A stretch of DNA of 64,000 nucleotides from Pseudomonas sivasensis (GTDB lineage: Bacteria; Pseudomonadota; Gammaproteobacteria; Pseudomonadales; Pseudomonadaceae), in the NCBI RefSeq assembly GCF_013778505.1, contig NZ_JAAOWU010000002.1, positions 248,001 through 312,000 on the forward strand. Direction: 5' to 3'. The notes under the pieces are model-generated. The model did no database searches and was not told where the DNA came from. It saw only the letters and a list, made by a program, of their open reading frames with translations. This document shows positions 1 to 64,000 of the stretch, one piece after another (positions within the stretch are counted from its first letter, which is position 1; every line of letters starts with the position of its first letter). Both the position numbers and the translations under genes were made by a program.

Positions 1-412
1 GCTCTGCATTGCGGATCGAAACCTGGGTATTCAACGTCCAGAAGTCATACAGCACCCCCACCAGGAACAAGCCACCGGTCAGCAGGTAGATCAGGCCGGT
101 GATCCATTTGCCCTGGTACATGCGGTGCACGCCGAACACCCCCAGAAACGCCAATAGAATCCACGCCACGTTGTATTCGATGGGACCGGCGGTAAAACGC
201 AGGTCGGCTTCACGGTCCATGGCCGGGATCAGGAACAGGTCGATCAGCCAGCCGATACCCAGCAGGCCAAGGGTAAAAAACCAAATCGTCCCGGTGACAG
301 GTTTGCCGTAATAAAAACGATGCGCGCCGGTAAACCCGAAAATCCAGAGCAGGTAACCGATCACCTTGCTGTGGGTGTCTTGTTGCGGCCCAACCTGTTG
401 ATAGGTGTTCAT
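1..412 (-). CDS. TM2 domain membrane protein (partial, runs off left edge)
   Basis: The reading frame starts at ATG 412-410, preceded by an AGAGG ribosome site about 8 bases upstream, and stays open to the window edge (137 codons visible, no stop). The protein has two repeated units of hydrophobic helices. Each has the TM2 signature of a Gly-rich turn followed by H-R-x-Y before a second helix (GAHRFYYG near residue 30, GVHRMYQG near residue 95). TM2 proteins are small inner-membrane proteins whose bacterial function is not established. The next gene to the right is divergent. The family call is solid; the C-terminus is not seen. Confidence 0.85.
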   Translation of the reverse strand, partial: MNTYQQVGPQQDTHSKVIGYLLWIFGFTGAHRFYYGKPVTGTIWFFTLGLLGIGWLIDLFLIPAMDREADLRFTAGPIEYNVAWILLAFLGVFGVHRMYQGKWITGLIYLLTGGLFLVGVLYDFWTLNTQVSIRNAE

Positions 413-662
413 GACGTACCTCTTTTGCTTCGATAGATAAATTTTTTCATTTTCTTTGTGACTTTTTTACGGGCGCCCGACGTACGGCAAATGGTATCTT
501 CACTGCCCTGAAAGCCTTATGCCACCTGACCTGTGTAGGACAATTGCGGCGAATCGTCGCGTATTTCCTGATTTTGACGTCAAGGTTCAGTCGACAAACG
601 GCCTGAGAACGACACAAAAAGCTGTTATAAAGTTGCGCGCAAACCCATAAGAGCCACGCCTA

Positions 663-1298
663 ATGCGACCATTTTTAAAGACATGGCTAACCATTTGCCT
701 ATTAATGCCATTGGCCGCCCACGCCACCAATCGTGAGCAACGACTTCCGAACGTTAACGGTTTCACCCCTAAAGTCCACAGCACGCCAAGCACTGCCAAA
801 TCGGTAAAGCCGACCGTCAGCCGCCCGACTCAATTGAGCAAGGCGCACGGTAAAGCAGTTCCCGGCCTCGTGGCAGTCAACACCAAGCAAAGCAGCAACG
901 TCCTCAGCCGCGCCGTAAACGTGCTCGGTACACCTTATCGTTGGGGCGGCAGCAGCCCAAGTAAAGGGTTCGACTGCAGCGGCCTGGTGAAATATGCGTT
1001 CAACGACGTAGCCGCCGTGGATCTGCCGCGCACTTCCAATGCCATGGCCGCCGGCCACGGGCAGAAGGTTGATCGCAAGGACCTGAAACCAGGTGATCTG
1101 CTGTTCTTCAAATTGAAGAGCCGCCAGGTCAATCACGTTGCCATCTACTTGGGCAATGACCGTTTTATCCACGCACCGCGTCGTGGCAAGTCGGTCAGCA
1201 TCGACACGTTGAAAAAGCCGTTTTGGGACAAGAACTACGTGATTGCCAAGCGGGTTCTGCCGAAAGAGCAGAACACCTTGCGAGTGGTTCAACGCTGA
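663..1298 (+). CDS. NlpC/P60 family (C40) cell-wall peptidase
   Basis: This 211-residue protein begins with a probable signal peptide (residues 1-21, cut after AAHA). A low-complexity linker of about 60 residues follows, then a C-terminal NlpC/P60 domain from about residue 78. The catalytic cysteine is Cys105 in the DCSGLV motif, with His158 (NHVAIYLG) and His170 (FIHAPR) completing the usual set. Such enzymes cut stem peptides of peptidoglycan in the periplasm, commonly gamma-D-Glu-mDAP bonds; the exact substrate is not readable here. A TATAAA-like box lies at 626-631, about 30 bases before the ATG. The gene ends convergently with pilT across a REPIN. Confidence 0.92.
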   Translation: MRPFLKTWLTICLLMPLAAHATNREQRLPNVNGFTPKVHSTPSTAKSVKPTVSRPTQLSKAHGKAVPGLVAVNTKQSSNVLSRAVNVLGTPYRWGGSSPSKGFDCSGLVKYAFNDVAAVDLPRTSNAMAAGHGQKVDRKDLKPGDLLFFKLKSRQVNHVAIYLGNDRFIHAPRRGKSVSIDTLKKPFWDKNYVIAKRVLPKEQNTLRVVQR

Positions 1299-1322
1299 TT
1301 TCAAGCTGAAATGCAGTCGTCA

Positions 1323-1415
1323 ATGTGAGAGGGGGCTTGCTCCCGATCGCGGTGAATCAGTCAGTTTATCTGTACCTGACCCACTGCAATCGGGAGCAAG
1401 CCCCCTCCCACATTT
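1323..1415. repeat. REPIN, class A (converging pair of REP sequences)
   Basis: Two inverted REP copies face each other. The left arm reads GAGGGGGCTTGCTCCCGAT and the right arm is its complement. A central stretch holds the inner motif TCAGTCAG and its partner CTGAC. It lies between the convergent 3' ends of the NlpC/P60 gene and pilT. The transcript would fold into a long hairpin. Confidence 0.9.
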
Positions 1416-1438
1416 GGATCTCCTTATATCTCCCGATC

Positions 1439-2473
1439 TTAGATATCCCCAGGCACCCTCGCCTTCTCCAGCGCCTCTTCCCGGCTGATCACGCCCTGCG
1501 TGACCAACGCCTTCAAACTCATATCCAATGTCTTCATCCCCAACGCCCCGCCGGTCTGGATAGCCGAGACCATCTGCGCCACCTTGTCCTCACGAATCAG
1601 ATTACGAATGGCTGGCGTGCCCAACATGATTTCATGGGCCGCCACGCGCCCGCCGCCGAGCTTCTTCACCAGCACCTGTGACACCACCGCCTGCAACGAC
1701 TCCGACAACATTGAGCGGACCATGGCCTTTTCGCCGGCCGGGAACACGTCGACCAGCCGATCCACGGTCTTTGCCGCGGAGGTAGTGTGCAAGGTGCCAA
1801 ATACCAGATGCCCGGTTTCAGCCGCCGTCAGGGCCAGGCGGATGGTTTCCAGGTCACGCAGTTCGCCCACCAGGATCACATCGGGGTCTTCACGCAGCGC
1901 CGAACGCAGGGCTACCGAAAAACTGTGGGTGTCGCGGTGCACCTGGCGCTGGTTGATCAGCGCGATTTTCGGCCTGTGGATAAATTCGATAGGGTCTTCG
2001 AGCGTAAGGATGTGCTGGCGCCGATGCTGATTGAGGTAATCGATCATTGCCGCCAGAGTGGTGGACTTGCCGGAGCCAGTGGGTCCGGTCACCAGCACCA
2101 GGCCACGTGGCAATTGGGCGATGCGTTGGAACACCGCCCCGAGACCCAGGCTATCCAGGCTCTGGACTTCGGCCGGAATAGTACGAAACACCGCGCCCAT
2201 GCCGCGATCCTGTTGGAATACGTTGGCCCGGAAGCGCGCTACACCCGGCAGCTCGAAGGCAAAATCCGTTTCAAGAGATGTTTCGAAATCCTTTTGCTGG
2301 TATTGATTGAGCAAAGGGCTCAATAAATCCGCGACTTGCGGGGCAGAAAGCACCGGCCAATCCATCGGCCAGACTTCGCCATCGATTCGCCACATCGGCG
2401 CCAGCCCCGCCGACAGGTGCAGGTCGGAGGCGCCACGGCGCACGCCGGCCACCAGTAATTCAGTGATATCCAT
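1439..2473 (-). CDS. pilT: Twitching motility ATPase PilT (type IV pilus retraction)
   Basis: From ATG 2473 the protein is 344 residues, the usual PilT length. A longer open frame upstream adds 60 residues that do not look like PilT. Seen in order: an N-terminal PAS-like half, Walker A GPTGSGKS (130-137), Asp box TLEDPIEF (157-164), Walker B region DPDVILVGE (196-204), His box ending GTLHT (about 226-230), and the retraction-specific AIRNLIRE motif near residue 290. PilT hexamers depolymerise the type IV pilus at the cytoplasmic membrane. yggS starts divergently 57 bases away. The usual partner pilU is not next to it. Confidence 0.96.
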   Translation of the reverse strand: MDITELLVAGVRRGASDLHLSAGLAPMWRIDGEVWPMDWPVLSAPQVADLLSPLLNQYQQKDFETSLETDFAFELPGVARFRANVFQQDRGMGAVFRTIPAEVQSLDSLGLGAVFQRIAQLPRGLVLVTGPTGSGKSTTLAAMIDYLNQHRRQHILTLEDPIEFIHRPKIALINQRQVHRDTHSFSVALRSALREDPDVILVGELRDLETIRLALTAAETGHLVFGTLHTTSAAKTVDRLVDVFPAGEKAMVRSMLSESLQAVVSQVLVKKLGGGRVAAHEIMLGTPAIRNLIREDKVAQMVSAIQTGGALGMKTLDMSLKALVTQGVISREEALEKARVPGDI

Positions 2474-2530
2474 AGGGCTTTCCATTTCCAGTAGAATGCC
2501 GCGGACTCCATATCCACGGGCGCATCTTGA

Positions 2531-3217
2531 ATGTCGACGATAGCAGACAACATCGGCCTGGTTAGCCAGCGCATCCGCGCCGCAGCCGACGCCGTGCAAC
2601 GTGACGCAAGCAGCATCCACCTGCTGGCCGTGAGCAAGACCAAACCCGCCCAAGCAGTGCGCGAAGCCTATGCCGCCGGGCAGCTCGAATTCGGCGAAAA
2701 CTATCTGCAGGAAGCCCTGGGCAAACAGGCTGAATTAACCGACCTGCCCTTGAGTTGGCACTTCATCGGCCCCATTCAATCGAACAAGACGCGCGCTATC
2801 GCCGAGAACTTCGCTTGGGTGCATTCCGTGGACCGCCTCAAAATTGCACAACGCCTGTCCGAACAACGCCCGGCCGACCTGCCGCCGCTGAACATCTGTA
2901 TCCAGGTCAATGTCAGCGGCGAAGCCAGCAAGTCCGGCTGCACGCCCGCCGACTTGCCGGCCCTGGCCAATGCCATCAGTGCCCTGCCGCGCTTGACGCT
3001 GCGTGGCCTGATGGCAATCCCCGAGCCGACTGAAGATCGGACCGAGCAAGATGCAGCGTTCGCTACCGTTCGCGACCTGCAAAACAGCCTGAACCTGCCG
3101 CTCGACACGCTTTCCATGGGCATGAGCCACGACCTTGAGTCGGCCATCGCCCAAGGCGCCACCTGGGTGCGGATCGGTACCGCCCTATTTGGCGCCCGTG
3201 ATTACGGCCAGCCGTGA
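2531..3217 (+). CDS. yggS: YggS/PLPHP family pyridoxal phosphate homeostasis protein
   Basis: This 228-residue single-domain PLP-binding protein of the alanine-racemase N-terminal barrel fold has Lys36 in the motif LLAVSKTK, at the same number as the PLP lysine of E. coli YggS. The conserved FGENYLQEA, WHFIGPIQSNK and SMGMSHD segments are present. It has no known catalytic activity; the family buffers free PLP and affects amino-acid pools. It is the first gene of a yggS-proC-yggT operon, 33 bases before proC, an arrangement widespread in Proteobacteria. Confidence 0.95.
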   Translation: MSTIADNIGLVSQRIRAAADAVQRDASSIHLLAVSKTKPAQAVREAYAAGQLEFGENYLQEALGKQAELTDLPLSWHFIGPIQSNKTRAIAENFAWVHSVDRLKIAQRLSEQRPADLPPLNICIQVNVSGEASKSGCTPADLPALANAISALPRLTLRGLMAIPEPTEDRTEQDAAFATVRDLQNSLNLPLDTLSMGMSHDLESAIAQGATWVRIGTALFGARDYGQP

Positions 3218-3250
3218 AATGGCTGACCTCCCTCTGAATAAGGACCTGTC

Positions 3251-4069
3251 ATGAGCAACACGCGTATTGCCTTTATCGGCGCCGGTAACATGGCGGCCAG
3301 CCTGATCGGCGGCCTACGGGCCAAGGGCCTGGACGCCGCGCAGATCCGCGCCAGCGACCCGGGCGCCGACACCCGTGCGCGCGTCAGCGCCGAGCACGGT
3401 ATCGACACCTTTGCCGACAATGCCGAGGCCATCCAAGGCGTCGACGTGATCGTGCTGGCGGTCAAGCCACAAGCCATGAAGGCCGTCTGCGAAAGACTGC
3501 GCCCAAATCTGCAACCGCATCAGTTGGTGGTGTCCATCGCTGCCGGCATAACCTGCGCCAGCATGAAGAAGTGGCTGGGGGCCCAGCCCATCGTGCGTTG
3601 CATGCCCAACACTCCGGCTCTGCTGCGCCAAGGCGTCAGCGGTTTGTATGCCACCGCCGAGGTCAGCACCGAACAACGTGACCAGGCCCAGGAGCTGCTG
3701 TCCGCCGTGGGCATTGCCCTGTGGCTGGATCAGGAACAACAACTGGACGCGGTCACCGCCGTCTCCGGCAGCGGCCCGGCGTACTTCTTCCTGCTGATTG
3801 AAGCCATGACCGCCGCCGGCGTGAAACTCGGCCTGCCACGGGAAGTCGCTGAGCAACTGTCCGAGCAGACCGCCTTGGGCGCCGCGAAGATGGCCGTGTC
3901 CAGCGATGCGGATGCCGCCGAGCTGCGCCGTCGCGTGACCTCACCAGGCGGCACGACGCAGGCCGCCATTGAATCGTTCCAGGCCGGGGGCTTTGAAGCC
4001 CTGGTGGAAAAAGCATTGGGTGCCGCTGCGCACCGATCGGCCGAAATGGCCGAACAACTGGGCAACTAA
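3251..4069 (+). CDS. proC: Pyrroline-5-carboxylate reductase
   Basis: ProC catalyses the last step of proline synthesis, NAD(P)H-dependent reduction of 1-pyrroline-5-carboxylate. The 272-residue protein has the N-terminal Rossmann motif AFIGAGNMA (residues 7-15), the VLAVKPQ strand, the RCMPNTPA segment, and the C-terminal dimer signature ending in RVTSPGGTTQAAI (about 229-241). An AAGGAC ribosome site lies at 3240-3245. It sits between yggS and yggT in one operon (33-base and 9-base gaps). Confidence 0.97.
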   Translation: MSNTRIAFIGAGNMAASLIGGLRAKGLDAAQIRASDPGADTRARVSAEHGIDTFADNAEAIQGVDVIVLAVKPQAMKAVCERLRPNLQPHQLVVSIAAGITCASMKKWLGAQPIVRCMPNTPALLRQGVSGLYATAEVSTEQRDQAQELLSAVGIALWLDQEQQLDAVTAVSGSGPAYFFLLIEAMTAAGVKLGLPREVAEQLSEQTALGAAKMAVSSDADAAELRRRVTSPGGTTQAAIESFQAGGFEALVEKALGAAAHRSAEMAEQLGN

Positions 4070-4078
4070 GGAGCCAAT

Positions 4079-4669
4079 ATGATTGGTTTGAACACCGCAG
4101 CCGTCTACGTGCTGCAAACCCTCGGCAGCCTCTACCTGCTGATCGTGCTGTTGCGTTTCGTGCTGCAACTGGTACGTGCCAACTTCTACAACCCGCTCTG
4201 CCAGTTCATCGTCAAGGCGACCCAGCCGCTGCTCAAGCCGTTGCGCCGGGTGATCCCGAGCCTGTTCGGCCTGGATATGTCGTCGCTGGTGCTGGCGATC
4301 CTGGTGCAGTTGGCCTTGATGGCGCTGACACTGCTGCTGACGTACGGCACCACCGGCAATTTCATACAGTTGCTGATTTGGGCAATCATCGGCGTGACCG
4401 CGCTGTTCCTGAAGATTTTCTTCTTCGCCTTGATCATCAGCGTGATCCTGTCCTGGGTCGCCCCGGGTAGCCACAACCCTGGCGCCGAACTGGTGAACCA
4501 GATCTGCGAGCCCGCCCTGGCGCCATTCCGCCGCCTGCTGCCGAACCTGGGCGGCCTGGATATCTCGCCGATCCTGGCGTTCATGGTGCTCAAGCTGCTG
4601 GACATGCTGGTGATCAACAACCTGGCCACCATGACCGGGATGCCTGAGATTCTGCGCCTGCTGATCTGA
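4079..4669 (+). CDS. YggT family integral membrane protein
   Basis: This 196-residue, very hydrophobic protein has two YggT repeats, each a pair of membrane helices around an NP...P-hallmark segment (FYNPLCQFIVKATQPLLKP near residue 37; NQICEPALAPFRRLLPNLGG near 141). The family is linked to osmotic tolerance and membrane homeostasis in other bacteria, but its molecular role is not settled. It starts 9 bases after proC with a GGAG site and is surely co-transcribed. A strong REP-derived hairpin follows the stop codon. Confidence 0.93.
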   Translation: MIGLNTAAVYVLQTLGSLYLLIVLLRFVLQLVRANFYNPLCQFIVKATQPLLKPLRRVIPSLFGLDMSSLVLAILVQLALMALTLLLTYGTTGNFIQLLIWAIIGVTALFLKIFFFALIISVILSWVAPGSHNPGAELVNQICEPALAPFRRLLPNLGGLDISPILAFMVLKLLDMLVINNLATMTGMPEILRLLI

Positions 4670-4676
4670 CGCAAAC

Positions 4677-4709
4677 AAATGAGGGAGGAGCTTGCTCCCT
4701 CCCTCATTT
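4677..4709. repeat. Collapsed REP palindrome / hairpin after yggT
   Basis: A near-perfect inverted repeat (arms AAATGAGGGAGG-AGC and its complement, one base bulged, loop of about 2 bases) sits 7 bases after the yggT stop and ends in a short T run. The sequence resembles the GGGAGGGGGCTTGCTCCC core of the larger REPINs with the middle deleted. It may act as a terminator or mRNA 3'-end protector ahead of metX. Confidence 0.75.
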
Positions 4710-4787
4710 CGCAGCGCGCAGGCCTTTGCTTGCCGCTGGGTGCAGTGGTCTTTAGACTTACGCCTCATTTAAACGAGAGCAGGGTCG

Positions 4788-5927
4788 ATGCCAGCTGCCT
4801 TTCCCCCCGATTCTGTTGGTCTGGTCGTGCCCCAAGTGGCGCACTTCAGCGAACCCCTGGCCCTGGCCTGCGGCCGTTCTCTGCCCGCCTACGACCTGAT
4901 CTACGAAACCTATGGCCAACTGAACGCCACGGCGAGCAACGCCGTGCTGATCTGCCACGCCTTGTCCGGTCATCACCACGCAGCAGGCTTCCACAGTGCC
5001 GACGAGCGCAAGCCCGGCTGGTGGGACAGCTGTATCGGTCCCGGCAAGCCCATCGACACCAACAAATTCTTCGTGGTCAGCCTGAACAACCTCGGCGGCT
5101 GCAACGGCTCCACTGGCCCCAGCAGTATCAACCCGGAAACCGGCAAGCCGTTCGGCGCCGACTTCCCGGTGCTGACCGTGGAAGACTGGGTACACAGCCA
5201 AGCGCGTCTTGCCGATTTGTTGGGCATCAACCAGTGGGCCGCCGTGATCGGTGGCAGCCTGGGCGGGATGCAGGCACTGCAATGGACCATCACCTACCCT
5301 GATCGCGTACGCCATTGTCTGGCCATCGCCTCGGCCCCCAAGTTGTCGGCGCAAAACATCGCCTTCAACGAAGTGGCGCGCCAGGCGATCCTCACCGACC
5401 CCGAGTTCCACGGCGGTTCGTTCCAGGAAGCGGGCGTGATTCCCAAGCGCGGCTTGATGCTGGCGCGGATGGTCGGGCATATCACCTACCTGTCCGATGA
5501 CTCCATGGGCGAAAAATTCGGCCGTGGTCTCAAGAGCGAGAAGCTCAACTACGATTTCCACAGCGTCGAATTCCAGGTCGAGAGCTACCTGCGTTATCAG
5601 GGCGAGGAGTTCTCCGGGCGTTTCGACGCCAACACCTATTTGCTGATGACCAAGGCCCTGGACTATTTCGACCCGGCGGCCAACCACGACGATGACCTGG
5701 CGAAAACCTTCGAAGGCGCCACGGCCAAGTTCTGCGTGATGTCGTTCACCACCGACTGGCGCTTCTCCCCGGCCCGCTCCCGCGAGCTGGTGGATGCACT
5801 GATGGCCGCACGCAAAGACGTGTGCTACCTGGAGATCGATGCGCCGCAAGGCCACGACGCCTTCCTGATTCCGATCCCGCGTTACTTGCAGGCGTTCGGC
5901 AATTACATGAACCGGATTACAGTGTGA
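4788..5927 (+). CDS. metX: Homoserine O-acyltransferase MetX (probably succinyl-CoA dependent)
   Basis: MetX is an alpha/beta-hydrolase acyltransferase that activates homoserine in methionine synthesis. The 379-residue protein shows the catalytic triad Ser157 (GGSLGGMQ), Asp323 (TTDWRFSP) and His356 (GHDAFLIP). The family name suggests acetyl-CoA, but Pseudomonas MetX enzymes are generally succinyltransferases, so the acyl donor should be treated as inferred. It is followed 7 bases later by metW, its constant neighbour in this genus. The ATG at 4788 follows a GAGAGCAGGG ribosome region. Confidence 0.95.
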
Positions 5928-5934
5928 GAACGCC

Positions 5935-6555
5935 ATGAGAGCCGACCTGGAAATCATCCAAGAATGGATCCCCGCCGGCAGCCGCGTGCTTGACCTGGGC
6001 TGCGGCGATGGCGAACTGCTGAGCTGGCTGCGCGACAACAAGCAAGTCACCGGCTATGGCCTGGAAAACGACCCGGACAACATCGCCCAGTGCGTGGCCA
6101 AGGGCATCAACGTGATCGAGCAGGACTTGGACAAGGGCCTGGGTAACTTTGCCAGCAACAGCTTCGACATCGTGGTGATGACCCAAGCCCTGCAAGCGGT
6201 GCACTACCCTGACCGTATCCTCGACGAAATGCTGCGCGTGGGTCGCGAGTGCATCATCACCTTCCCTAACTTCGGCCACTGGCGCTGCCGCTGGTACCTG
6301 GCGACCAAGGGTCGCATGCCGGTGTCGGATTTCCTGCCTTACACCTGGTACAACACGCCGAACATCCACTTCTGCACCTTCGAAGACTTCGAAGCGCTGT
6401 GTGGCGAGCGTGAAGCCAAAGTGATTAACCGACTTGCCGTCGATCAACAGCACCGTCACGGCTGGGCGAGTAAACTATGGCCCAACCTGTTGGGCGAAAT
6501 CGGTATCTACCGGGTCAGCAGTCCTGGCCTGACCGACCACAAAATTGCCGTCTAA
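5935..6555 (+). CDS. metW: Methionine biosynthesis protein MetW (SAM-methyltransferase fold)
   Basis: This 206-residue protein has the class I methyltransferase motif VLDLGCGDGELL (about residues 19-30) and the MetW-typical segments VVMTQALQAV and TFPNFGHWR. MetW partners MetX and is needed for methionine synthesis in several proteobacteria; a methyl acceptor has not been defined. It starts 7 bases after metX and is followed 21 bases later by the DUF4426 gene, so the run is one transcription unit. Confidence 0.94.
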   Translation: MRADLEIIQEWIPAGSRVLDLGCGDGELLSWLRDNKQVTGYGLENDPDNIAQCVAKGINVIEQDLDKGLGNFASNSFDIVVMTQALQAVHYPDRILDEMLRVGRECIITFPNFGHWRCRWYLATKGRMPVSDFLPYTWYNTPNIHFCTFEDFEALCGEREAKVINRLAVDQQHRHGWASKLWPNLLGEIGIYRVSSPGLTDHKIAV

Positions 6556-6576
6556 TCATTTTCCAGAGGGGCGCTC

Positions 6577-7011
6577 ATGAGTCGCTTGGCTATTTTTCTA
6601 CTGACCGCTTGCCTGGGTGCCAACGCCTTGGCAGCCGACGCTATCGACGCAAATCGCAAGAAAGACTTCGGCGATATCACCGTTCACTACAACACCTTCA
6701 CCTCCAGCTTCCTGCAACCGGAAACCGCCCAGAAAGTCGGCGTGGTACGCAGTAAGGAAAAGGGCTTGATCAATGTGACCGTGATCAAGGGCGTGACCCC
6801 CGTGGCCGCACAAGTAACGGGCACCATCAAGGATCTGGGCGGCAAGAGCGAGATCCTCACCTTCAAGCAAATCAACGAAAAAGGCGGGATCAATTATCTC
6901 GCGCCCTACGCCGTGACCCAGCGGGAATACAAGACGTTTACCATCAACGTTGAAACCGGCGGCAAAGCCCATAGCTTCCAATTCAACCAGGAACTGTTTC
7001 CGGCGGAATGA
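6577..7011 (+). CDS. DUF4426 exported protein
   Basis: This 144-residue protein has a clear signal peptide (residues 1-19, cleavage after NALA) and a single beta-rich domain matching the DUF4426 type (opening [14 protein letters not shown], closing [12 protein letters not shown]). It is predicted to be periplasmic with no known function. It lies inside the met operon, between metW and rdgB, and its stop overlaps the rdgB start. That position is conserved in Pseudomonas as far as I recall. Confidence 0.85.
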
Positions 7012-7604
7012 TGAACCTTACCCAGCTCGTACTCGCCAGCCATAACGCCGGCAAACTCAAAGAACTGCAGGCCATGCTCGGCGACTCCGTGCAACTGCGC
7101 TCGATTGGCGAGTTCAGCCAGGTCGAGCCGGAAGAGACAGGCCTGTCGTTCGTCGAGAACGCCATCCTCAAGGCGCGCAATGCGGCGCGTATCTCGGGCC
7201 TTCCGGCGCTGGCGGATGACTCTGGCCTGGCGGTGGATTTTCTCGGCGGAGCCCCTGGCATCTATTCGGCGCGCTACGCCGATGGCAAAGGTGACGCGGC
7301 CAACAACGCCAAGTTGCTGGACGCCCTCAAGGACGTGCCGGACGCCGAACGCGGCGCGCAGTTCGTCTGCGTGCTGGCCCTGGTGCGCCATGCGGACGAC
7401 CCGTTGCCGATCCTTTGCGAAGGCCTGTGGCACGGGCGCATCCTGCATGCGGCCAGCGGTGAGCATGGTTTTGGCTATGACCCGCTGTTCTGGGTGCCAG
7501 AGCGCAATGTCTCCAGCGCCGAACTGAGCCCGGCCGACAAGAACCAGATCAGCCACCGAGCCCGCGCAATGGATTTGCTGCGCCAACGCCTGAGCCTGAA
7601 ATGA
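7008..7604 (+). CDS. rdgB: XTP/dITP diphosphatase (RdgB/HAM1)
   Basis: RdgB hydrolyses non-canonical purine triphosphates (dITP, XTP) to monophosphates and so keeps hypoxanthine and xanthine out of DNA. The protein is 198 residues, or 197 from the second ATG at 7011. It shows the family motifs [12 protein letters not shown] near the N-terminus, [10 protein letters not shown] with [11 protein letters not shown] in the middle, and [11 protein letters not shown]. Two adjacent ATG codons overlap the stop of the DUF4426 gene, a sign of translational coupling; either could be used. Confidence 0.95.
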
Positions 7605-8803
7605 CCCACGACACCCAGGCGCTGCCGCTGATCCACGGCGGCGCGCAAACACCTCGGGCGGCCTTGCCCGTGCTGCCGCCCCTGGCGCTGTATATACACA
7701 TCCCGTGGTGCGTACGTAAATGCCCGTATTGCGACTTCAACTCTCACACCGCAAGCAAAGTGCTGCCGGAAGAAGAGTACGTGGACGCACTGTTGGCCGA
7801 CCTCGATCAGGATCTGCATGCCGTTTACGGCCGGGAACTGAGTTCGATCTTCTTCGGCGGTGGCACCCCAAGCCTGTTCAGCGCTGCAGCACTGGGTCGC
7901 CTGCTCAAAGGCGTGGAAGCGCGCATCCCGTTTGCCGGCGATATCGAGATCACCCTGGAAGCCAACCCCGGCACGTTCGAACAAGAGAAGTTCGTGGCGT
8001 ACCGCAAGCTGGGGATCAACCGCCTGTCCATCGGTATCCAGAGCTTCCAGCAGGAAAAACTTCAGGCCCTGGGCCGTATCCACAATGGCGACGAAGCTGT
8101 ACGCGCTGCCGGGATGGCGCGCCAGGCCGGATTTGATAACTTCAACTTGGACCTGATGCACGGTTTGCCCGATCAGTCCCTGGACGACGCCCTCAGCGAC
8201 CTGCGCCAGGCCATCGCGCTCAAACCCACGCATTTGTCTTGGTACCAGTTGACCCTGGAACCCAACACGGTGTTCTGGAACCAGCCGCCGGCGCTGCCAG
8301 AAGACGACACCCTCTGGGACATCCAGGAAGCAGGCCAGGCACTGCTGGCCGAGCACGGTTACGCCCAATACGAAGTGTCAGCCTATGCCCAACCGGGCCG
8401 CCCGGCGCGGCATAACCTGAATTACTGGAGCTTCGGCGACTTTATCGGCATCGGCGCCGGCGCCCACGGCAAGCTCAGCCATCCGGACGGGCGCATCGTG
8501 CGCACCTGGAAGACCCGCGCGCCAAAGGACTACCTGAACCTGGCCAAAAGCTTCCAGGCTGGGGCGAAGGAGCTGACCAATGACGAGCTACCTTTCGAGT
8601 TTCTGATGAACGCTCTGCGCCTCACCGACGGCGTCGACGCCAGGCTCTACGCCGAGCGCACGGGCCTCGACCTGACGAGCCTCGACGAGGCACGTCGCGA
8701 GGCAGAACAAAGTGGCTTAATGCAGGTCGAACCGTCACGCCTGGCGGCCACTGATCGCGGGCAACTCTTTCTCAATGACCTGTTGCAGAAGTTTTTGAGC
8801 TGA
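7601..8803 (+). CDS. hemW: HemW, radical SAM heme chaperone
   Basis: The 400-residue protein carries the radical SAM cluster motif C37-x3-C41-x2-C44 in [11 protein letters not shown]. The residue after the third cysteine pair is followed by Phe rather than the fourth Cys of true HemN, which points to HemW rather than coproporphyrinogen oxidase. The GGGTPS motif (about 86-91) and the C-terminal HemN_C domain are also present. HemW is reported to bind heme and deliver it to respiratory enzymes. It overlaps rdgB by 4 bases (ATGA). Confidence 0.94.
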
Positions 8804-8820
8804 CGCTCTAAGGAATTCGA

Positions 8821-9144
8821 ATGGATTTGGTACTCGACCTGCTCGCCACCGTATCCCGCTGGAGCCGCAGCAACCTGTCGGAAATCTCCCTAGCGCTCGT
8901 GGGCTGTTTGCTGGTGCTGTTCGGCGCAGATATCAAGGGCTGGGTCGAAGCACGCCTGGGCAGCATCGCCGGCGCCTTGCGCGTCCCGCTGATGGCATTG
9001 GTGTGCATGGTCGGCAGCGGCGCTGCATTGATCTACGCCACACCGTGGATTGTGCGGGGCTTGAGCCAGTTCAATAACTACAGCCTGGCGCCGGTGTTGG
9101 TGGTGGTGCTGGTGTTGATTGGCGTCGTCGCCGATCGCCGCTGA
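8821..9144 (+). CDS. DUF3392 membrane protein
   Basis: This 107-residue protein has three predicted membrane helices (about residues 22-38, 55-74 and 86-103) and matches the DUF3392 family seen mainly in gamma-proteobacteria. Its function is unknown. It follows hemW by 17 bases and is likely the last gene of the metX-hemW unit. It ends against a short palindrome and converges on trmB. Confidence 0.82.
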   Translation: MDLVLDLLATVSRWSRSNLSEISLALVGCLLVLFGADIKGWVEARLGSIAGALRVPLMALVCMVGSGAALIYATPWIVRGLSQFNNYSLAPVLVVVLVLIGVVADRR

Positions 9145-9167
9145 CCTCAAATCCAACACAAAACAAC

Positions 9168-9195
9168 TGTGGGAGGGGGCAAGCCCCCTCCCACA
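9168..9195. repeat. Perfect REP palindrome (collapsed element)
   Basis: A 13-base inverted repeat (TGTGGGAGGGGGC and its exact complement) with a 2-base AA loop lies in the convergent gap between the DUF3392 gene and trmB. The bases after it (ttgaattgcatttca, 9196-9210) match the spacer of the class B REP pairs elsewhere in the window, so this looks like a class B pair that lost its second REP. It probably also ends transcription. Confidence 0.85.
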
Positions 9196-9223
9196 TTGAA
9201 TTGCATTTCACGCCAGTGGCGAG

Positions 9224-9952
9224 TTACGCCAACTTCTCAAACTTCAAATCCCAAACCCCATGCCCCAACCGCTCGCCGCGACGTTCGAACTTGGTGATCG
9301 GACGCTCAGCCGGGCGCGGCACGCATTTGCCATCTTCGGCCAGGTTGCGGTATCCAGGGGCAACGTCCATCACTTCCAGCATGTATTCGGCATACGGCTC
9401 CCAGTCGGTGGCCATGTGCAGGATGCCGCCAACCTTGAGCTTGCTGCGCACCAGTTCCGCGAAGGAAGCCTGGACGATGCGGCGTTTGTGGTGGCGGGAT
9501 TTATGCCATGGGTCCGGGAAGAACAGCATCAGGCGGTCAAGGCTGTTGTCGGCGATGCAACGGTTAAGCACTTCAATCGCGTCGCAGTCGTAGACCCGCA
9601 GGTTAGTCAGGCCTTGAGTCAGGACGCCGTTAAGCAGTGCGCCAACACCTGGGCGGTGTACTTCCACGCCAATGAAGTCTTGGTCCGGCGCGGCAGCGGC
9701 CATTTCCAGCAGGGAGTGGCCCATGCCGAAGCCGATTTCCAGTGAGCGCGGGGCCGAACGGCCAAACACTTGGTCGTAGTCCACGGGCGCATCGGCCAAG
9801 GGCAATACGAACAGCGGCGTGCCCTGCTCCAGACCCTTTTGCTGGCCTTCGGTCATACGACCGGCGCGCATCACAAAGCTCTTGATGCGGCGATGCTTGG
9901 ACTCGTCGCCTGCTTCTTCCACGGTGTTCGGCGTTTCGTTTGATTCAGTCAT
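9224..9952 (-). CDS. trmB: tRNA (guanine46-N7)-methyltransferase
   Basis: TrmB adds the m7G46 modification in the variable loop of tRNA using SAM. From ATG 9952 the protein is 242 residues; a TTG codon directly upstream (9955) is in frame but less likely. It shows the SAM motif [24 protein letters not shown], and the catalytic-side [15 protein letters not shown] motif typical of TrmB. It lies 9 bases downstream of thiG on the same strand and is probably co-transcribed with thiS-thiG. Confidence 0.95.
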
Positions 9953-9961
9953 CAATGGCTC

Positions 9962-10756
9962 TTACTTGATCAGACCATCCAGCGGCGAAGAGGCGCTGGC
10001 GTAGAGTTTTTTCGGCATGCGCCCGGCGAGGTAAGCCAGGCGGCCTGCGACGATGGCGTGTTTCATGGCTTCGGCCATCATGATCGGTTGCTGAGCATGG
10101 GCGATGGCGGAGTTCATCAGCACAGCGTCGCAACCCAGCTCCATGGCGATGGTCGCGTCGGAGGCAGTGCCTACGCCCGCATCCACCAGTACGGGAATCT
10201 TGGCTTCTTCGAGGATGATCTGCAGGTTGTACGGATTGCAGATACCCAGGCCGGAACCGATCAGACCGGCCAGCGGCATCACGGCGATGCAGCCGATTTC
10301 CGCCAATTGACGGGCGATGATCGGGTCATCACTGGTGTAGACCATCACGTCGAAGCCTTCCTTGACCAGCGTCTCAGCGGCCTTGAGGGTTTCGATCACG
10401 TTGGGGAACAGGGTTTTCTGGTCGGCCAGCACTTCCAGCTTCACCAGGTTGTGACCATCAAGCAGCTCACGGGCCAGGCGGCAGGTGCGCACGGCTTCAA
10501 TGGCGTCATAGCAACCGGCTGTGTTCGGTAGGAAGGTGTAGCGATCCGGCGACAGCACTTCGAGCAGGTTCGGCTCGCCCTCGATCTGACCGAGGTTGGT
10601 GCGGCGTACGGCGAAGGTCACGATTTCAGCGCCCGAGGCTTCGATGGCCAGGCGGGTTTCTTCCATGTCGCGGTACTTGCCGGTGCCGACCAGCAAGCGG
10701 GACTGGTAGGTACGACCGGCCAGGACGAAGGGCTTGTCGCTACGAACGATGCTCAT
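9962..10756 (-). CDS. thiG: Thiazole synthase ThiG
   Basis: ThiG builds the thiazole phosphate moiety of thiamine from deoxyxylulose phosphate, dehydroglycine and ThiS-thiocarboxylate. This 264-residue TIM barrel has the Schiff-base lysine Lys106 in LVKLEV and the phosphate-binding segments GSGLGICNP and [11 protein letters not shown]. thiS lies 48 bases upstream on the same strand, the normal donor-enzyme pairing. No TPP riboswitch fits in the short gaps here. Confidence 0.97.
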
Positions 10757-10804
10757 GGGAAATCCTCGAAATGGGGTGAGGTTCTGCAGAATTCGGGCAG
10801 GCGA

Positions 10805-11005
10805 CTAGCCGCCGCCGATGGCGTGGACCACTTCAACCTGATCACCTTCGGTGAGCGCAGTCTCGGCGTGGAGGCTACGCGGAACGATATCCAGGTTGAG
10901 CTCCACTGCGACGCGACGCCCGGTCAGGTCCAGACGGGTCAGCAGGGCCGAAACGGTTTCACCGTCGGGCAGTTCAAAGGATTCGCCGTTCAACAGAATG
11001 CGCAT
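10805..11005 (-). CDS. thiS: Sulfur carrier protein ThiS
   Basis: This 66-residue ubiquitin-like protein ends in Gly-Gly (AIGGG), the tail that is adenylated and converted to thiocarboxylate for thiazole synthesis. The start is taken at ATG 11005 (MRILLNGESFELPDG), which gives the standard length; an upstream ATG at 11020 would add five residues (MAARG), and neither has a strong ribosome site. It heads the thiS-thiG-trmB run. Confidence 0.95.
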   Translation of the reverse strand: MRILLNGESFELPDGETVSALLTRLDLTGRRVAVELNLDIVPRSLHAETALTEGDQVEVVHAIGGG

Positions 11006-11076
11006 GCCGCGGGCCGCCATCGTTTTTAGGGGCCAGCATTCTAGCTTGATTGGCGTTGCCGGCCCAAGTCCCTTGG

Positions 11077-11454
11077 TCAGACGACCTGCAAGCGCCAGGC
11101 AAACAAACCGAGGAAGAACCAGCCGAGCAAGAACGCCAGGCCACCGAACGGCGTGATGATGCCGAGCTTGCTGATACCGGTCATGGTCAGCACGTAGAGG
11201 CTGCCGGAAAACAGCAGGATACCGATGACAAACGAGATACCGGCCCAAGTCACCAGGCGACCGGGAAGATGGGCGGCCAGCAACGCCACGCCGAACAGCG
11301 CCAGTGTGTGCACCAGTTGATAGGTGACTCCGGTATGGAAGATCGCCAGGTACTCGGCGCTCAGACGGTTTTTCAGGCCGTGGGCGGCAAACGCGCCCAA
11401 GGCCACACCGGTGAAGCCGAAAAACGCGGCCAGCATCAGAAAGCTACGCAGCAT
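11077..11454 (-). CDS. DUF423 membrane protein
   Basis: This 125-residue protein with four membrane helices belongs to the DUF423 (YgdD-like) family. It opens with a hydrophobic helix, followed by the family-typical GAFAAHGLKNRL (about residues 21-32) and FHTGVTYQLVHTLAL. Its function is unknown. A GGAG site lies just upstream of ATG 11454. It is divergent from mtgA (74-base gap) and precedes thiS by 71 bases. Confidence 0.88.
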   Translation of the reverse strand: MLRSFLMLAAFFGFTGVALGAFAAHGLKNRLSAEYLAIFHTGVTYQLVHTLALFGVALLAAHLPGRLVTWAGISFVIGILLFSGSLYVLTMTGISKLGIITPFGGLAFLLGWFFLGLFAWRLQVV

Positions 11455-11489
11455 AGGGAACTCCAGTCAGACTCATCGGGCAGGGTCTG

Positions 11490-11495
11490 TATAAT
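11490..11495 (+). promoter_or_regulatory. Candidate -10 box for mtgA
   Basis: A consensus TATAAT lies 33 bases before the mtgA start in the short divergent gap. No good -35 hexamer is found at the right distance (the nearest is CAGACT at 11468), so the promoter call is tentative. Confidence 0.35.
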
Positions 11496-11528
11496 GGCCC
11501 GCTCAACGGGTTCGGCCAAGCCATCTCT

Positions 11529-12251
11529 ATGCTGCGTCTCCTATTCAAACGCTTTCTCAACGTCGTGAAATGGTTTGCCATCGGCAGTGTTTTGCTGGTG
11601 CTGCTGTTTCGTGTCGTCCCGCCGCCCTTCACCGCCCTGATGGTGGAGCGCAAGGTCGAATCCTGGTTCGACGGCGAACCCATTGACCTGCAGCGCACCT
11701 GGGTGCCGTGGGACGAGATCTCCGATGAGCTCAAAGTGGCGGTGATGGCCGGTGAAGACCAGCGCTTCCCGCAGCATTGGGGCTTTGATTTCGGCGCGAT
11801 CCAGGCGGCGATCCTGCACAACGAGCGCGGCGGTTCGATTCGCGGCGCCAGTACATTGAGTCAGCAGGTGTCGAAGAATCTGTTCCTGTGGGCTGGCCGC
11901 AGTTATTTGCGCAAAGGGCTGGAGGCCTGGTTTACCGGGTTGATCGAGGTGCTGTGGCCCAAGCAACGGATTCTTGAGGTGTACCTCAATAGCGTGGAAT
12001 GGGATGAAGGCGTATTCGGCGCGGAGGCGGCGGCACGGCATCACTTCGGCGTAAGCGCCAAGGGCTTGTCCCGGCAGCAGGCCAGCTATTTAGCGGCGGT
12101 GTTGCCTAACCCACGGGTATGGAGTGCCAGCCACCCGACCGCTTATGTGGCGCGGCGGGCGGCGTGGATTCGCCAGCAGATGAGCCAGCTAGGCGGAGAT
12201 GGTTATCTGGTGGAACTGAACAACTCGCGCAAAGCGCCTTGGTCCGACTGA
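11529..12251 (+). CDS. mtgA: Monofunctional peptidoglycan glycosyltransferase MtgA
   Basis: MtgA polymerises lipid II into glycan strands. The 240-residue protein has one N-terminal membrane anchor (about residues 10-30) and a GT51 domain. GT51 motifs seen are [14 protein letters not shown] (motif 1, with the catalytic Glu), the [14 protein letters not shown] region (motif 2), KNLFLW, and [17 protein letters not shown] (motif 4/5). There is no transpeptidase domain, which separates it from class A PBPs. It is divergent from DUF423 and convergent with rpoH across a REPIN. Confidence 0.96.
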
Positions 12252-12264
12252 TACAACACAAAAA

Positions 12265-12357
12265 AATGTGGGAGGACGCTTGCTCCCGATAGCGTTGGAT
12301 CAGTCATTTTAATGTCGACTGACACTCTGCTATCGGGGGCAAGCCACCTCCCACATT
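12265..12357. repeat. REPIN, class A, slightly degenerate
   Basis: Converging REP copies flank an inner TCAGTCA/TGACTGA-type core. The left arm has a degenerate centre (GGGAGGACGCTTGCTCCCG) and the right arm has an A in place of a C (AAGCCACCTCCC). It lies in the convergent gap between mtgA and rpoH. Confidence 0.88.
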
Positions 12358-12371
12358 TTTAAGCGGCGCTT

Positions 12372-13226
12372 TTAAGCGGCGATCGACAACTTCAGCTTGT
12401 TCATCGCGCTTTTCTCAAGCTGACGAATTCGCTCGGCCGACACGTTGTACTTCTGCGCCAAGTCGTGCAGCGTGGCTTTTTCTTCCGCCAGCCAGCGCTG
12501 GTAGAGGATGTCACGACTGCGGTCGTCCAACACTTCCAGCGCTTCGTGCAGGTTGTGGTTGGAATTGTCGCTCCAGTCGGCGTCTTCCAGTTGACGCGCC
12601 GGGTCGTACCGGTGGTCTTCCAGATAGTTGGCCGGCGATTGGAAGGCGCTGTCGTCGTCCGCTTCCGCGGCCGGATCGAAGGCCATGTCATGGCCGGTCA
12701 GGCGACTTTCCATTTCGCGCACTTCACGGGGCTCCACACCGAGGCTTTCGGCCACGCGGTGGACTTCCTCGTTGTTCAGCCACGCCAGGCGTTTCTTCTG
12801 GCTACGCAGGTTGAAGAACAGCTTGCGCTGGGCCTTGGTGGTCGCGACTTTCACAATGCGCCAGTTGCGCAGGATGAACTCGTGGATTTCCGCCTTGATC
12901 CAGTGCACGGCAAACGACACCAGGCGCACGCCCATCTCAGGGTTGAAGCGCTTTACAGCCTTCATCAGGCCGACGTTGCCTTCCTGAATCAGGTCAGCCT
13001 GGGCCAACCCGTAGCCGCTATAGCTACGGGCGATATGTACGACAAAACGCAGGTGGGCGAGCACCATCTGCCGAGCCGCCCCCAAATCCTGCTCATAGTA
13101 GAGACTCTCGGCCAGTTCACGCTCCTGCTCGGGCGTCAGCAATGGAATGCTGTTGACCGTGTGCACATAGGCTTCCAGGTTCGCACCAGGGACCAAGGCA
13201 TAAGCAGGTTGCAAAGAAGTGGTCAT
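12372..13226 (-). CDS. rpoH: RNA polymerase heat-shock sigma factor RpoH (sigma-32)
   Basis: From ATG 13226 the protein is 284 residues, the normal length; the longer frame adds 24 unrelated residues. Region 2 ([23 protein letters not shown], here only partly quoted) and region 4 helix-turn-helix ([14 protein letters not shown]) are present. The RpoH box QRKLFFNLR, diagnostic for sigma-32, lies near residue 133. It directs heat-shock gene transcription. ftsX-ftsE-ftsY are upstream on the same strand, as in many gamma-proteobacteria, with a 129-base gap that carries a candidate AlgU-type promoter. Confidence 0.97.
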
Positions 13227-13275
13227 ACGAAAAAACCTCCGACTCACATAACTCGTGCAGTTCAGCACTGCGAAA

Positions 13276-13302
13276 ATTGACCGGGAACCGTAGGACAAGT
13301 TC
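13276..13302 (-). promoter_or_regulatory. Candidate AlgU (sigma-22/RpoE-type) promoter of rpoH
   Basis: On the minus strand a GAACTT hexamer (13302-13297) is followed after exactly 16 bases by TCAAT (13280-13276), close to the AlgU/RpoE consensus GAACTT-N16-TCTGA/TCAAA. It lies 50-76 bases upstream of the rpoH ATG. AlgU-dependent transcription of rpoH is known in P. aeruginosa, which supports the call; the match itself is what the sequence shows. Confidence 0.55.
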
Positions 13303-13355
13303 CCTAAACCACTGATACGGTCAATACAAACGAAACCACATTAATCTGACATTAA

Positions 13356-14378
13356 CTACTTCGGTGCCAGCTCACGTAAATGCCGTGCGACCGCAATCCA
13401 GGCACCGATATAACCCAACAATACCGCGCCAAGCAAGAGCGACAGACCATCGGCCACCGGTACCCCGGCCAGGGCAAAATCACTGCCGTACAAGCCGGCA
13501 AGCCCAACGACTGCGTCGTTCAGCCAGTTCAGGCCGAACGCCAGCACGCCCCAGGACAAAATCCCCGCACCCAGGCCATAAAGCGCGCCCATGTACAGAA
13601 AAGGCCGACGCACATAGCTGTCCGTGCCGCCGACCAGTTTAATCACTTCTATCTCGATGCGACGGTTTTCAATATGAAGACGAATGGTATTACCTATCAC
13701 CAAAAGTAATGCAGACACCAACAGCACCGCCAGGCCGAACACAAAACGGTCGCCAAGCTTGAGGATCGCCGCCAGGCGCTCTACCCAGACTAGATCAAGT
13801 TGCGCCTGTTGCACCTTCGGCATCTCTGCGAGTTTTTGCCGCAGGGCTTCAAGGGCCGGCTTGTCGACTTCATTCGGGGTCACCAGCACCACGCCGGGCA
13901 GTGGGTTCTGCGGCAGCTCTTTAAGCGCCTCGCCCAGGCCGGACTGCTGTTGGAACTCCTCAAGGGCCTGGTCGCGGCTAACGTACTCGGCGTCCGCGAC
14001 GCCCGGCATATGCTTGATATCGTCCCGTAGCGCTTCGCCTTCCTTGGTACTGGCATCCAGGTTCAAGTACAGCGAAATCTGCGCCGCACGCTGCCAGGAA
14101 CCGCCCAAACGCTCCACATTATTAAGCAGCAGCGACAAGCCCATTGGCAGGCTCAAGGCCACAGCCATCACCAGGCAGGTGAAAAAGCTGCCGATCGGCT
14201 GTTTGCCCAGACGGCGCAAGCTGTCCAGCAGGCTGGCGCGGTGGCTTTCGATCCAGGCGCGCAGCAAGGTGCTGAAGTCCGGGCCGTCGTCATCGTCGTG
14301 TTTTTTCTTTTTCGGTTGCGGGTCGGCCGGTTTTGGCGCAACGCGCTCGGAAACCTTAGGGCTACGTGTGGCACTCAT
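13356..14378 (-). CDS. ftsX: Cell division protein FtsX (permease-like)
   Basis: The 340-residue protein has a charged cytoplasmic N-terminus (KPADPQPKKKKHDDDDG). A first membrane helix near residue 70 is followed by a periplasmic domain of about 100 residues and then three C-terminal helices (about 210-335), the FtsX topology. With FtsE it forms an ABC-type complex that controls peptidoglycan amidase activation at the septum. It overlaps ftsE by 4 bases and lies upstream of rpoH. Confidence 0.96.
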   Translation of the reverse strand: MSATRSPKVSERVAPKPADPQPKKKKHDDDDGPDFSTLLRAWIESHRASLLDSLRRLGKQPIGSFFTCLVMAVALSLPMGLSLLLNNVERLGGSWQRAAQISLYLNLDASTKEGEALRDDIKHMPGVADAEYVSRDQALEEFQQQSGLGEALKELPQNPLPGVVLVTPNEVDKPALEALRQKLAEMPKVQQAQLDLVWVERLAAILKLGDRFVFGLAVLLVSALLLVIGNTIRLHIENRRIEIEVIKLVGGTDSYVRRPFLYMGALYGLGAGILSWGVLAFGLNWLNDAVVGLAGLYGSDFALAGVPVADGLSLLLGAVLLGYIGAWIAVARHLRELAPK

Positions 14379-15046
14379 ACGCCAGCCTCCCCGTCACCGA
14401 TCAGGCGACCGCGCTGCAGGGTCAGCATGCGGTGGCGCATGCGGGCGATCAACGCCAGGTCGTGGCTGGCGATCAATACGCTGGTGCCCAGGCGGTTGAT
14501 GTCTTCGAACACCCCCATGATCTCGGCCGCCAGACGCGGGTCGAGGTTACCGGTAGGTTCGTCCGCCAGCAGCAAGGCCGGGCGATGGACGATGGCGCGG
14601 GCGATGCCGACGCGCTGCTGCTGACCAGTCGAGAGGTCGCCGGGGTAGAGGTCGGTCTTGTCCGACAGCGCCACGCGCTCCAGGGCCGAGTCCACACGCT
14701 TGACGATTTCGGCCTTGGACAACCCAAGAATCTGCAGCGGCAGCGCAATGTTGTTGAACACCGTGCGATCGAACAGTAACTGGTGGTTCTGGAACACTAC
14801 GCCGATCTGGCGGCGCAGGAACGGGATCTGCGCATTACTGATGGTGGCCAGGTCCTGGCCGGCGAGCAGTAACTTGCCGGTAGTCGGGCGTTCCATGGCC
14901 AGCAGCAGGCGCAACAGCGTACTTTTGCCGGCCCCCGAGTGACCGGTGACAAACAAGAACTCGCCGCGACGCACTCGAAAGCTCAGCTCATGCAAGCCGA
15001 CATGCCCGTTGGCATAGCGTTTACCGACCTGTTCGAATCGAATCAT
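14375..15046 (-). CDS. ftsE: Cell division ATP-binding protein FtsE
   Basis: This 223-residue ABC ATPase has Walker A GHSGAGKST (35-43), a Q-loop in VVFQNHQLL, signature LSTGQQQR, Walker B LLLADEPTGNLD, and the switch histidine in IASHDL. It energises FtsX at the division site. It overlaps ftsY upstream and ftsX downstream by 4 bases each (ATGA junctions), so the three genes are translationally coupled. Confidence 0.97.
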   Translation of the reverse strand: MIRFEQVGKRYANGHVGLHELSFRVRRGEFLFVTGHSGAGKSTLLRLLLAMERPTTGKLLLAGQDLATISNAQIPFLRRQIGVVFQNHQLLFDRTVFNNIALPLQILGLSKAEIVKRVDSALERVALSDKTDLYPGDLSTGQQQRVGIARAIVHRPALLLADEPTGNLDPRLAAEIMGVFEDINRLGTSVLIASHDLALIARMRHRMLTLQRGRLIGDGEAGV

Positions 15047-16440
15047 GAACGCTCCCGCTCGGCAAACAGTGCCTGTACAAAGGGTTCGGCTTCAAAGGTG
15101 CGCAGGTCGTCGATGCCTTCACCGACGCCGATATAACGAATCGGCAACCCGAACTGCTTGGCCAAGGCGAAGATCACACCGCCTTTGGCCGTGCCGTCGA
15201 GCTTAGTCAACGCGAGGCCGGTCAGTTGGACCGTCTGGTTGAATTGTTTGGCCTGGCTGATAGCGTTCTGGCCGGTACCGGCGTCCAGCACCAGCAGCAC
15301 TTCGTGCGGCGCGTCAGCGTCGAGCTTGCCGATAACGCGGCGGACTTTCTTCAGCTCTTCCATCAGGTTGTCTTTGGTGTGCAGACGACCAGCGGTATCC
15401 GCGATCAGCACATCGATGTTACGAGCCTTGGCGGCTTGCACGGCGTCGAAGATCACCGAGGCGGAATCGGCACCCGTGTGCTGGGCGATCACCGGAATCT
15501 TGTTGCGCTCACCCCAGACCTGCAATTGCTCAACGGCAGCGGCGCGGAAGGTGTCGCCGGCAGCGAGCATGACTTTCTTGCCTTCCGATTGCAGTTTCTT
15601 GGCCAGTTTGCCGATGGTGGTGGTCTTGCCGGCGCCGTTGACGCCCACTACCAGGATCACGAACGGCTTGTTCGGGGTGATCACCAGCGGTGCTTCCACG
15701 GGCTTGAGCATCGCCGCCAGTTCGGCCTGCAAGGATTTGTAGAGTGCATCGGCATCGGTCAGCTGCTTGCGTGCGACCTTTTGGGTCAGGCTCTGGATGA
15801 TCACCGCGGTGGCTTCGACGCCCACGTCGGCGGTCAGCAGACGGGTTTCAATGTCTTCCAGCAGTTCGTCATCGATGACCTTCTTGCCCAGGAACAGGCT
15901 GGCCATGCCTTCGCCGATGCTGGCGCTGGTCTTGCTCAGGCCTTGCTTGAGACGAGCGAAGAAGCCGGTCTTGCTTGTTTCGGCGGGTGGGGCGATCGGC
16001 TCTGGCTCTACAACCTCGATAACTTGGGCAGGCTCAGCGGCCACAACAGGCGCAGGAACCGGGACTTCCACGGCGAGTGGCGCTTCGGCCACCACCTCGA
16101 CCGGCTCAACCACCGCAGGAATCGGCGGGGCCACGTGCTCAGCCTGTATGTCTTCGACCAACGCCACGGGCTCTTCGGCCACTGGCAACTCAGGCCACGG
16201 CTTGTGCTCAGGCTCGGCCTCAACCACTGGCTGCAACACCGGCTCAGCCATCGGCAACACCACCGGCGCAGGCACTTCGGCAACCGGCTCGGCTTCTACT
16301 ATAGGTTCGGGGATCGGCTCAGCTTGAACCTGTGGCTGTTCCACAACGGTTTCCTGCGGCTTTTTGCGCAGCCATCCGAACAGGCCTTTCTTCTCGCCAG
16401 CCGCAGCTGGGGTCTTCTTGTCGTCGTTGGAACCAAACAT
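15043..16440 (-). CDS. ftsY: Signal recognition particle receptor FtsY
   Basis: FtsY docks SRP-ribosome complexes at the membrane. The 465-residue protein has a long N-terminal A domain (about residues 30-155) made almost entirely of Val, Glu, Pro and Ala in short imperfect repeats. The N domain follows, then the G domain with P-loop GVNGAGKT (266-273), DTAGR and TKLDGTAKGG. The acidic A domain is low in complexity and likely variable between strains. First gene of ftsY-ftsE-ftsX; divergent from the M16 peptidase pair. Confidence 0.97.
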   Translation of the reverse strand: MFGSNDDKKTPAAAGEKKGLFGWLRKKPQETVVEQPQVQAEPIPEPIVEAEPVAEVPAPVVLPMAEPVLQPVVEAEPEHKPWPELPVAEEPVALVEDIQAEHVAPPIPAVVEPVEVVAEAPLAVEVPVPAPVVAAEPAQVIEVVEPEPIAPPAETSKTGFFARLKQGLSKTSASIGEGMASLFLGKKVIDDELLEDIETRLLTADVGVEATAVIIQSLTQKVARKQLTDADALYKSLQAELAAMLKPVEAPLVITPNKPFVILVVGVNGAGKTTTIGKLAKKLQSEGKKVMLAAGDTFRAAAVEQLQVWGERNKIPVIAQHTGADSASVIFDAVQAAKARNIDVLIADTAGRLHTKDNLMEELKKVRRVIGKLDADAPHEVLLVLDAGTGQNAISQAKQFNQTVQLTGLALTKLDGTAKGGVIFALAKQFGLPIRYIGVGEGIDDLRTFEAEPFVQALFAERERS

Positions 16441-16673
16441 GGAGACGGCTATCTCAAGGTAGCGAAGTGCCAGAGCGGCACGTCGGTAAATAAAATTCGA
16501 TGCGTAACAGACTGTTTTTTAGCCAGCTCGTTCATGCGCAACATTTTGTAAGGCCTAAATAGGGCCTCAACAAGACTGCCGCAGTGGCCGTCCGTATATT
16601 CGACCAGTATCCTAGCACCTCCTCGCCCGCTGACGCTAAGACCAAGCGGGCAGCCCAACAGGTTTAAAAACGA

Positions 16674-18029
16674 ATGAATGCTCTAGCCCGCCGCGCCGCA
16701 GGCCTGCTGTTCAGCACAGTTTGTCTGCCTCTTACAGCCTTGGCTGCCGACCCACAACCCACCCATGAATTCACCCTGGACAACGGCCTCAAGGTCGTCG
16801 TGCGCGAAGATCATCGCGCCCCTGTGGTGGTTTCCCAGGTTTGGTACAAAGTGGGTTCGAGCTACGAAACCCCGGGCCAGACTGGTTTGTCCCACGCCTT
16901 GGAACACATGATGTTCAAGGGCAGCGCCAAAGTCGGCCCCGGCGAAGCCTCGCTGATCCTGCGCGACCTGGGTGCCGAAGAAAACGCGTTCACCAGCGAT
17001 GACTACACCGCTTATTACCAAGTCCTGGCCCGTGACCGCCTGGGCGTGGCCTTCGAACTTGAAGCCGACCGCATGGCAAGCCTGCGTCTACCGGCCGACG
17101 AGTTCAGCCGCGAAATCGAGGTTATTAAAGAAGAACGTCGCCTGCGCACCGACGACAACCCGATGTCCAAGGCCTACGAGCGCTTCAAGGCCATGGCCTT
17201 CCCGGCCAGCGGCTACCACACGCCGACCATCGGCTGGATGGCCGATCTGGACCGCATGAAGGTCGAAGAACTGCGCCACTGGTACCAATCCTGGTACGTG
17301 CCGAACAACGCCACCCTGGTGGTAGTCGGCGACGTAACTCCGGACGAGGTGAAAAACCTGGCCCAACGCTACTTTGGCCCGATCCCCAAGCGTGACGTAC
17401 CGCCCGCGAAGATCCCGATGGAGCTGGCTGAACCCGGCGAGCGCCTGCTGACGATGCACGTGCAGACCCAATTGCCGAGCGTGATGCTCGGTTTCAACGT
17501 TCCTGGCCTGGCGACTGCCGAAGACAAACGCTCGGTGCAAGCCCTGCGCCTGATTTCGGCCCTGCTGGATGGCGGCTACAGTGCGCGCATCTCGGAGCAG
17601 TTGGAACGCGGTGAAGAGCTGGTTTCGGCCGCCTCCACCAATTACGACGCTTATACCCGCGGCGACACCCTGTTCATGCTGTCGGCCACCCCAAACCAGC
17701 AGAAGAAAAAGACCGTTGCCCAAGCCGAAGCCGGCCTGTGGCGACTGCTCGAAGAACTCAAAGCCAAGCCGCCAACCGCCGAAGAACTGGAACGCATCCG
17801 CGCTCAGGTCATCGCCGGCCTGGTCTATCAGCGTGACTCCATCACCAGCCAGGCCACGGCCATCGGCTCCCTGGAAACTGTCGGCCTGTCCTGGAAGCTG
17901 ATGGACAGTGAACTCGCCGACCTGCAAAGCGTGACGCCTGAAGATATCCAGAAGGCCGCGCGTACTTATTTCACCCGCGAGCGTCTGAGCGTCGCCCATG
18001 TTCTGCCTGAGGAGACTGCTCATGAGTGA
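16674..18029 (+). CDS. M16 family zinc metallopeptidase, catalytic subunit
   Basis: The 451-residue protein has a signal peptide (about residues 1-25, ALAA end), an M16 N-terminal domain with the inverted zinc motif H74-A-L-E77-H78, and a downstream Glu near residue 154 in VIKEERR. The C-terminal M16 domain follows. It is predicted to be periplasmic and active. The next gene encodes a related protein that lacks the zinc motif, so the two probably form a heterodimer like other bacterial M16B pairs. Its substrate is unknown. It overlaps the partner gene by 8 bases. Confidence 0.92.
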   Translation: MNALARRAAGLLFSTVCLPLTALAADPQPTHEFTLDNGLKVVVREDHRAPVVVSQVWYKVGSSYETPGQTGLSHALEHMMFKGSAKVGPGEASLILRDLGAEENAFTSDDYTAYYQVLARDRLGVAFELEADRMASLRLPADEFSREIEVIKEERRLRTDDNPMSKAYERFKAMAFPASGYHTPTIGWMADLDRMKVEELRHWYQSWYVPNNATLVVVGDVTPDEVKNLAQRYFGPIPKRDVPPAKIPMELAEPGERLLTMHVQTQLPSVMLGFNVPGLATAEDKRSVQALRLISALLDGGYSARISEQLERGEELVSAASTNYDAYTRGDTLFMLSATPNQQKKKTVAQAEAGLWRLLEELKAKPPTAEELERIRAQVIAGLVYQRDSITSQATAIGSLETVGLSWKLMDSELADLQSVTPEDIQKAARTYFTRERLSVAHVLPEETAHE

Positions 18030-19506
18030 TCGCAAAAGCCTGATCCTGCCTGGCCTGATCGCCGTTACCCTGATCGCGGCGAGCGCCGTGTATTTCCTGC
18101 GCCCAAGTGAATCGGTCGCGAGCCCGGCGCTTGAAAAAGCCCAGTCAGCCAACAAACTGCAATCCTTGGCGGAGTTGGACGGCAAGGCACCCACCAACCG
18201 CAAGCTCGACGTGCAAACCTGGACCACCGCCGAAGGCGCCAAGGTGCTGTTTGTTGAGGCGCATGAACTGCCGATGTTCGACATGCGCATCCTGTTCGCC
18301 GCCGGCAGCAGCCAGGATGGCGATGTGCAGGGCCTGGCGTTGATGACCAACGCCATGCTCAACGAAGGCATACCGGGCAAGGACGTCAGCCAGATCGCCA
18401 GTGGTTTTGAAGGCCTGGGCGCCGACTTCGGTAATGGCGCTTACCGCGACATGGCACTGGTATCCCTGCGCAGCCTGAGTGCCAGCGATAAACGCGACGC
18501 CGCCCTGGCGCTGTTTGACGACGTGATCGGCAAGCCGACCTTTCCGGCCGACTCCCTGGCCCGCATCAAGAATCAGATCCTCGCCGGCTTCGAATATCAG
18601 AAGCAAAACCCCGGCAAACTCGCCAGCCTGGAGCTGTTCAAGCGCTTGTACGGCGATCACCCTTATGCGCACCCGAGCGAAGGCACACCTGAAAGCGTGC
18701 CGAAAATTAACCTGGCGCAGTTGCAGGCGTTCCACGCCAAGGCGTACGCCGCCGGTAATGCGGTGATTGCGGTGGTAGGCGACCTGACCCGCGCCGAAGC
18801 TGAAGCCATGACCGCAAAGGTGTCCGCATCGCTGCCTAAAGGCCCGGCCCTGGCGAAGATTGCCCAGCCGACTGAACCAAAGGCCGGCCTGAGCCATATC
18901 GAGTTCCCATCCAAGCAGACGCACTTGCTGTTCGCCCAACTCGGCATCGACCGCGCCGACCCGGACTACGCGGCCCTGTCCCTGGGTAACCAGATCCTCG
19001 GCGGCGGTGGCTTCGGTACCCGTTTGATGAGCGAAGTACGTGAAAAGCGTGGCCTGACCTACGGTGTTTACTCCGGTTTTTCACCGATGCAGGTACGCGG
19101 TCCGTTCATGATCAACCTGCAGACACGCGCCGAAATGAGCGGCGGCACCCTGCGCCTGGTCGAAGACGTCGTGGCCGATTACCTCAAGAACGGTCCGACG
19201 CAAAAAGAGCTGGATGACGCCAAGCGCGAGCTGGCCGGCAGCTTCCCGCTGTCTACCGCCAGCAACGCCGATATCGTCGGTCAGCTGGGCGCCATGGGTT
19301 TCTACAACCTGCCGCTGAGCTATCTGGAAGATTTCATGAAACAATCCCAGGCCCTGACCGTAGAGCAGGTCAAGGCTGCAATGAATAAACACTTGAGCGC
19401 CGATAAGATGGTCATCGTGACCGCCGGCCCGACGATTGCGCAAAAGCCACTACCGCCCCCCACTGATAAACCCGCCGAGCAGCCGCTCGGGGTTCCGGAG
19501 CATTAA
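18022..19506 (+). CDS. M16 family peptidase-like protein, non-catalytic subunit
   Basis: The ATG at 18022 is preferred because GAGGAG lies 7 bases upstream; it overlaps the previous stop. The protein is 494 residues with an N-terminal membrane anchor (about 8-27). At the position of the HxxEH motif it reads LMTNAMLNEG, so the zinc ligands are missing. It keeps the Arg/Tyr pair in the C-terminal domain (REKRGLTYGVYSGF, near residue 340) that helps M16 partners bind substrate. This is the pattern of an inactive partner in an M16B heterodimer. Its stop overlaps the rsmD start (TAATG). Confidence 0.9.
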   Translation: MSDRKSLILPGLIAVTLIAASAVYFLRPSESVASPALEKAQSANKLQSLAELDGKAPTNRKLDVQTWTTAEGAKVLFVEAHELPMFDMRILFAAGSSQDGDVQGLALMTNAMLNEGIPGKDVSQIASGFEGLGADFGNGAYRDMALVSLRSLSASDKRDAALALFDDVIGKPTFPADSLARIKNQILAGFEYQKQNPGKLASLELFKRLYGDHPYAHPSEGTPESVPKINLAQLQAFHAKAYAAGNAVIAVVGDLTRAEAEAMTAKVSASLPKGPALAKIAQPTEPKAGLSHIEFPSKQTHLLFAQLGIDRADPDYAALSLGNQILGGGGFGTRLMSEVREKRGLTYGVYSGFSPMQVRGPFMINLQTRAEMSGGTLRLVEDVVADYLKNGPTQKELDDAKRELAGSFPLSTASNADIVGQLGAMGFYNLPLSYLEDFMKQSQALTVEQVKAAMNKHLSADKMVIVTAGPTIAQKPLPPPTDKPAEQPLGVPEH

Positions 19507-20117
19507 TGGCCAGTTCATCTCGCCCGAAAAAACCTGTCCACAACGTACACAACGGTGTGGGCCAACTGCGCATCATTGGCGGTGAATGGGGCAGCCGCAA
19601 GCTGAGCTTCCCCGATGTCGTGGGCCTGCGCCCAACGCCGGATCGCGTGCGTGAAACCCTGTTCAACTGGCTCGCGCCGTATATCGCGGGCGCTAAGGTC
19701 TTGGACCCGTTCGCTGGCAGTGGCGCACTGTTCCTGGAAGCTTTGTCCCGTGGCGCGTCTCAGGCACAGGCGCTGGATGCCAGCAATGTGGCGGTCTCCA
19801 GCCTCAAGGAACACCTGGGCACCCTGCGTTGCACCAATGGCCAGGTACAAACTGCCGATGCTCTGCGCTACTTGGAAACCCAGGCGGCCAGCGAGTACGA
19901 CGTAGTGTTCCTCGACCCGCCGTTTAACCAGAACCTCTTGCCGACCGTGTGCACGCTGCTGGAAGAACGCCAATGGCTGGCGCCCGACGCTTGGATCTAC
20001 ACTGAAAGCGAGACTGCGCCATCTTCCTTGGGACTGCCGGGCGCGTGGCGACTGCACCGGGAGCAGAAATCCGGGCGGGTGTATTACGCGTTGTGGCATC
20101 GGTTGGTCGAGAACTGA
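19506..20117 (+). CDS. rsmD: 16S rRNA (guanine966-N2)-methyltransferase RsmD
   Basis: The 203-residue protein has the SAM motif DPFAGSG (67-73) and the catalytic DPPF motif (137-140) typical of RsmD, plus the conserved RIIGGEWGSRKL and RPTPDRVRETLFNW segments. It methylates G966 in helix 31 of 16S rRNA. Its start codon shares a base with the stop of the M16-like gene, so translation is coupled. Confidence 0.95.
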   Translation: MASSSRPKKPVHNVHNGVGQLRIIGGEWGSRKLSFPDVVGLRPTPDRVRETLFNWLAPYIAGAKVLDPFAGSGALFLEALSRGASQAQALDASNVAVSSLKEHLGTLRCTNGQVQTADALRYLETQAASEYDVVFLDPPFNQNLLPTVCTLLEERQWLAPDAWIYTESETAPSSLGLPGAWRLHREQKSGRVYYALWHRLVEN

Positions 20118-20132
20118 GAGTAATCCAGCTTT

Positions 20133-20276
20133 TGTGGTGAGCGGGCTTGCCCCGCGCGGGGCTGCGGAGCAGCCCCAATAAAAACACCGCGCACCATCAG
20201 CTAGAACTCGGTCGCTTGGTCTGGGGCCGCTCCGCAGCCCCGCGCGGGGCAAGCCCGCTCACCACAGAAGCCTGCT
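20133..20276. repeat. REPIN of the second family (GTGAGCGGGCTTGCCCCGCG type)
   Basis: Converging copies of GTGGTGAGCGGGCTTGCCCC (left) and its complement (right) enclose an inner inverted pair GGGGCTGCGGAGC/GCTCCGCAGCCCC. The sequence is unrelated to class A/B beyond the shared GGGCTTGCCCC core. Partial extra copies follow to about 20301. It lies in the tandem gap between rsmD and the YheT gene. Confidence 0.9.
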
Positions 20277-20310
20277 CACCACAGCAAACGCGCTTGCCAC
20301 AGAGATCTGC

Positions 20311-21306
20311 ATGACCCCTTCCTCTGAAAAATTCACCCCCGCCTTCGGCCTCGGCAACCCTCACCTGCAAACCCTGTGGGGGCCGCTGTGGCGCCCTACC
20401 ACCCATATCGAACGCCAACGCGAACGCCTATGGCTGGAAGACGGCGACTTTCTTGACCTCGACTGGCATGGCCCGCATGACGCGCAGGCGCCGTTGGTGC
20501 TGGTGCTGCATGGGCTGACCGGCTCGTCCAATTCCCCCTATGTAGCCGGCCTGCAAAAAGTCCTCGCAGCGCAAGGCTGGGCCAGTGCGGCCTTGAACTG
20601 GCGTGGTTGCTCGGGCGAGCCCAACCTGTTGGCCCGCAGCTATCACTCGGGCGCCAGCGAAGACCTGGCCGCCGCCATTGCGCATCTACGCGCCAAGCGG
20701 CCGCTGGCGCCGCTGTATGCGGTGGGTTATTCGCTGGGTGGCAATGTGCTGCTTAAGCACCTGGGGGAAACCGGCGAGGCATCCGGGCTGCAAGGCGCGG
20801 CGGCGGTGTCGGTGCCGTTTCGCCTGGACCAGTGTGCGGACCGCATCGGGATAGGCTTCTCGCGCGTTTACCAGAAGCACTTCATGCGCGAGATGCTCGC
20901 GTATATCCGCGTCAAGCAGCGTCAGTTTTTGCAGGATGGTCGGGAGGACGGGCTGAAAACCCTGGATGCGCTCGGCTCACTGGAGAAGATGCGTACCTTC
21001 TGGGACTTCGATGGCCGGGTCACGGCGCCGCTGCACGGGTTCTTGAGTGCCGAGGACTATTACCGCCGCGCGTCGAGTCGCTACTACCTGGGTGCTATAC
21101 GCACGCCGACGTTGATTATCCAGGCTGCCGACGACCCGTTCGTATTCGCCCACAGCTTGCCCGAGGCCAGCGAGCTGTCGGCGTGCACCGAGTTTGAGCT
21201 GACGGCCAAAGGTGGGCACGTGGGCTTCGTCGATGGCTCACTGAAACGCCCCAGCTACTACCTGGAGCGGCGTATTCCCCAATGGTTACTGTCAAAACAC
21301 GGTTAA
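20311..21306 (+). CDS. YheT family alpha/beta hydrolase
   Basis: The 331-residue alpha/beta hydrolase belongs to the UPF0017/YheT group. It opens with FGLGNPHLQTLWGPLWRP, a family hallmark. The oxyanion loop is HGLTG (67-71), the nucleophile Ser141 lies in VGYSLGGN, and GGHVGFVDG near the end carries the catalytic His. YheT-like proteins are probable esterases of unknown natural substrate. The start at 20311 has only a weak ribosome site (AGAG). Confidence 0.9.
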   Translation: MTPSSEKFTPAFGLGNPHLQTLWGPLWRPTTHIERQRERLWLEDGDFLDLDWHGPHDAQAPLVLVLHGLTGSSNSPYVAGLQKVLAAQGWASAALNWRGCSGEPNLLARSYHSGASEDLAAAIAHLRAKRPLAPLYAVGYSLGGNVLLKHLGETGEASGLQGAAAVSVPFRLDQCADRIGIGFSRVYQKHFMREMLAYIRVKQRQFLQDGREDGLKTLDALGSLEKMRTFWDFDGRVTAPLHGFLSAEDYYRRASSRYYLGAIRTPTLIIQAADDPFVFAHSLPEASELSACTEFELTAKGGHVGFVDGSLKRPSYYLERRIPQWLLSKHG

Positions 21307-21308
21307 AC

Positions 21309-21400
21309 ATGTGGGAGGGGGCTCGCCCCCGATTGCGGTGGAACAGTCAATAATGTGTCGACTGATACTCCGTAATCGAGGACAAGCCCCCTCCCACATT
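21309..21400. repeat. REPIN, class A
   Basis: A left copy with a TTG-to-TCG change (GGGGGCTCGCCCCCGAT) and a right copy with small changes (ATCGAGGACAAGCCCCC) surround the usual inner AACAGTCA/GACTGAT core. It lies 3 bases after the YheT stop, in the convergent gap with the sulfurtransferase gene. Confidence 0.88.
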
Positions 21401-21426
21401 TGGATTGGGTTTACACGACCGGTAAA

Positions 21427-22281
21427 TCAGTCGCCAGTCGCAATTGCCCGCGCAGGATCGGTAATCCACTCGCTCCACGACCCCGCATACAACTTGCCCA
21501 ACGGATAACCCGCCAGACTCAGGGCGAACAGGTTGTGGCAGGCCGTCACACCCGAGCCGCAGTACGCCACCAGATCTTCCGGCGAGCGGCCTTGCAACTG
21601 CGCGGCGAAGCGTTGCCTGAGTTGGTCGGCCGGCAGGAAACGTCCATCGCTGCCCAGGTTTTCGTTGAACGCCGCACATTGCGCACCGGGGATATGCCCG
21701 GCAATCGGATCAATAGGTTCAACGTCACCGCGAAAACGCGCTTGGGCACGGGCATCGATCAAGGTCAGGCCGGGTTGGCCCAAGCGTTTTTGCAGGTGTT
21801 CGGCGTCCAGCAACAGATGATTGTCCGGCGTACCCGCGAAGGTGCCAGGCTCTGTCACCGGCGCGTCCAGGCTCAACGGGAAACCAGCTACATGCCAGGC
21901 CTTGAGGCCGCCATCCAGGATAAACACGCCATCGCGCTTGCCCAGCCAGGCCAGCAGCCACCAGGCGCGGGCGGCAAATGCGCCGGGGCCGTCGTCATAG
22001 AGCACCACGTCGGTATTGGCATGGATGCCCCAGGCCCGCAATTGCTCGGCAAAAGTGTCCGCCGCCGGCAATGGGTGGCGGCCGGTCACACCCTTGATTA
22101 CCGGGCCGCTGAGATGGCGTTCCAGGTCGGCATATTGCGCGCCGTCGATATGCCCTTCGGCGTAGCTGCAAAGTCCGTAATCCGGGTCTTCCAAGGCAAA
22201 ACGACAGTCCAGGATCACCAGCCCGGTCGACTTCTGGCGCTCGGCCAATTGCTGGGGACTGATCAGTTGGGCAAGCGGCAT
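21427..22281 (-). CDS. sseA: Two-domain sulfurtransferase (rhodanese / 3-mercaptopyruvate sulfurtransferase)
   Basis: The 284-residue protein has two rhodanese domains. The first begins with VILDCRFALEDPDYG; the second holds the active-site loop with Cys241 in YCGSGVTAC. The CGSGVT loop is typical of 3-mercaptopyruvate sulfurtransferases, while thiosulfate sulfurtransferases usually have CRxGx(R/K), so MST activity is favoured. It is probably cytoplasmic. It lies 31 bases downstream of laoR on the same strand but has no obvious functional tie to it. Confidence 0.88.
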   Translation of the reverse strand: MPLAQLISPQQLAERQKSTGLVILDCRFALEDPDYGLCSYAEGHIDGAQYADLERHLSGPVIKGVTGRHPLPAADTFAEQLRAWGIHANTDVVLYDDGPGAFAARAWWLLAWLGKRDGVFILDGGLKAWHVAGFPLSLDAPVTEPGTFAGTPDNHLLLDAEHLQKRLGQPGLTLIDARAQARFRGDVEPIDPIAGHIPGAQCAAFNENLGSDGRFLPADQLRQRFAAQLQGRSPEDLVAYCGSGVTACHNLFALSLAGYPLGKLYAGSWSEWITDPARAIATGD

Positions 22282-22312
22282 GACGAACTCCTACGAATGC
22301 AGTGGGAAAGGC

Positions 22313-22984
22313 CTACTTCACTTCTTCCAGTGCCTGGTTCAGCGGCACGTAAAACTCTTTGAACAGCGCATCCACAGCCTCTTTCGCCTGAGGCGTGACA
22401 AAACCGGCCTCCAGCACCAGCACCTGATACACCCCGCGCTTGATGGCTTCGGCGCTCAAATGGGCAGAATTTTCATTGGTGGTGCACAGAAAACGTACCC
22501 ACGACGTGAGGATGATCCAGGCGTTGAGGGTCAGTGCTTCGGTTTGAACAGGGTCCATATTGAGGATGCCAGCGTCTACGAACCCCCGGTAGATCGCATT
22601 GCCTTGGGTCAGGCAACGCTGGGAAAAGCGCCGATAACCGGTGGCGAGCTCGGGATCGCTCTCCAGCAGATGTTCAAGGTCGCGATGCAGGAAGCGATAG
22701 CGCCACATCCCGGCCAGCAGGGCCTGCAGGTAGAAACGTTTGTCTTGAACCGTCGCGGCGCGCCCCTGTGGCGGACGCAGAAAACTGTCTACCAGCGCTT
22801 CGTATTCACGGAACAGCACGGCGATGATCGCCTGCTTGTTGGGGAAGTGGTAGTACAGGTTGCCCGGCGAAATTTCCATATGGGCGGCGATATGGTTGGT
22901 GCTGATACTGCGCTCACCCTGCTGGTTAAAAAGCTCCAGGCTGGTTTGCACAATGCGCTCGCTGGTCTTTACTCGTGGTGCCAT
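22313..22984 (-). CDS. laoR: TetR family regulator LaoR
   Basis: The 223-residue protein has an N-terminal TetR helix-turn-helix (residues about 8-52, with STNHIAAHMEISPGNLYYHF as the recognition region) and a divergent ligand domain. It is transcribed away from an aldehyde dehydrogenase, a Tat lipoprotein and a GMC oxidoreductase. The same four-gene arrangement is the LaoABCR system for long-chain alcohol oxidation in P. aeruginosa, where LaoR is the repressor. A perfect inverted repeat in the shared gap is its likely operator. Identity is by gene context and protein type. Confidence 0.85.
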   Translation of the reverse strand: MAPRVKTSERIVQTSLELFNQQGERSISTNHIAAHMEISPGNLYYHFPNKQAIIAVLFREYEALVDSFLRPPQGRAATVQDKRFYLQALLAGMWRYRFLHRDLEHLLESDPELATGYRRFSQRCLTQGNAIYRGFVDAGILNMDPVQTEALTLNAWIILTSWVRFLCTTNENSAHLSAEAIKRGVYQVLVLEAGFVTPQAKEAVDALFKEFYVPLNQALEEVK

Positions 22985-23068
22985 AGGGGAATCAGCTTCT
23001 ATACACGTGATGGCGCATCTTACGACCTATCCTTGCCAGGATAAATCTGCATGTTGCCGCAATGTTAT

Positions 23069-23097
23069 TTGACAATTTAGAGCAATGACTCTAAAAA
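23069..23097 (+). promoter_or_regulatory. lao promoter with nested operator
   Basis: A perfect -35 TTGACA (23069-23074) is followed by a 17-base spacer and a weak -10 TAAAAA (23092-23097). A perfect inverted repeat TTTAGAG-N6-CTCTAAA (23076-23095) fills the spacer and enters the -10. A TetR dimer bound there would block RNA polymerase. The laoC start is 34 bases downstream. Confidence 0.75.
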
Positions 23098-23130
23098 TCC
23101 AGGCAGACCAATAACAATCGGTGCTGCGCC

Positions 23131-24558
23131 ATGTCTGCCAACGTTGCCTACCTGCAAGATTCCCAGGTGCTGGATCAGCTCCAGGGCCTGTTCGACGCTC
23201 AACGTCGCGCCTACGCCGCCAACCCCATGCCGCCGGCAGCACAACGCCAGCAATGGCTCAAGGCCCTGCGCGACCTGCTCAGCGACGAGCGTCAGGCGCT
23301 GATCAACGCAATCAGCCAGGACTTCAGCCACCGCAGCGCCGACGAGACCCTTTTCGCCGAATTGATGCCAAGCCTGCATGGCATTCACTACGCCAGCAAA
23401 CACCTCAAAGGTTGGATGAAACCTTCCCGCCGTGCTGTAGGCATTGCCTTTCAACCGGCCTCAGCCAAGGTCATTTACCAACCGCTGGGCGTGGTCGGGG
23501 TGATCGTGCCGTGGAACTACCCGCTGTACCTGGCCATCGGGCCGTTGGTCGGCGCGTTGGCGGCAGGTAACCGGGTGATGCTCAAGCTCAGCGAGTCCAC
23601 TCCCGCCACCGGCGAACTACTCAAAACCCTGTTGGCGAAAATCTTCCCCGAGGATCTGGTGTGCGTGGTGTTGGGGGAAGCCGACGTGGGCATGGCGTTT
23701 TCCAAGCTGCGCTTCGACCACCTGCTGTTCACCGGCGCCACCAGCATCGGCAAACACGTGATGCGCGCAGCGGCCGAGCACCTCACGCCGGTCACCCTGG
23801 AGCTGGGCGGCAAGTCGCCAGCCATCGTTTCCGCCGATGTACCGCTCAAGGACGCCGCCGAACGCATCGCCTTCGGCAAAGCCTTGAATGCCGGGCAAAC
23901 CTGTGTGGCGCCGGATTACGTGTTGGTGCCGGAAGACCGTGTCGAGGGCTTCGTCGAGGCTTACAGCAAAGCCGTTCGCGGATTTTATCCGACCCTGGCA
24001 GACAACCCGGACTACACCGCAATCATCAATGAACGGCAATTGGCTCGGCTCAATAGCTACGTCAAGGACGCCACCGACAAAGGCGCGACACTGATTCCGC
24101 TGTACGAGCGAGGCCAGGCGCGCCGCATGGCCCACAGCCTGCTGCTGGATGTCAGCGACGACATGACTGTGATGCAGGACGAGATCTTCGGCCCAGTGCT
24201 GCCGATCGTGCCGTATCGCGGTATCGACCAGGCGTTTGCCTACATCAACCAACGCCCTCGCCCGCTTGCTCTGTATTACTTCGGCTACGACAAGGGCGAA
24301 CAGAACAGAGTGCTGCACGAGACCCATTCCGGCGGCGTGTGCCTGAACGACACCCTGCTGCACGTGGCCCAGGACGACATGCCATTTGGCGGCATCGGCC
24401 CTTCGGGCATGGGCCATTACCACGGGCATGAAGGTTTCCTGACTTTCAGCAAGGCTAAGGGTGTGCTGGTGAAGCAGCGCCTGAACGCCGCTAAGTTGAT
24501 CTACCCGCCTTATGGCAAGGCTATTCAGAAGTTGATCCAGAAGCTGTTCGTTCGCTGA
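23131..24558 (+). CDS. laoC: Aldehyde dehydrogenase LaoC (often labelled coniferyl aldehyde dehydrogenase)
   Basis: This 475-residue NAD(P)-dependent aldehyde dehydrogenase has the catalytic Cys258 (NAGQTCVAPDY) and general base Glu224 (LELGGKSP), with the cofactor motif FTGATSIGKH. Homologues are commonly named coniferyl aldehyde dehydrogenase, but the neighbours (LaoR, LaoB, LaoA) point to oxidation of long-chain aldehydes to fatty acids. The C-terminal basic, hydrophobic tail (YGKAIQKLIQKLFVR) could associate with membrane. First gene of laoC-laoB-laoA, with a 28-base gap to laoB. Confidence 0.88.
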   Translation: MSANVAYLQDSQVLDQLQGLFDAQRRAYAANPMPPAAQRQQWLKALRDLLSDERQALINAISQDFSHRSADETLFAELMPSLHGIHYASKHLKGWMKPSRRAVGIAFQPASAKVIYQPLGVVGVIVPWNYPLYLAIGPLVGALAAGNRVMLKLSESTPATGELLKTLLAKIFPEDLVCVVLGEADVGMAFSKLRFDHLLFTGATSIGKHVMRAAAEHLTPVTLELGGKSPAIVSADVPLKDAAERIAFGKALNAGQTCVAPDYVLVPEDRVEGFVEAYSKAVRGFYPTLADNPDYTAIINERQLARLNSYVKDATDKGATLIPLYERGQARRMAHSLLLDVSDDMTVMQDEIFGPVLPIVPYRGIDQAFAYINQRPRPLALYYFGYDKGEQNRVLHETHSGGVCLNDTLLHVAQDDMPFGGIGPSGMGHYHGHEGFLTFSKAKGVLVKQRLNAAKLIYPPYGKAIQKLIQKLFVR

Positions 24559-24586
24559 CACCGCCACCCACGGGATAACAATAACA

Positions 24587-25132
24587 ATGAACCCTAGCCT
24601 GACTGATTCACCCGCGCTGTCGCGGCGCGGCGTCTTGAAAATCGGCCTGTGCGCCAGCGCCTTCCTCGCCACCGCCGGGCTTGGCGCCAGCCTCAGCGGC
24701 TGTTCCAGCAGCACACCGGCCAGCGGCTTTGCCCTGTTGCGCAGCAGCGATCTGCCGTTTTTACGCGCGGTTATTCCGGTATTGCTGGAAGGTGTAGCCA
24801 GCGCCCAGGAGGTGGCCAACGGCGTCGAAGACACTCTGAAAAAACTCGATTTCAGCCTGCAGCGCCTGTCGCCCGAGATGTTCAAGCTCACCCAGCAGCT
24901 GTTCGACGTATTGGGCATGGCCATCACCCGAGGTCCGTTGACCGGTATCTGGGGCAGTTGGGAGAACGCCAGCACAGAGCAGATCCACAACTTCCTGCAC
25001 CGCTGGGAAAACAGCTACCTGAACCTGCTGCGCATGGGCCAGGGCTCATTGCTCAAGCTGGTAATCATGGCCTGGTACTTCCAGCCCGCATCCTGGGCCC
25101 ATTGTGGCTATCCCGGCCCGCCGAAGATCTGA
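24587..25132 (+). CDS. laoB: LaoB, Tat-exported putative lipoprotein
   Basis: The 181-residue protein starts with a twin-arginine signal (SRRGVLKIG, Arg13-Arg14), a hydrophobic stretch, and a lipobox-like LSGC with Cys39. The mature part (about 140 residues) is helical, with no known catalytic motif. It resembles in plan the small Tat-signal subunits of gluconate/sorbitol dehydrogenases that partner a GMC flavoprotein. It sits between laoC and laoA, 39 bases before laoA. A role in anchoring or exporting LaoA is inferred, not shown. Confidence 0.82.
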   Translation: MNPSLTDSPALSRRGVLKIGLCASAFLATAGLGASLSGCSSSTPASGFALLRSSDLPFLRAVIPVLLEGVASAQEVANGVEDTLKKLDFSLQRLSPEMFKLTQQLFDVLGMAITRGPLTGIWGSWENASTEQIHNFLHRWENSYLNLLRMGQGSLLKLVIMAWYFQPASWAHCGYPGPPKI

Positions 25133-25171
25133 TCCGCATCCCCCCAACAATAAAAACAAGAGACGATCCTG

Positions 25172-26767
25172 ATGCCCGTACCCGATCTGTTCCGCGAAGG
25201 CCTGGCCCGTGGCTGGAAAACCCACAACGGCGCCGCCCTCGACAATGACCTGACGCTGGAAGCCGACGTTGCCATCATCGGCAGCGGCGCCGGTGGCGGC
25301 ACCACGGCCGAGATCCTCAGCGCCGCCGGCTATAAAGTGCTGCTGATCGAGGAAGGCCCACTCAAGACCAGCAGCGATTTCAAGTTGCTGGAGGACGAGG
25401 CCTACACCAGCCTGTATCAGGAAGGCATCGGCCGCATGAGCAAGGACGGCGCGATTACTATCCTGCAGGGTCGGGCAGTGGGCGGCACCACGTTGATCAA
25501 CTGGACCTCCAGCTTCCGCACCCCGGACGCCACCCTCTCTCACTGGGCCAGTGAATACGCGGTCAAAGGCCACAGCAGCGCCGAGATGGCGCCGTGGTTC
25601 GAAAAAATGGAACAACGCCTGGGCATCGCGCCTTGGGCCATGCCGCCGAACGCCAACAATGACGTGATCCGCAAAGGCTGCGAAAAACTTGGCTACAGCT
25701 GGCATGTGATCCCGCGCAATGTGCGTGGCTGTTTCAACCTGGGCTATTGCGGCATGGGTTGCCCGGTCAATGCCAAGCAATCGATGCTGGTGACCACCAT
25801 ACCGTCCACCCTGGAGAAAGGCGGCGAGTTGCTCTACCTGGCCCGCGCCGAACACCTCAAATACAGCGGCGACACCATCAGCAGCCTGGAATGCGTGGCC
25901 ATGGATGAGCGCTGCGTATCGCCGACCGGGCGCAAGATCACAGTCAAGGCAAAACACTACGTGCTGTCGGGCGGCGGTATCAACAGCCCGGCGTTGCTGA
26001 TGCGCTCGGACGCACCCGACCCGCACTCGCGCTTGGGCAAGCGCACCTTTTTGCACCTTGTGAATTTCTCCGCCGGGTTGTTCGACGAGGTGATCAACCC
26101 GTTCTACGGTGCACCGCAGTCGATCTACTCCGATCACTTCCAATGGCAGGACGGCACGACCGGCAAAATGTCCTACAAGCTGGAAGCGCCGCCCTTACAC
26201 CCAGGATTGGCCAGCACGCTGTTCGGCGGCTACGGCACCGGGAATGCGCTGGACATGAGCCAATTGCCGAATACTCACGCCATGCTCGCCCTTTTGCGCG
26301 ACGGTTTTCACCCCGACAGCCCTGGTGGAACGGTAGATTTGCGCGGCGACGGCACTCCCGTTCTCGATTATCAAGTTTCCCCCTACGCCTGGGACGGACT
26401 GCGCCGGGCCTTTCACAGCATGGCCGAAATTCAGTTTGCAGCGGGCGCCAAGTCGGTCAAGCCGCTGCATCACGATGCGCGCTACGTAAACACCTTGGCG
26501 CAAGCCCGCGAACTGATTGACGGTTTGAACCTGGAACTGCATCGCACGACCCTGGGCAGCGCCCATGTGATGGGCGGTTGTGCGATGGGCGAAGACCCGA
26601 AAAACGCCGTGGCCGACAGCCTGGGTCGCCATCACCAATTACGTAATCTGTCGATCCACGATGGCTCGTTATTCCCCACCAGCATTGGGGCCAACCCCCA
26701 ATTGTCGGTGTACGGATTGACCGCCCAACTGGCCACAGCATTGGCCGAACGTCTGAAAACAGCATGA
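25172..26767 (+). CDS. laoA: GMC oxidoreductase LaoA, long-chain alcohol dehydrogenase/oxidase
   Basis: The 531-residue FAD protein has the dinucleotide motif IIGSGAGGG (35-43), GRAVGGTTLIN for flavin contact, and the catalytic His region SAHVMGGCAMG with the closing NPQLSVYGLTAQLA. Cys187, Cys193 and Cys197 (GCFNLGYCGMGC) form a tight cluster found in long-chain alcohol oxidase-like GMC proteins. No signal peptide is present. With LaoC it would convert fatty alcohols to aldehydes and acids. The electron acceptor is not clear from sequence. Confidence 0.88.
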   Translation: MPVPDLFREGLARGWKTHNGAALDNDLTLEADVAIIGSGAGGGTTAEILSAAGYKVLLIEEGPLKTSSDFKLLEDEAYTSLYQEGIGRMSKDGAITILQGRAVGGTTLINWTSSFRTPDATLSHWASEYAVKGHSSAEMAPWFEKMEQRLGIAPWAMPPNANNDVIRKGCEKLGYSWHVIPRNVRGCFNLGYCGMGCPVNAKQSMLVTTIPSTLEKGGELLYLARAEHLKYSGDTISSLECVAMDERCVSPTGRKITVKAKHYVLSGGGINSPALLMRSDAPDPHSRLGKRTFLHLVNFSAGLFDEVINPFYGAPQSIYSDHFQWQDGTTGKMSYKLEAPPLHPGLASTLFGGYGTGNALDMSQLPNTHAMLALLRDGFHPDSPGGTVDLRGDGTPVLDYQVSPYAWDGLRRAFHSMAEIQFAAGAKSVKPLHHDARYVNTLAQARELIDGLNLELHRTTLGSAHVMGGCAMGEDPKNAVADSLGRHHQLRNLSIHDGSLFPTSIGANPQLSVYGLTAQLATALAERLKTA

Positions 26768-26801
26768 AAAAACGCTCGATCAGCGGCATGTATCTACATA
26801 A

Positions 26802-27350
<549 letters not shown>

Positions 27351-27370
27351 CCGAGGTTTGCCGGTTTACC

Positions 27371-27863
<493 letters not shown>

Positions 27864-27889
27864 GGTTCTTCAGCGCCTGTCAGGGCCTT

Positions 27890-27953
27890 ATCGGGGGCAA
27901 GCCCCCTCCCACATGTAATGCATTTCAAATGTGGGAGGGGGCTTGCCCCCGAT
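27890..27953. repeat. REP pair, class B (diverging)
   Basis: The two copies point outward: the ATCGGGGGCAAGCCCCCTCCC copy comes first, then a 13-base spacer (gtaatgcatttca), then its inverse. This is the reverse order of class A. It lies in the convergent gap between the ferredoxin gene and mutM. Confidence 0.9.
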
Positions 27954-27978
27954 GGTTATATCCGCCATCACACAACAA

Positions 27979-28791
27979 TCAGCTCTGGCACTTGGGGCAA
28001 AACACACTCGCCCGCTGCCCCAGCACCACGTTGCGCAGCTCAGTCCCACAGACCTTGCACGCCTCGCCACCCCGGCCGTAGACGAACAACTCCTGCTGGA
28101 AATACCCCGGCTGCCCATCCCCGCCGATAAAGTCCCGCAACGTGGTGCCGCCCCGCTCGATGGCGGCCGCCAGCACGCGTTTGATCTCAATCGCCAGCTT
28201 CAAATACCGCCCGCGTGAAATACCACCCGCCTCACGACGCGGATCAATCCCCGCCGCAAACAGCGCTTCCGTCGCATAGATATTGCCCACGCCCACCACC
28301 ACCGCGTTGTCCATGATGAACGGCTTAACCGCCATCGACCGCCTGCGGGACAGTTGAAACAAGCGCTCGCCATCAAACAGGTCCGTCAACGGCTCCGGCC
28401 CCAGACGGATCAACAACTCATGGTTGTGCGGATCCTGGCTCCAGAGCATCGCGCCAAAGCGCCGAGGGTCGGTGTAGCGCAGGGCCATGCCCGATTCCAG
28501 CTCGATATCCACATGCTCATGCTTGGCCGCTGGCATACCGACTTCCACCAGGCGCAAATTGCCTGACATGCCCAAGTGGCTGATCAAGGTGCCCACCTCG
28601 GCATTGATCAACAGGTACTTGGCCCGCCGCTCTACCAGCACGATGCGCTGCCCGGACAGGCGCACGTCCAAGTCTTCCGGGATTGGCCAGCGCAGGCGCC
28701 GCTCACGTACCACTACGCGGCTGACGCGCTGGCCTTCCAGGTGCGGCGCAATCCCGCGCCGGGTGGTTTCGACTTCTGGTAACTCGGGCAT
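27979..28791 (-). CDS. mutM: Formamidopyrimidine-DNA glycosylase (Fpg/MutM)
   Basis: MutM removes 8-oxoguanine and formamidopyrimidines from DNA. The 270-residue protein begins [14 protein letters not shown], with Pro2 as the nucleophile and Glu3 as the catalytic acid. It ends with a four-cysteine zinc finger (CKVC...CPKC). The HLGMSG and [10 protein letters not shown] segments are conserved. It shares a transcript with the HDOD gene 22 bases upstream. Confidence 0.97.
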
Positions 28792-28813
28792 GTGTACCTC
28801 TTGAAGGGGGGAG

Positions 28814-29680
28814 TCAGTGCGCGCCCAGTTCGCGGATCGACAACTTCATACTCTCGAAGTCGTAATCCGACAGGCCCACGTAGTCCAGCACCAGAGGGCC
28901 GATGGCGTTCCACTCATGGTCAACCGACTGGTTGCCCAGCACCCGGTAGGACGAGCAGATGTGCTCGGCCATCTTCAGGATTGCCAGCAGGTTCTTCACC
29001 TGCGGGTTGCGCGACGACTCATCGCTGAAAACCGCCAGGGCGTTGTGGTGGTTGGCGATGGCATCGGTCACATGTTCCGGCAGGCGCCAGGACTTGGCGG
29101 TGTAGTAGCCAACCACCGCATGGTTGGTGTTGAACGCATTGTTCTCGGTGTCGACCACGCGGCAGTCAGGGCCGGCATTGGCGTAGGCCTGCTCCAGCAC
29201 GGTCATATAGTTGGGGAAGCGCTTGAGCATCAACGGCACCCCGCAATCGTGGAACAAGCCCAAGGCATAGGCCTCGTCTACGGTCTGGGAACCCGTGCGC
29301 TTGGCCAGTGTGAGGCAGGTCATGGCCACATCCTGGGCGGTGTCCCAGAAGCGGTTGAGGGTGACGATGGTGTCGTCGCTCATCTCGCCCCTGATCGACT
29401 GCGCGTTGATCAGGTTGATGATCGACCGGCTGCCCAACAGGTTCACTGCGCGCTGGATCGAGGCAATCTTGTTGCTCAGGCCGTAATACGGTGAGTTGAC
29501 AATCTTCAGCAACGCGCCGGACAGGCCGGGATCCTGGGAGATCAACCGTGCGATCACTTCCAGGTCCGGGTCAGGCATGTACTGCTCCATTTGCAAATCC
29601 ACCATGATTTGCGGTTGGGGCGGTACGCTGATGCCTTGCAGGGCCTGCTGGATCTGTTCGGCGGAAAGCTCTTGGGACAT
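28814..29680 (-). CDS. HDOD domain protein
   Basis: The 288-residue protein is one HDOD domain (residues about 19-215; motifs [16 protein letters not shown] and LFHDCGVPL). HDOD is a degenerate relative of HD phosphohydrolases and is usually a signalling or scaffolding module. No extra GGDEF, EAL or receiver domain is attached. The first metal-binding histidine pattern of true HD-GYP is not complete. It is probably regulatory, but the pathway is unknown. Confidence 0.9.
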
Positions 29681-29817
29681 AAGTACACACTCTGGGCTAG
29701 GCGAGGATTCTACCCCCTAAGCAAAGCTGACCGACACCTCAAAAACCGGATGGAGCCGGACCAAATTTGGGTGCTGGCCACATGTCCGGCGGCGCCGCGA
29801 TTTCCTACGCAACAAGG

Positions 29818-29823
29818 TATACT
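29818..29823 (+). promoter_or_regulatory. Candidate -10 box for rlmI
   Basis: TATACT lies 26 bases before the rlmI start, in the divergent gap with the HDOD gene. No clear -35 was found, so this is tentative. Confidence 0.3.
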
Positions 29824-29849
29824 CCCGCTCTTTTTTCCGGAGCGACGTC

Positions 29850-31046
29850 ATGTCCCTGCCAAGCCTGCGTCTCAAAGCCAACGCCGATCGTCGTTTGCGC
29901 AACGGCCACCTGTGGGTCTACAGCAACGAAATCGATGTGGCCGCCACACCTCTTCACGGCTTCCAGGCAGGCGACCAGGCTATCCTGGAAGCGGCCGGCG
30001 GCAAGACCCTGGGCATCGTGGCCATGAGCCCGAACAACCTGATCTGCGCACGCCTGCTGTCGCGCGATATCAAGTTGCCGCTAGACAAGTCGCTGCTGGT
30101 GCACCGCATCAACGTTGCCCTGTCACTGCGTGATCGCCTGTTCGACAAGCCGTTCTACCGCCTGGTCTACGGCGATTCCGACCTGCTGCCGGGCCTGGTA
30201 GTCGACCGTTTCGGCGACATCCTGGTGGTGCAGATCGCTTCGGCGACCATGGAAGCCCATAAGGAAGACGTGATCGCTGCACTGACCCAAGTGCTCAAGC
30301 CGAGCGGCATCCTGTTCAAGAACGACTCCGCCGCGCGCGACGCCGAAGGCCTCAACCGCTACGTCGAAACCGTGTTCGGCCTGGTGCCTGAGTGGGTCGC
30401 GCTGGAAGAAAACGGCGTGAAATTCGAAGCCCCGGTGATCCAAGGCCAGAAAACCGGCTGGTTCTACGACCACCGCATGAACCGCGCACGCCTGGCCCCT
30501 TACGCCAAAGGCAAACGCGTACTCGACCTGTACAGCTACATCGGCGGCTGGGGCGTGCAAGCAGCAGCCTTTGGGGCCAGTGAAGTGTTCTGCGTCGACG
30601 CTTCCGCCTTCGCCCTCGACGGCGTAGAGCGCAACGCTGCGCTGAACGGCGTTGCCGAAAAAATGACCTGCATCGAAGGCGACGTCTTCGAAGCGCTGAA
30701 AGAACTGAAAGCCAGCGAAGAGCGTTTCGACGTGATCGTCGCCGACCCACCGGCCTTCATCAAACGCAAAAAAGACATGAAGAACGGCGAAGGCGCCTAC
30801 CGCCGCCTGAACGAGCAAGCCATGCGTCTGCTCAGCAAGGACGGCATCCTGGTAAGCGCCTCGTGCTCCATGCACCTGCCGGAAGACGACCTGCAGAACA
30901 TTCTGCTGACCAGCGCCCGTCATCTGGACCGCAATATCCAGATGCTTGAGCGTGGCGGCCAGGGTCCGGATCACCCGGTGCACCCGGCAATTGCCGAGAC
31001 ACGATACATCAAGAGCATTACGTGCCGGTTGTTGCCGAATAGCTAA
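29850..31046 (+). CDS. rlmI: 23S rRNA (cytosine1962-C5)-methyltransferase RlmI-type
   Basis: The 398-residue protein has an N-terminal PUA domain (residues about 2-75, opening SLRLKANADRRLRNGHLWVYSNE). The Rossmann methyltransferase domain follows, with VLDLYSYIGGWGVQAA (motif I) and DPPAF (299-303). This matches RlmI, which makes m5C1962 in 23S rRNA. A CCGGAG ribosome site lies 6 bases before the ATG. Confidence 0.92.
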   Translation: MSLPSLRLKANADRRLRNGHLWVYSNEIDVAATPLHGFQAGDQAILEAAGGKTLGIVAMSPNNLICARLLSRDIKLPLDKSLLVHRINVALSLRDRLFDKPFYRLVYGDSDLLPGLVVDRFGDILVVQIASATMEAHKEDVIAALTQVLKPSGILFKNDSAARDAEGLNRYVETVFGLVPEWVALEENGVKFEAPVIQGQKTGWFYDHRMNRARLAPYAKGKRVLDLYSYIGGWGVQAAAFGASEVFCVDASAFALDGVERNAALNGVAEKMTCIEGDVFEALKELKASEERFDVIVADPPAFIKRKKDMKNGEGAYRRLNEQAMRLLSKDGILVSASCSMHLPEDDLQNILLTSARHLDRNIQMLERGGQGPDHPVHPAIAETRYIKSITCRLLPNS

Positions 31047-31065
31047 CAGGCAAGCACAGATAAAA

Positions 31066-31157
31066 ATGTGGGAGGGGGCTTGCCCCCGATAGTCGTGTGT
31101 CAGCCAGCTAATAGGGCGCTGACACTACGCAATCGGGGGCAAGCCCCCTCCCACATT
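31066..31157. repeat. REPIN, class A
   Basis: Consensus copies (GGGAGGGGGCTTGCCCCCGAT and complement) surround an inner GTGTCAG/CTGACAC pair. It starts 20 bases after rlmI, in the tandem gap before the MFS gene. Confidence 0.92.
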
Positions 31158-31235
31158 TGTTTTGTGGTTGCCGTGAAAACGTTTCCTACCCAAGCAAGCC
31201 ACGTCCATTCAGGAAATTTCTCTCAACGCTTTTGA

Positions 31236-31263
31236 TTGAATTCCACTTTTCGCAGACTAGTAT
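31236..31263 (+). promoter_or_regulatory. Candidate sigma-70 promoter of the MFS gene
   Basis: TTGAAT (31236-31241) and TAGTAT (31258-31263) are separated by 16 bases and lie 33 bases before the MFS start codon, in an AT-rich part of the gap. Confidence 0.45.
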
Positions 31264-31296
31264 CGGTTTCTGGTTTTACTCCGGAAAACAAAAACA

Positions 31297-32457
31297 ATGT
31301 CTGGGCCGTCTCTCTCCCGCTTCATCCTAATCACCTGCATTTCCCTGATCAGCTTCTTCCCGATCAATATCCTGCTGCCCTCTTTTCCCGCCCTGTCTGC
31401 CCAGTTCGATACGCCCAGCGCAGACATCGCACTGTCCATCAGCCTGTTCACTTTGGTGTTTTCGATCTCCCAACTGGTCACTGGCCCGCTGTCGGATAAA
31501 TGGGGCCGCAAGGAAGTGCTGCTCGGCTGCATCACGCTGTCGATCCTCGGGGCGATAGGCTGCGCAATGGCCCCGGATTACCTGACGTTCCTGCTGTTTC
31601 GCACGGTGCAGGCCATGGGCTGCGGCTTCTTCGTGTTGGGCCATGCACTGGTGGAAGACCTGTTCGATGAACAGGACCGAGCCCTGGTACGCCTCTATTA
31701 CATGACCCTGAGCGGCTCGTTTGTCGCCCTAGCGCCACTGATCGGCTCCTGGCTGCAAACCACCTTCGACTGGCAAGGGAGCTTCTATGGGTTTGCGCTC
31801 ATGGCATTGGGCATGTTGATCCATGCGTTCTGCATTCTGCCTTCCCAGGCTGCCAGCCCGCACCGCGTACCCGTTTCGATCCTGGGCACGCTCAAAGCAG
31901 TCGCCGCCAATCGCGACTTTCTGCGCTATTGGTGGATCGCCGCCCTGGTGTTTGCCTGCTATTTCGCCTTGATCAGCGTGACACCGCTGATTTTCATGGA
32001 TGCGCTGAAGCTGTCCGAGTACCAATATGCGTTGGTGCTGATGGTGTATGGCGTGGCCTACCTGCTCGGGGGCGTCGCAGCCTCGCACCTGCAAAAACGC
32101 ATGACGCTGTCCCGGCAAATCAACATCGGTCTCGGACTACTGCTCGTTGCTGGCGCACTGTTAACCCTGATCGTGAGCCTGAACGCCATCAGCACCGTGA
32201 CCTTGCTCATCCCAATGCTGATCAGCGCCCTGGCCGTGACCCTGGTTCGGCCTGCTGCGATTTCCGCAGCGATGCTGTTGTTCTCAAGCAGTGCGGGCAC
32301 CGCAGCATCGGCCGGGAACAGCATCATGTTTCTCACGGCGGCCATCAGCAGCGCTGCACTGGCCCAGGCCGGCGATTATCTGCTCATCACCATCGCCATC
32401 GGGTTCATTGTGCTCAGCCTATGGGGGCTGATGACCAACAGCCGTGCGGGCCGCTAA
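31297..32457 (+). CDS. MFS exporter, Bcr/CflA-like drug resistance type
   Basis: The 386-residue protein has about 12 predicted membrane helices and the MFS motif A GPLSDKWGRK (63-72) between helices 2 and 3. The short N-terminus and the SFFPINILLPSFPAL opening fit the Bcr/CflA drug:proton antiporter group (TC 2.A.1.2). The substrate cannot be told from sequence. Its stop codon interlocks with the stop of the convergent DUF4153 gene. It has its own candidate promoter. Confidence 0.88.
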   Translation: MSGPSLSRFILITCISLISFFPINILLPSFPALSAQFDTPSADIALSISLFTLVFSISQLVTGPLSDKWGRKEVLLGCITLSILGAIGCAMAPDYLTFLLFRTVQAMGCGFFVLGHALVEDLFDEQDRALVRLYYMTLSGSFVALAPLIGSWLQTTFDWQGSFYGFALMALGMLIHAFCILPSQAASPHRVPVSILGTLKAVAANRDFLRYWWIAALVFACYFALISVTPLIFMDALKLSEYQYALVLMVYGVAYLLGGVAASHLQKRMTLSRQINIGLGLLLVAGALLTLIVSLNAISTVTLLIPMLISALAVTLVRPAAISAAMLLFSSSAGTAASAGNSIMFLTAAISSAALAQAGDYLLITIAIGFIVLSLWGLMTNSRAGR

Positions 32458-34187
32458 GGCTCCCGAATCACCGGCGTAAGCAGCATATCGCTGGTCTGCA
32501 ACTGCAAATAACGGGGTTTGACCAGCGAAACCTTTCCTTCGCGGATATCGTGGATCAGCGTCTCCGTGTCGACATAACCGTCCGGCAGCTGCGTCCACAA
32601 CAACGGACCACGATCGTCCCATTCGCCCTTCTCATCCAGCACGAAAATGCGTGGCGGCTTGGAGTCGTGACGATAACTGGTGCTCGGCATTGCCAGCACT
32701 TCGGGTTGGCCATCCTGATCCAGGTCGACCGCCCACAGCACGCAACCCAACTCGCAAGGGGAGTCCGTGCTCAGGCTGAGCTCGGCAAATTGCTCGCTGC
32801 CTTTGGGCTCCGGGCCGATCCATTCCAGTTCGGGCTTGGGCCGCTCCGCCTGTTCCTTTGCATAACGCTCGGTGAAACTCAGCGCCGTGTCGTCCATCCG
32901 CTCACGCAAGGCGCGGCGCGAATCCGGGTCCAGAATGCGTTCCTGATCCAAGTCGACCTGCAACTTTGCAAACGCCTCCTCGCCTGCTTTCTCCAGGCCA
33001 AACCGCAAGTAGTCCGCATCGAACGCTTCAGCCTTGGTGCGCCCGTCGAGCAAACGCCGGACCTGATCGTCGACGCTCAAACGTACCGGATCGAGGATCG
33101 GCGTATTGACCAACACCACCAGCCCACAAAACAGCAACGCCAGGGCCGGGTTGGTCACCCGCAAGTTGGCGAGCCAGATCGGCGAACGCAACACCACCGC
33201 CCAAACGGCCGCCAGGCCATACAAGCCACACAATAGCGCCGCCGCCAGCGCAATGAAGCGTTGTGGCGACAAGGCATATTGCTCCACCCGCAGCCAGCTC
33301 GAATAAAACGCGATGGCGGCGAGAATCGGCAGACACAGCAGGCTCAACTCGATAAAACGCGTTAACCATTTGGGGTACGGCCGAGGCTGAATACCCTCCT
33401 GAAAAACACCGTTGAGCAAGAACAGCTGCGCACCTGCCAGCACCAGCAGAATGGGCGTTGAATAACCCGTCGCCCAAATTCGTTGGAGCCCGGTGAACGG
33501 TAAAGTCAGGGTAAACAGCAGACTGATCAGGGCGATCAACGGCAACAACAAGCCACAGGCGCTGAACAGCATGCCGCGCATCTGGCCGATGACTTTCTCG
33601 CTGCGCGCCGCCAGGTACATGCCCAGGGCGAACACCAACGGCAAGCTGATGCACAGGAATCGCTGGCTCCAGAAGTGATGCTCAAAAAATTCGATGCCCA
33701 GCATCAGGAACAGTCGGCCCCATAGCTTGAGCAACAACATGAACACCCCCACCAGGATCAGGGCGTACAGCACGATGAACACGCTGTTCCAGGCCTGCTG
33801 AAACAGGTCCTCATAACGCCAGCGCTGCCCTTTTTCGGCGGGCCAGGCGAACAGAAACGTGGCACAGACATAACTCAACAACATCACGCTGATAAACCAG
33901 GAATTGATCGCCCAACGGCTATTGCCGACATGGTCGAGGCCGTAACAGACCCACAGCGTCATGCCGCCCATCAACAGGGTGAACGCCAGCGTAGGTAGCA
34001 GTGACCGCCACCGCAGGGCTTTTTCCCCCAGCAACTGCAAGGTGGTACCGCCGACCAACACAACGGTGTAGGTGACAAAAAACAGAGTTTCGCTCAAGCG
34101 ATAGAGCTGATCGGAGTAATTGAAGACGATTCCCTGGATCAGACCGATCAGCAGGTAAAACCCAAGAAAACGATGGATACCGGGCAT
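32454..34187 (-). CDS. DUF4153 multi-spanning membrane protein
   Basis: Starting at ATG 34187 (AAGGA site 10 bases upstream) the protein is 577 residues; the longer frame is less likely. The first 370 residues hold about 10-12 membrane helices. The last 200 residues are soluble, with an aspartate-rich VDLDQDGQPEVLAMP stretch that resembles a calcium-type or FG-GAP-like loop. DUF4153 proteins have no established function. The gene overlaps the end of the MFS gene by 4 bases and is divergent from ilvD. Confidence 0.85.
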   Translation of the reverse strand: MPGIHRFLGFYLLIGLIQGIVFNYSDQLYRLSETLFFVTYTVVLVGGTTLQLLGEKALRWRSLLPTLAFTLLMGGMTLWVCYGLDHVGNSRWAINSWFISVMLLSYVCATFLFAWPAEKGQRWRYEDLFQQAWNSVFIVLYALILVGVFMLLLKLWGRLFLMLGIEFFEHHFWSQRFLCISLPLVFALGMYLAARSEKVIGQMRGMLFSACGLLLPLIALISLLFTLTLPFTGLQRIWATGYSTPILLVLAGAQLFLLNGVFQEGIQPRPYPKWLTRFIELSLLCLPILAAIAFYSSWLRVEQYALSPQRFIALAAALLCGLYGLAAVWAVVLRSPIWLANLRVTNPALALLFCGLVVLVNTPILDPVRLSVDDQVRRLLDGRTKAEAFDADYLRFGLEKAGEEAFAKLQVDLDQERILDPDSRRALRERMDDTALSFTERYAKEQAERPKPELEWIGPEPKGSEQFAELSLSTDSPCELGCVLWAVDLDQDGQPEVLAMPSTSYRHDSKPPRIFVLDEKGEWDDRGPLLWTQLPDGYVDTETLIHDIREGKVSLVKPRYLQLQTSDMLLTPVIREP

Positions 34188-34468
34188 TCCAATTCCTTTG
34201 GAGAGGGGTGGGGGGCAAAGGGTCGCTAGTCTAAACAAAGCCCACGGACATGAGTATTGCCCCGTTCCCTCCAGCCGCCAGCGGTGTAGAATCGGCCCTA
34301 TTCATCGCCAGTCATCCCCCGGCGGGTTTATGAGCTCAAGGCCAATGCGCACGGCGATCCCGTCACGTTTGCGGCAACTTCCGGACACCAGGGCCATTTT
34401 TCGGGTGTTCCAGACGTCACTAGAAGCTCACTCCCCTTTGATACCGATTAGCCGCCCGGAGTGCTCCA

Positions 34469-36310
34469 ATGCCTGATTACCGCTCGAAAACATCCACCCA
34501 CGGCCGCAACATGGCCGGCGCGCGCGCACTGTGGCGTGCCACGGGGATGAAAGATGACGACTTCAAGAAGCCGATCATCGCGATTGCCAACTCTTTTACC
34601 CAGTTCGTACCGGGCCACGTCCACCTCAAGGACCTGGGCCAACTGGTCGCCCGCGAGATCGAACGCGCTGGCGGCGTAGCAAAAGAATTCAACACCATCG
34701 CCGTGGATGACGGCATCGCCATGGGTCATGACGGCATGCTGTACTCGCTGCCAAGCCGCGAGATCATCGCCGACTCCGTGGAGTACATGGTCAACGCCCA
34801 CTGCGCCGACGCCATCGTCTGCATCTCCAACTGCGACAAGATCACCCCCGGCATGCTGATGGCCTCCCTGCGCCTGAACATCCCGGTGATCTTCGTCTCC
34901 GGCGGCCCGATGGAAGCCGGCAAGACCAAGCTCGCCTCCCATGGCCTGGACCTGGTCGACGCCATGGTCATCGCCGCCGATTCCAGCGCTTCTGACGAGA
35001 AGGTTGCGGAATACGAGCGCAGCGCCTGCCCGACCTGCGGTTCGTGCTCCGGCATGTTTACCGCCAACTCGATGAACTGCCTGGTCGAGGCACTGGGCCT
35101 GGCGTTGCCGGGCAACGGTTCGACCCTGGCGACCCACAGCGACCGCGAGCAACTGTTCCTGCAGGCCGGCCGCACCATCGTCGAGCTGTGCAAGCGTTAC
35201 TACACCGAGAACGATGACTCGGTATTGCCGCGCAACATCGCCAACTTCAAGGCGTTCGAAAACGCCATGACCCTGGACATCGCCATGGGCGGTTCCACCA
35301 ACACCATCCTGCACTTGCTGGCCGCCGCCCAGGAAGCCGAGATCGATTTCGACCTGCGCGACATCGACCGCCTGTCCCGTCACGTGCCGCAACTGTGCAA
35401 AGTCGCGCCGAACATCCAGAAGTACCACATGGAAGACGTGCACCGCGCCGGCGGGATCTTCTCGATCTTAGGCTCTCTGGCCCGAGGCGGCCTGCTGCAC
35501 ACTGACCTGCCGACCGTGCACAGCAAGTCCCTCGCCGAAGGCATCGCCAAGTGGGACATCACCCAGACTGACGACGAAGCCGTGCATACCTTCTTCAAGG
35601 CCGGCCCGGCGGGCATCCCGACTCAGACTGCGTTCAGCCAGTCGACCCGTTGGGACACCCTGGACGACGATCGTGAAAACGGCTGCATCCGCAGTGTCGA
35701 ACACGCCTACTCCCAAGAAGGCGGCCTAGCCGTGCTCTACGGCAACATCGCCCTCGATGGCTGTGTGGTGAAAACCGCCGGTGTGGATGAGTCCATCCAC
35801 GTCTTCGAAGGTCGCGCCAAGATCTACGAAAGCCAGGACAGCTCGGTTCGCGGCATCCTCGCCGACGAAGTGAAAGAAGGCGACATCGTGATCATCCGCT
35901 ACGAAGGCCCGAAAGGCGGTCCGGGTATGCAGGAGATGCTCTACCCGACGTCCTACCTGAAATCCAAAGGCCTGGGCAAAGCCTGCGCCCTGCTGACCGA
36001 CGGCCGCTTCTCCGGCGGCACCTCGGGCCTGTCCATCGGCCATGCTTCGCCAGAAGCCGCTGCCGGTGGCGCGATTGGCCTGGTGCAGGATGGCGACAAG
36101 GTGCTGATCGACATTCCGAACCGTTCGATCAACCTGTTGATCAGCGATGAAGAACTGGCTGCACGCCGCGTCGAGCAGGACAAGAAAGGCTGGAAGCCAG
36201 TGGAGAAGCGTCCGCGCAAAGTCACCACGGCGCTGAAGGCTTACGCCCTGCTGGCCACCAGTGCCGATAAGGGTGCTGTGCGTAACAAGGCGATGCTCGA
36301 CGGCCTGTAA
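34469..36310 (+). CDS. ilvD: Dihydroxy-acid dehydratase
   Basis: IlvD carries out the third step of valine and isoleucine synthesis. The 613-residue protein has the Fe-S cluster cysteines in NCDKITPG (Cys122) and CPTCGSCSG (187-195), and the C-terminal [11 protein letters not shown] and GHASPEA motifs. The ribosome site GGAG precedes ATG 34469. An intrinsic terminator follows the stop, so it is probably monocistronic. Confidence 0.98.
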
Positions 36311-36323
36311 GCCTCGCCCCAAT

Positions 36324-36356
36324 AAAAATGCCCCGCCAAGTGCGGGGCATTTTTTT
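36324..36356 (+). terminator. Rho-independent terminator of ilvD
   Basis: A 9-base GC-rich stem (ATGCCCCGC and its complement, loop CAAGT) is flanked by an A run before and seven T's after, 13 bases past the ilvD stop. It is the clearest intrinsic terminator in the window. Confidence 0.92.
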
Positions 36357-36390
36357 GCCTGGAGCAATTCTCCAAAACACTGAGGATCAC

Positions 36391-36484
36391 AATGTGGGAG
36401 GGGGCTTGCTCCCGATATAGATGGGTCAGTCAACACATGCACCGACTGGCACCCTGCTATCGGGAGCAAGCCCCCTCCCACATT
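36391..36484. repeat. REPIN, class A
   Basis: Copies with the TTGCTCCCGAT variant face each other around a GGGTCAGTCA/GACTGGCACC inner core. It lies between the ilvD terminator and the 3' end of the convergent phosphatase gene. Confidence 0.92.
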
Positions 36485-36503
36485 TACCGGCGTAGAGCCG
36501 TGG

Positions 36504-37565
36504 TTATTGAATCTCATCCGGCTTGACGATCACCCAGTTCTTATCCGCCGTCACCGGCAACCCTTCCTTGGCCTGCGCCGCAGCATGCTTGGCCATCATG
36601 CCGTTGAGTTGAGTCATGTATTTGTCTTTGCGGTTGATCCACAGGTGCACGCCGCCCTTGGCGACGTCTACATCGTGGAACAGCATGTAACCGTCGCTGG
36701 TCGGCGTGTCGCCGCCGACGATCACCGGTTTTTTCCATTCGTCGATGTAGGTGAGGATCGCCGCGTGTTTACCCGCCATCCAGGTCGCCGGGGTCCACAG
36801 GTAGGGGGTCAGCTCCAGGCCAAGGTTGGCTTTCTCATCGTATTTGCCGGCGGTGATCTGCTTGCGGGCGGTGGTCAGCTCGCCGGTCTTGCGGTCCTTG
36901 AGCAGGGTGGTCACGCCGATGACGTTTTCAGGTTTGACGTTGTAGCCGTACTTCGGATCCGCCGCGACCATGCGCACCAGTTCCTCGGAAGCGGCCGTCA
37001 TCACGTACACCTCGATGCCGTTTTCCATCAGCTTGTTGTACAGCTCGGTCTGGCCGGTGAAGACTTTCGGCGGCTGCACCTCGGACTTCTTCACCACGTC
37101 GCCTTCGAAATAGCTGACCGGCACGGGCTTGCCGGACGCCATCAGCTCATCCACCTGAACCTTGAGTTCCTTGAGGGTGAAGCCGGAAAACACCTGGGCG
37201 ACCCAGGGGTAGCAGACCATGTCGTCCACTTCGCACAGGCGATAGTAGTAACTGAACAGGCTTTCCTTATGGTCGGCCGTGTCTTTGAACGGCATCAGCT
37301 TGAGCGAAGGATCAAGGCTGTCGCGGGTGATCAGGCCCTTGTTTTCCATGTAGGGCAGCAGGGACTCTTCGAGGTCGTAGCGGTAGCTGGTGTTGTCCAT
37401 GTCGAACACCGCGTAGTTACCCTTGTTGGCGTTGGCGGCGATCATGTCGTTCAGTTGCTTGGCCGCAGGTGCGGGCCAGTGTTTCAACTCCGTGGCGGCA
37501 AACGCCTGGCTGGCGAGTCCCAGGCAAAGTGCGGCGGATACCAGTAGTTTCGGGGCGAGCTTCAT
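36504..37565 (-). CDS. pchP: Phosphorylcholine phosphatase (PchP-like HAD enzyme)
   Basis: The 353-residue protein has a signal peptide (1-23, AFAA) and a HAD fold: motif I DMDNT (55-59), motif II VMTAAS, motif III lysine in TARKQ, and motif IV GDTPTSDG. This set matches the periplasmic phosphorylcholine phosphatase of P. aeruginosa, which releases choline from phosphorylcholine. The match is to family; substrate is inferred. No choline operon gene is near. It is divergent from tcyP. Confidence 0.85.
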   Translation of the reverse strand: MKLAPKLLVSAALCLGLASQAFAATELKHWPAPAAKQLNDMIAANANKGNYAVFDMDNTSYRYDLEESLLPYMENKGLITRDSLDPSLKLMPFKDTADHKESLFSYYYRLCEVDDMVCYPWVAQVFSGFTLKELKVQVDELMASGKPVPVSYFEGDVVKKSEVQPPKVFTGQTELYNKLMENGIEVYVMTAASEELVRMVAADPKYGYNVKPENVIGVTTLLKDRKTGELTTARKQITAGKYDEKANLGLELTPYLWTPATWMAGKHAAILTYIDEWKKPVIVGGDTPTSDGYMLFHDVDVAKGGVHLWINRKDKYMTQLNGMMAKHAAAQAKEGLPVTADKNWVIVKPDEIQ

Positions 37566-37713
37566 AGACGTTGTCTCCCTGAGTGAAAGACATCGACGCT
37601 AACAAATCCTCGTGACAGTTCCCATGTTGAGCGCGACCGCGCGCGTCCTGATCCCGCCAACGGCATACGCCTGAGCGTCAAAGGCTTATTCCAAAAACGA
37701 CAGTCACCATTCC

Positions 37714-37734
37714 ATATTGGTATTAAATCAATAT
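37714..37734. promoter_or_regulatory. AT-rich inverted repeat between pchP and tcyP
   Basis: ATATTG and CAATAT, separated by nine bases, form a symmetric site in the AT-rich middle of the 242-base divergent gap. It could be an operator for either gene. No cognate regulator lies nearby. Confidence 0.3.
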
Positions 37735-37807
37735 ATTTCAAGCTGTTAGGATTTCCGGTTCGCAATCGCAGGCTCACGCGATTGGCTGCCTTCTCAACGG
37801 AGCTTCA

Positions 37808-39199
37808 ATGAATCTGCCCCTGATTCTCAACTTACTCGTGTTCGTGGCCCTGCTATTGGGCCTGGCACAAACCCGTCGCACAAACTGGAGCCTCGCCAAG
37901 AAGGTTCTGTTTGCCCTGGTCCTGGGCGTGGCGTTTGGTGTGGCGCTGCACAGCATTTACGGTGCCGGCAACCCGGTGCTCAAGGCCTCCATCGGCTGGT
38001 TCGACCTAGTCGGTAACGGCTACGTGCAGTTGCTGCAAATGATCGTGATCCCGCTGGTATTTGCCTCGATCCTCAGCGCTGTGGCGCGCCTGCATAACGC
38101 AGCGTCCTTGGGCAAGATCAGCTTCCTGACCATCGGCACGCTGCTGTTCACCACCGCGATTGCGGCATTGATCGGTATCGGTTTGACCAACCTGTTCGGC
38201 CTCACCGCCGAGGGCCTGGTGGCCGGCACCCAGGAAATGGCGCGCCTGCAAGTGATCCAGAGTGATTACGCAGGTAAGGTCGCCGACCTGAACATCCCTC
38301 AGTTGCTGCTCTCGTTTGTGCCGTCAAACCCGTTTGCCGACTTGGCCCGCGCCAAGCCAACGTCAATCATCAGCGTGGTGATCTTCGCTGCTTTCCTGGG
38401 AGTTGCCGCGCTGCAACTGCTCAAGGATGACGTGGAAAAAGGCCAGAAAGTGCTCAACGCCATCGACACCCAGCAAGCCTGGGTGATGCGTCTGGTGCGC
38501 CTGGTGATGAAACTGACCCCGTACGGCGTATTGGCGCTGATGACCAAAGTGGTCGCCGGTTCCAACCTGCAAGACATCATCAAGCTCGGCAGTTTCGTGC
38601 TGGTGTCGTACCTGGCCCTGGGCCTGATGTTCGTGGTGCATGGCCTGCTGCTGTCGCTGGCCGGGATCAACCCGCTGCGCTTCTTCCGCAAGGTCTGGCC
38701 AGTGCTGACGTTTGCCTTCACCAGCCGTTCCAGCGCGGCGGCTATCCCGCTGAGCATTGAGGCGCAGACTCGCCGCCTCGGCATTCCGCAATCCATCGCC
38801 GGTTTCGCTGCTTCGTTCGGCGCGACCATCGGCCAGAACGGTTGCGCCGGCCTCTACCCGGCCATGCTGGCGGTGATGGTGGCGCCGACCGTGGGCATCA
38901 ACCCGTTGGACCCGCTATGGATCGCGACCCTGGTGGCGATTGTGACCCTGAGTTCGGCCGGTGTTGCTGGCGTGGGTGGCGGTGCGACGTTTGCCGCACT
39001 GATCGTGCTGCCGGCCATGGGCTTGCCGGTCTCACTGGTGGCGCTGCTGATTTCCGTGGAGCCGCTGATCGACATGGGCCGTACGGCGTTGAACGTGAAT
39101 GGTTCGATGACGGCAGGGGCAATTACCAGCCAGATCATGGGGCAGACGGACAAGGCGTTGTTGGATGCAGATGAGCATGCGGAGTTAGCGCAGGCCTGA
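37808..39199 (+). CDS. tcyP: L-cystine symporter TcyP-like (dicarboxylate/amino acid:cation symporter family)
   Basis: The 463-residue protein has about nine membrane helices and the DAACS re-entrant loop features [16 protein letters not shown] and [18 protein letters not shown]. The sequence aligns with YdjN/TcyP cystine transporters rather than DctA or GltP. The predicted role is sodium- or proton-coupled uptake of cystine. It stands alone and ends against a REP pair facing folA. Confidence 0.9.
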
Positions 39200-39207
39200 T
39201 AGACCGC

Positions 39208-39274
39208 CATCGGGGGCAAGCCCCTTCCCACATTTGGAATGCACTTCAATGTGGGAGGGGGCTCGCCCCCGATG
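39208..39274. repeat. REP pair, class B (diverging)
   Basis: An outward-pointing pair with spacer ttggaatgcacttca, close to the spacer at 27915-27927. It fills the convergent gap of tcyP and folA, starting 9 bases after the tcyP stop. Confidence 0.9.
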
Positions 39275-39277
39275 CTT

Positions 39278-39790
39278 TTAGACTTTTTCCCAGACTTCGA
39301 AGTTGTAAGCCGGCTTATCACCTTCGGCTGGGTTTGGCAGATTGGAAACCAACGTCCACTGGTTCGCATCAAACTCCGGAAACCACGCATCCCCTTCCGG
39401 ACTCAGCGCCACGCGCGTGAGATATAACCGATCCGCCTGCTCCAGCCCCTGCGCATACAGCTGCGCGCCACCGATCAGCATCAACTCATCCACGCCCTGC
39501 TCCAGCGCCCAGGCTTCAGCCCGCGCCACGGCGGCATCGAGTGACGGAAAAACTTCCGCACCTTCAAGCTTAAGATCGGTCTGACGGCTGACCACCAGGT
39601 TCAAGCGCCCAGGCAGCGGTCGCCCCAGAGAATCCCAGGTCTTGCGCCCCATGATGATTGGCTTGCCAAGGGTGGTGGCCTTGAAATATTTGAAATCCCC
39701 CGGCAAATGCCAGGGCATGCTGTTATCGACGCCGATCACGCGGTTTTCACCGAGGGCCGCGATCAGGCTTAAAGGGAGAGTTTTTTTCAT
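39278..39790 (-). CDS. folA: Dihydrofolate reductase
   Basis: FolA reduces dihydrofolate with NADPH. The 170-residue protein shows VIGVDNSMPWHLPGD with the active-site acid Asp32, the KPIIMGRKTWDSLGRPLPGR cofactor region (within one stretch near residue 43) and LMLIGGAQLYAQ. Normal length and start. It is divergent from the DUF2868 gene (69-base gap). thyA, the enzyme that generates its substrate, is 13 kb further along. Confidence 0.97.
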   Translation of the reverse strand: MKKTLPLSLIAALGENRVIGVDNSMPWHLPGDFKYFKATTLGKPIIMGRKTWDSLGRPLPGRLNLVVSRQTDLKLEGAEVFPSLDAAVARAEAWALEQGVDELMLIGGAQLYAQGLEQADRLYLTRVALSPEGDAWFPEFDANQWTLVSNLPNPAEGDKPAYNFEVWEKV

Positions 39791-39859
39791 GGCGACGAGA
39801 ATACCAGAGCCAAGACCTAGCGGTTATGCTCCAACCTCACTTGCTCAACAGGACGGCGC

Positions 39860-41239
39860 GTGACTGCACTGAACCCGCTGCAAAAACTCTGGCTGACAGA
39901 AACCGTGCGCCTGCGTGAAGAACACGCAGGCGCCCTGGAAGACTTGGAAGCCAACCGCCTGGCCCGCACGGCTGGCGGCGATCTGCCGACGCGCATCCAG
40001 CATCGCGCCTTGCATCTGGCCGAGCGCGATGGGCTGACTGCCGCCCTCACCCGCTGGCTGCAAGGTGCGCGTTTGGCACTGGTGCTGCTGGCGCTAGTCG
40101 CCGTTATTAGCGGCGCCGGGCTGGCCTTCGCGGCACTGGGCAACGGTTTGACCCCGGTGAATGTGTTCTGGGCCCTGGGCAGCCTGCTCGGTTTGAACCT
40201 GATCCTGTTGATAAGCTGGGCACTGGGCCTGCTGTTTGCTGGAGAGCACAGCGCCAGCCTTGGTCGCTTATGGCTGTGGCTCAGTGAAAAACTCGCCCGT
40301 GACGCCAAGGCCGCGCAATTGGCCCCGGCGTTATTGCTGTTGTTGCAGCGCCAGAAACTCAATCGCTGGGCAGTCGGTGTGCTGGTCAACGGACTGTGGC
40401 TGCTGGCATTGCTCTGCGCGCTGGTCATTCTGCTGACACTGCTCGCCACAAGGCGCTACGGCTTTGTGTGGGAAACCACCATTCTCGGTGCCGACACCTT
40501 CGTCGCCGTCACCCAGGCCCTCGGCGCCCTGCCCGCTGTGCTTGGTTTCAATGTACCGACCGTCGAGATGATCCGCGCCAGCGGCGACTCCGCCCTCAAT
40601 ATCGAAAGCGCCCGCCAAGCCTGGGCCGCTTGGTTGGTGGGCGTGTTGCTGGTCTACGGCCTGCTGCCCCGAATCATCCTCGCCCTGTTGTGCCTGTGGC
40701 GTTGGAAAGCAGGACGCGCGGCCTTGCGTCTGGACCTGAACCTACCGGGCTATAGCCAACTGCGTGAACGCCTGATGCCAAGCAGTGAACGCCTCGGCGT
40801 CAACGACGCCGCGCCCGAGCAACTGCACCACGTGACCGGCGGCGTCAGTGAGCTTGAAAGCGACGGCGCCCTGCTGGTGGCCATCGAGCTGGACGACCAA
40901 CACCCCTGGCCGCCCAAGCTACCAGCCCAAGTGAAAAACGCCGGCATCCTCGACAGCCGTGAATCGCGCAACAAGCTGTTGGAGCAGCTCACCCGCTTCC
41001 CGCCCGCGCGCTTGGCCATCGCCTGCGACCCCCGCCGTTCGCCGGATCGCGGCAGCCTCGCGCTGATCGCCGAACTCGCGCGCAGCGCCGCAGCCACCCG
41101 CGTCTGGCTGCTGCAAGCACCGCCTGGCCAAGCGCTGGATGCCGAACGCCTCGGCGATTGGCACACCGCGCTGCATCAACTGGATCTGCCCTTCGCCGAC
41201 TGCGCGCCGTTGAACTGGCTGGAGACCGGTCATGACTAA
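39860..41239 (+). CDS. DUF2868 membrane protein
   Basis: It starts with GTG at 39860 (AGGA site 8 bases upstream); 459 residues. An N-terminal helical segment of about 70 residues is followed by four predicted membrane helices (about 72-95, 100-128, 172-198, 252-283) and a cytoplasmic C-terminal domain of about 175 residues with alternating strands and helices. It matches DUF2868, which is always found next to a DUF3482 GTPase as far as I recall. Its function is unknown. It overlaps the next gene by 8 bases. Confidence 0.85.
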   Translation: MTALNPLQKLWLTETVRLREEHAGALEDLEANRLARTAGGDLPTRIQHRALHLAERDGLTAALTRWLQGARLALVLLALVAVISGAGLAFAALGNGLTPVNVFWALGSLLGLNLILLISWALGLLFAGEHSASLGRLWLWLSEKLARDAKAAQLAPALLLLLQRQKLNRWAVGVLVNGLWLLALLCALVILLTLLATRRYGFVWETTILGADTFVAVTQALGALPAVLGFNVPTVEMIRASGDSALNIESARQAWAAWLVGVLLVYGLLPRIILALLCLWRWKAGRAALRLDLNLPGYSQLRERLMPSSERLGVNDAAPEQLHHVTGGVSELESDGALLVAIELDDQHPWPPKLPAQVKNAGILDSRESRNKLLEQLTRFPPARLAIACDPRRSPDRGSLALIAELARSAAATRVWLLQAPPGQALDAERLGDWHTALHQLDLPFADCAPLNWLETGHD

Positions 41240-42599
41240 ACCGCTGAAACTCGCCGTGGTCGGCCATACCAACGTGGGCAAAACTTCGCTGCTGCGCACC
41301 CTGACCCGGGATGTGGGCTTCGGTGAAGTCTCCCATCGTCCCAGCACCACGCGGCATGTGGAAGGCGCGCGCCTGTCGGTGGACGGCGAAGCCCTGCTGG
41401 AGCTGTACGACACGCCCGGCCTGGAAGATGCCATCGCCCTGCTTGATTACCTGGAACGTCTCGACCGACCCGGCGAACGCTTGGACGGCCCGGCGCGCCT
41501 GGCGCGGTTCCTCGAAGGCAGCGAAGCGCGCCAGCGTTTCGAGCAGGAAGCCAAAGTGCTGCGCCAACTGCTGGCCTCGGACGCCGGTCTGTATGTGATT
41601 GATGCCCGCGAGCCGGTGCTGGCCAAGTACCGCGATGAGCTGCAAGTGCTGGCCAGTTGCGGCAAACCCTTGCTGCCGGTGCTCAATTTCGTCAGCAGCA
41701 GCGACCACCGCGAACCGGACTGGCGCGAAGCCCTGGCCCGCCTCGGCCTGCATGCGCTGGTGCGTTTCGACAGCGTCGCGCCGCCGGAAGACGGCGAGCG
41801 TCGTCTGTATGAAAGTCTGGCCCTGCTGCTGGAAAACGCACGACCGCAGTTGGAACGCTTGGTCCTTGATCAGCAAGCCCAACGCCAAGCCCGCCAGCAA
41901 AGCGCAGCGCGGTTGATCGCCGAATTATTGATCGACTGCGCCGCGTGCAGGCGCAGCGTGGTCACTGAAGATGAGCAGCAAGCCATCGGCGATTTGCGCA
42001 AGGCCGTGCGCCAGCGCGAACAAAAATGTGTGGAAGCTCTGCTCAAGCTGTTCGGTTTCCGCCCACAAGACGCGGCCGCCAGCGACTTGCCGCTGCTGGA
42101 TGGCCGCTGGGGCGACGACCTGTTCAACCCGGAAACCCTCAAGCAACTCGGCGTGCGCGTGGGTGGCGGGATCGCTGCCGGCGCGGCGGCGGGTGCCGGC
42201 GTGGATCTGCTGGTTGGCGGGCTGACGCTGGGCGCCGCTGCCCTGGCCGGTGCCATCGCCGGGGGCGCGCTGCAAACCGCGCGCAGCTATGGCAGCCGCC
42301 TGCTGGGCAAGATCAAGGGCCAACGCGAGTTGACCGTCGATGATAGCGTCCTGCGCCTGCTCGCCCTGCGCCAACGCCAGTTGCTCAAGGCCCTGAGCGT
42401 GCGCGGCCACGCGGCGATGCACAGCATCAAGGTCGATACGCCCCAGGACAAAACCTGGCGCGAAGGCAAGTTGCCGGAGGCGCTGCACAAAGCCCGTGCC
42501 CATCCGCAATGGTCGTCGCTCAACCCCCACGCCAAGCTGAGCCAGACCGAGCGTCAGGAGCAGGTCGAAGCCCTGGCCGCACGGCTCGATGAAGCGTGA
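41232..42599 (+). CDS. DUF3482 GTPase
   Basis: The 455-residue protein has a small-GTPase-type N-terminal domain with P-loop GHTNVGKT (11-18), a conserved Thr region RPSTTRH, and G3 DTPG (60-63). The C-terminal half (DUF3482) contains a glycine/alanine-rich helix pair (about 308-348, GGGIAAGAAAGAG) that looks like a membrane-inserting glycine zipper. The start lies inside the DUF2868 gene, so the two products are made together. The pair could be a nucleotide-driven membrane device; its target is unknown. Confidence 0.87.
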   Translation: MTKPLKLAVVGHTNVGKTSLLRTLTRDVGFGEVSHRPSTTRHVEGARLSVDGEALLELYDTPGLEDAIALLDYLERLDRPGERLDGPARLARFLEGSEARQRFEQEAKVLRQLLASDAGLYVIDAREPVLAKYRDELQVLASCGKPLLPVLNFVSSSDHREPDWREALARLGLHALVRFDSVAPPEDGERRLYESLALLLENARPQLERLVLDQQAQRQARQQSAARLIAELLIDCAACRRSVVTEDEQQAIGDLRKAVRQREQKCVEALLKLFGFRPQDAAASDLPLLDGRWGDDLFNPETLKQLGVRVGGGIAAGAAAGAGVDLLVGGLTLGAAALAGAIAGGALQTARSYGSRLLGKIKGQRELTVDDSVLRLLALRQRQLLKALSVRGHAAMHSIKVDTPQDKTWREGKLPEALHKARAHPQWSSLNPHAKLSQTERQEQVEALAARLDEA

Positions 42600-42605
42600 C
42601 TGCGC

Positions 42606-43148
42606 TTACTGGGACGCGTACCACTCAAATCCCAGAAAAGCCGTGCATAACGTGCGGATCAACTCTTTATCGGCTTTGTTCGCGATACCGTCGCGGTCGA
42701 TATCACTGTTGGTAAACGATTCCAGCACCCCGTCGCCATCACCGTCATAGGCGGCGGCCTTGTAGATTAGCGAACCCTTGCACTGCGACGCCGTGCGCTC
42801 ATGGAAGTCCAGCTTGACCGCGTTGGGCGTGCCTGCTTTTGCGTAATGATCGACGTACATCGTCAACGTACGCTGCCAATGGCTGCGCCGATTGAACCAG
42901 TTCAACTTCAAAAAGCTGTCGGCAAAGGTGTCCACTCGATGCTTTTCCAACCCGCTGGGGCGGGTAATGGGGTTAAGGTCGTCCGCCCATTGCAGGTCGA
43001 CCCTGCCATCCGCGCTCATGTCCACCGCAAAGATCTCGTGGATCAGCTCATCGGGACAGCCTGCCTGCTGCTCATAGAAGTGCAGGATAACCGTGTCCGC
43101 CTGACCATTGCCGCTCATGTCCTGGGCCGTCACTTTTAAGTAGCGCAT
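42606..43148 (-). CDS. Hypothetical Asp-rich protein with EF-hand-like loops
   Basis: From ATG 43148 (AAGGAG site upstream) the protein is 180 residues; a longer frame to 43181 is less likely. It contains several calcium-loop-like runs: DMSGNGQAD, DMSADGRVD, DGDGDGVLES and DIDRDGIANKAD. They occur in a repeated pattern across the protein. No signal peptide is seen. I do not recognise a named family. It converges on the DUF3482 gene (6-base gap) and lies downstream of the AEP module on the same strand. Confidence 0.75.
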   Translation of the reverse strand: MRYLKVTAQDMSGNGQADTVILHFYEQQAGCPDELIHEIFAVDMSADGRVDLQWADDLNPITRPSGLEKHRVDTFADSFLKLNWFNRRSHWQRTLTMYVDHYAKAGTPNAVKLDFHERTASQCKGSLIYKAAAYDGDGDGVLESFTNSDIDRDGIANKADKELIRTLCTAFLGFEWYASQ

Positions 43149-43240
43149 CAGCGTTGCTCCTTGAATTAAAGAAGCAAACACCTTAGTGAGCCGACCACCG
43201 GCGTTCTAGGCGGCGTATCTGCGTTTGGCGTAAGGCCAAT

Positions 43241-43795
43241 CTACGCAGCCAGTAGCCGTGCGGCCTTGGCCTTGAGTGCCCGCAGATCGAGCACCGGCAC
43301 GTGCATTTGCTTGGCCAATTCGTCCCAGTGGCGCAGGCGCAGGCTGATTGCATGGAGCGGGTCTTGCTCGAAGGCCCGTGCCTCATCGGCCGTCATCACG
43401 CCGCCCTGATAAGCCAAGGTTCGACGGCTGGCTTCGCTCAGGCGCGCGTAGTAATCCGGCTGACTGAAGGTCAGGTAGCGCTTGGCCTGCACGTGATATT
43501 CCACCAGCCTGGCCATGCGTTCGCTGAACCCTGCCCGACGCAGGTAATCCGCCCCCAACCGCTCATGGCTGACCACGCCATAACCACCCATGTTCGCGTT
43601 GCCCTGGCCGCAGAGATGGCCGATGTCGTGAAAGAACGCTGCCAATACCACTTCATCATCGAAACCTTCTGCCATGGCCAACTGCGCGGTCTGGGACATG
43701 TGTTCGATCTGCGACACCGGCTCGCCGATGTAGTCCGCCGTGCCGTGCTGTTCGTACAAACCGAAGACGTCGGTAATCACCTGTTCCCGGTTCAT
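43241..43795 (-). CDS. PhnZ-like HD-domain oxygenase, phosphonate degradation
   Basis: From ATG 43795 the protein is 184 residues; the longer frame is ignored because the ATG shares a base with the upstream stop. The metal ligands of the PhnZ diiron oxygenase are all in place with steady spacing: His32, His56, Asp57, His76, His100 and Asp157. Tyr22 and Glu25 match the PhnZ substrate gate. PhnZ cleaves (R)-2-amino-1-hydroxyethylphosphonate to glycine and phosphate. Here it lies behind an AEP importer and an FAD oxidoreductase, and no PhnY hydroxylase is nearby. Confidence 0.88.
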   Translation of the reverse strand: MNREQVITDVFGLYEQHGTADYIGEPVSQIEHMSQTAQLAMAEGFDDEVVLAAFFHDIGHLCGQGNANMGGYGVVSHERLGADYLRRAGFSERMARLVEYHVQAKRYLTFSQPDYYARLSEASRRTLAYQGGVMTADEARAFEQDPLHAISLRLRHWDELAKQMHVPVLDLRALKAKAARLLAA

Positions 43796-44928
43796 CACGC
43801 CTCCCCACACAACGCGCGGATATTGCGCTCGGCCATCGCTGGTCCCACGCTCATGCCCACGCCGGTGTGCATCAACGCTGCACTCACGCCTGGCGCCGCC
43901 CGCAAGAACGAAAACGGCGCCGGTCCACGCGAGCCATAAACGCCCTGCCAACGCTCCACCACCTGGATCTTGCAGCCCAGGGTCTGCTGGGCCAGTTCGA
44001 TCATCCAGTCGTCGACCTGTTCGGCGTTGAAGGGCGACGCATCGCTGCCGTACTCGTGGGAATCGCCGATGATCAGTTCGCCGTGAGGCGTCGGGCTGAT
44101 CAGCAAGTGAATGCCATGCTCATGCAGGTACGGTGCTTCGCGAAGGATCTGCGCCTGCACCGGCGCGGCTTCCGGCAAGTCGGCGAAAGCACCGTAATGC
44201 ACGCAACTGAGGCCGGTGAGCAAGGCGTGTTGCAGGTTCAGGTTGAGCACCGGCCGAGCGCGCAGCATTTGCAGGCGACAGACCTGCGGGTTGAGCGGCG
44301 CAATCGATTCGGCCAGCAGGGTTTGGTAATCGTGGCCGGAGCAGACGATGATCTGCTCGCCACGAAAGCTCCCCGCCGTGCTGTGCAGTTGCCCCGGCTC
44401 CACGTCGCGCACGAGCGTGGAGAAATGAAACTCCACGTTCAGCGCTTGCGTCAGGTAGTTGATCAGCGCCGGAATCGCCTCGCGCGAATACAGCTGTTGA
44501 TCGTCCTTGCCATGCAGCGCGGCGCGGTGGTGGCGGAACTGGCCGCCGTACAGATCCTTCATTGCTGCGCCTTGCAGCAACTCGACGTTATAGCCGTACT
44601 CCTGCGCGCGACCGGCGCAGAAGGCTTCCAGCAGGTGTTCTTCAGCTTCGGTGCGGGCGAACAAGTACGAGCCGTTGCGCTTAAGTTGCAGCCCGGCGAC
44701 TTGCGCCCACTGCCCCCAGATCGCACGGCTTTCCCGCGCCAGGTCGAGCATCGGCCCCGGTGGTTGGCCGGTGACCAGAGCCTGGCCGAAGTTGCGCACC
44801 GAGGCGCCCAACGGCGTGGCGCTGCGCTCGAAGACTTTGACCTTGAGGCCGCGTTTGGCGGCTGCATAAGCGTGGGAAAGGCCGAGGATGCCGGCGCCGA
44901 TGATCAGCAGGTCGCTGTGGTGTGTCAT
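43795..44928 (-). CDS. FAD-dependent oxidoreductase of phosphonate clusters (TIGR03364 type)
   Basis: The 377-residue DAO-type flavoprotein begins with the FAD motif LLIIGAGILGLSHAYAAAKRG and has the ASVRNFGQ active-region segment. The closing PAPFSFLRAAPGVS and THGVGMS-like ending (MHTGVGMSVGPAMAE) are typical. Members of this family recur in AEP operons, and a related one is reported to oxidise N-methyl-AEP or AEP to phosphonoacetaldehyde. It shares one base with the HD gene downstream (TGATG), so the two are coupled. Confidence 0.87.
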   Translation of the reverse strand: MTHHSDLLIIGAGILGLSHAYAAAKRGLKVKVFERSATPLGASVRNFGQALVTGQPPGPMLDLARESRAIWGQWAQVAGLQLKRNGSYLFARTEAEEHLLEAFCAGRAQEYGYNVELLQGAAMKDLYGGQFRHHRAALHGKDDQQLYSREAIPALINYLTQALNVEFHFSTLVRDVEPGQLHSTAGSFRGEQIIVCSGHDYQTLLAESIAPLNPQVCRLQMLRARPVLNLNLQHALLTGLSCVHYGAFADLPEAAPVQAQILREAPYLHEHGIHLLISPTPHGELIIGDSHEYGSDASPFNAEQVDDWMIELAQQTLGCKIQVVERWQGVYGSRGPAPFSFLRAAPGVSAALMHTGVGMSVGPAMAERNIRALCGEA

Positions 44929-44955
44929 TTAGTGATGTCCTGTTTTCAAGACCGC

Positions 44956-45039
44956 CATCGGGGGCAAGCCCCCTCCCACAGTTGACCGCATTCTCATGCA
45001 GGAACTCGGTCGACTATGGGAGGGGCTTGCTCCCGCTAG
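44956..45039. repeat. REP pair, class B, inside the AEP operon
   Basis: An outward-pointing REP pair with a longer spacer (about 33 bases) and a degenerate second copy (GGGAGGGGCTTGCTCCCGC). It lies between the SBP gene and the FAD oxidoreductase gene, the only REP in this window placed inside what looks like a continuous operon. Confidence 0.82.
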
Positions 45040-45062
45040 GGCCATCAGCCCTAACGAAAACC

Positions 45063-46085
45063 TTACTGACCCGCTACCTTCTCCGACTTTCCGTCATAGC
45101 GCTTACGCCATTCAGTCAGGATGCTGTCGCGGTTTTTGGAGGCCCAGCCGAAGTCGTTCTTGATCAAACGCTGCTCGTAGTCCGCTGGCAATTCGGTCTG
45201 CGGCTTGGCGATTCCCGGCTGGGCGAGCACGGCAAAGTTGTCCTTGTACAACTCCATCGCCGCAGGGCTGGCAGAAAAGTCCGCCAGTTTCTTCGCCGCG
45301 TCGGCATGGGCGCTGCCCTTGATCACGGCAGTCGCTTCGATGTCCCAACCCAGGCCTTCTTTGGGCAGGATGATGTCCAGCGGCGCGCCCTGGCGCTTGA
45401 GCTGTACCGCCGGGTATTCAAACGAAATACCAATCGGGAATTCCCCCGAAGCCGCCAGCTTGCAAGGCTTGGAACCGGAGTGAACGTACTGGCCGATGTT
45501 CTGGTGCAGGTCGTCCATGTACTGCCAGCCTTGTTTCTCGCCGAAGGTCTGCAGCCACGCGCTTACGTCCAGGAAACCGGTGCCGGACGATGCCGGGTTG
45601 GGCATGACGATCTTGCCCTTGTACTCAGGCTTGGTCAGGTCTTGCCAGCTCACCGGCTTGGTCAGGCCCTGTTTCTCGGCTTCGACGGTATTGAAGCAGA
45701 TGGTCGCGGCCCACACGTCCATGCCGACCCAGGCCGGGGGGTTGGCAGCGTCGCGGTAGTTTTTGCCGATCTTGTCCAGGTCCTTAGGCGCGTAGTTGTC
45801 GAGCATGCCCTGCTGGTCGAGGATCGCCAGACTGGAGGCCGCCAGTCCCCAGACCACGTCGGCTTGCGGGCGATCTTTCTCGGCCAGCAGCTTGGCCGTG
45901 ATGATGCCGGTGGAGTCGCGTACCCACTTGATTTCAACATCAGGGTTGGCTTGCTCGAACGCCTTTTTGTAGGTCTTCAACTGCTCGGCTTCGAGGGCCG
46001 TGTACACGGTCAGTTCGGTTTTGGCGAAGGCATTCAGGCTGAATGCAGTGAGTACGGCAGCGACCAGCGTCAGGGGCTTGAACAT
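45063..46085 (-). CDS. Putative AEP ABC transporter, substrate-binding protein
   Basis: The 340-residue protein has a signal peptide (1-21, NAFA cut) and a periplasmic binding fold that opens with TELTVYTALEAEQLKTY, as in iron(III)/AEP-type binding proteins. The gene lies 19 bases downstream of the permease gene on the same strand and is followed by a REP pair. It matches the putative 2-aminoethylphosphonate binding proteins (PhnS2 type). Ligand specificity is inferred from the neighbours. Confidence 0.87.
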   Translation of the reverse strand: MFKPLTLVAAVLTAFSLNAFAKTELTVYTALEAEQLKTYKKAFEQANPDVEIKWVRDSTGIITAKLLAEKDRPQADVVWGLAASSLAILDQQGMLDNYAPKDLDKIGKNYRDAANPPAWVGMDVWAATICFNTVEAEKQGLTKPVSWQDLTKPEYKGKIVMPNPASSGTGFLDVSAWLQTFGEKQGWQYMDDLHQNIGQYVHSGSKPCKLAASGEFPIGISFEYPAVQLKRQGAPLDIILPKEGLGWDIEATAVIKGSAHADAAKKLADFSASPAAMELYKDNFAVLAQPGIAKPQTELPADYEQRLIKNDFGWASKNRDSILTEWRKRYDGKSEKVAGQ

Positions 46086-46104
46086 GGAATACCTCCTTTA
46101 AGGG

Positions 46105-47811
46105 TTATTGGCCGGGCGCGGTCTGGCGCCAGGCTTGGGATCGGCGCAGCGCGCCACGTGAGGCCCACGCCAGCAGCAGCGAGACGCCGGCCGAGGTGAA
46201 CAGGATCAGGGTCGACATGGCCGCCGCGCCGCCCACATTGCCGGCGTCGTCCATGTTCAACACGGCGACGGCGGCGAGGATGGTGTCGGGGCTGTAGAGA
46301 AAAATCGCGGCCGATACGGTGGTCATCGCCGATACAAACAGGTAGCGCACGATATCCAGCAGCGCCGGCAGGCAGATCGGCACGGTGACGCGCAGGTAAT
46401 GACGGTACAGCGGCGCCTTGAGCGACAGCGCGGCTGCTTCAAACTCGGCGTCCAGCTGGCGCAACGCGGTGGTGGCGGTCATCTGCGCAGTGGTCAAATA
46501 GTGAGCAATGGTGCACACCACTAGCAGGGTCATGGTCCCGTAGAACACGTGCAGCGGGTTGCCGTTGAGGTTGAAGAAGAACACGTAGCCCAGGCCCAGC
46601 ACCAAACCCGGCACGGCCATCGGGACAAAGCTGAGCATGCGCAGCGCCAGGTTCAGGCCCTTCTGACCTTTGGTTTTTTCCATCAGATAGGCGCCGGTGA
46701 AGATCAGCACACTGCCGATCAGTGCCGTGCACAAGGCCATGCGCAGGCTGTTGCGATAGGCCAGCCAGCCGCCGCCCGCCGTGTCTTCAAACTGGTAGTG
46801 GTTCAGCGACAGCGACAGGTTGTACGGCCAGAATTTCACCAGCGAGGAGTACACCGCCATGCCGAACACCAGCAGCAACACCGCGCAGATCAGTAGGACG
46901 ATGGCCAGGTAGCAGCCATCCCTTACCCGCGATGGCGTGGGCTGGAACACCTGGGCACGGCCACTCATGGCGTCGCCATGACGCCGGCGCAACCACGCAT
47001 CCACGCCAAAACTGAACAGCGCCGGCAGTAGCAACACCATGCCGATCAACGCGCCGCGACCGAATTGTTGCTGACCGACCACCGCCTTGTAGGCTTCCAA
47101 CGCCAGCACTTGGTAATCACCACCGACCACCACGGGCACGCCGAAGTCGGTAATGGTCAAGGTGAACACCAGGCAGAATGCGGCGAACACCGCCTGGCGC
47201 GTGGCCGGCCAGGTGATGCTGCGAAACGCCCGTGCCGGGCTGGCGCCCATGCTGGAGGCGGCATCGAACAGCCGCGCATCCGCCAGGGACAGCGCCGACA
47301 GCAGGATCATCAACGCGTGCGGGAAGGTGTAGATCACTTCCCCGAGCACAATCCCCCAGAAGCCGTAGATGTTGTCCGAAAGCAGCCCGCGCAGCATGCC
47401 CTGATTACCGAACAGATAAACCAGCGCAATGCCCGGCAGCATCGACGGTGCCATCAACGGCAGCAGCGACAGGCCTCGCCAGATCGCCTTGCCTGGAATC
47501 AACGTGCGTTGCAGCGCGTAGGCAAACAGGTAGGCCAGCGGTACGACAATGGCCGCCACGCTGAGGGAGACTTTCAGGCTATTGCCCAGCAGCCAGTGGA
47601 AGTTCTCGCTGGTGATTAATTCCCGAGCGGCCACAAGGCCACCGCCCTGCCCGGCCTCGCTGCTGAAGCCGCGCCAGAAGATCGCCAGCAGCGGCATCAA
47701 CACGGCAACACTAAGCAGGCACAGCCAGAGCAGTTTGCCGCCGAGCACAAAAATACGGTCGCCGGTTTCGGCGCGGGAAACTTGCCGCGGCAGGGTCATG
47801 ACAGCGGCCAT
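46105..47811 (-). CDS. Putative AEP ABC transporter, fused permease
   Basis: Start at ATG 47811, directly after the ATPase stop (47813-47815); an in-frame ATG at 47799 is the alternative. The protein is 568 residues with two permease domains in tandem, each with about six helices and an EAA-type loop (AASSMGASPARAFRSITWP near residue 185; AALSLKAPLYRHYLRVTVP near 455). It is thus a fused pair, like the TIGR03262-type AEP permeases. It would form the membrane channel with the ATPase. Confidence 0.9.
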   Translation of the reverse strand: MAAVMTLPRQVSRAETGDRIFVLGGKLLWLCLLSVAVLMPLLAIFWRGFSSEAGQGGGLVAARELITSENFHWLLGNSLKVSLSVAAIVVPLAYLFAYALQRTLIPGKAIWRGLSLLPLMAPSMLPGIALVYLFGNQGMLRGLLSDNIYGFWGIVLGEVIYTFPHALMILLSALSLADARLFDAASSMGASPARAFRSITWPATRQAVFAAFCLVFTLTITDFGVPVVVGGDYQVLALEAYKAVVGQQQFGRGALIGMVLLLPALFSFGVDAWLRRRHGDAMSGRAQVFQPTPSRVRDGCYLAIVLLICAVLLLVFGMAVYSSLVKFWPYNLSLSLNHYQFEDTAGGGWLAYRNSLRMALCTALIGSVLIFTGAYLMEKTKGQKGLNLALRMLSFVPMAVPGLVLGLGYVFFFNLNGNPLHVFYGTMTLLVVCTIAHYLTTAQMTATTALRQLDAEFEAAALSLKAPLYRHYLRVTVPICLPALLDIVRYLFVSAMTTVSAAIFLYSPDTILAAVAVLNMDDAGNVGGAAAMSTLILFTSAGVSLLLAWASRGALRRSQAWRQTAPGQ

Positions 47812-47812
47812 C

Positions 47813-48877
47813 TCAGGCAAACACCTGCAGGCTGCGCGGCGGCAAGGCGACCCAGATGTCTTGAGCGCCCAGGCGCGGCATCGCCTCCGGGGCCAGTTCA
47901 GCCAGCAGCGGGTGGCCCGGCAGTTGGTCCAGTTCAAAGCTCATGCGGCAGCGGTTGCCGAGGAAGGTGATCTCGCGGACCTTGGCCGCGAACAGGTTTT
48001 CTTCATGCACTGGCGGGTTGACGCTGATGGCTTCCGGTCGGCAGAACAGGCGGCCGGACGTGGCCACACCGGCATCCTCGGCCAGGCGCATGTTCATCCC
48101 GCCGACCTGGGCATGGCTGGCACTGTTGCGGCTGAACGGCAGCCAGTTGCCCTGGCCGACAAACTCCGCCACGAACGGCGTGGCCGGGCGGTCGTAAATT
48201 TCTTGGGGCGTGGCGTATTGCTCGACCTTACCGTTGTTCATTACGGCAATACGGTCGGCCATCAACATGGCTTCGTCCTGGTTGTGGGTGACCATCAGCG
48301 TGGTGATGCCCAAGCGCCGTTGCAGCTGGCGCAGCTCGGTGCACAGGTGCTCACGCACGCGGGCGTCAAGGGCGGACATGGGTTCGTCCAGCAGCAGTAA
48401 CGAAGGGGCCGGCGCCAAGGCGCGGGCCAGGGCAACGCGCTGCTGTTGGCCGCCGGACAGCTGGCCGGGGTATTTCTTTTCGCTGCCGACCAGACCGACC
48501 AGTTCCAGCATCTGCCCAACACACTGGCGCACTTCATCGCGACCACTGCCGGTGAGGCCGTAGCCGATGTTCGCTTCGATGGTCAGGTTGGGAAACAGCG
48601 CGTAGGACTGGAACAGAATGCCGTAGTCCCGCGCCTGAGGTGGCAGCAGGGAAACATCGCGATCACCCAGGTAAAGTTCGCCGCTGTCCTGGCGCTCCAG
48701 GCCGGCGATGCAACGCAGCAAGGTGGTCTTGCCGCAGCCAGACGGACCCAGCAGACACACCAGCTCGCCGGCGGCGACGTCCAGGGACACGTGGTCCAGC
48801 GCGGTAAAGGCGCCGAAGCGTTTCTGGATACCGCGCACTTTCATTGGCGCGCCGGGTTGGGTCAGGACTGTGTTCAT
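47813..48877 (-). CDS. Putative AEP ABC transporter, ATP-binding protein
   Basis: The 354-residue protein has Walker A GPSGCGKTT (44-52), signature LSGGQQQR, Walker B LLLLDEPMSALD, and a C-terminal TOBE-like regulatory region. It resembles spermidine/iron-type importer ATPases and the PhnT2 family. First gene of the transport operon, 237 bases after the LysR gene. A REP pair lies upstream. Confidence 0.91.
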   Translation of the reverse strand: MNTVLTQPGAPMKVRGIQKRFGAFTALDHVSLDVAAGELVCLLGPSGCGKTTLLRCIAGLERQDSGELYLGDRDVSLLPPQARDYGILFQSYALFPNLTIEANIGYGLTGSGRDEVRQCVGQMLELVGLVGSEKKYPGQLSGGQQQRVALARALAPAPSLLLLDEPMSALDARVREHLCTELRQLQRRLGITTLMVTHNQDEAMLMADRIAVMNNGKVEQYATPQEIYDRPATPFVAEFVGQGNWLPFSRNSASHAQVGGMNMRLAEDAGVATSGRLFCRPEAISVNPPVHEENLFAAKVREITFLGNRCRMSFELDQLPGHPLLAELAPEAMPRLGAQDIWVALPPRSLQVFA

Positions 48878-49014
48878 GGTGGCACCTCATCGAACTGATG
48901 AAGGCCATGCTAGGCGGGCAATGCGTCCCTCTTGTGGCAGAAAGGCAAAAGGGAGTGATAGTGGTATTGGTGGATTTGTGTAGGTGATTTGGTGGGGGGT
49001 GCCTGGTTTACCGC

Positions 49015-49089
49015 AATCGGGGGCAAGCCCCCTCCCACACTTGGAATGTGTTCGCAGATCAAAATGTGGGAGGGGGCTTGCCCCCGATT
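49015..49089. repeat. REP pair, class B (diverging)
   Basis: An outward-pointing pair with a spacer of about 25 bases (ttggaatgtgttcgcagatc and flanking). It lies between the 3' end of the LysR gene and the promoter region of the AEP operon. Confidence 0.9.
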
Positions 49090-49114
49090 GGCCCTCAAGG
49101 CAGCCACCAAACCT

Positions 49115-49978
49115 CTAAATTGGCGACATTTCCTGCGCCAACCCTAGAAACGCCGCCGGCAGGCGAGCGCCTTTTCGTTCTTTGAGGCAGTACAGGTACT
49201 CCAGAATCTGCGGCGCATTCTCAATGGTCAACACCCGCAACTGCGGATCATGGGGCACTTCCTGTCGAGCAATGATGCTGATACCGATATTGCGCAACAC
49301 CGCCTCCCGGATTGACTCGCGACTGCCGATCTCCAGCAACGGCCCATAGCTCACCCCAGCACCCTGCAACATTTCCTCGGTAAGCCGTCGGGTGGTGGAA
49401 CCTGCTTCGCGCATCAATAAGGTGTGTCCGGCCAGGGCAGTCAATGGCACATGATCAAGCTTGGCCAGGGGATGATTGCGGTGCACCGCCAACACCAGCG
49501 GATCGGTGCCCAGTACGCGGCGGATCAGGCGCGGGTCTTCCAGCAACTGCGAAGAGGCGGCGACGTCTACGCGGTACTCGTCCAGCGCTTCGAGTACCTG
49601 CTGAGAATTGCCGATGTCCACCGACACCTCCACATGGGGCAGGCGTTCGCGAAAGGCTTTGACCAGGTCGAGGATGTAATACGGCGCTGTCGCGGCAATG
49701 CGCAAAGCGCCCTGGAGTTGACCACTGTTGCGCAGGAAAAACTCGATGTCCGCTTCCTGCTGCAACAACGCCTTGACCATCGGCAGCAACCGGGCGCCGT
49801 CGTCACTGACCGTGAGGCGGCGACCACCGCGGTAGAACAGCTCAACGCCGTACTGGCTTTCCAGGTTTCGGATCTGGGTGGTGACTGTGGGCTGGCTCAG
49901 GCCGAGTTTTTTCGCCGCCTGGGTAATGCTGCCCAGGCGGGCGACCATAAAAAACGCCTTCAGCTCAGCACTCAGCAC
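49115..49978 (-). CDS. LysR family regulator of AEP catabolism
   Basis: The 287-residue protein starts with GTG at 49978 behind a strong GAGAGGG ribosome site. The N-terminal helix-turn-helix (residues 1-60: ITQAAKKLGLSQPTVTTQIRNLE region) is followed by a LysR ligand domain. It matches the aminoethylphosphonate-associated LysR subgroup (TIGR03339). It lies 16 bases after cadA on the same strand, with no room for a separate promoter except inside cadA. It likely activates the downstream transport genes. Confidence 0.87.
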   Translation of the reverse strand: MLSAELKAFFMVARLGSITQAAKKLGLSQPTVTTQIRNLESQYGVELFYRGGRRLTVSDDGARLLPMVKALLQQEADIEFFLRNSGQLQGALRIAATAPYYILDLVKAFRERLPHVEVSVDIGNSQQVLEALDEYRVDVAASSQLLEDPRLIRRVLGTDPLVLAVHRNHPLAKLDHVPLTALAGHTLLMREAGSTTRRLTEEMLQGAGVSYGPLLEIGSRESIREAVLRNIGISIIARQEVPHDPQLRVLTIENAPQILEYLYCLKERKGARLPAAFLGLAQEMSPI

Positions 49979-49994
49979 ACCGCCCTCTCATCGT

Positions 49995-52259
49995 TTATTT
50001 GCGCAACAGGCGCAGGCCATTGAACACCACCAGCAGGCTCACGCCCATGTCGGCGAAGACCGCCATCCACATGGTGGCCATCCCCAGGAAAGTGACCGCG
50101 AGGAAGATCGCCTTGATCACCAGCGCCAGGGCGATGTTCTGCTTGAGGATACTCGACGTTTGCCGCGACAAACGAATGAATGCCGGGATCTTGCGCAAAT
50201 CATCGTCCATCAGCGCCACGTCGGCAGTCTCGATGGCAGTGTCGGTACCGGCGGCGGCCATTGCAAAACCGATCTCGGCACGGGCCAGGGCCGGGGCGTC
50301 GTTGATGCCGTCGCCGACCATGCCCACCCGGTGGCCTTGGCCGTAGAGGGTTTCGATGGCTTGCAGTTTGTCGGTGGGCAACAGGTCGCCTTGAGCCTGG
50401 TCGATGCCGACCTGGGCCGCAATCGCCTGGGCGGTGTGGGTGTTGTCGCCGGTGAGCATCAGGGTTTTGATGCCCAACTCGTGCAATTGCTGAATGGCCT
50501 CGCGACTGCTGTCCTTGACGGTATCGGCCACGGCGAACAGCGCCAGGGGGCCGGACTTATCGAGCAGCAACACCACGGACTTTCCTTGCTTCTCCAGCGC
50601 GAACAGCTTTTCTTCCAGCTCAGGCGAGCACAGGCCGAGGTCTTCCACCAGACGGTGGTTACCCAGGTGGTAAGTCTCACCCTTGATATCGCCGCGCACA
50701 CCACGACCGGCCAGGGCTTCGAAGTTATCCACAACGTGCACCGGCAGGTTTTTATCCACAGCCGCATTCGCGATGGCCAACGACACCGGGTGGTCAGAAC
50801 GCCCAGCCAAACTGGCGGCGAGGGCCGGTACGCTGTCCTCGACGTTTGGGAACAACGCCAAGTAATCGGTCTGCACCGGTTTGCCGTGCGTGATGGTGCC
50901 GGTCTTGTCCAGCGCCAGGTAGTCGAGCTTGTAACCACCCTCCAGGTACACGCCGCCCTTGATCAGGATGCCTTTGCGCGCCGCCGCCGCCAGGCCGCTG
51001 ACGATCGTCACCGGAGTGGAAATCACCAACGCGCAGGGGCAGGCAACCACCAGCAGCACCAGGGCGCGGTAGATCCAGTCGAACCAGACACCGGCCATGA
51101 ACAGCGGCGGAATAATCGCTACACCCAAGGCAAACAGGAAGACGGCCGGGGTGTAGACCTTGGAAAAACTGTCGACGAAGCGCTGGGTCGGAGCCCGTGC
51201 GCCTTGTGCTTGCTCGACGGCGTGGATGATCCGCGCCAGTGTGGAGTTATTGGCCGCTGCCGTGACTTTGTATTCCAGGGAGCCGGCTTGGTTAATGGTG
51301 CCGGCGAAGACTTTATCGCCCACGGTTTTTTCAATCGGCAGGCTTTCCCCGGTGATCGGCGCCTGGTCGATGGTGGATTGACCTGCGGTGACTTCACCGT
51401 CCAGGCCGATGCGCTCGCCGGGTTTAACCCGGACGATGGCGCCCAGTTCGATGCTTTTAACCTCCTGCTCAACCCAGTTACCGTCGGCCTGCTGCACCGT
51501 GGCCTGTTCCGGGGTCATCTGCATCAAGCCGCTGATGGCATTGCGCGCACGGTCCAGGGACTCGGCTTCAATCAGCTCGGCGACGGTGAACAGGAACATC
51601 ACCATGGCGGCTTCCGGCCACTGGCCGATCAGGATCGCGCCCGTCACGGCGATGCTCATTAAGGCGTTGATGTTCAGGTTGAGGTTCTTCAGGGCGATCC
51701 AGCCCTTTTTATAGGTGGTGAGGCCGCCGCTGAGGATCGACACCAGCGCCACGAGGGCAATGACCCACGTCGGCGCGGCATTCGTGAAGTGCAGCACTTC
51801 GGCGCCCAACGCACCGACGCCGGACAACGCCAACGGCCACCAGTGTTTTTTGGCAGGCGGTTCGGCAGCCGGGGTACCTTCCTCGATCGGGTCGGCCTGC
51901 ATGCCCAAGGACTTGATGGCATCGATGATCGGCGCGGTACTCGGCAAGTCGTGGGTGACGCCGAGGATGCGGTTGATCAGGTTAAATTCCAGTTGCTGCA
52001 CACCCGCCAACTTGCCCAGTTTGTTCTGGATCAGCGTTTGCTCGGTGGGGCAGTCCATGGCTTCGATGCGGAAGGTGCTGAGGCGCGAGCCGGCGGTGGG
52101 CGCTTCGCTCAATTGCACCAACTCCGGTGCTGGAGTGCCGGAACAGCAGGCACCACCGTGGCCGTGGTTATGCACAGGCGTGAGTTTCTTGGGGCCATGA
52201 TCATGATCATGATCGTGATCGTGATCGTGTTTATGCGGGGTGTGGATGGAGTCGCTCAT
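49995..52259 (-). CDS. cadA: Cadmium/zinc-translocating P-type ATPase CadA
   Basis: Start at ATG 52259 gives 754 residues; upstream codons would run into the cadR promoter. It opens with a His/Asp-rich stretch (HKHDHDHDHDHDHG, a 6-base DNA repeat) and a domain with the MDCPTEQ motif. The P-type core follows with TGES, CPC near residue 408, phosphorylation motif DKTGTIT near 450, the SDHPV domain and GDGINDAP. It exports Cd2+, Zn2+ or Pb2+. cadR is divergent with a shared promoter region. Confidence 0.95.
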   Translation of the reverse strand: MSDSIHTPHKHDHDHDHDHDHGPKKLTPVHNHGHGGACCSGTPAPELVQLSEAPTAGSRLSTFRIEAMDCPTEQTLIQNKLGKLAGVQQLEFNLINRILGVTHDLPSTAPIIDAIKSLGMQADPIEEGTPAAEPPAKKHWWPLALSGVGALGAEVLHFTNAAPTWVIALVALVSILSGGLTTYKKGWIALKNLNLNINALMSIAVTGAILIGQWPEAAMVMFLFTVAELIEAESLDRARNAISGLMQMTPEQATVQQADGNWVEQEVKSIELGAIVRVKPGERIGLDGEVTAGQSTIDQAPITGESLPIEKTVGDKVFAGTINQAGSLEYKVTAAANNSTLARIIHAVEQAQGARAPTQRFVDSFSKVYTPAVFLFALGVAIIPPLFMAGVWFDWIYRALVLLVVACPCALVISTPVTIVSGLAAAARKGILIKGGVYLEGGYKLDYLALDKTGTITHGKPVQTDYLALFPNVEDSVPALAASLAGRSDHPVSLAIANAAVDKNLPVHVVDNFEALAGRGVRGDIKGETYHLGNHRLVEDLGLCSPELEEKLFALEKQGKSVVLLLDKSGPLALFAVADTVKDSSREAIQQLHELGIKTLMLTGDNTHTAQAIAAQVGIDQAQGDLLPTDKLQAIETLYGQGHRVGMVGDGINDAPALARAEIGFAMAAAGTDTAIETADVALMDDDLRKIPAFIRLSRQTSSILKQNIALALVIKAIFLAVTFLGMATMWMAVFADMGVSLLVVFNGLRLLRK
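52197..52229. repeat. 6-base tandem repeat coding His-Asp units in cadA
   Basis: Five units of ATGATC/GTGATC (plus strand) and a partial sixth encode the repeated Asp-His pairs of the CadA N-terminus. Gain or loss of whole units would keep the reading frame and change the number of metal-binding histidines. Confidence 0.9.
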
Positions 52260-52290
52260 TCGGTCGCGTCCGTAAAGGTGCCTGTTGCCA

Positions 52291-52321
52291 AGTAAAGACC
52301 CTGTAGCCACTATAGGGTCAA
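52291..52321 (-). promoter_or_regulatory. CadR-controlled cadA promoter with operator
   Basis: On the minus strand, -35 TTGACC (52321-52316) and -10 TTTACT (52296-52291) are separated by 19 bases, the elongated spacer of MerR-type promoters. The spacer holds an inverted repeat (ACCCTGTAG / CTATAGGGT, 8 of 9 paired, 52298-52318), the CadR/PbrR-like operator. CadR would untwist the DNA when it binds metal. Confidence 0.88.
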
Positions 52322-52344
52322 GCACCCATTTGGAGATTGCTCCC

Positions 52345-52785
52345 ATGAAGATCGGCGAATTGGCCAAACTGACTGACTGTCAGGTGGAAACCATCCGTTA
52401 TTACGAGAAAGAAGGCCTGCTGCCGCCGCCGGCGCGCACCGACGCCAACTACCGCGTGTACACCCAGGCGCACACCGAGCGGCTGATCTTTATCCGCAAC
52501 TGCCGCAGCCTCGACATGACCCTCGAAGAAATCCGCAGCCTGCTCAGCCTACGCGACAGTCCACAGGACCAATGCGAAAGCGTGAATGCGTTGGTCGACG
52601 AGCATATCCACCATGTGAAAGCGCGGATCGACGGGCTATTGGCGTTGCAGGTGCAGTTGCTGGACTTGCGCCAACGCTGTGGCGGCGGGGATCACTGTGG
52701 GATTTTGCAGCAGTTGGAGGTCAGCGGGAGTATGCAGGCCAGCGAGGCTGAGCCCTCACATGTAGGCAGAAGCCACGGCCATTAA
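52345..52785 (+). CDS. cadR: MerR family metal-responsive regulator CadR
   Basis: Start at ATG 52345 gives 146 residues. The MerR helix-turn-helix spans residues 1-70 (MKIGELAKLTDCQVETIRYYE region). Metal-binding cysteines Cys77, Cys112 and Cys118 line up with those of CadR, and the tail ends HVGRSHGH, the histidine-rich end typical of Pseudomonas CadR. It would activate the divergent cadA gene in response to Cd2+ and possibly Pb2+ or Zn2+. Confidence 0.95.
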   Translation: MKIGELAKLTDCQVETIRYYEKEGLLPPPARTDANYRVYTQAHTERLIFIRNCRSLDMTLEEIRSLLSLRDSPQDQCESVNALVDEHIHHVKARIDGLLALQVQLLDLRQRCGGGDHCGILQQLEVSGSMQASEAEPSHVGRSHGH

Positions 52786-52794
52786 ACGGGCCAA

Positions 52795-52886
52795 ATGTGA
52801 GAGGGGGCTTGCCCCCGATGGCGGTGGGTCAGTTAAGTATTGGGTGACTGACCCACCGCAATCGGGGGCAAGCCCCCTCCCACATT
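52795..52886. repeat. REPIN, class A
   Basis: Near-consensus copies face each other around a highly symmetric inner core (GGCGGTGGGTCAG and its complement). It begins 10 bases after cadR in the convergent gap with thyA. Confidence 0.93.
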
Positions 52887-52901
52887 GGACGGCGTCAGAC
52901 G

Positions 52902-53735
52902 CTAGATAGCGACATCGGCCTTGATGCTTGGATCAGCGTCATAGCCCACAATCTCAAAATCTTCGAACTTGTAATCGTAGATCGACGCCGGCTTACGCTT
53001 GATCACCAACTCCGGCAGCTTCTTCGGTGTACGCGCCAGTTGGGTCCGGATCTGTTCCATATGGTTGCTGTAGGCATGGGTATCGCCAGTGGTGACGATG
53101 ATCTCGTGAGGGATCAAGTCGCACTGTTGCGCCAACATATGGGTGAGCAACGCCAGGGCCGCGGTGTTGTACGGCAGACCAAGGAATACGTCGGAGCTGC
53201 GGATGTACAACTGCATCGACAGATGGCCGTCATGCACGAACGCCTGGTACAGCAGGTGGCACGGTGGCAGGGCTTGTTTGCCGTTGCGCGCGTTTTCCTG
53301 TGGGCTCTTGGTTTCGTCCGGCAGGTATTCGACGTTCCAGCCGTGGAACAGAATGCGACGGCTGTTGGGGTTGGTCTTGAGCGTGTGCACCATGTAGTCG
53401 ATCTGGTTGATCGTGCCGCCGTCTTTGGTCGGCCAGGCAGTCCACTGCTCGCCGTAGACCGGGCCCAGGTCGCCGTCTTCGGTGGCCCATTCGTCCCAAA
53501 TCTTCACGCCGTTTTCGTTGAGCCACTTGATATTGGTGTTGCCGCTCAACATCCAGATCAGCTCATTGGCGATGCTTTTGAAGTGAAGCTTCTTGGTGGT
53601 CAGCAGCGGGAAGCCGTCGGCCAAGTTATGCCGATACTGACGGGCGAACACGGCCTTGGTGCCGGTGCCGGTGCGATCGCCCTTGGTCAGGCCATTGGTC
53701 ACGACGTCGTTCAGTAGTTCGAGATATTGCTTCAT
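52902..53735 (-). CDS. thyA: Thymidylate synthase ThyA, form with an insertion before the catalytic Cys
   Basis: The 277-residue protein makes dTMP from dUMP and methylene-THF. The catalytic Cys159 lies in LPPCHLLYQ, the dUMP contact region reads [12 protein letters not shown], and the C-terminus ends IKADVAI. Compared with E. coli ThyA (264 residues), it has an extra stretch of about 13 residues (137-152) between the first domain and Cys159, and reads HGWN where E. coli has SAWN. It follows lgt by 55 bases on the same strand. Confidence 0.96.
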
Positions 53736-53790
53736 GTAAGTACCCGTATCGTTGAAGCCGGAGCCCGCACGCAGGCCCCGGCATTCGAAT

Positions 53791-54603
53791 TTAAAGCGCG
53801 GTGTTCTTCAGCGGCTGCGGGCGATTGTACGCCCACCACAGCAGGCCCAGGCCCACGAGGATCATTGGGATGCTCAACACCTGACCCATGGTCAGCCAGC
53901 CCCACGCGAGGTAGCCCAGTTGCGCATCCGGCACACGTACGAATTCGACGATGAAACGGAAGATGCCGTAAAACAGCGCGAACATGCCGGAAACGGCCAT
54001 GGTCGGGCGCGGTTTGCGCGAGAAGATGTACAGAATGAGGAACAGTGCCACACCTTCCAGTGCGAACTGGTATAGCTGCGACGGATGGCGCGGCAGTTGT
54101 GCCGGGTCGCTGAACGGCGGGAATACCATGGCCCACGGCACGTCGGTCGGCTTGCCCCAGAGCTCGGCGTTGATGAAGTTACCGATACGCCCGGCGCCCA
54201 GGCCAATCGGCACCAGCGGCGCAACGAAGTCCATCAGTTGGAAGAACGACTTGCCATTGCGGCGGCCGAACCACCAGGCAGCAATCATTACGCCGATAAA
54301 CCCGCCGTGGAACGCCATGCCGCCCTTCCACACTTCGAAAATCAGTGTCGGATTGGCGATGTAGGCGGACAGATCGTAGAACAGCACATACCCCAGACGC
54401 CCGCCGACGATGACCCCCATGGACAGCCAGAAGACCATGTCGGAGAGTTTCTCCTTGGTCCAGGTCGGGTCGAAACGGTTCAGGCGGCGGGAGGCCAGCA
54501 GCCAGGCGCCGCCGATGCCGATCAGGTACATCAACCCGTACCAGTGGATTTTCAGCGGACCGATGGCCAGAGCCACCGGGTCGATCTGCGGGTAAGGCAG
54601 CAT
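53791..54603 (-). CDS. lgt: Prolipoprotein diacylglyceryl transferase Lgt
   Basis: Lgt adds diacylglycerol to the lipobox cysteine of prolipoproteins. The 270-residue membrane protein has about seven helices, the HGGFIG motif (99-104) and the Lgt signature [15 protein letters not shown] (136-150). It lies between the TSUP gene and thyA on the same strand; lgt-thyA adjacency is common in proteobacteria. Confidence 0.97.
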
Positions 54604-54668
54604 TGCGACTCCTCGTTAAATCATGCGTTATGGCGACCGGACCATGCCCGGACGCGATTAAGTCTGCG

Positions 54669-55451
54669 TTACAGCAAAAAGTTTAAGCCCACGCAAAACA
54701 GCAAGCCGGCGAACAACCGCTTGAGCAACCGCGGCGACAACCGATGCGCCAGGCGTGCGCCAAAGCGGGCAAACACCATACTGGTCAGGGCAATGCCCAG
54801 CAGCGCCGGTAAATACACGAACCCTAGACTATGAGCGGGCAACAGCGGGTCATGCCAGCCCAGAATCATGAAACTTAATGCACTGGCCAGGGCAATCGGC
54901 AGGCCACAGGCGGACGAGGTGGCCACCGCCTGTTGCATCGGCACGCTGCGCCAGGTCAAAAACGGCACGGTCAGCGAGCCGCCGCCGATGCCGAAAATGG
55001 CCGAAGCCCAGCCAATCACCGTACCGGCCAGGGTCAGGCCGACCTTGCCTGGCACCGTTCGACTGGCCTTGGGCTTAACCTCCAGGGCCAGTTGCACGGC
55101 GATGATCAGCGCGAACACGCCAATGATCTTCTGCAAATGCGGACCGGAAATCGCCTCGGCGGTCAGCGCACCGAAACCTGCACCGATCAGGATGCCCACG
55201 GTCATCCACACAAAGATCGGCCAACGCACCGCGCCACGTCGGTGGTGCTCACGCACGGCATTGACCGAGGTAAAGATGATCGTCGCCAAGGATGTGCCTA
55301 CGGCCAAGTGAGTCAGCACCTGCGGGTCGAAGCCCTGCAAGGTGAAGCTGAACACCAGCACCGGCACGATAATGATCCCGCCGCCCACGCCAAACAGCCC
55401 GGCGAGCACACCCGCACAGGCGCCCAGCAGCAAATACAGCAGAAATTCCAT
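54669..55451 (-). CDS. TauE/SafE (TSUP) family permease
   Basis: The 260-residue protein has about eight hydrophobic helices and the two glycine-rich motifs of the family, GVGGGIIIVPVLV (near residue 22) and GIGGGSLTVPFL (near 154). TSUP proteins move sulfite, sulfonates or related organic anions. Substrate unknown. It is 65 bases upstream of lgt and divergent from the NRDE gene. Confidence 0.9.
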   Translation of the reverse strand: MEFLLYLLLGACAGVLAGLFGVGGGIIIVPVLVFSFTLQGFDPQVLTHLAVGTSLATIIFTSVNAVREHHRRGAVRWPIFVWMTVGILIGAGFGALTAEAISGPHLQKIIGVFALIIAVQLALEVKPKASRTVPGKVGLTLAGTVIGWASAIFGIGGGSLTVPFLTWRSVPMQQAVATSSACGLPIALASALSFMILGWHDPLLPAHSLGFVYLPALLGIALTSMVFARFGARLAHRLSPRLLKRLFAGLLFCVGLNFLL

Positions 55452-55572
55452 GGGAGCCCCCGAATCAAGTCCGGCATGTTAACGGATGGAAGGCATGCGG
55501 CCCAACTGGATACGATGGAACACCGCTGCCGGTGTGGGTAGAGTGGCAAAAAACACAAAAGGGAATCGCCTG

Positions 55573-56319
55573 ATGTGCCTGATTGTTTTCGCCTGGCGGC
55601 CGGGCCACGCCCAACCGCTGATCGTCGCGGCCAACCGTGACGAGTTCTATGCCCGCCCCAGTCTGCCGCTGGCCCAGTGGCCGGACGTGCCCGAAATCTA
55701 TGCCGGTCGCGATCAGGAAGCAGGCGGCACTTGGCTTGGCGTGAATGCCGATGGGCGATTTGCTGCCCTGACCAATATCCGTGATCCCCACCAACCGCCG
55801 GCACGAAAGTCACGCGGCGAACTGGTCGCGGGGTTCCTCAGTGGTTCACTGCCCATTGACGACTACTTGGCCGACGTTAACGGCCGATCGATTGAATACG
55901 CCGGGTTTAACCTGCTGGTGGGCACGCGGGATGAGTTGTGGCATTACAACGCCAATCACACCGAGCCCACGCAGTTGAAAGCGGGCGTGTACGGGTTATC
56001 CAACGCAGGGCTGGATACGCCTTGGCCGAAACTGCTTAAGGCCAAAGCTGCGCTGAGTGAGTTGCTGAACAATCCGCAACCCGAAGCGCTACTGGAGATT
56101 CTGAGCGATCCGCAGATCGCGCCCTTTGCTGAGTTGCCGGATACCGGCGTGGGGTTGGCGACTGAAAGCCTGTTATCGAGCGTATTTATCGCCAGCCCAA
56201 GTTATGGAACACGGGCGAGTACGGCGCTGATTGTAAATGCCGATGGCACGCGGCGGATGGTGGAGCGTAGCTTTGGGCCCCATGGTGGCCGACTCGGGGA
56301 AGTCGAACTCACGCTCTAG
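55573..56319 (+). CDS. NRDE family protein (TANGO2-like)
   Basis: Starts at ATG 55573 with an AAGGGA site upstream; the frame extends 29 codons further without a better start. The 248-residue protein begins MCLIVFAW and has NRDEF at 21-25, the family motif, with Cys2 in the position of an Ntn-type nucleophile. The GGTWLGVNADGRFA and NLRxP-like segments are present. Eukaryotic TANGO2 has been linked to heme and lipid handling; bacterial roles are unclear. Confidence 0.9.
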   Translation: MCLIVFAWRPGHAQPLIVAANRDEFYARPSLPLAQWPDVPEIYAGRDQEAGGTWLGVNADGRFAALTNIRDPHQPPARKSRGELVAGFLSGSLPIDDYLADVNGRSIEYAGFNLLVGTRDELWHYNANHTEPTQLKAGVYGLSNAGLDTPWPKLLKAKAALSELLNNPQPEALLEILSDPQIAPFAELPDTGVGLATESLLSSVFIASPSYGTRASTALIVNADGTRRMVERSFGPHGGRLGEVELTL

Positions 56320-56335
56320 ACACACCACAAAACCA

Positions 56336-56427
56336 ATGTGGGAGGGGGCTTGCTCCCGATGGCAGTGTGTCAGTCAGAATATCTGGTACTGACACACCGC
56401 CATCGGGAGCAAGCCCCCTCCCACATT
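56336..56427. repeat. REPIN, class A
   Basis: Copies with the TTGCTCCCGAT variant surround a near-perfect inner GTGTGTCAGTCAG/ACTGACACACCGC palindrome. It lies in the convergent gap between the NRDE gene and ptsP. Confidence 0.93.
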
Positions 56428-56445
56428 TTTGATCGCCGCCAGGCG

Positions 56446-58725
56446 TTAGAGGGTCTTGGCAGAGGCCGGATTGATCATCCGTGTCAGCCCAAGGTTCTTC
56501 AGCGCCAATTGCAGCGAGCTGTGGATAACTTGCGGGTTGTCGATGGTCATCAACTCAGCCAGCAGATCCTTGGCCATACTCAGCTCGACTTGGCGCAACA
56601 TCCATTTCACCTTCGGCAAGTTGGTGGCGTTCATCGACAGGCTGTCAAAGCCCATCGCCATCAACAGCACCGCCGCCGCCGGATCACCAGCCATTTCACC
56701 GCAGATGCTCACCGGCTTGCCTTCGGCATGGGCGTCGCGCACTACGTGTTGCAGCGCTTGCAGCACCGCCGGGTGCAGATAGTCGTAGAGATCGGCTACC
56801 CGTGGGTTGTTGCGGTCCACGGCCAGCAGGTATTGGGTCAGGTCGTTGGAGCCGACCGACAGGAAGTCCACCTGCCGCGCCAGTTCTTTGGCCTGGTACA
56901 CCGCCGCTGGAATTTCGATCATGACGCCAATCGGCGGCATCGGTACGTCAGCGCCTTCATCGCGCACCTCGCCCCAGGCGCGGTGGATCAAATGCAGCGC
57001 CTCCTCCAGCTCATGAGTGCCGGAGATCATCGGCAACAGGATGCGCAGGTTGTTCAGCCCTTCGCTGGCCTTAAGCATGGCGCGAGTCTGTACGAGGAAA
57101 ATTTCCGGGTGGTCGAGCGTGACGCGAATCCCGCGCCAGCCGAGGAAGGGGTTGTCTTCCTTGATCGGGAAATACGACAGTGACTTGTCGCCGCCAATGT
57201 CCAGGCTGCGCATGGTCACCGGCAACGGATGGAAGGCTTGCAGTTGCTCGCGATAAATCGCCAGCTGCTCCTTCTCACTCGGGAAACGCTGGTTGATCAT
57301 GAACGGCACTTCGGTGCGGTACAGCCCCACGCCCTCGGCACCGCGCTGCTGCGCCCGGGCCACGTCGGCCAGCAGTCCGGTATTCACCAACAGCGGTACG
57401 CGGTGACCATCGGTGGTCACGCACGGCAACTCGCGCAATGAATCCAGGCCCAGCGCCAGTTGTTTCTCCTCTTCCACCACTTCGGCGTATTGCTTGCGCA
57501 GCACGTCGCTGGGGTTGGTGAAGACTTCACCACGATGGCCATCGACGATCATGTCGATGCCATCGACCTTGGAGTACGGCAGGTCCACTAGGCCCATCAC
57601 CGTCGGAATGCCCATGGCGCGGGCCAGGATCGCGACGTGGGAGTTACCCGAACCGAGAACCGAGACCAAGCCCACCAGTTTGCCTTCCGGCACTTCGCCG
57701 AGCATGGTAGCGGTCAGTTCTTCACTGATCAGGATGGTGTTGTCGGGGTAGACCAGGTTGGTAGTGCGGTCTTCCTGCAGGTAAGCCAGCAGACGGCGAC
57801 CCAGGTCGCGCACATCCGAGGCACGCTCGCGCAGGTAGGCGTCGTCCATCAATTCGAAACGGTTGACGTGATCAGTGACCACTTGGCGCAGTGCGCCCTG
57901 GGCCCATTGGCCGGTCTTGATCACGGTTTTGACTTCGTTCCCGAGGGACGCGTCGTCGAGCATCATCTGGTAAACGTCGAACAGCGCACGTTCTTCAGGG
58001 CGCAGCTGGGTGGCCAGCTTGGTCGACAGGTTGCGCATGTCGGCGCGCACGCCTTCCAGGGCGGTCTTGAACAGTTTGATTTCGGCGTCGATGTCGTTGA
58101 CGGTCTTGTCCGGCACCACATCCAGGTCGGCCGGTGGCAGCATGACCACCGCCGTACCGACGGCAGCACCCGGCGAACCCGGTACGCCGACGAACTTGGC
58201 TTCCTGGATGCCCTTGCCCTGACGGCCCAGGCCGCGAATCGAACCCGTGGCCTCGGCGTGGGCAATAACCCCGGCGAGCTGCGCGCTCATGGTCACGAGG
58301 AAGGCTTCTTCACCTTCGTCGAACTGGCGACGTTCTTTTTGCTGGATGACCAACACGCCGACAACGCGGCGGTGGTGAATGATCGGTGCGCCGAGGAATG
58401 ACGCGTAGCGCTCTTCGCCGGTTTCGGCAAAGTAGCGATAACGCGGGTGATCGGCCGCGTTTTCAAGGTTGAGGGGTTCTTCACGCGTCCCCACCAGGCC
58501 CACCAGACCTTCATTGGGCGCCATGCTGACTTTGCCGATGGAGCGCTTGTTCAAGCCCTCCGTGGCCATCAGCACAAAACGATTGGTCTCTGGGTCCAGC
58601 AGGTAAACCGAGCAGACCTGGCTGCCCATGGCTTCCTTGACGCGCAACACAATAATCCCCAACGCCGCCTTGAGATCCTTGGCGGAGTTAACTTCCTGGA
58701 CGATCTTGCGCAGCGTATTGAGCAT
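56446..58725 (-). CDS. ptsP: Phosphoenolpyruvate-protein phosphotransferase PtsP (EI-Ntr)
   Basis: This enzyme starts the nitrogen phosphotransfer chain (PtsP to NPr to EIIA-Ntr). The 759-residue protein has an N-terminal GAF domain (about 17-155), the EI N-terminal helical part, and the phosphohistidine motif GNSHVAILARAMG near residue 360. The PEP-binding barrel follows with GVMIEIPAAV, SVGSNDLTQY and SICGEMAGDP. The GAF domain separates EI-Ntr from sugar EI. rppH lies 22 bases upstream in the same operon. Confidence 0.96.
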   Translation of the reverse strand: MLNTLRKIVQEVNSAKDLKAALGIIVLRVKEAMGSQVCSVYLLDPETNRFVLMATEGLNKRSIGKVSMAPNEGLVGLVGTREEPLNLENAADHPRYRYFAETGEERYASFLGAPIIHHRRVVGVLVIQQKERRQFDEGEEAFLVTMSAQLAGVIAHAEATGSIRGLGRQGKGIQEAKFVGVPGSPGAAVGTAVVMLPPADLDVVPDKTVNDIDAEIKLFKTALEGVRADMRNLSTKLATQLRPEERALFDVYQMMLDDASLGNEVKTVIKTGQWAQGALRQVVTDHVNRFELMDDAYLRERASDVRDLGRRLLAYLQEDRTTNLVYPDNTILISEELTATMLGEVPEGKLVGLVSVLGSGNSHVAILARAMGIPTVMGLVDLPYSKVDGIDMIVDGHRGEVFTNPSDVLRKQYAEVVEEEKQLALGLDSLRELPCVTTDGHRVPLLVNTGLLADVARAQQRGAEGVGLYRTEVPFMINQRFPSEKEQLAIYREQLQAFHPLPVTMRSLDIGGDKSLSYFPIKEDNPFLGWRGIRVTLDHPEIFLVQTRAMLKASEGLNNLRILLPMISGTHELEEALHLIHRAWGEVRDEGADVPMPPIGVMIEIPAAVYQAKELARQVDFLSVGSNDLTQYLLAVDRNNPRVADLYDYLHPAVLQALQHVVRDAHAEGKPVSICGEMAGDPAAAVLLMAMGFDSLSMNATNLPKVKWMLRQVELSMAKDLLAELMTIDNPQVIHSSLQLALKNLGLTRMINPASAKTL

Positions 58726-58747
58726 GGCTCGGGGTCGAACTCCGTCG

Positions 58748-59227
58748 TCAGTCGCGCGCTAAAAGGCGCGGGGCAAGCTCTTTGAGAGCGCGACGATAAA
58801 CCTCGCGCTTGAATGTCACCACCTGGCCCAACGGGTACCAATAGCTGACCCAACGCCAGCCATCGAACTCCGGTTTACCGGTCAAATCCATCCGCACCCG
58901 CTGCTCGTTGGAGATCAGGCGCAGGAGAAACCATTTCTGCTTCTGGCCGATGCACAGCGGTTGGCTGTGGGTACGCACCAGGCGTTGCGGCAAACGATAG
59001 CGCAACCAGCCACGGGTACAGGCCAGAATCTGCACATCTTCGCGCTCAAGGCCGACTTCTTCGTTCAACTCACGGTACAAGGCGTCTTCAGGGGTTTCGT
59101 CGGGGTTGATTCCGCCTTGAGGAAACTGCCAGGCATCTTGGTTGATTCGGCGAGCCCATAGCACCTGTCCGGCATCATTCGTAAGAATAATCCCGACATT
59201 AGGACGGAAACCATCGGGGTCGATCAC
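58748..59227 (-). CDS. rppH: RNA pyrophosphohydrolase RppH
   Basis: The start is placed at GTG 59227 because a GAGG site lies 10 bases upstream and the 159-residue product matches RppH; an ATG frame to 59287 adds unrelated residues. The Nudix box [16 protein letters not shown] continues into LNEEVGL. RppH removes pyrophosphate from mRNA 5' ends and triggers decay. It is first in the rppH-ptsP operon, an arrangement seen in other gamma-proteobacteria. Confidence 0.95.
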
Positions 59228-59370
59228 GGCAACAACCTCGCAAACGCATGTCGCCGCATTGTTCCACAAAGGTTGCGCAAGCGGCAACGAGGCTTCTTAG
59301 CTTATGTGCACTCTTGTGAAAAGACCGTATTCTGGACGCCTTTTTACAGACTTTTCAGCGAGTAACTGCA

Positions 59371-60030
59371 ATGCGCCTGGCTTTATTCGACTTGGACAAC
59401 ACCCTTATCGGCGGTGACAGCGACCACGCGTGGGGCGATTACCTGTGCGAACGCGGGATTCTCGACCCGGTAGCCTACAAGGCCCGCAACGACGAGTTCT
59501 ATCAGGACTACCTGGCCGGCAAGCTGGACAACGCCGCCTACCTGAATTTCTGCCTGGAAATCCTCGGCCGCACCGAAATGGCCCAACTGGATGAGTGGCA
59601 CAACGACTATATGCGCGACTGCATCGAGCCGATCATGCTGCCACTGGCCGTCGAACTGCTGGCCAAGCACCGCGCCGCTGGCGACAAGCTGGTGATCATC
59701 ACCGCCACCAACCGTTTCGTCACCGCGCCAATTGCCGCACGCCTGGGCGTTGAAACCCTCATCGCCACCGAGTGCGAGATGGAAGATGGCCGATACACTG
59801 GGCGCAGCACTGACGTGCCGTGCTTCCGAGAAGGCAAGGTGACGCGCTTGAATCGTTGGTTGGAAGAAACGGGGTATAGCCTGGAAGACAGCTACTTCTA
59901 TAGCGACTCGATGAATGACCTGCCGCTATTGGAGCAAGTGACGCATCCGGTGGCGGTGGATCCGGATCCGAATCTGCGCGCTGAAGCCGAGAAACGTGGT
60001 TGGCCGGTGATTACGCTGCGTAGCGAGTAA
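59371..60030 (+). CDS. HAD family (IB) phosphatase, SerB-like
   Basis: The 219-residue protein has HAD motif I DLDNT (7-11), motif II VIITATN, a motif III lysine in FREGKV, and motif [12 protein letters not shown]. The long helical cap after motif I places it in HAD subfamily IB (TIGR01490-like) with phosphoserine phosphatase relatives. The substrate is not known. It is divergent from rppH and convergent with the DUF2269 gene. Confidence 0.9.
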
Positions 60031-60032
60031 CC

Positions 60033-60164
60033 GTGGTGAGCGGGCTTGCCCCGAGCTGGGCTGCGAAGCAGCCCCAAAACCTGCCAACCGGTCTTATCAG
60101 GAAAAATGCGGGCCTTTGTCAGGGCCGCTTCGCAGCTCAGCGCGGGGCAAGCTCGCTCACCACA
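60033..60164. repeat. REPIN of the second family
   Basis: Converging GTGAGCGGGCTTGCCCCG-type copies with slightly altered ends (CCGAGC left; GCTCGCTCACC right) and the inner GGGCTGCGAAGCAGCCCC-like pair. It starts 3 bases after the HAD stop, in the convergent gap with DUF2269. Confidence 0.9.
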
Positions 60165-60179
60165 GAAGCCCTCACCGCG

Positions 60180-60593
60180 TTAAACCGGCTTGGCGCCCAT
60201 GAGCCCGGCAATCGCCACAAACCCCACCAGGCTCACCACCGCCAGCACCAGAGTGAAATTCAGGCTGCCGCCCTCGCCTTTCCGCAAGCGATTGAGCCGT
60301 GCCACCAGCCAGAACCACGCCAGCGCCGCCACGGTGTAGAGAATGCTGGAGCCCAGAATCCAAGTCTGCCCCAATGGCCAGCCGACCAGGTGCACCAGCC
60401 ACCAGCCGGTGAACGGCATGCTCACCATACAAATACCCATCAGCAACCACACAAACGCCCACGGACGCTGCACGGTGACGGCTGGGCCGGCGCTGCGTTT
60501 ACGCCAGGCCAGTAGCGCCAAGCCAAGGCCGCTGAGCAACAACACCACGGTGGCCGCGATGTGGACAACTTTCAGGGTGATCAGGGTTTCCAT
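60180..60593 (-). CDS. DUF2269 membrane protein
   Basis: The 137-residue protein has four predicted membrane helices and begins METLITLKVVHIAATVVLL, as DUF2269 proteins do. A conserved His near the start (His11) and a WWLV segment in helix 2 fit that family, whose function is unknown. It lies 42 bases downstream of ilvA on the same strand. Confidence 0.85.
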   Translation of the reverse strand: METLITLKVVHIAATVVLLLSGLGLALLAWRKRSAGPAVTVQRPWAFVWLLMGICMVSMPFTGWWLVHLVGWPLGQTWILGSSILYTVAALAWFWLVARLNRLRKGEGGSLNFTLVLAVVSLVGFVAIAGLMGAKPV

Positions 60594-60635
60594 GTTTCGT
60601 ATTCCTTAGAGGCTGCCCCCAATCAGCGTAGTCGC

Positions 60636-62150
60636 TCAACCGAGGAACAGTTTGTAGGCCGGGTTATCACTTTCATCCCAATACGGGTAGCCAATCGCCT
60701 CCAGCGCTGCCGGTACCAGGTGACGCTCGTTCGCCGGCACTTGCAGGCCGGCGACCACACGACCATCAGCCGCGCCGTGGTTGCGATAGTGGAACATCGA
60801 GATATTCCAGCGCCCGCCCAACTTGTTAAGAAAGTTGAACAGCGCCCCCGGACGCTCCGGGAACTCAAAGCGAAACACCACTTCATTGCTGACGTGCGCG
60901 GCATGCCCACCGACCATATGGCGGATGTGCAGCTTGGCCAGTTCGTTCTCTGTCAGGTCGAGCACCGGGAAACCCTGCTCGGTGAGACTGGCGATCAGCG
61001 CGCTGCGCGGGTCGGTTTCCGGGTGGGTCTGCACGCCGACAAAGATGTGCGCCTCGCTGCCGGAGTGGTAACGGTAGTTAAATTCGGTGATCTGGCGCTT
61101 GCCCACGGCCTCGCAGAACGCCTTGAAGCTGCCCGGTTTCTCAGGGATGGTCACGGCGATGATGGCTTCACGGCCTTCACCCAACTCAGCGCGCTCAGCC
61201 ACGTGGCGCAGGCGGTCGAAGTTAACGTTGGCCCCGGAGTCGATGGCGACGAACGTCTTGCCGCTGACACCACGGGTCTCAACGTACTTCTTGATCCCGG
61301 CCACACCCAACGCGCCTGCTGGCTCGGTGATGGAGCGGGTATCGTCGTAGATGTCCTTGATCGCCGCACAGATTTCATCGGTGCTCACGGTGATCACTTC
61401 GTCGACATAGTCTTTGCAGATTTCAAAGGTGTGCTGGCCGATCTGCGCCACCGCCACGCCGTCGGCAAAGATCCCAACCGTCGGCAAGACCACGCGCTCA
61501 CCCGCGGCCATGGCAGCTTGCAGGCAGTTGGAGTCGTCCGGCTCGACGCCGATGACCTTGATTTCCGGGCGCAGGTATTTCACGTACGCCGCGATGCCCG
61601 CGATCAAACCACCGCCACCCACGGGTACGAAGATCGCATCCAGCGGCCCTGGATGCTGGCGCAGAATCTCCATCGCCACGGTGCCCTGCCCGGCAATGGT
61701 GTGCGGATCATCGTAGGGGTGAATGTAGACGTAGCCTTTTTCGTCGACCAGTTTCAGCGAGTAGGCCAGCGCCTCTGGGAAAGAGTCGCCATGCAGCACC
61801 ACTTTACCGCCGCGAGAGCGCACGCCTTCGACCTTGATCTCAGGGGTGGTCTTGGGCATCACAATAGTGGCCTTGACCCCCAGCACCTTGGCCGCCAGGG
61901 CCAGGCCCTGCGCATGGTTGCCCGCCGACGCCGTGACTACGCCGCGTGCGCGCTCTTCAGCCGTCAACTGAGTCAGCTTGTTGTACGCGCCGCGAATCTT
62001 GAACGAGAACACCGGCTGCAAGTCTTCGCGCTTGAGCCAGACCTTGTTGCCCAGCCGCTCGGAGAGCTGGCGGGCGGTCTGCAGCGGGGTTTCTACGGCA
62101 ACGTCGTAAACGCGCGAGGTGAGGATCTTTTTGACGTACTGTTCAAGCAT
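60636..62150 (-). CDS. ilvA: Threonine ammonia-lyase, biosynthetic (IlvA)
   Basis: IlvA deaminates threonine to 2-oxobutanoate, the first step to isoleucine. The 504-residue protein has the PLP lysine Lys51 ([11 protein letters not shown]), the phosphate-binding Gly loop VGGGGLIAG, and a C-terminal regulatory region of about 170 residues with two ACT-like units, as in the allosteric biosynthetic enzyme. ilvD is also in this window but 24 kb away. It is divergent from rpiA. Confidence 0.97.
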
Positions 62151-62242
62151 CGGCGGGAATCACTGGGCGAGTTGGGCAGGGCCGAGGAGTCTAACCCGGC
62201 TTTTGGCCGTACGACCACACGAATCCCGAGGTTTTGTTGGGT

Positions 62243-62248
62243 TATACT
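62243..62248 (+). promoter_or_regulatory. Candidate -10 box for rpiA
   Basis: TATACT lies 39 bases before the rpiA start in the 136-base divergent gap with ilvA. The -35 region is not clear. Confidence 0.35.
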
Positions 62249-62286
62249 CGCGCCCCTCTTTACTCCCCGCCCGTTCCGGAGCCCGC

Positions 62287-62958
62287 ATGACCCAGGATCA
62301 ACTCAAACAGGCAGTGGCACAGGCCGCTGTCGATTTAATCCTTCCTAAACTCGACGACAAAAGCATCGTCGGTGTCGGCACCGGCTCCACTGCCAACTGC
62401 TTTATCGATGCGCTGGCCCAGCACAAGGGCGCGTTCGATGGCGCCGTGGCCAGCTCCGAAGCCACTGCCGCACGCCTGAAAGGCCATGGCATTCCGGTGT
62501 ACGAGCTCAACACCGTGAGCGACCTGGAGTTCTATGTCGACGGCGCCGATGAGAGCGACGCGCACCTGAACCTGATCAAGGGCGGCGGCGCAGCCCTGAC
62601 TCGCGAGAAGATCGTCGCGGCCGTGGCCAAGACCTTCATCTGCATCGCCGACGCCAGCAAGCTGGTACCGGTGCTCGGCGCATTCCCGCTGCCGGTGGAA
62701 GTCATCCCGATGGCCCGCAGCCACGTGGCCCGCGAGCTGGTGAAGCTGGGCGGCGATCCGGTGTACCGCGAAGGCGTGCTGACCGACAACGGCAACATCA
62801 TCCTCGACGTATTCAATATGCAGATCACCAATCCGGTGGAGCTTGAAACGCAGATCAATGCCATCGTCGGCGTGGTCACCAACGGCCTGTTCGCTGCGCG
62901 TCCGGCGGATGTGCTGCTCTTGGGCACTTCAGAAGGCGTGAAAACCCTCAAGGCCTGA
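62287..62958 (+). CDS. rpiA: Ribose-5-phosphate isomerase A
   Basis: RpiA interconverts ribose 5-phosphate and ribulose 5-phosphate. Start at ATG 62287 gives 223 residues; the upstream frame is non-coding. Motifs seen: [19 protein letters not shown] (active-site Asp), [12 protein letters not shown] with the catalytic Glu/Lys, and DNGNIILDV. Divergent from ilvA, convergent with the SdiA-regulated gene. Confidence 0.97.
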
Positions 62959-62973
62959 GGACACCACCAATCC

Positions 62974-63000
62974 AATGTGGGAGGGGGCCTGCCCCCGAAT
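62974..63000. repeat. Single REP copy (truncated REPIN)
   Basis: One REP (TGTGGGAGGGGGCCTGCCCCCGA) is followed by GGCGGTATGTCAG, which is the start of a class A inner core, and then by the end of the next gene at 63010. The second half of the REPIN is missing. Confidence 0.85.
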
Positions 63001-63009
63001 GGCGGTATG

Positions 63010-63924
63010 TCAGGGACTGGGTTTCTTGAACACGTAGAACAGGTTCGGCTCGCTGACCAGGTACAACGTACCTTCGTCGTCCATGGCGATCCCTTCGGCC
63101 TGAGGCACACGTTTTTTCAGGCCATGGCGCCCATTGAGTAGAGAAAGACTGCTCAATGGGCGACCGTCGATATCCAGTTCCAACACCAAAAATGACTCAT
63201 CCGACAGCGCCAGCAGATGGCCGCTGCGCTCGTCGTATTGCAGGCTCGACAGATCGCGTACAAACAGCCCGGCGTCACGCTTGGGGTTATTGATCACGTG
63301 CACCGAGTAGGTTTTTTCCGGCTTGAAATGAGGAAACCCGTGGACCTCATAGATCAACATCGGATCGCGCTCCTTGGCCACGAACAGGCGCTTGCCCACT
63401 GAGTCATAGGCCAACCCCTCAAAGCCCTTGTTGCCACCTACATGCAGGCCCAGGGTCATTTGCTCTGCATCCGCGGCGTCGAGGAACTGGGTGTCGTCGT
63501 CCACATGCACCTTGATCAGGCGCTGTTGGCGTTCATCGGTGATGACGTAGATGTTGTCGCTGATGAACTCCACGGCCTCGGCATCACCAAATCCCACCAA
63601 GGGAATGCGCCGCAGGATCTTGCCGTCCAGCGACAACTCGATCAGTTCGGCGTTTTGATTGGTCACGGTAAACAGGCTTTTGCGCACAGGGTCATAGGTG
63701 AGTGCCGAGACATCGTCATCGAGCCCCTCGATGACTTGGGCCTCCAGCGTTACCCGGTAATCGGCGAGGCCAATGGAACGCTCATCGGCGGGATGACGCC
63801 ATGCCTGCCAATTGAACCAAGCGCGCTCGAACAAGCGAAAGTGCTGCCCAGCGACCCCGGCGCAGATCAAGGCGATCAGCACGAACAGAAAAAGAATGGG
63901 CTTGGGGCGGGCAAGTCGGCGCAT
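63010..63924 (-). CDS. SdiA-regulated domain protein (YjiK-like)
   Basis: The 304-residue protein has an N-terminal membrane anchor (about 9-27) and a periplasmic beta-propeller-like domain. Repeated blade motifs (SALTYDPVRKSLFTVTN, FEGLAYDSVGKRLFVAKE, LSSLQYDERSGHLLALSDE) match the SdiA-regulated family (YjiK). The ligand and role are unknown. No quorum-sensing regulator is near. The region upstream (63925-64000) is non-coding with no clear promoter. Confidence 0.87.
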   Translation of the reverse strand: MRRLARPKPILFLFVLIALICAGVAGQHFRLFERAWFNWQAWRHPADERSIGLADYRVTLEAQVIEGLDDDVSALTYDPVRKSLFTVTNQNAELIELSLDGKILRRIPLVGFGDAEAVEFISDNIYVITDERQQRLIKVHVDDDTQFLDAADAEQMTLGLHVGGNKGFEGLAYDSVGKRLFVAKERDPMLIYEVHGFPHFKPEKTYSVHVINNPKRDAGLFVRDLSSLQYDERSGHLLALSDESFLVLELDIDGRPLSSLSLLNGRHGLKKRVPQAEGIAMDDEGTLYLVSEPNLFYVFKKPSP

Positions 63925-64000
63925 TGGGCGGGCTCAAAATCAAAAGTGGCGAATGAATATCACGCCTGTCTGAATTTAAACTTAAACGCGCCCGGATGTC

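Follow-up and report, generated by a model that had tools for sequence, protein, structure and literature searches.

A conserved pair of a DUF2868 membrane protein and a P-loop NTPase in Pseudomonas sivasensis, with a possible G/pseudo-G design at the inner membrane

Two overlapping genes of Pseudomonas sivasensis encode a DUF2868 membrane protein (M) and a P-loop NTPase that carries a C-terminal DUF3482 region (G). The two genes are kept together in one order, the catalytic and zipper residues of G are conserved, the soluble domain of M resembles the G domain of its partner, and in our genome samples the pair did not overlap with YcjX above cut-off. We tentatively propose that M and G together make up a single NTPase machine of the inner membrane in which a G domain is paired with a pseudo-G domain, and that this machine does maintenance or stress work in the place of YcjX-YcjF. 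The resemblance between the two partners and the non-overlap with YcjX go beyond the initial annotation of the locus.

A gene pair kept in one order

The window is the whole 64,000-nucleotide stretch of contig NZ_JAAOWU010000002.1 that was analysed. Both genes lie on its forward strand: that of M (39860..41239, 459 aa) runs from a GTG start at 39860 to a stop ending at 41239, and that of G (41232..42599, 455 aa) from an ATG start at 41232 to a stop ending at 42599, with an overlap of 8 bases, stop counted. On the same strand, a ribosome binding site-like ACAGGA (39848..39853) was read in the sequence 6 bases 5′ of the GTG of M. An alignment of 81 upstream regions showed that the element tagcggttatgct (39818..39830, forward strand) is conserved 5′ of M in Pseudomonas; it is promoter-like, with TATGCT as a possible -10 box, and may drive transcription of M.

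In Pfam, M matched DUF2868 (PF11067; E 4.9e-104, 348.7 bits against a curated cut-off of 26.8) and nothing else, transporter families included, and no match of M to a solved protein was found by sequence. The N-terminal part of G matched MMR_HSR1 (PF01926; E 3.5e-14, 53.3 bits, cut-off 21.9), and G also matched DUF3482 (PF11981; E 3.4e-114, 381.6 bits, cut-off 29.2). The ORFs and Pfam matches thus bore out the two reading frames, the 8-base overlap and the reality of both families as first annotated. Calling the pair undescribed was too strong, since both families are catalogued and a public record already titles the product 'GTPase/DUF3482 domain-containing protein'. What stands of that description is that we found no function test of DUF2868 or DUF3482 in the passages of the open literature that name either domain, and no biochemistry or phenotype for the pair in literature passages.

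Profile searches of the phylum sample placed M and G, both above cut-off, in the identical 36 of 398 genomes. The coupling suggested in the initial annotation is supported, as an obligate pairing: neither gene was seen alone above cut-off in this sample. The DUF2868 profile search covered the phylum sample; the presence of M in the class and the family sample was confirmed from 16 and 4 fetched loci, respectively. In the window's family, all 17 genomes sampled hold the pair, with one above-cut-off copy of each gene. Of 27 loci examined, 26 have M 5′ of G on the same strand and the 27th is a fusion. M likewise precedes G in all 20 divergent loci and in all 80 further loci from named genomes. 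The latter are all close relatives (77 are titled Pseudomonas), and 67 of them share the 8-base overlap. The natural fusion (genome G225) is a protein of 720 aa that joins the membrane part of M (match 51-376) to DUF3482 (match 447-607). It exceeds the DUF3482 cut-off only together with its neighbouring segments; the G domain profile (positions 1-182) was unmatched in it and a P-loop was not seen.

No widespread third gene was found beside the pair when ORFs of at least 90 aa were clustered from 27 neighbourhoods and the window. Other clusters reached at most 5 of 28 loci and mostly represent family-level synteny; the clustering used BLAST at 1e-8, a setting that a fast-evolving small neighbour could escape. 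Weak matches below cut-off were left out of the counts. For DUF3482 these concerned 5 of the 41 matching genomes in the phylum sample, 7 of 28 in the class sample and 1 of 6 in the family sample, as well as second matches in genomes G054 and G130, and for DUF2868 they concerned genomes G275 and G291 in the phylum sample. The weak DUF3482 matches fall within profile positions 118-271, mostly around 150-205, which is the zipper. Solo DUF3482 genes were considered and rejected: the sequence behind the weak match in genome G279 reads as a glycine-zipper protein resembling a lipoprotein.

Motifs of G and the soluble domain of M

Hydropathy of M shows four clear hydrophobic segments with peaks at residues 72-90, 109-127, 174-192 and 259-277, and a borderline fifth at 214-232. 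Four segments were scored in 20 of 26 sequences, the window included, five in 5 and three in 1, and the C-terminal part is soluble. This agrees with the four-helix membrane protein with a soluble C-terminal part that had been annotated. A conserved W-E-T-T motif lies in a loop predicted to face outside (T207 in 26 of 26 sequences, W204 in 25 of 26). AlphaFold2 models of M and G were built on shallow alignments of 60 and 59 sequences, nearly all from pseudomonads, and reached pLDDT values of 71.1 and 72.9, respectively.

The G domain of G (residues 1-186; 41232..41789, forward strand) carries the P-loop GHTNVGKT, T40, DTPG at 60-63, and N152 without the K or D. An alignment of 26 sequences, to which 20 were added, showed N14, G16, K17, T40, D60, P62, G63 and N152 to be invariant in 46 of 46. 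Four positions vary among the 20 added sequences and are not invariant: H12 (K in 2), T61 (S in 3), D180 (N in 6) and A318 (another residue in 4). Owing to such variation, simple motif patterns overlooked 2 P-loops and 3 G3 motifs. G carries the G1 (GxxxxGK[ST]) and G3 (DxxG) motifs of TEES-type GTPases, with G at position 11 in 44 sequences and S in 2. Guanine specificity is conferred by the G4 motif NKxD. In the 46 sequences N152 was always present, K never and D once, and, lacking the canonical motif, G may not be guanine-specific. By sequence and fold, Der, Era and HflX are among the neighbours of the domain. G resembles Era, Der and MnmE in G1, G3 and a hydrophobic residue after DTPG, but differs from them in lacking NKxD and in bearing DUF3482 and the zipper at its C-terminus. 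According to passages of PMC3466195, cation (K+)-dependent GTPases have a first Asn in GxxNxGK[ST] and a second Asn five residues past the P-loop Lys. The first is present in G as N14 (46 of 46), whereas at position 22 these sequences have R, A or S and never N.

Beyond the G domain, the model predicts a long helical hairpin in DUF3482 (helices 201-237 and 245-273; 41832..42050, forward strand; block pLDDT 75-94). The glycine-zipper-like hydrophobic stretch annotated in the C-terminal half is there as well, at residues ~305-350 (42144..42281, forward strand), where model confidence is low. All 46 sequences share its residues G317, G321, D325, G330, G340 and G344, an invariance equal to that of the P-loop. 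By hydropathy the stretch is not a plain transmembrane helix, with one strong peak in 12 of 26 sequences, two in 5 and none in 9.

The soluble part of M at residues 330-459 (40847..41236, forward strand) is probably a pseudo-GTPase domain without a P-loop. Aligned by hhalign with the G domain of its partner, it scored 38.6 (E 7.8e-6), compared with 15.7 for the best of 200 column shuffles and 12.2 for the reversed profile. A repeat with 46 sequences gave 38.1 (best of 100 shuffles 14.8), and four subset combinations gave 27.4-30.6 over the same stretch. The match spans no more than residues 102-176, the latter half of the G domain, and with full-length profiles the E-value weakens to 4.9e-4. 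Seven E. coli GTPase domains scored 9.6-14.5 against the M domain and their pooled profile 15.5, a comparison that is not wholly fair because these were single sequences, and three of four single divergent G sequences also lay near noise (10.7, 12.9, 16.0 and 24.6 for the four). The window's own G domain as a single sequence scored 33.9. The LepA entry among the E. coli GTPases was a fragment without the G domain and is no control.

Fold comparison gave mixed matches. Most of the 50 VIA-align rows for M residues ~330-459 are Ras-superfamily G domains with Z of about 7-8, a range in which values below 8 may reflect a mere common arrangement; two TIR domains head the list (Z 8.8 and 8.7), and other Rossmann-like folds are mixed in. 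The best Foldseek E-value for the domain was 0.19, and block pLDDT over it was 42-82. Eukaryotic pseudo-GTPase domains, for example in p190RhoGAP (PMC5593906), combine a G-type fold with the loss of nucleotide motifs, as the M domain probably does; the latter differs in belonging to a bacterial membrane protein that is encoded next to its own relative of the active type. Regulation by a pseudo-GTPase partner would, if true, be unusual among the membrane GTPases of bacteria.

Comparison with YcjX-YcjF

YcjX-YcjF (DUF463-DUF697) is a Psp-associated pair of E. coli. Like M-G, it consists of two overlapping genes of similar sizes for a P-loop NTPase and an inner-membrane protein; it differs in its opposite gene order, and in the M-G pair the zipper region sits on the GTPase. 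Above cut-off, the phylum sample of 398 genomes held 36 with the M-G pair and 162 with YcjX, none of them shared, a non-overlap that is confounded by shared ancestry because the window's class holds all 36 pair genomes but only 55 of the 162 with YcjX. In the class sample, 21 of 369 genomes have the pair and 13 have YcjX, none shared; alone this is not significant, with 0.74 shared genomes expected (P 0.46). Within one family, 5 genomes had the pair, 23 had YcjX and 5 had neither out of 33, and none had both (hypergeometric P 0.001; by genus 0.0035). If weak DUF3482 matches below cut-off were counted, genomes G279, G041 and G769 would hold DUF3482 together with YcjX. Searches of the window's genome for YcjX, DUF697/YcjF and PspA gave no match.

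Homology between the two pairs was considered and rejected: with hhalign only the P-loop aligned between the G domain and YcjX (E 0.0037), and a Pfam scan of M and G matched neither DUF463 nor DUF697. DUF3482 against YcjF gave E 0.039 and M against YcjF E 0.042; the faint DUF3482-DUF697 similarity was set aside. Passages of PMC8125068 report that ycjX and ycjF go up in E. coli during phiX174 infection, alongside membrane-damage genes. We suggest that the M-G pair probably fills the YcjXF role at the inner membrane. The broader idea, that an active G with a membrane-anchored pseudo-G derived from it has independently replaced the non-homologous YcjX-YcjF across Gammaproteobacteria, is possible, if doubtful. 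If it is true, two unrelated GTPase/membrane pairs solve one envelope-maintenance task, and as alternative solutions each would be a handle on the other through cross-complementation, common phenotypes and common partners.

Proposed mechanism and alternatives

In the proposed machine M would be anchored by about four helices, with a degenerate G domain without P-loop facing the cytoplasm, and G would be its catalytic partner. The two soluble domains may pair as a heterotypic G/pseudo-G dimer, which would recruit G to the membrane and probably control its nucleotide cycle. The cycle would then drive two parts of DUF3482, its helical stalk and its glycine-zipper hairpin, to insert into the inner membrane or to shift within it. 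Such a module would most likely do inner-membrane maintenance or stress work, standing in for the YcjX-YcjF of other proteobacteria.

FeoB, in which a G domain regulates its own membrane part, is among the structure matches of the G domain (VIA-align, Z 13.0), shares the K+-type P-loop Asn and likewise couples a G domain to a polytopic membrane part. G could then be a regulatory GTPase that gates M, with M as a transporter or channel whose conserved W-E-T-T would face outside. We consider this rather unlikely: M belongs to no transporter family in Pfam and has no solved relative by sequence, and the E. coli FeoB G domain bears no resemblance to the soluble domain of M (hhalign 9.6). FeoB moreover is a single chain comprising both a G domain and an Fe2+ permease, whereas M and G are separate proteins, M being DUF2868 only, and G lacks the second K-loop Asn. 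It is equally improbable that M-G is a short dynamin-like pair that assembles under GTP to bend, tether or fuse inner membranes, its zipper tip acting as a paddle. The model of G, with its G domain, long helical hairpin and hydrophobic tip (of low confidence), would suit this, and Foldseek gave weak, mostly whole-length, flexible matches to IniA, EHD and Irga6. The operonic arrangement of a GTPase pair at membranes, with a G domain and a predicted helical stalk and hydrophobic tip, is also shared with Cj-DLP1/2, LeoABC and IniA; passages of PMC6104087 state that bacterial dynamin-like genes are usually paired and that hydrolysis by one pair needs heterotypic G dimers, which we count in favour. 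Against this, the whole-length Foldseek rows have rmsd values of 15-24, and the LeoA and LeoBC profiles are matched by the G domain only. The VIA-align rows extend little past that domain, though it fills the ranking and the absence of whole-length relatives there is therefore uninformative. G has 455 aa, the M-G pair is shorter than those systems, and M, which lacks a P-loop, is a polytopic anchor.

Der, Era and HflX rank among the best matches of the G domain by sequence and fold, which could mean that G is a GTPase acting on ribosomes or RNA that M keeps at the membrane. This is very improbable, given that neither protein matched an RNA-binding family in Pfam, that DUF3482 bears an invariant hydrophobic zipper instead, and that the membrane partner is constantly beside G. 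An anti-phage or mobile defence module is most unlikely as well. Dynamin-like DynA guards Bacillus against phage (PMC8844932), which counts for a defence role, as does the PADLOC match of G to LeoA. Yet in PADLOC the matches of G to LeoA and LeoBC are confined to residues 3-151 and M matched 0 families, and the pair is universal in the window's family sample (17 of 17 genomes, one copy each). Among 72,556 plasmid records G matched 3, of which one is a plasmid and two are chromosome-sized; M had no match at the sensitivity used, a screen that detects only nearer relatives since M on a Thiodictyon plasmid was missed. Cargo of a mobile element or phage was rejected on the viral contig, phage and plasmid record results. 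The viral contig search gave one relative of G, and the phage records gave Pseudomonas phage Y10, where the flanking genes are chromosome-like, as well as 14 Moraxella prophage records, in one of which, on inspection, the gene lies outside attR.

Gene order and pairing of M and G

The gene of the DUF2868 membrane protein M extends from a GTG start to its stop at window 39860-41239 (plus strand, 459 aa), and the gene of its P-loop NTPase partner G from an ATG start to its stop at 41232-42599 (plus strand, 455 aa); as the initial annotation described for this place, the window sequence has them overlapping by 8 bases. A divergent ORF that resembles folA by eye (39278-39790, minus strand) lies upstream of M and an ORF on the opposite strand begins 7 bases past the end of G, so M and G appear to stand as a separate unit. 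Pfam assigns DUF2868 to M and MMR_HSR1 plus DUF3482 to G. No NCBIfam matches were found for M, and every NCBIfam GTPase match of G falls below its cut-off.

Two further elements were seen upstream of M. The element tagcggttatgct (39818-39830) is kept across Pseudomonas; the spacer around it varies in large part. At 39208-39274, between the transporter gene and folA, lies an extended imperfect inverted repeat, gggggcaagcccc ... gggggctcgcccc, which is REP/REPIN-like by eye.

When an evenly drawn phylum sample of 398 genomes was searched, DUF2868 was above cut-off in 36 and DUF3482 in the identical 36; by their coordinates, M and G lie on one contig and one strand in all of these, M first. Both domains were absent from all 14 control genomes. 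M precedes G in 26 of 27 loci (26 neighbourhoods and the window), with intergenic gaps of up to roughly 390 bases; the remaining locus has the two merged into a single ORF. Among the best 80 of 547 confirmed G loci from named genomes, all close relatives, M stands just upstream of G in every case and 67 have the 8-base overlap of the window; the nearest show 95-98% identity over G and are mostly Pseudomonas. The same order was found in 20/20 more divergent loci, the remaining above-cut-off matches from the class and family samples. No third gene was kept with the pair past a few of 28 neighbourhoods compared. M and G are thus an obligate pair, and their coupling is firmer than sequence alone could show.

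In genome G225 (locus L075), the membrane part of M and the DUF3482 part of G are joined in one protein of 720 residues. This protein lacks a P-loop, and the genome gave no other copy above cut-off. The fusion is evidence that M and G work as one, in this case after loss of the NTPase site.

Nucleotide-binding site of G and soluble domain of M

In 46/46 G sequences, P-loop residues N14, G16 and K17 are invariant together with T40, D60, P62, G63, N152 and W164, as are G317, G321, D325, G330, G340 and G344 of the hydrophobic stretch. The position following the G3 glycine is always L, F or I, a hydrophobic residue as in GTPases without the Ras glutamine. Potassium activation has been linked to two asparagines, the second five residues past the P-loop lysine (PMC3466195). 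The first corresponds to N14 and is present in all 46 sequences; the second is missing in all 46. The G4 motif retains its N, with K in 0/46 and D in 1/46, so guanine specificity of G is not assured. The initial interpretation, a GTP-driven complex acting on the membrane, is partly supported: the pairing holds, and the choice of GTP is not assured. The AlphaFold2 model of G (pLDDT 71.1) contains the G domain and a long helical hairpin (201-237, 245-273); the glycine-zipper-like region (about residues 305-350) is of low confidence. Structure matches of the G domain included Era, FeoB, HflX and EngA/Der (Z about 12-13).

M has four strong hydrophobic segments. A W-E-T-T motif is conserved between the third and last (T207 in 26/26, W204 in 25/26), and R271 near the end of the last is found in 26/26. 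The loop joining segments 2 and 3 carries positive residues, suggesting a cytoplasmic location for both termini. In a subgroup of loci (L230, L231, L234, L235) M is shorter (about 375 aa), and the M profile finds just part of its membrane region; the soluble end may differ.

The C-terminal domain of M (330-459), modelled as an alpha/beta fold (block pLDDT 42-82), is likely, though not proven, to be a degenerate G domain. In profile-profile comparison it aligned with its partner's G domain over residues 102-176 (score 38.6, E 7.8e-6), and the full-length profiles aligned over the same stretch (39.3, E 4.9e-4). In 200 trials, shuffled columns scored no higher than 15.7; reversing the profile gave 12.2, and other pairings (M domain with DUF3482, M membrane part with either G part) 11.1-17.9. 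When both families were split into the ten closest sequences (nine from the window's family and one other) and sixteen others, all four combinations scored 27.4-30.6 over this stretch. With 46 sequences each, the score was 38.1, against at most 14.8 for shuffles (100) and 13.7 for pooled E. coli GTPases. When seven GTPase domains of E. coli were compared singly they scored 9.6-14.5, and the profile pooled from them 15.5, the same value as YcjX; the window's G domain alone gave 33.9. Other results speak against the resemblance: four divergent G sequences taken singly scored 10.7-24.6, the P-loop half of the G domain was unaligned in the profile comparison, and the fold searches were mixed. Foldseek returned nothing better than E 0.19. 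In VIA-align the top two matches were TIR domains (Z 8.8, 8.7), followed mostly by Ras-superfamily G domains (Z about 7-8). This probable pseudo-GTPase partner is new here, as are the open nucleotide specificity of G and the non-overlap with YcjX.

Comparison with YcjX-YcjF

YcjX-YcjF of E. coli (DUF463-DUF697) is likewise an overlapping P-loop NTPase and membrane protein pair; profile comparison detected no homology with M-G past the P-loop. YcjX was above cut-off in 162/398 genomes of the phylum sample and in none of the 36 pair-carrying genomes. Shared ancestry inflates the naive P (2e-9), because 107 of the 162 belong to other classes, in which no above-cut-off pair turned up. In the class sample (pair 21/369, YcjX 13/369) the overlap was again 0, which is not significant alone (P 0.46). 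In one family having both systems, the pair occurs in 5/33 genomes, YcjX in 23/33, both in 0 and neither in 5 (hypergeometric P 0.001; by genus 0.0035). YcjX is also present in three genomes whose DUF3482 matches are weak and below cut-off; these were left out of the counts. The window's genome gave no matches to YcjX, DUF697 or PspA. Published reports describe upregulation of ycjX and ycjF in phiX174 infection alongside other membrane-damage genes (PMC8125068), and ycjX-like genes often adjoining psp genes, with the physiological link unknown (PMC9239133). Together with the non-overlap, which was compared without an unrelated control family, these reports make replacement of YcjXF by M-G the most useful hypothesis.

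Phage, plasmid and database records

In the open library searched, four papers name DUF2868 or DUF3482. Three do so in domain annotation of hypothetical proteins (PMC12864544), among Pfam markers listed for Salmonella (PMC12440251) and with a taxonomic indel (PMC10797017). In the fourth, a proteome table lists a Thiodictyon DUF2868 protein among those commoner in the dark (PMC6413534); M and G are also found on a Thiodictyon plasmid of 485 kb, which may or may not be the source of that protein.

In Moraxella phage Mcat9 (L169, 4920-4965 = 33556-33601) the annotated attR stops 23 bases before the start of a G relative. Matches to this gene occur in 14 Moraxella phage records, the attR position coming from one of them. 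In a viral contig (L168) G stands after phage-like genes. These records suggest that prophage insertion takes place immediately upstream of G, perhaps between the two genes of the pair. The record of Pseudomonas phage Y10 (L170, OQ572411, marked unverified) contains the entire pair among ORFs that are glpQ-, thyA- and lgt-like by eye, and with such chromosomal-type surroundings this stretch looks like host DNA.

Three loci titled Halioglobus or Pantoea (L148, L152, L159) carry a pseudomonad-like G, 82-84% identical to that of the window, and are possibly mislabelled or mixed assemblies. Two records of Neisseria gonorrhoeae listed as plasmids (NZ_CP119142.1, NZ_CP119140.1), both of 2.17 Mb and so chromosome-like by size, each carry a G relative of 44% identity.
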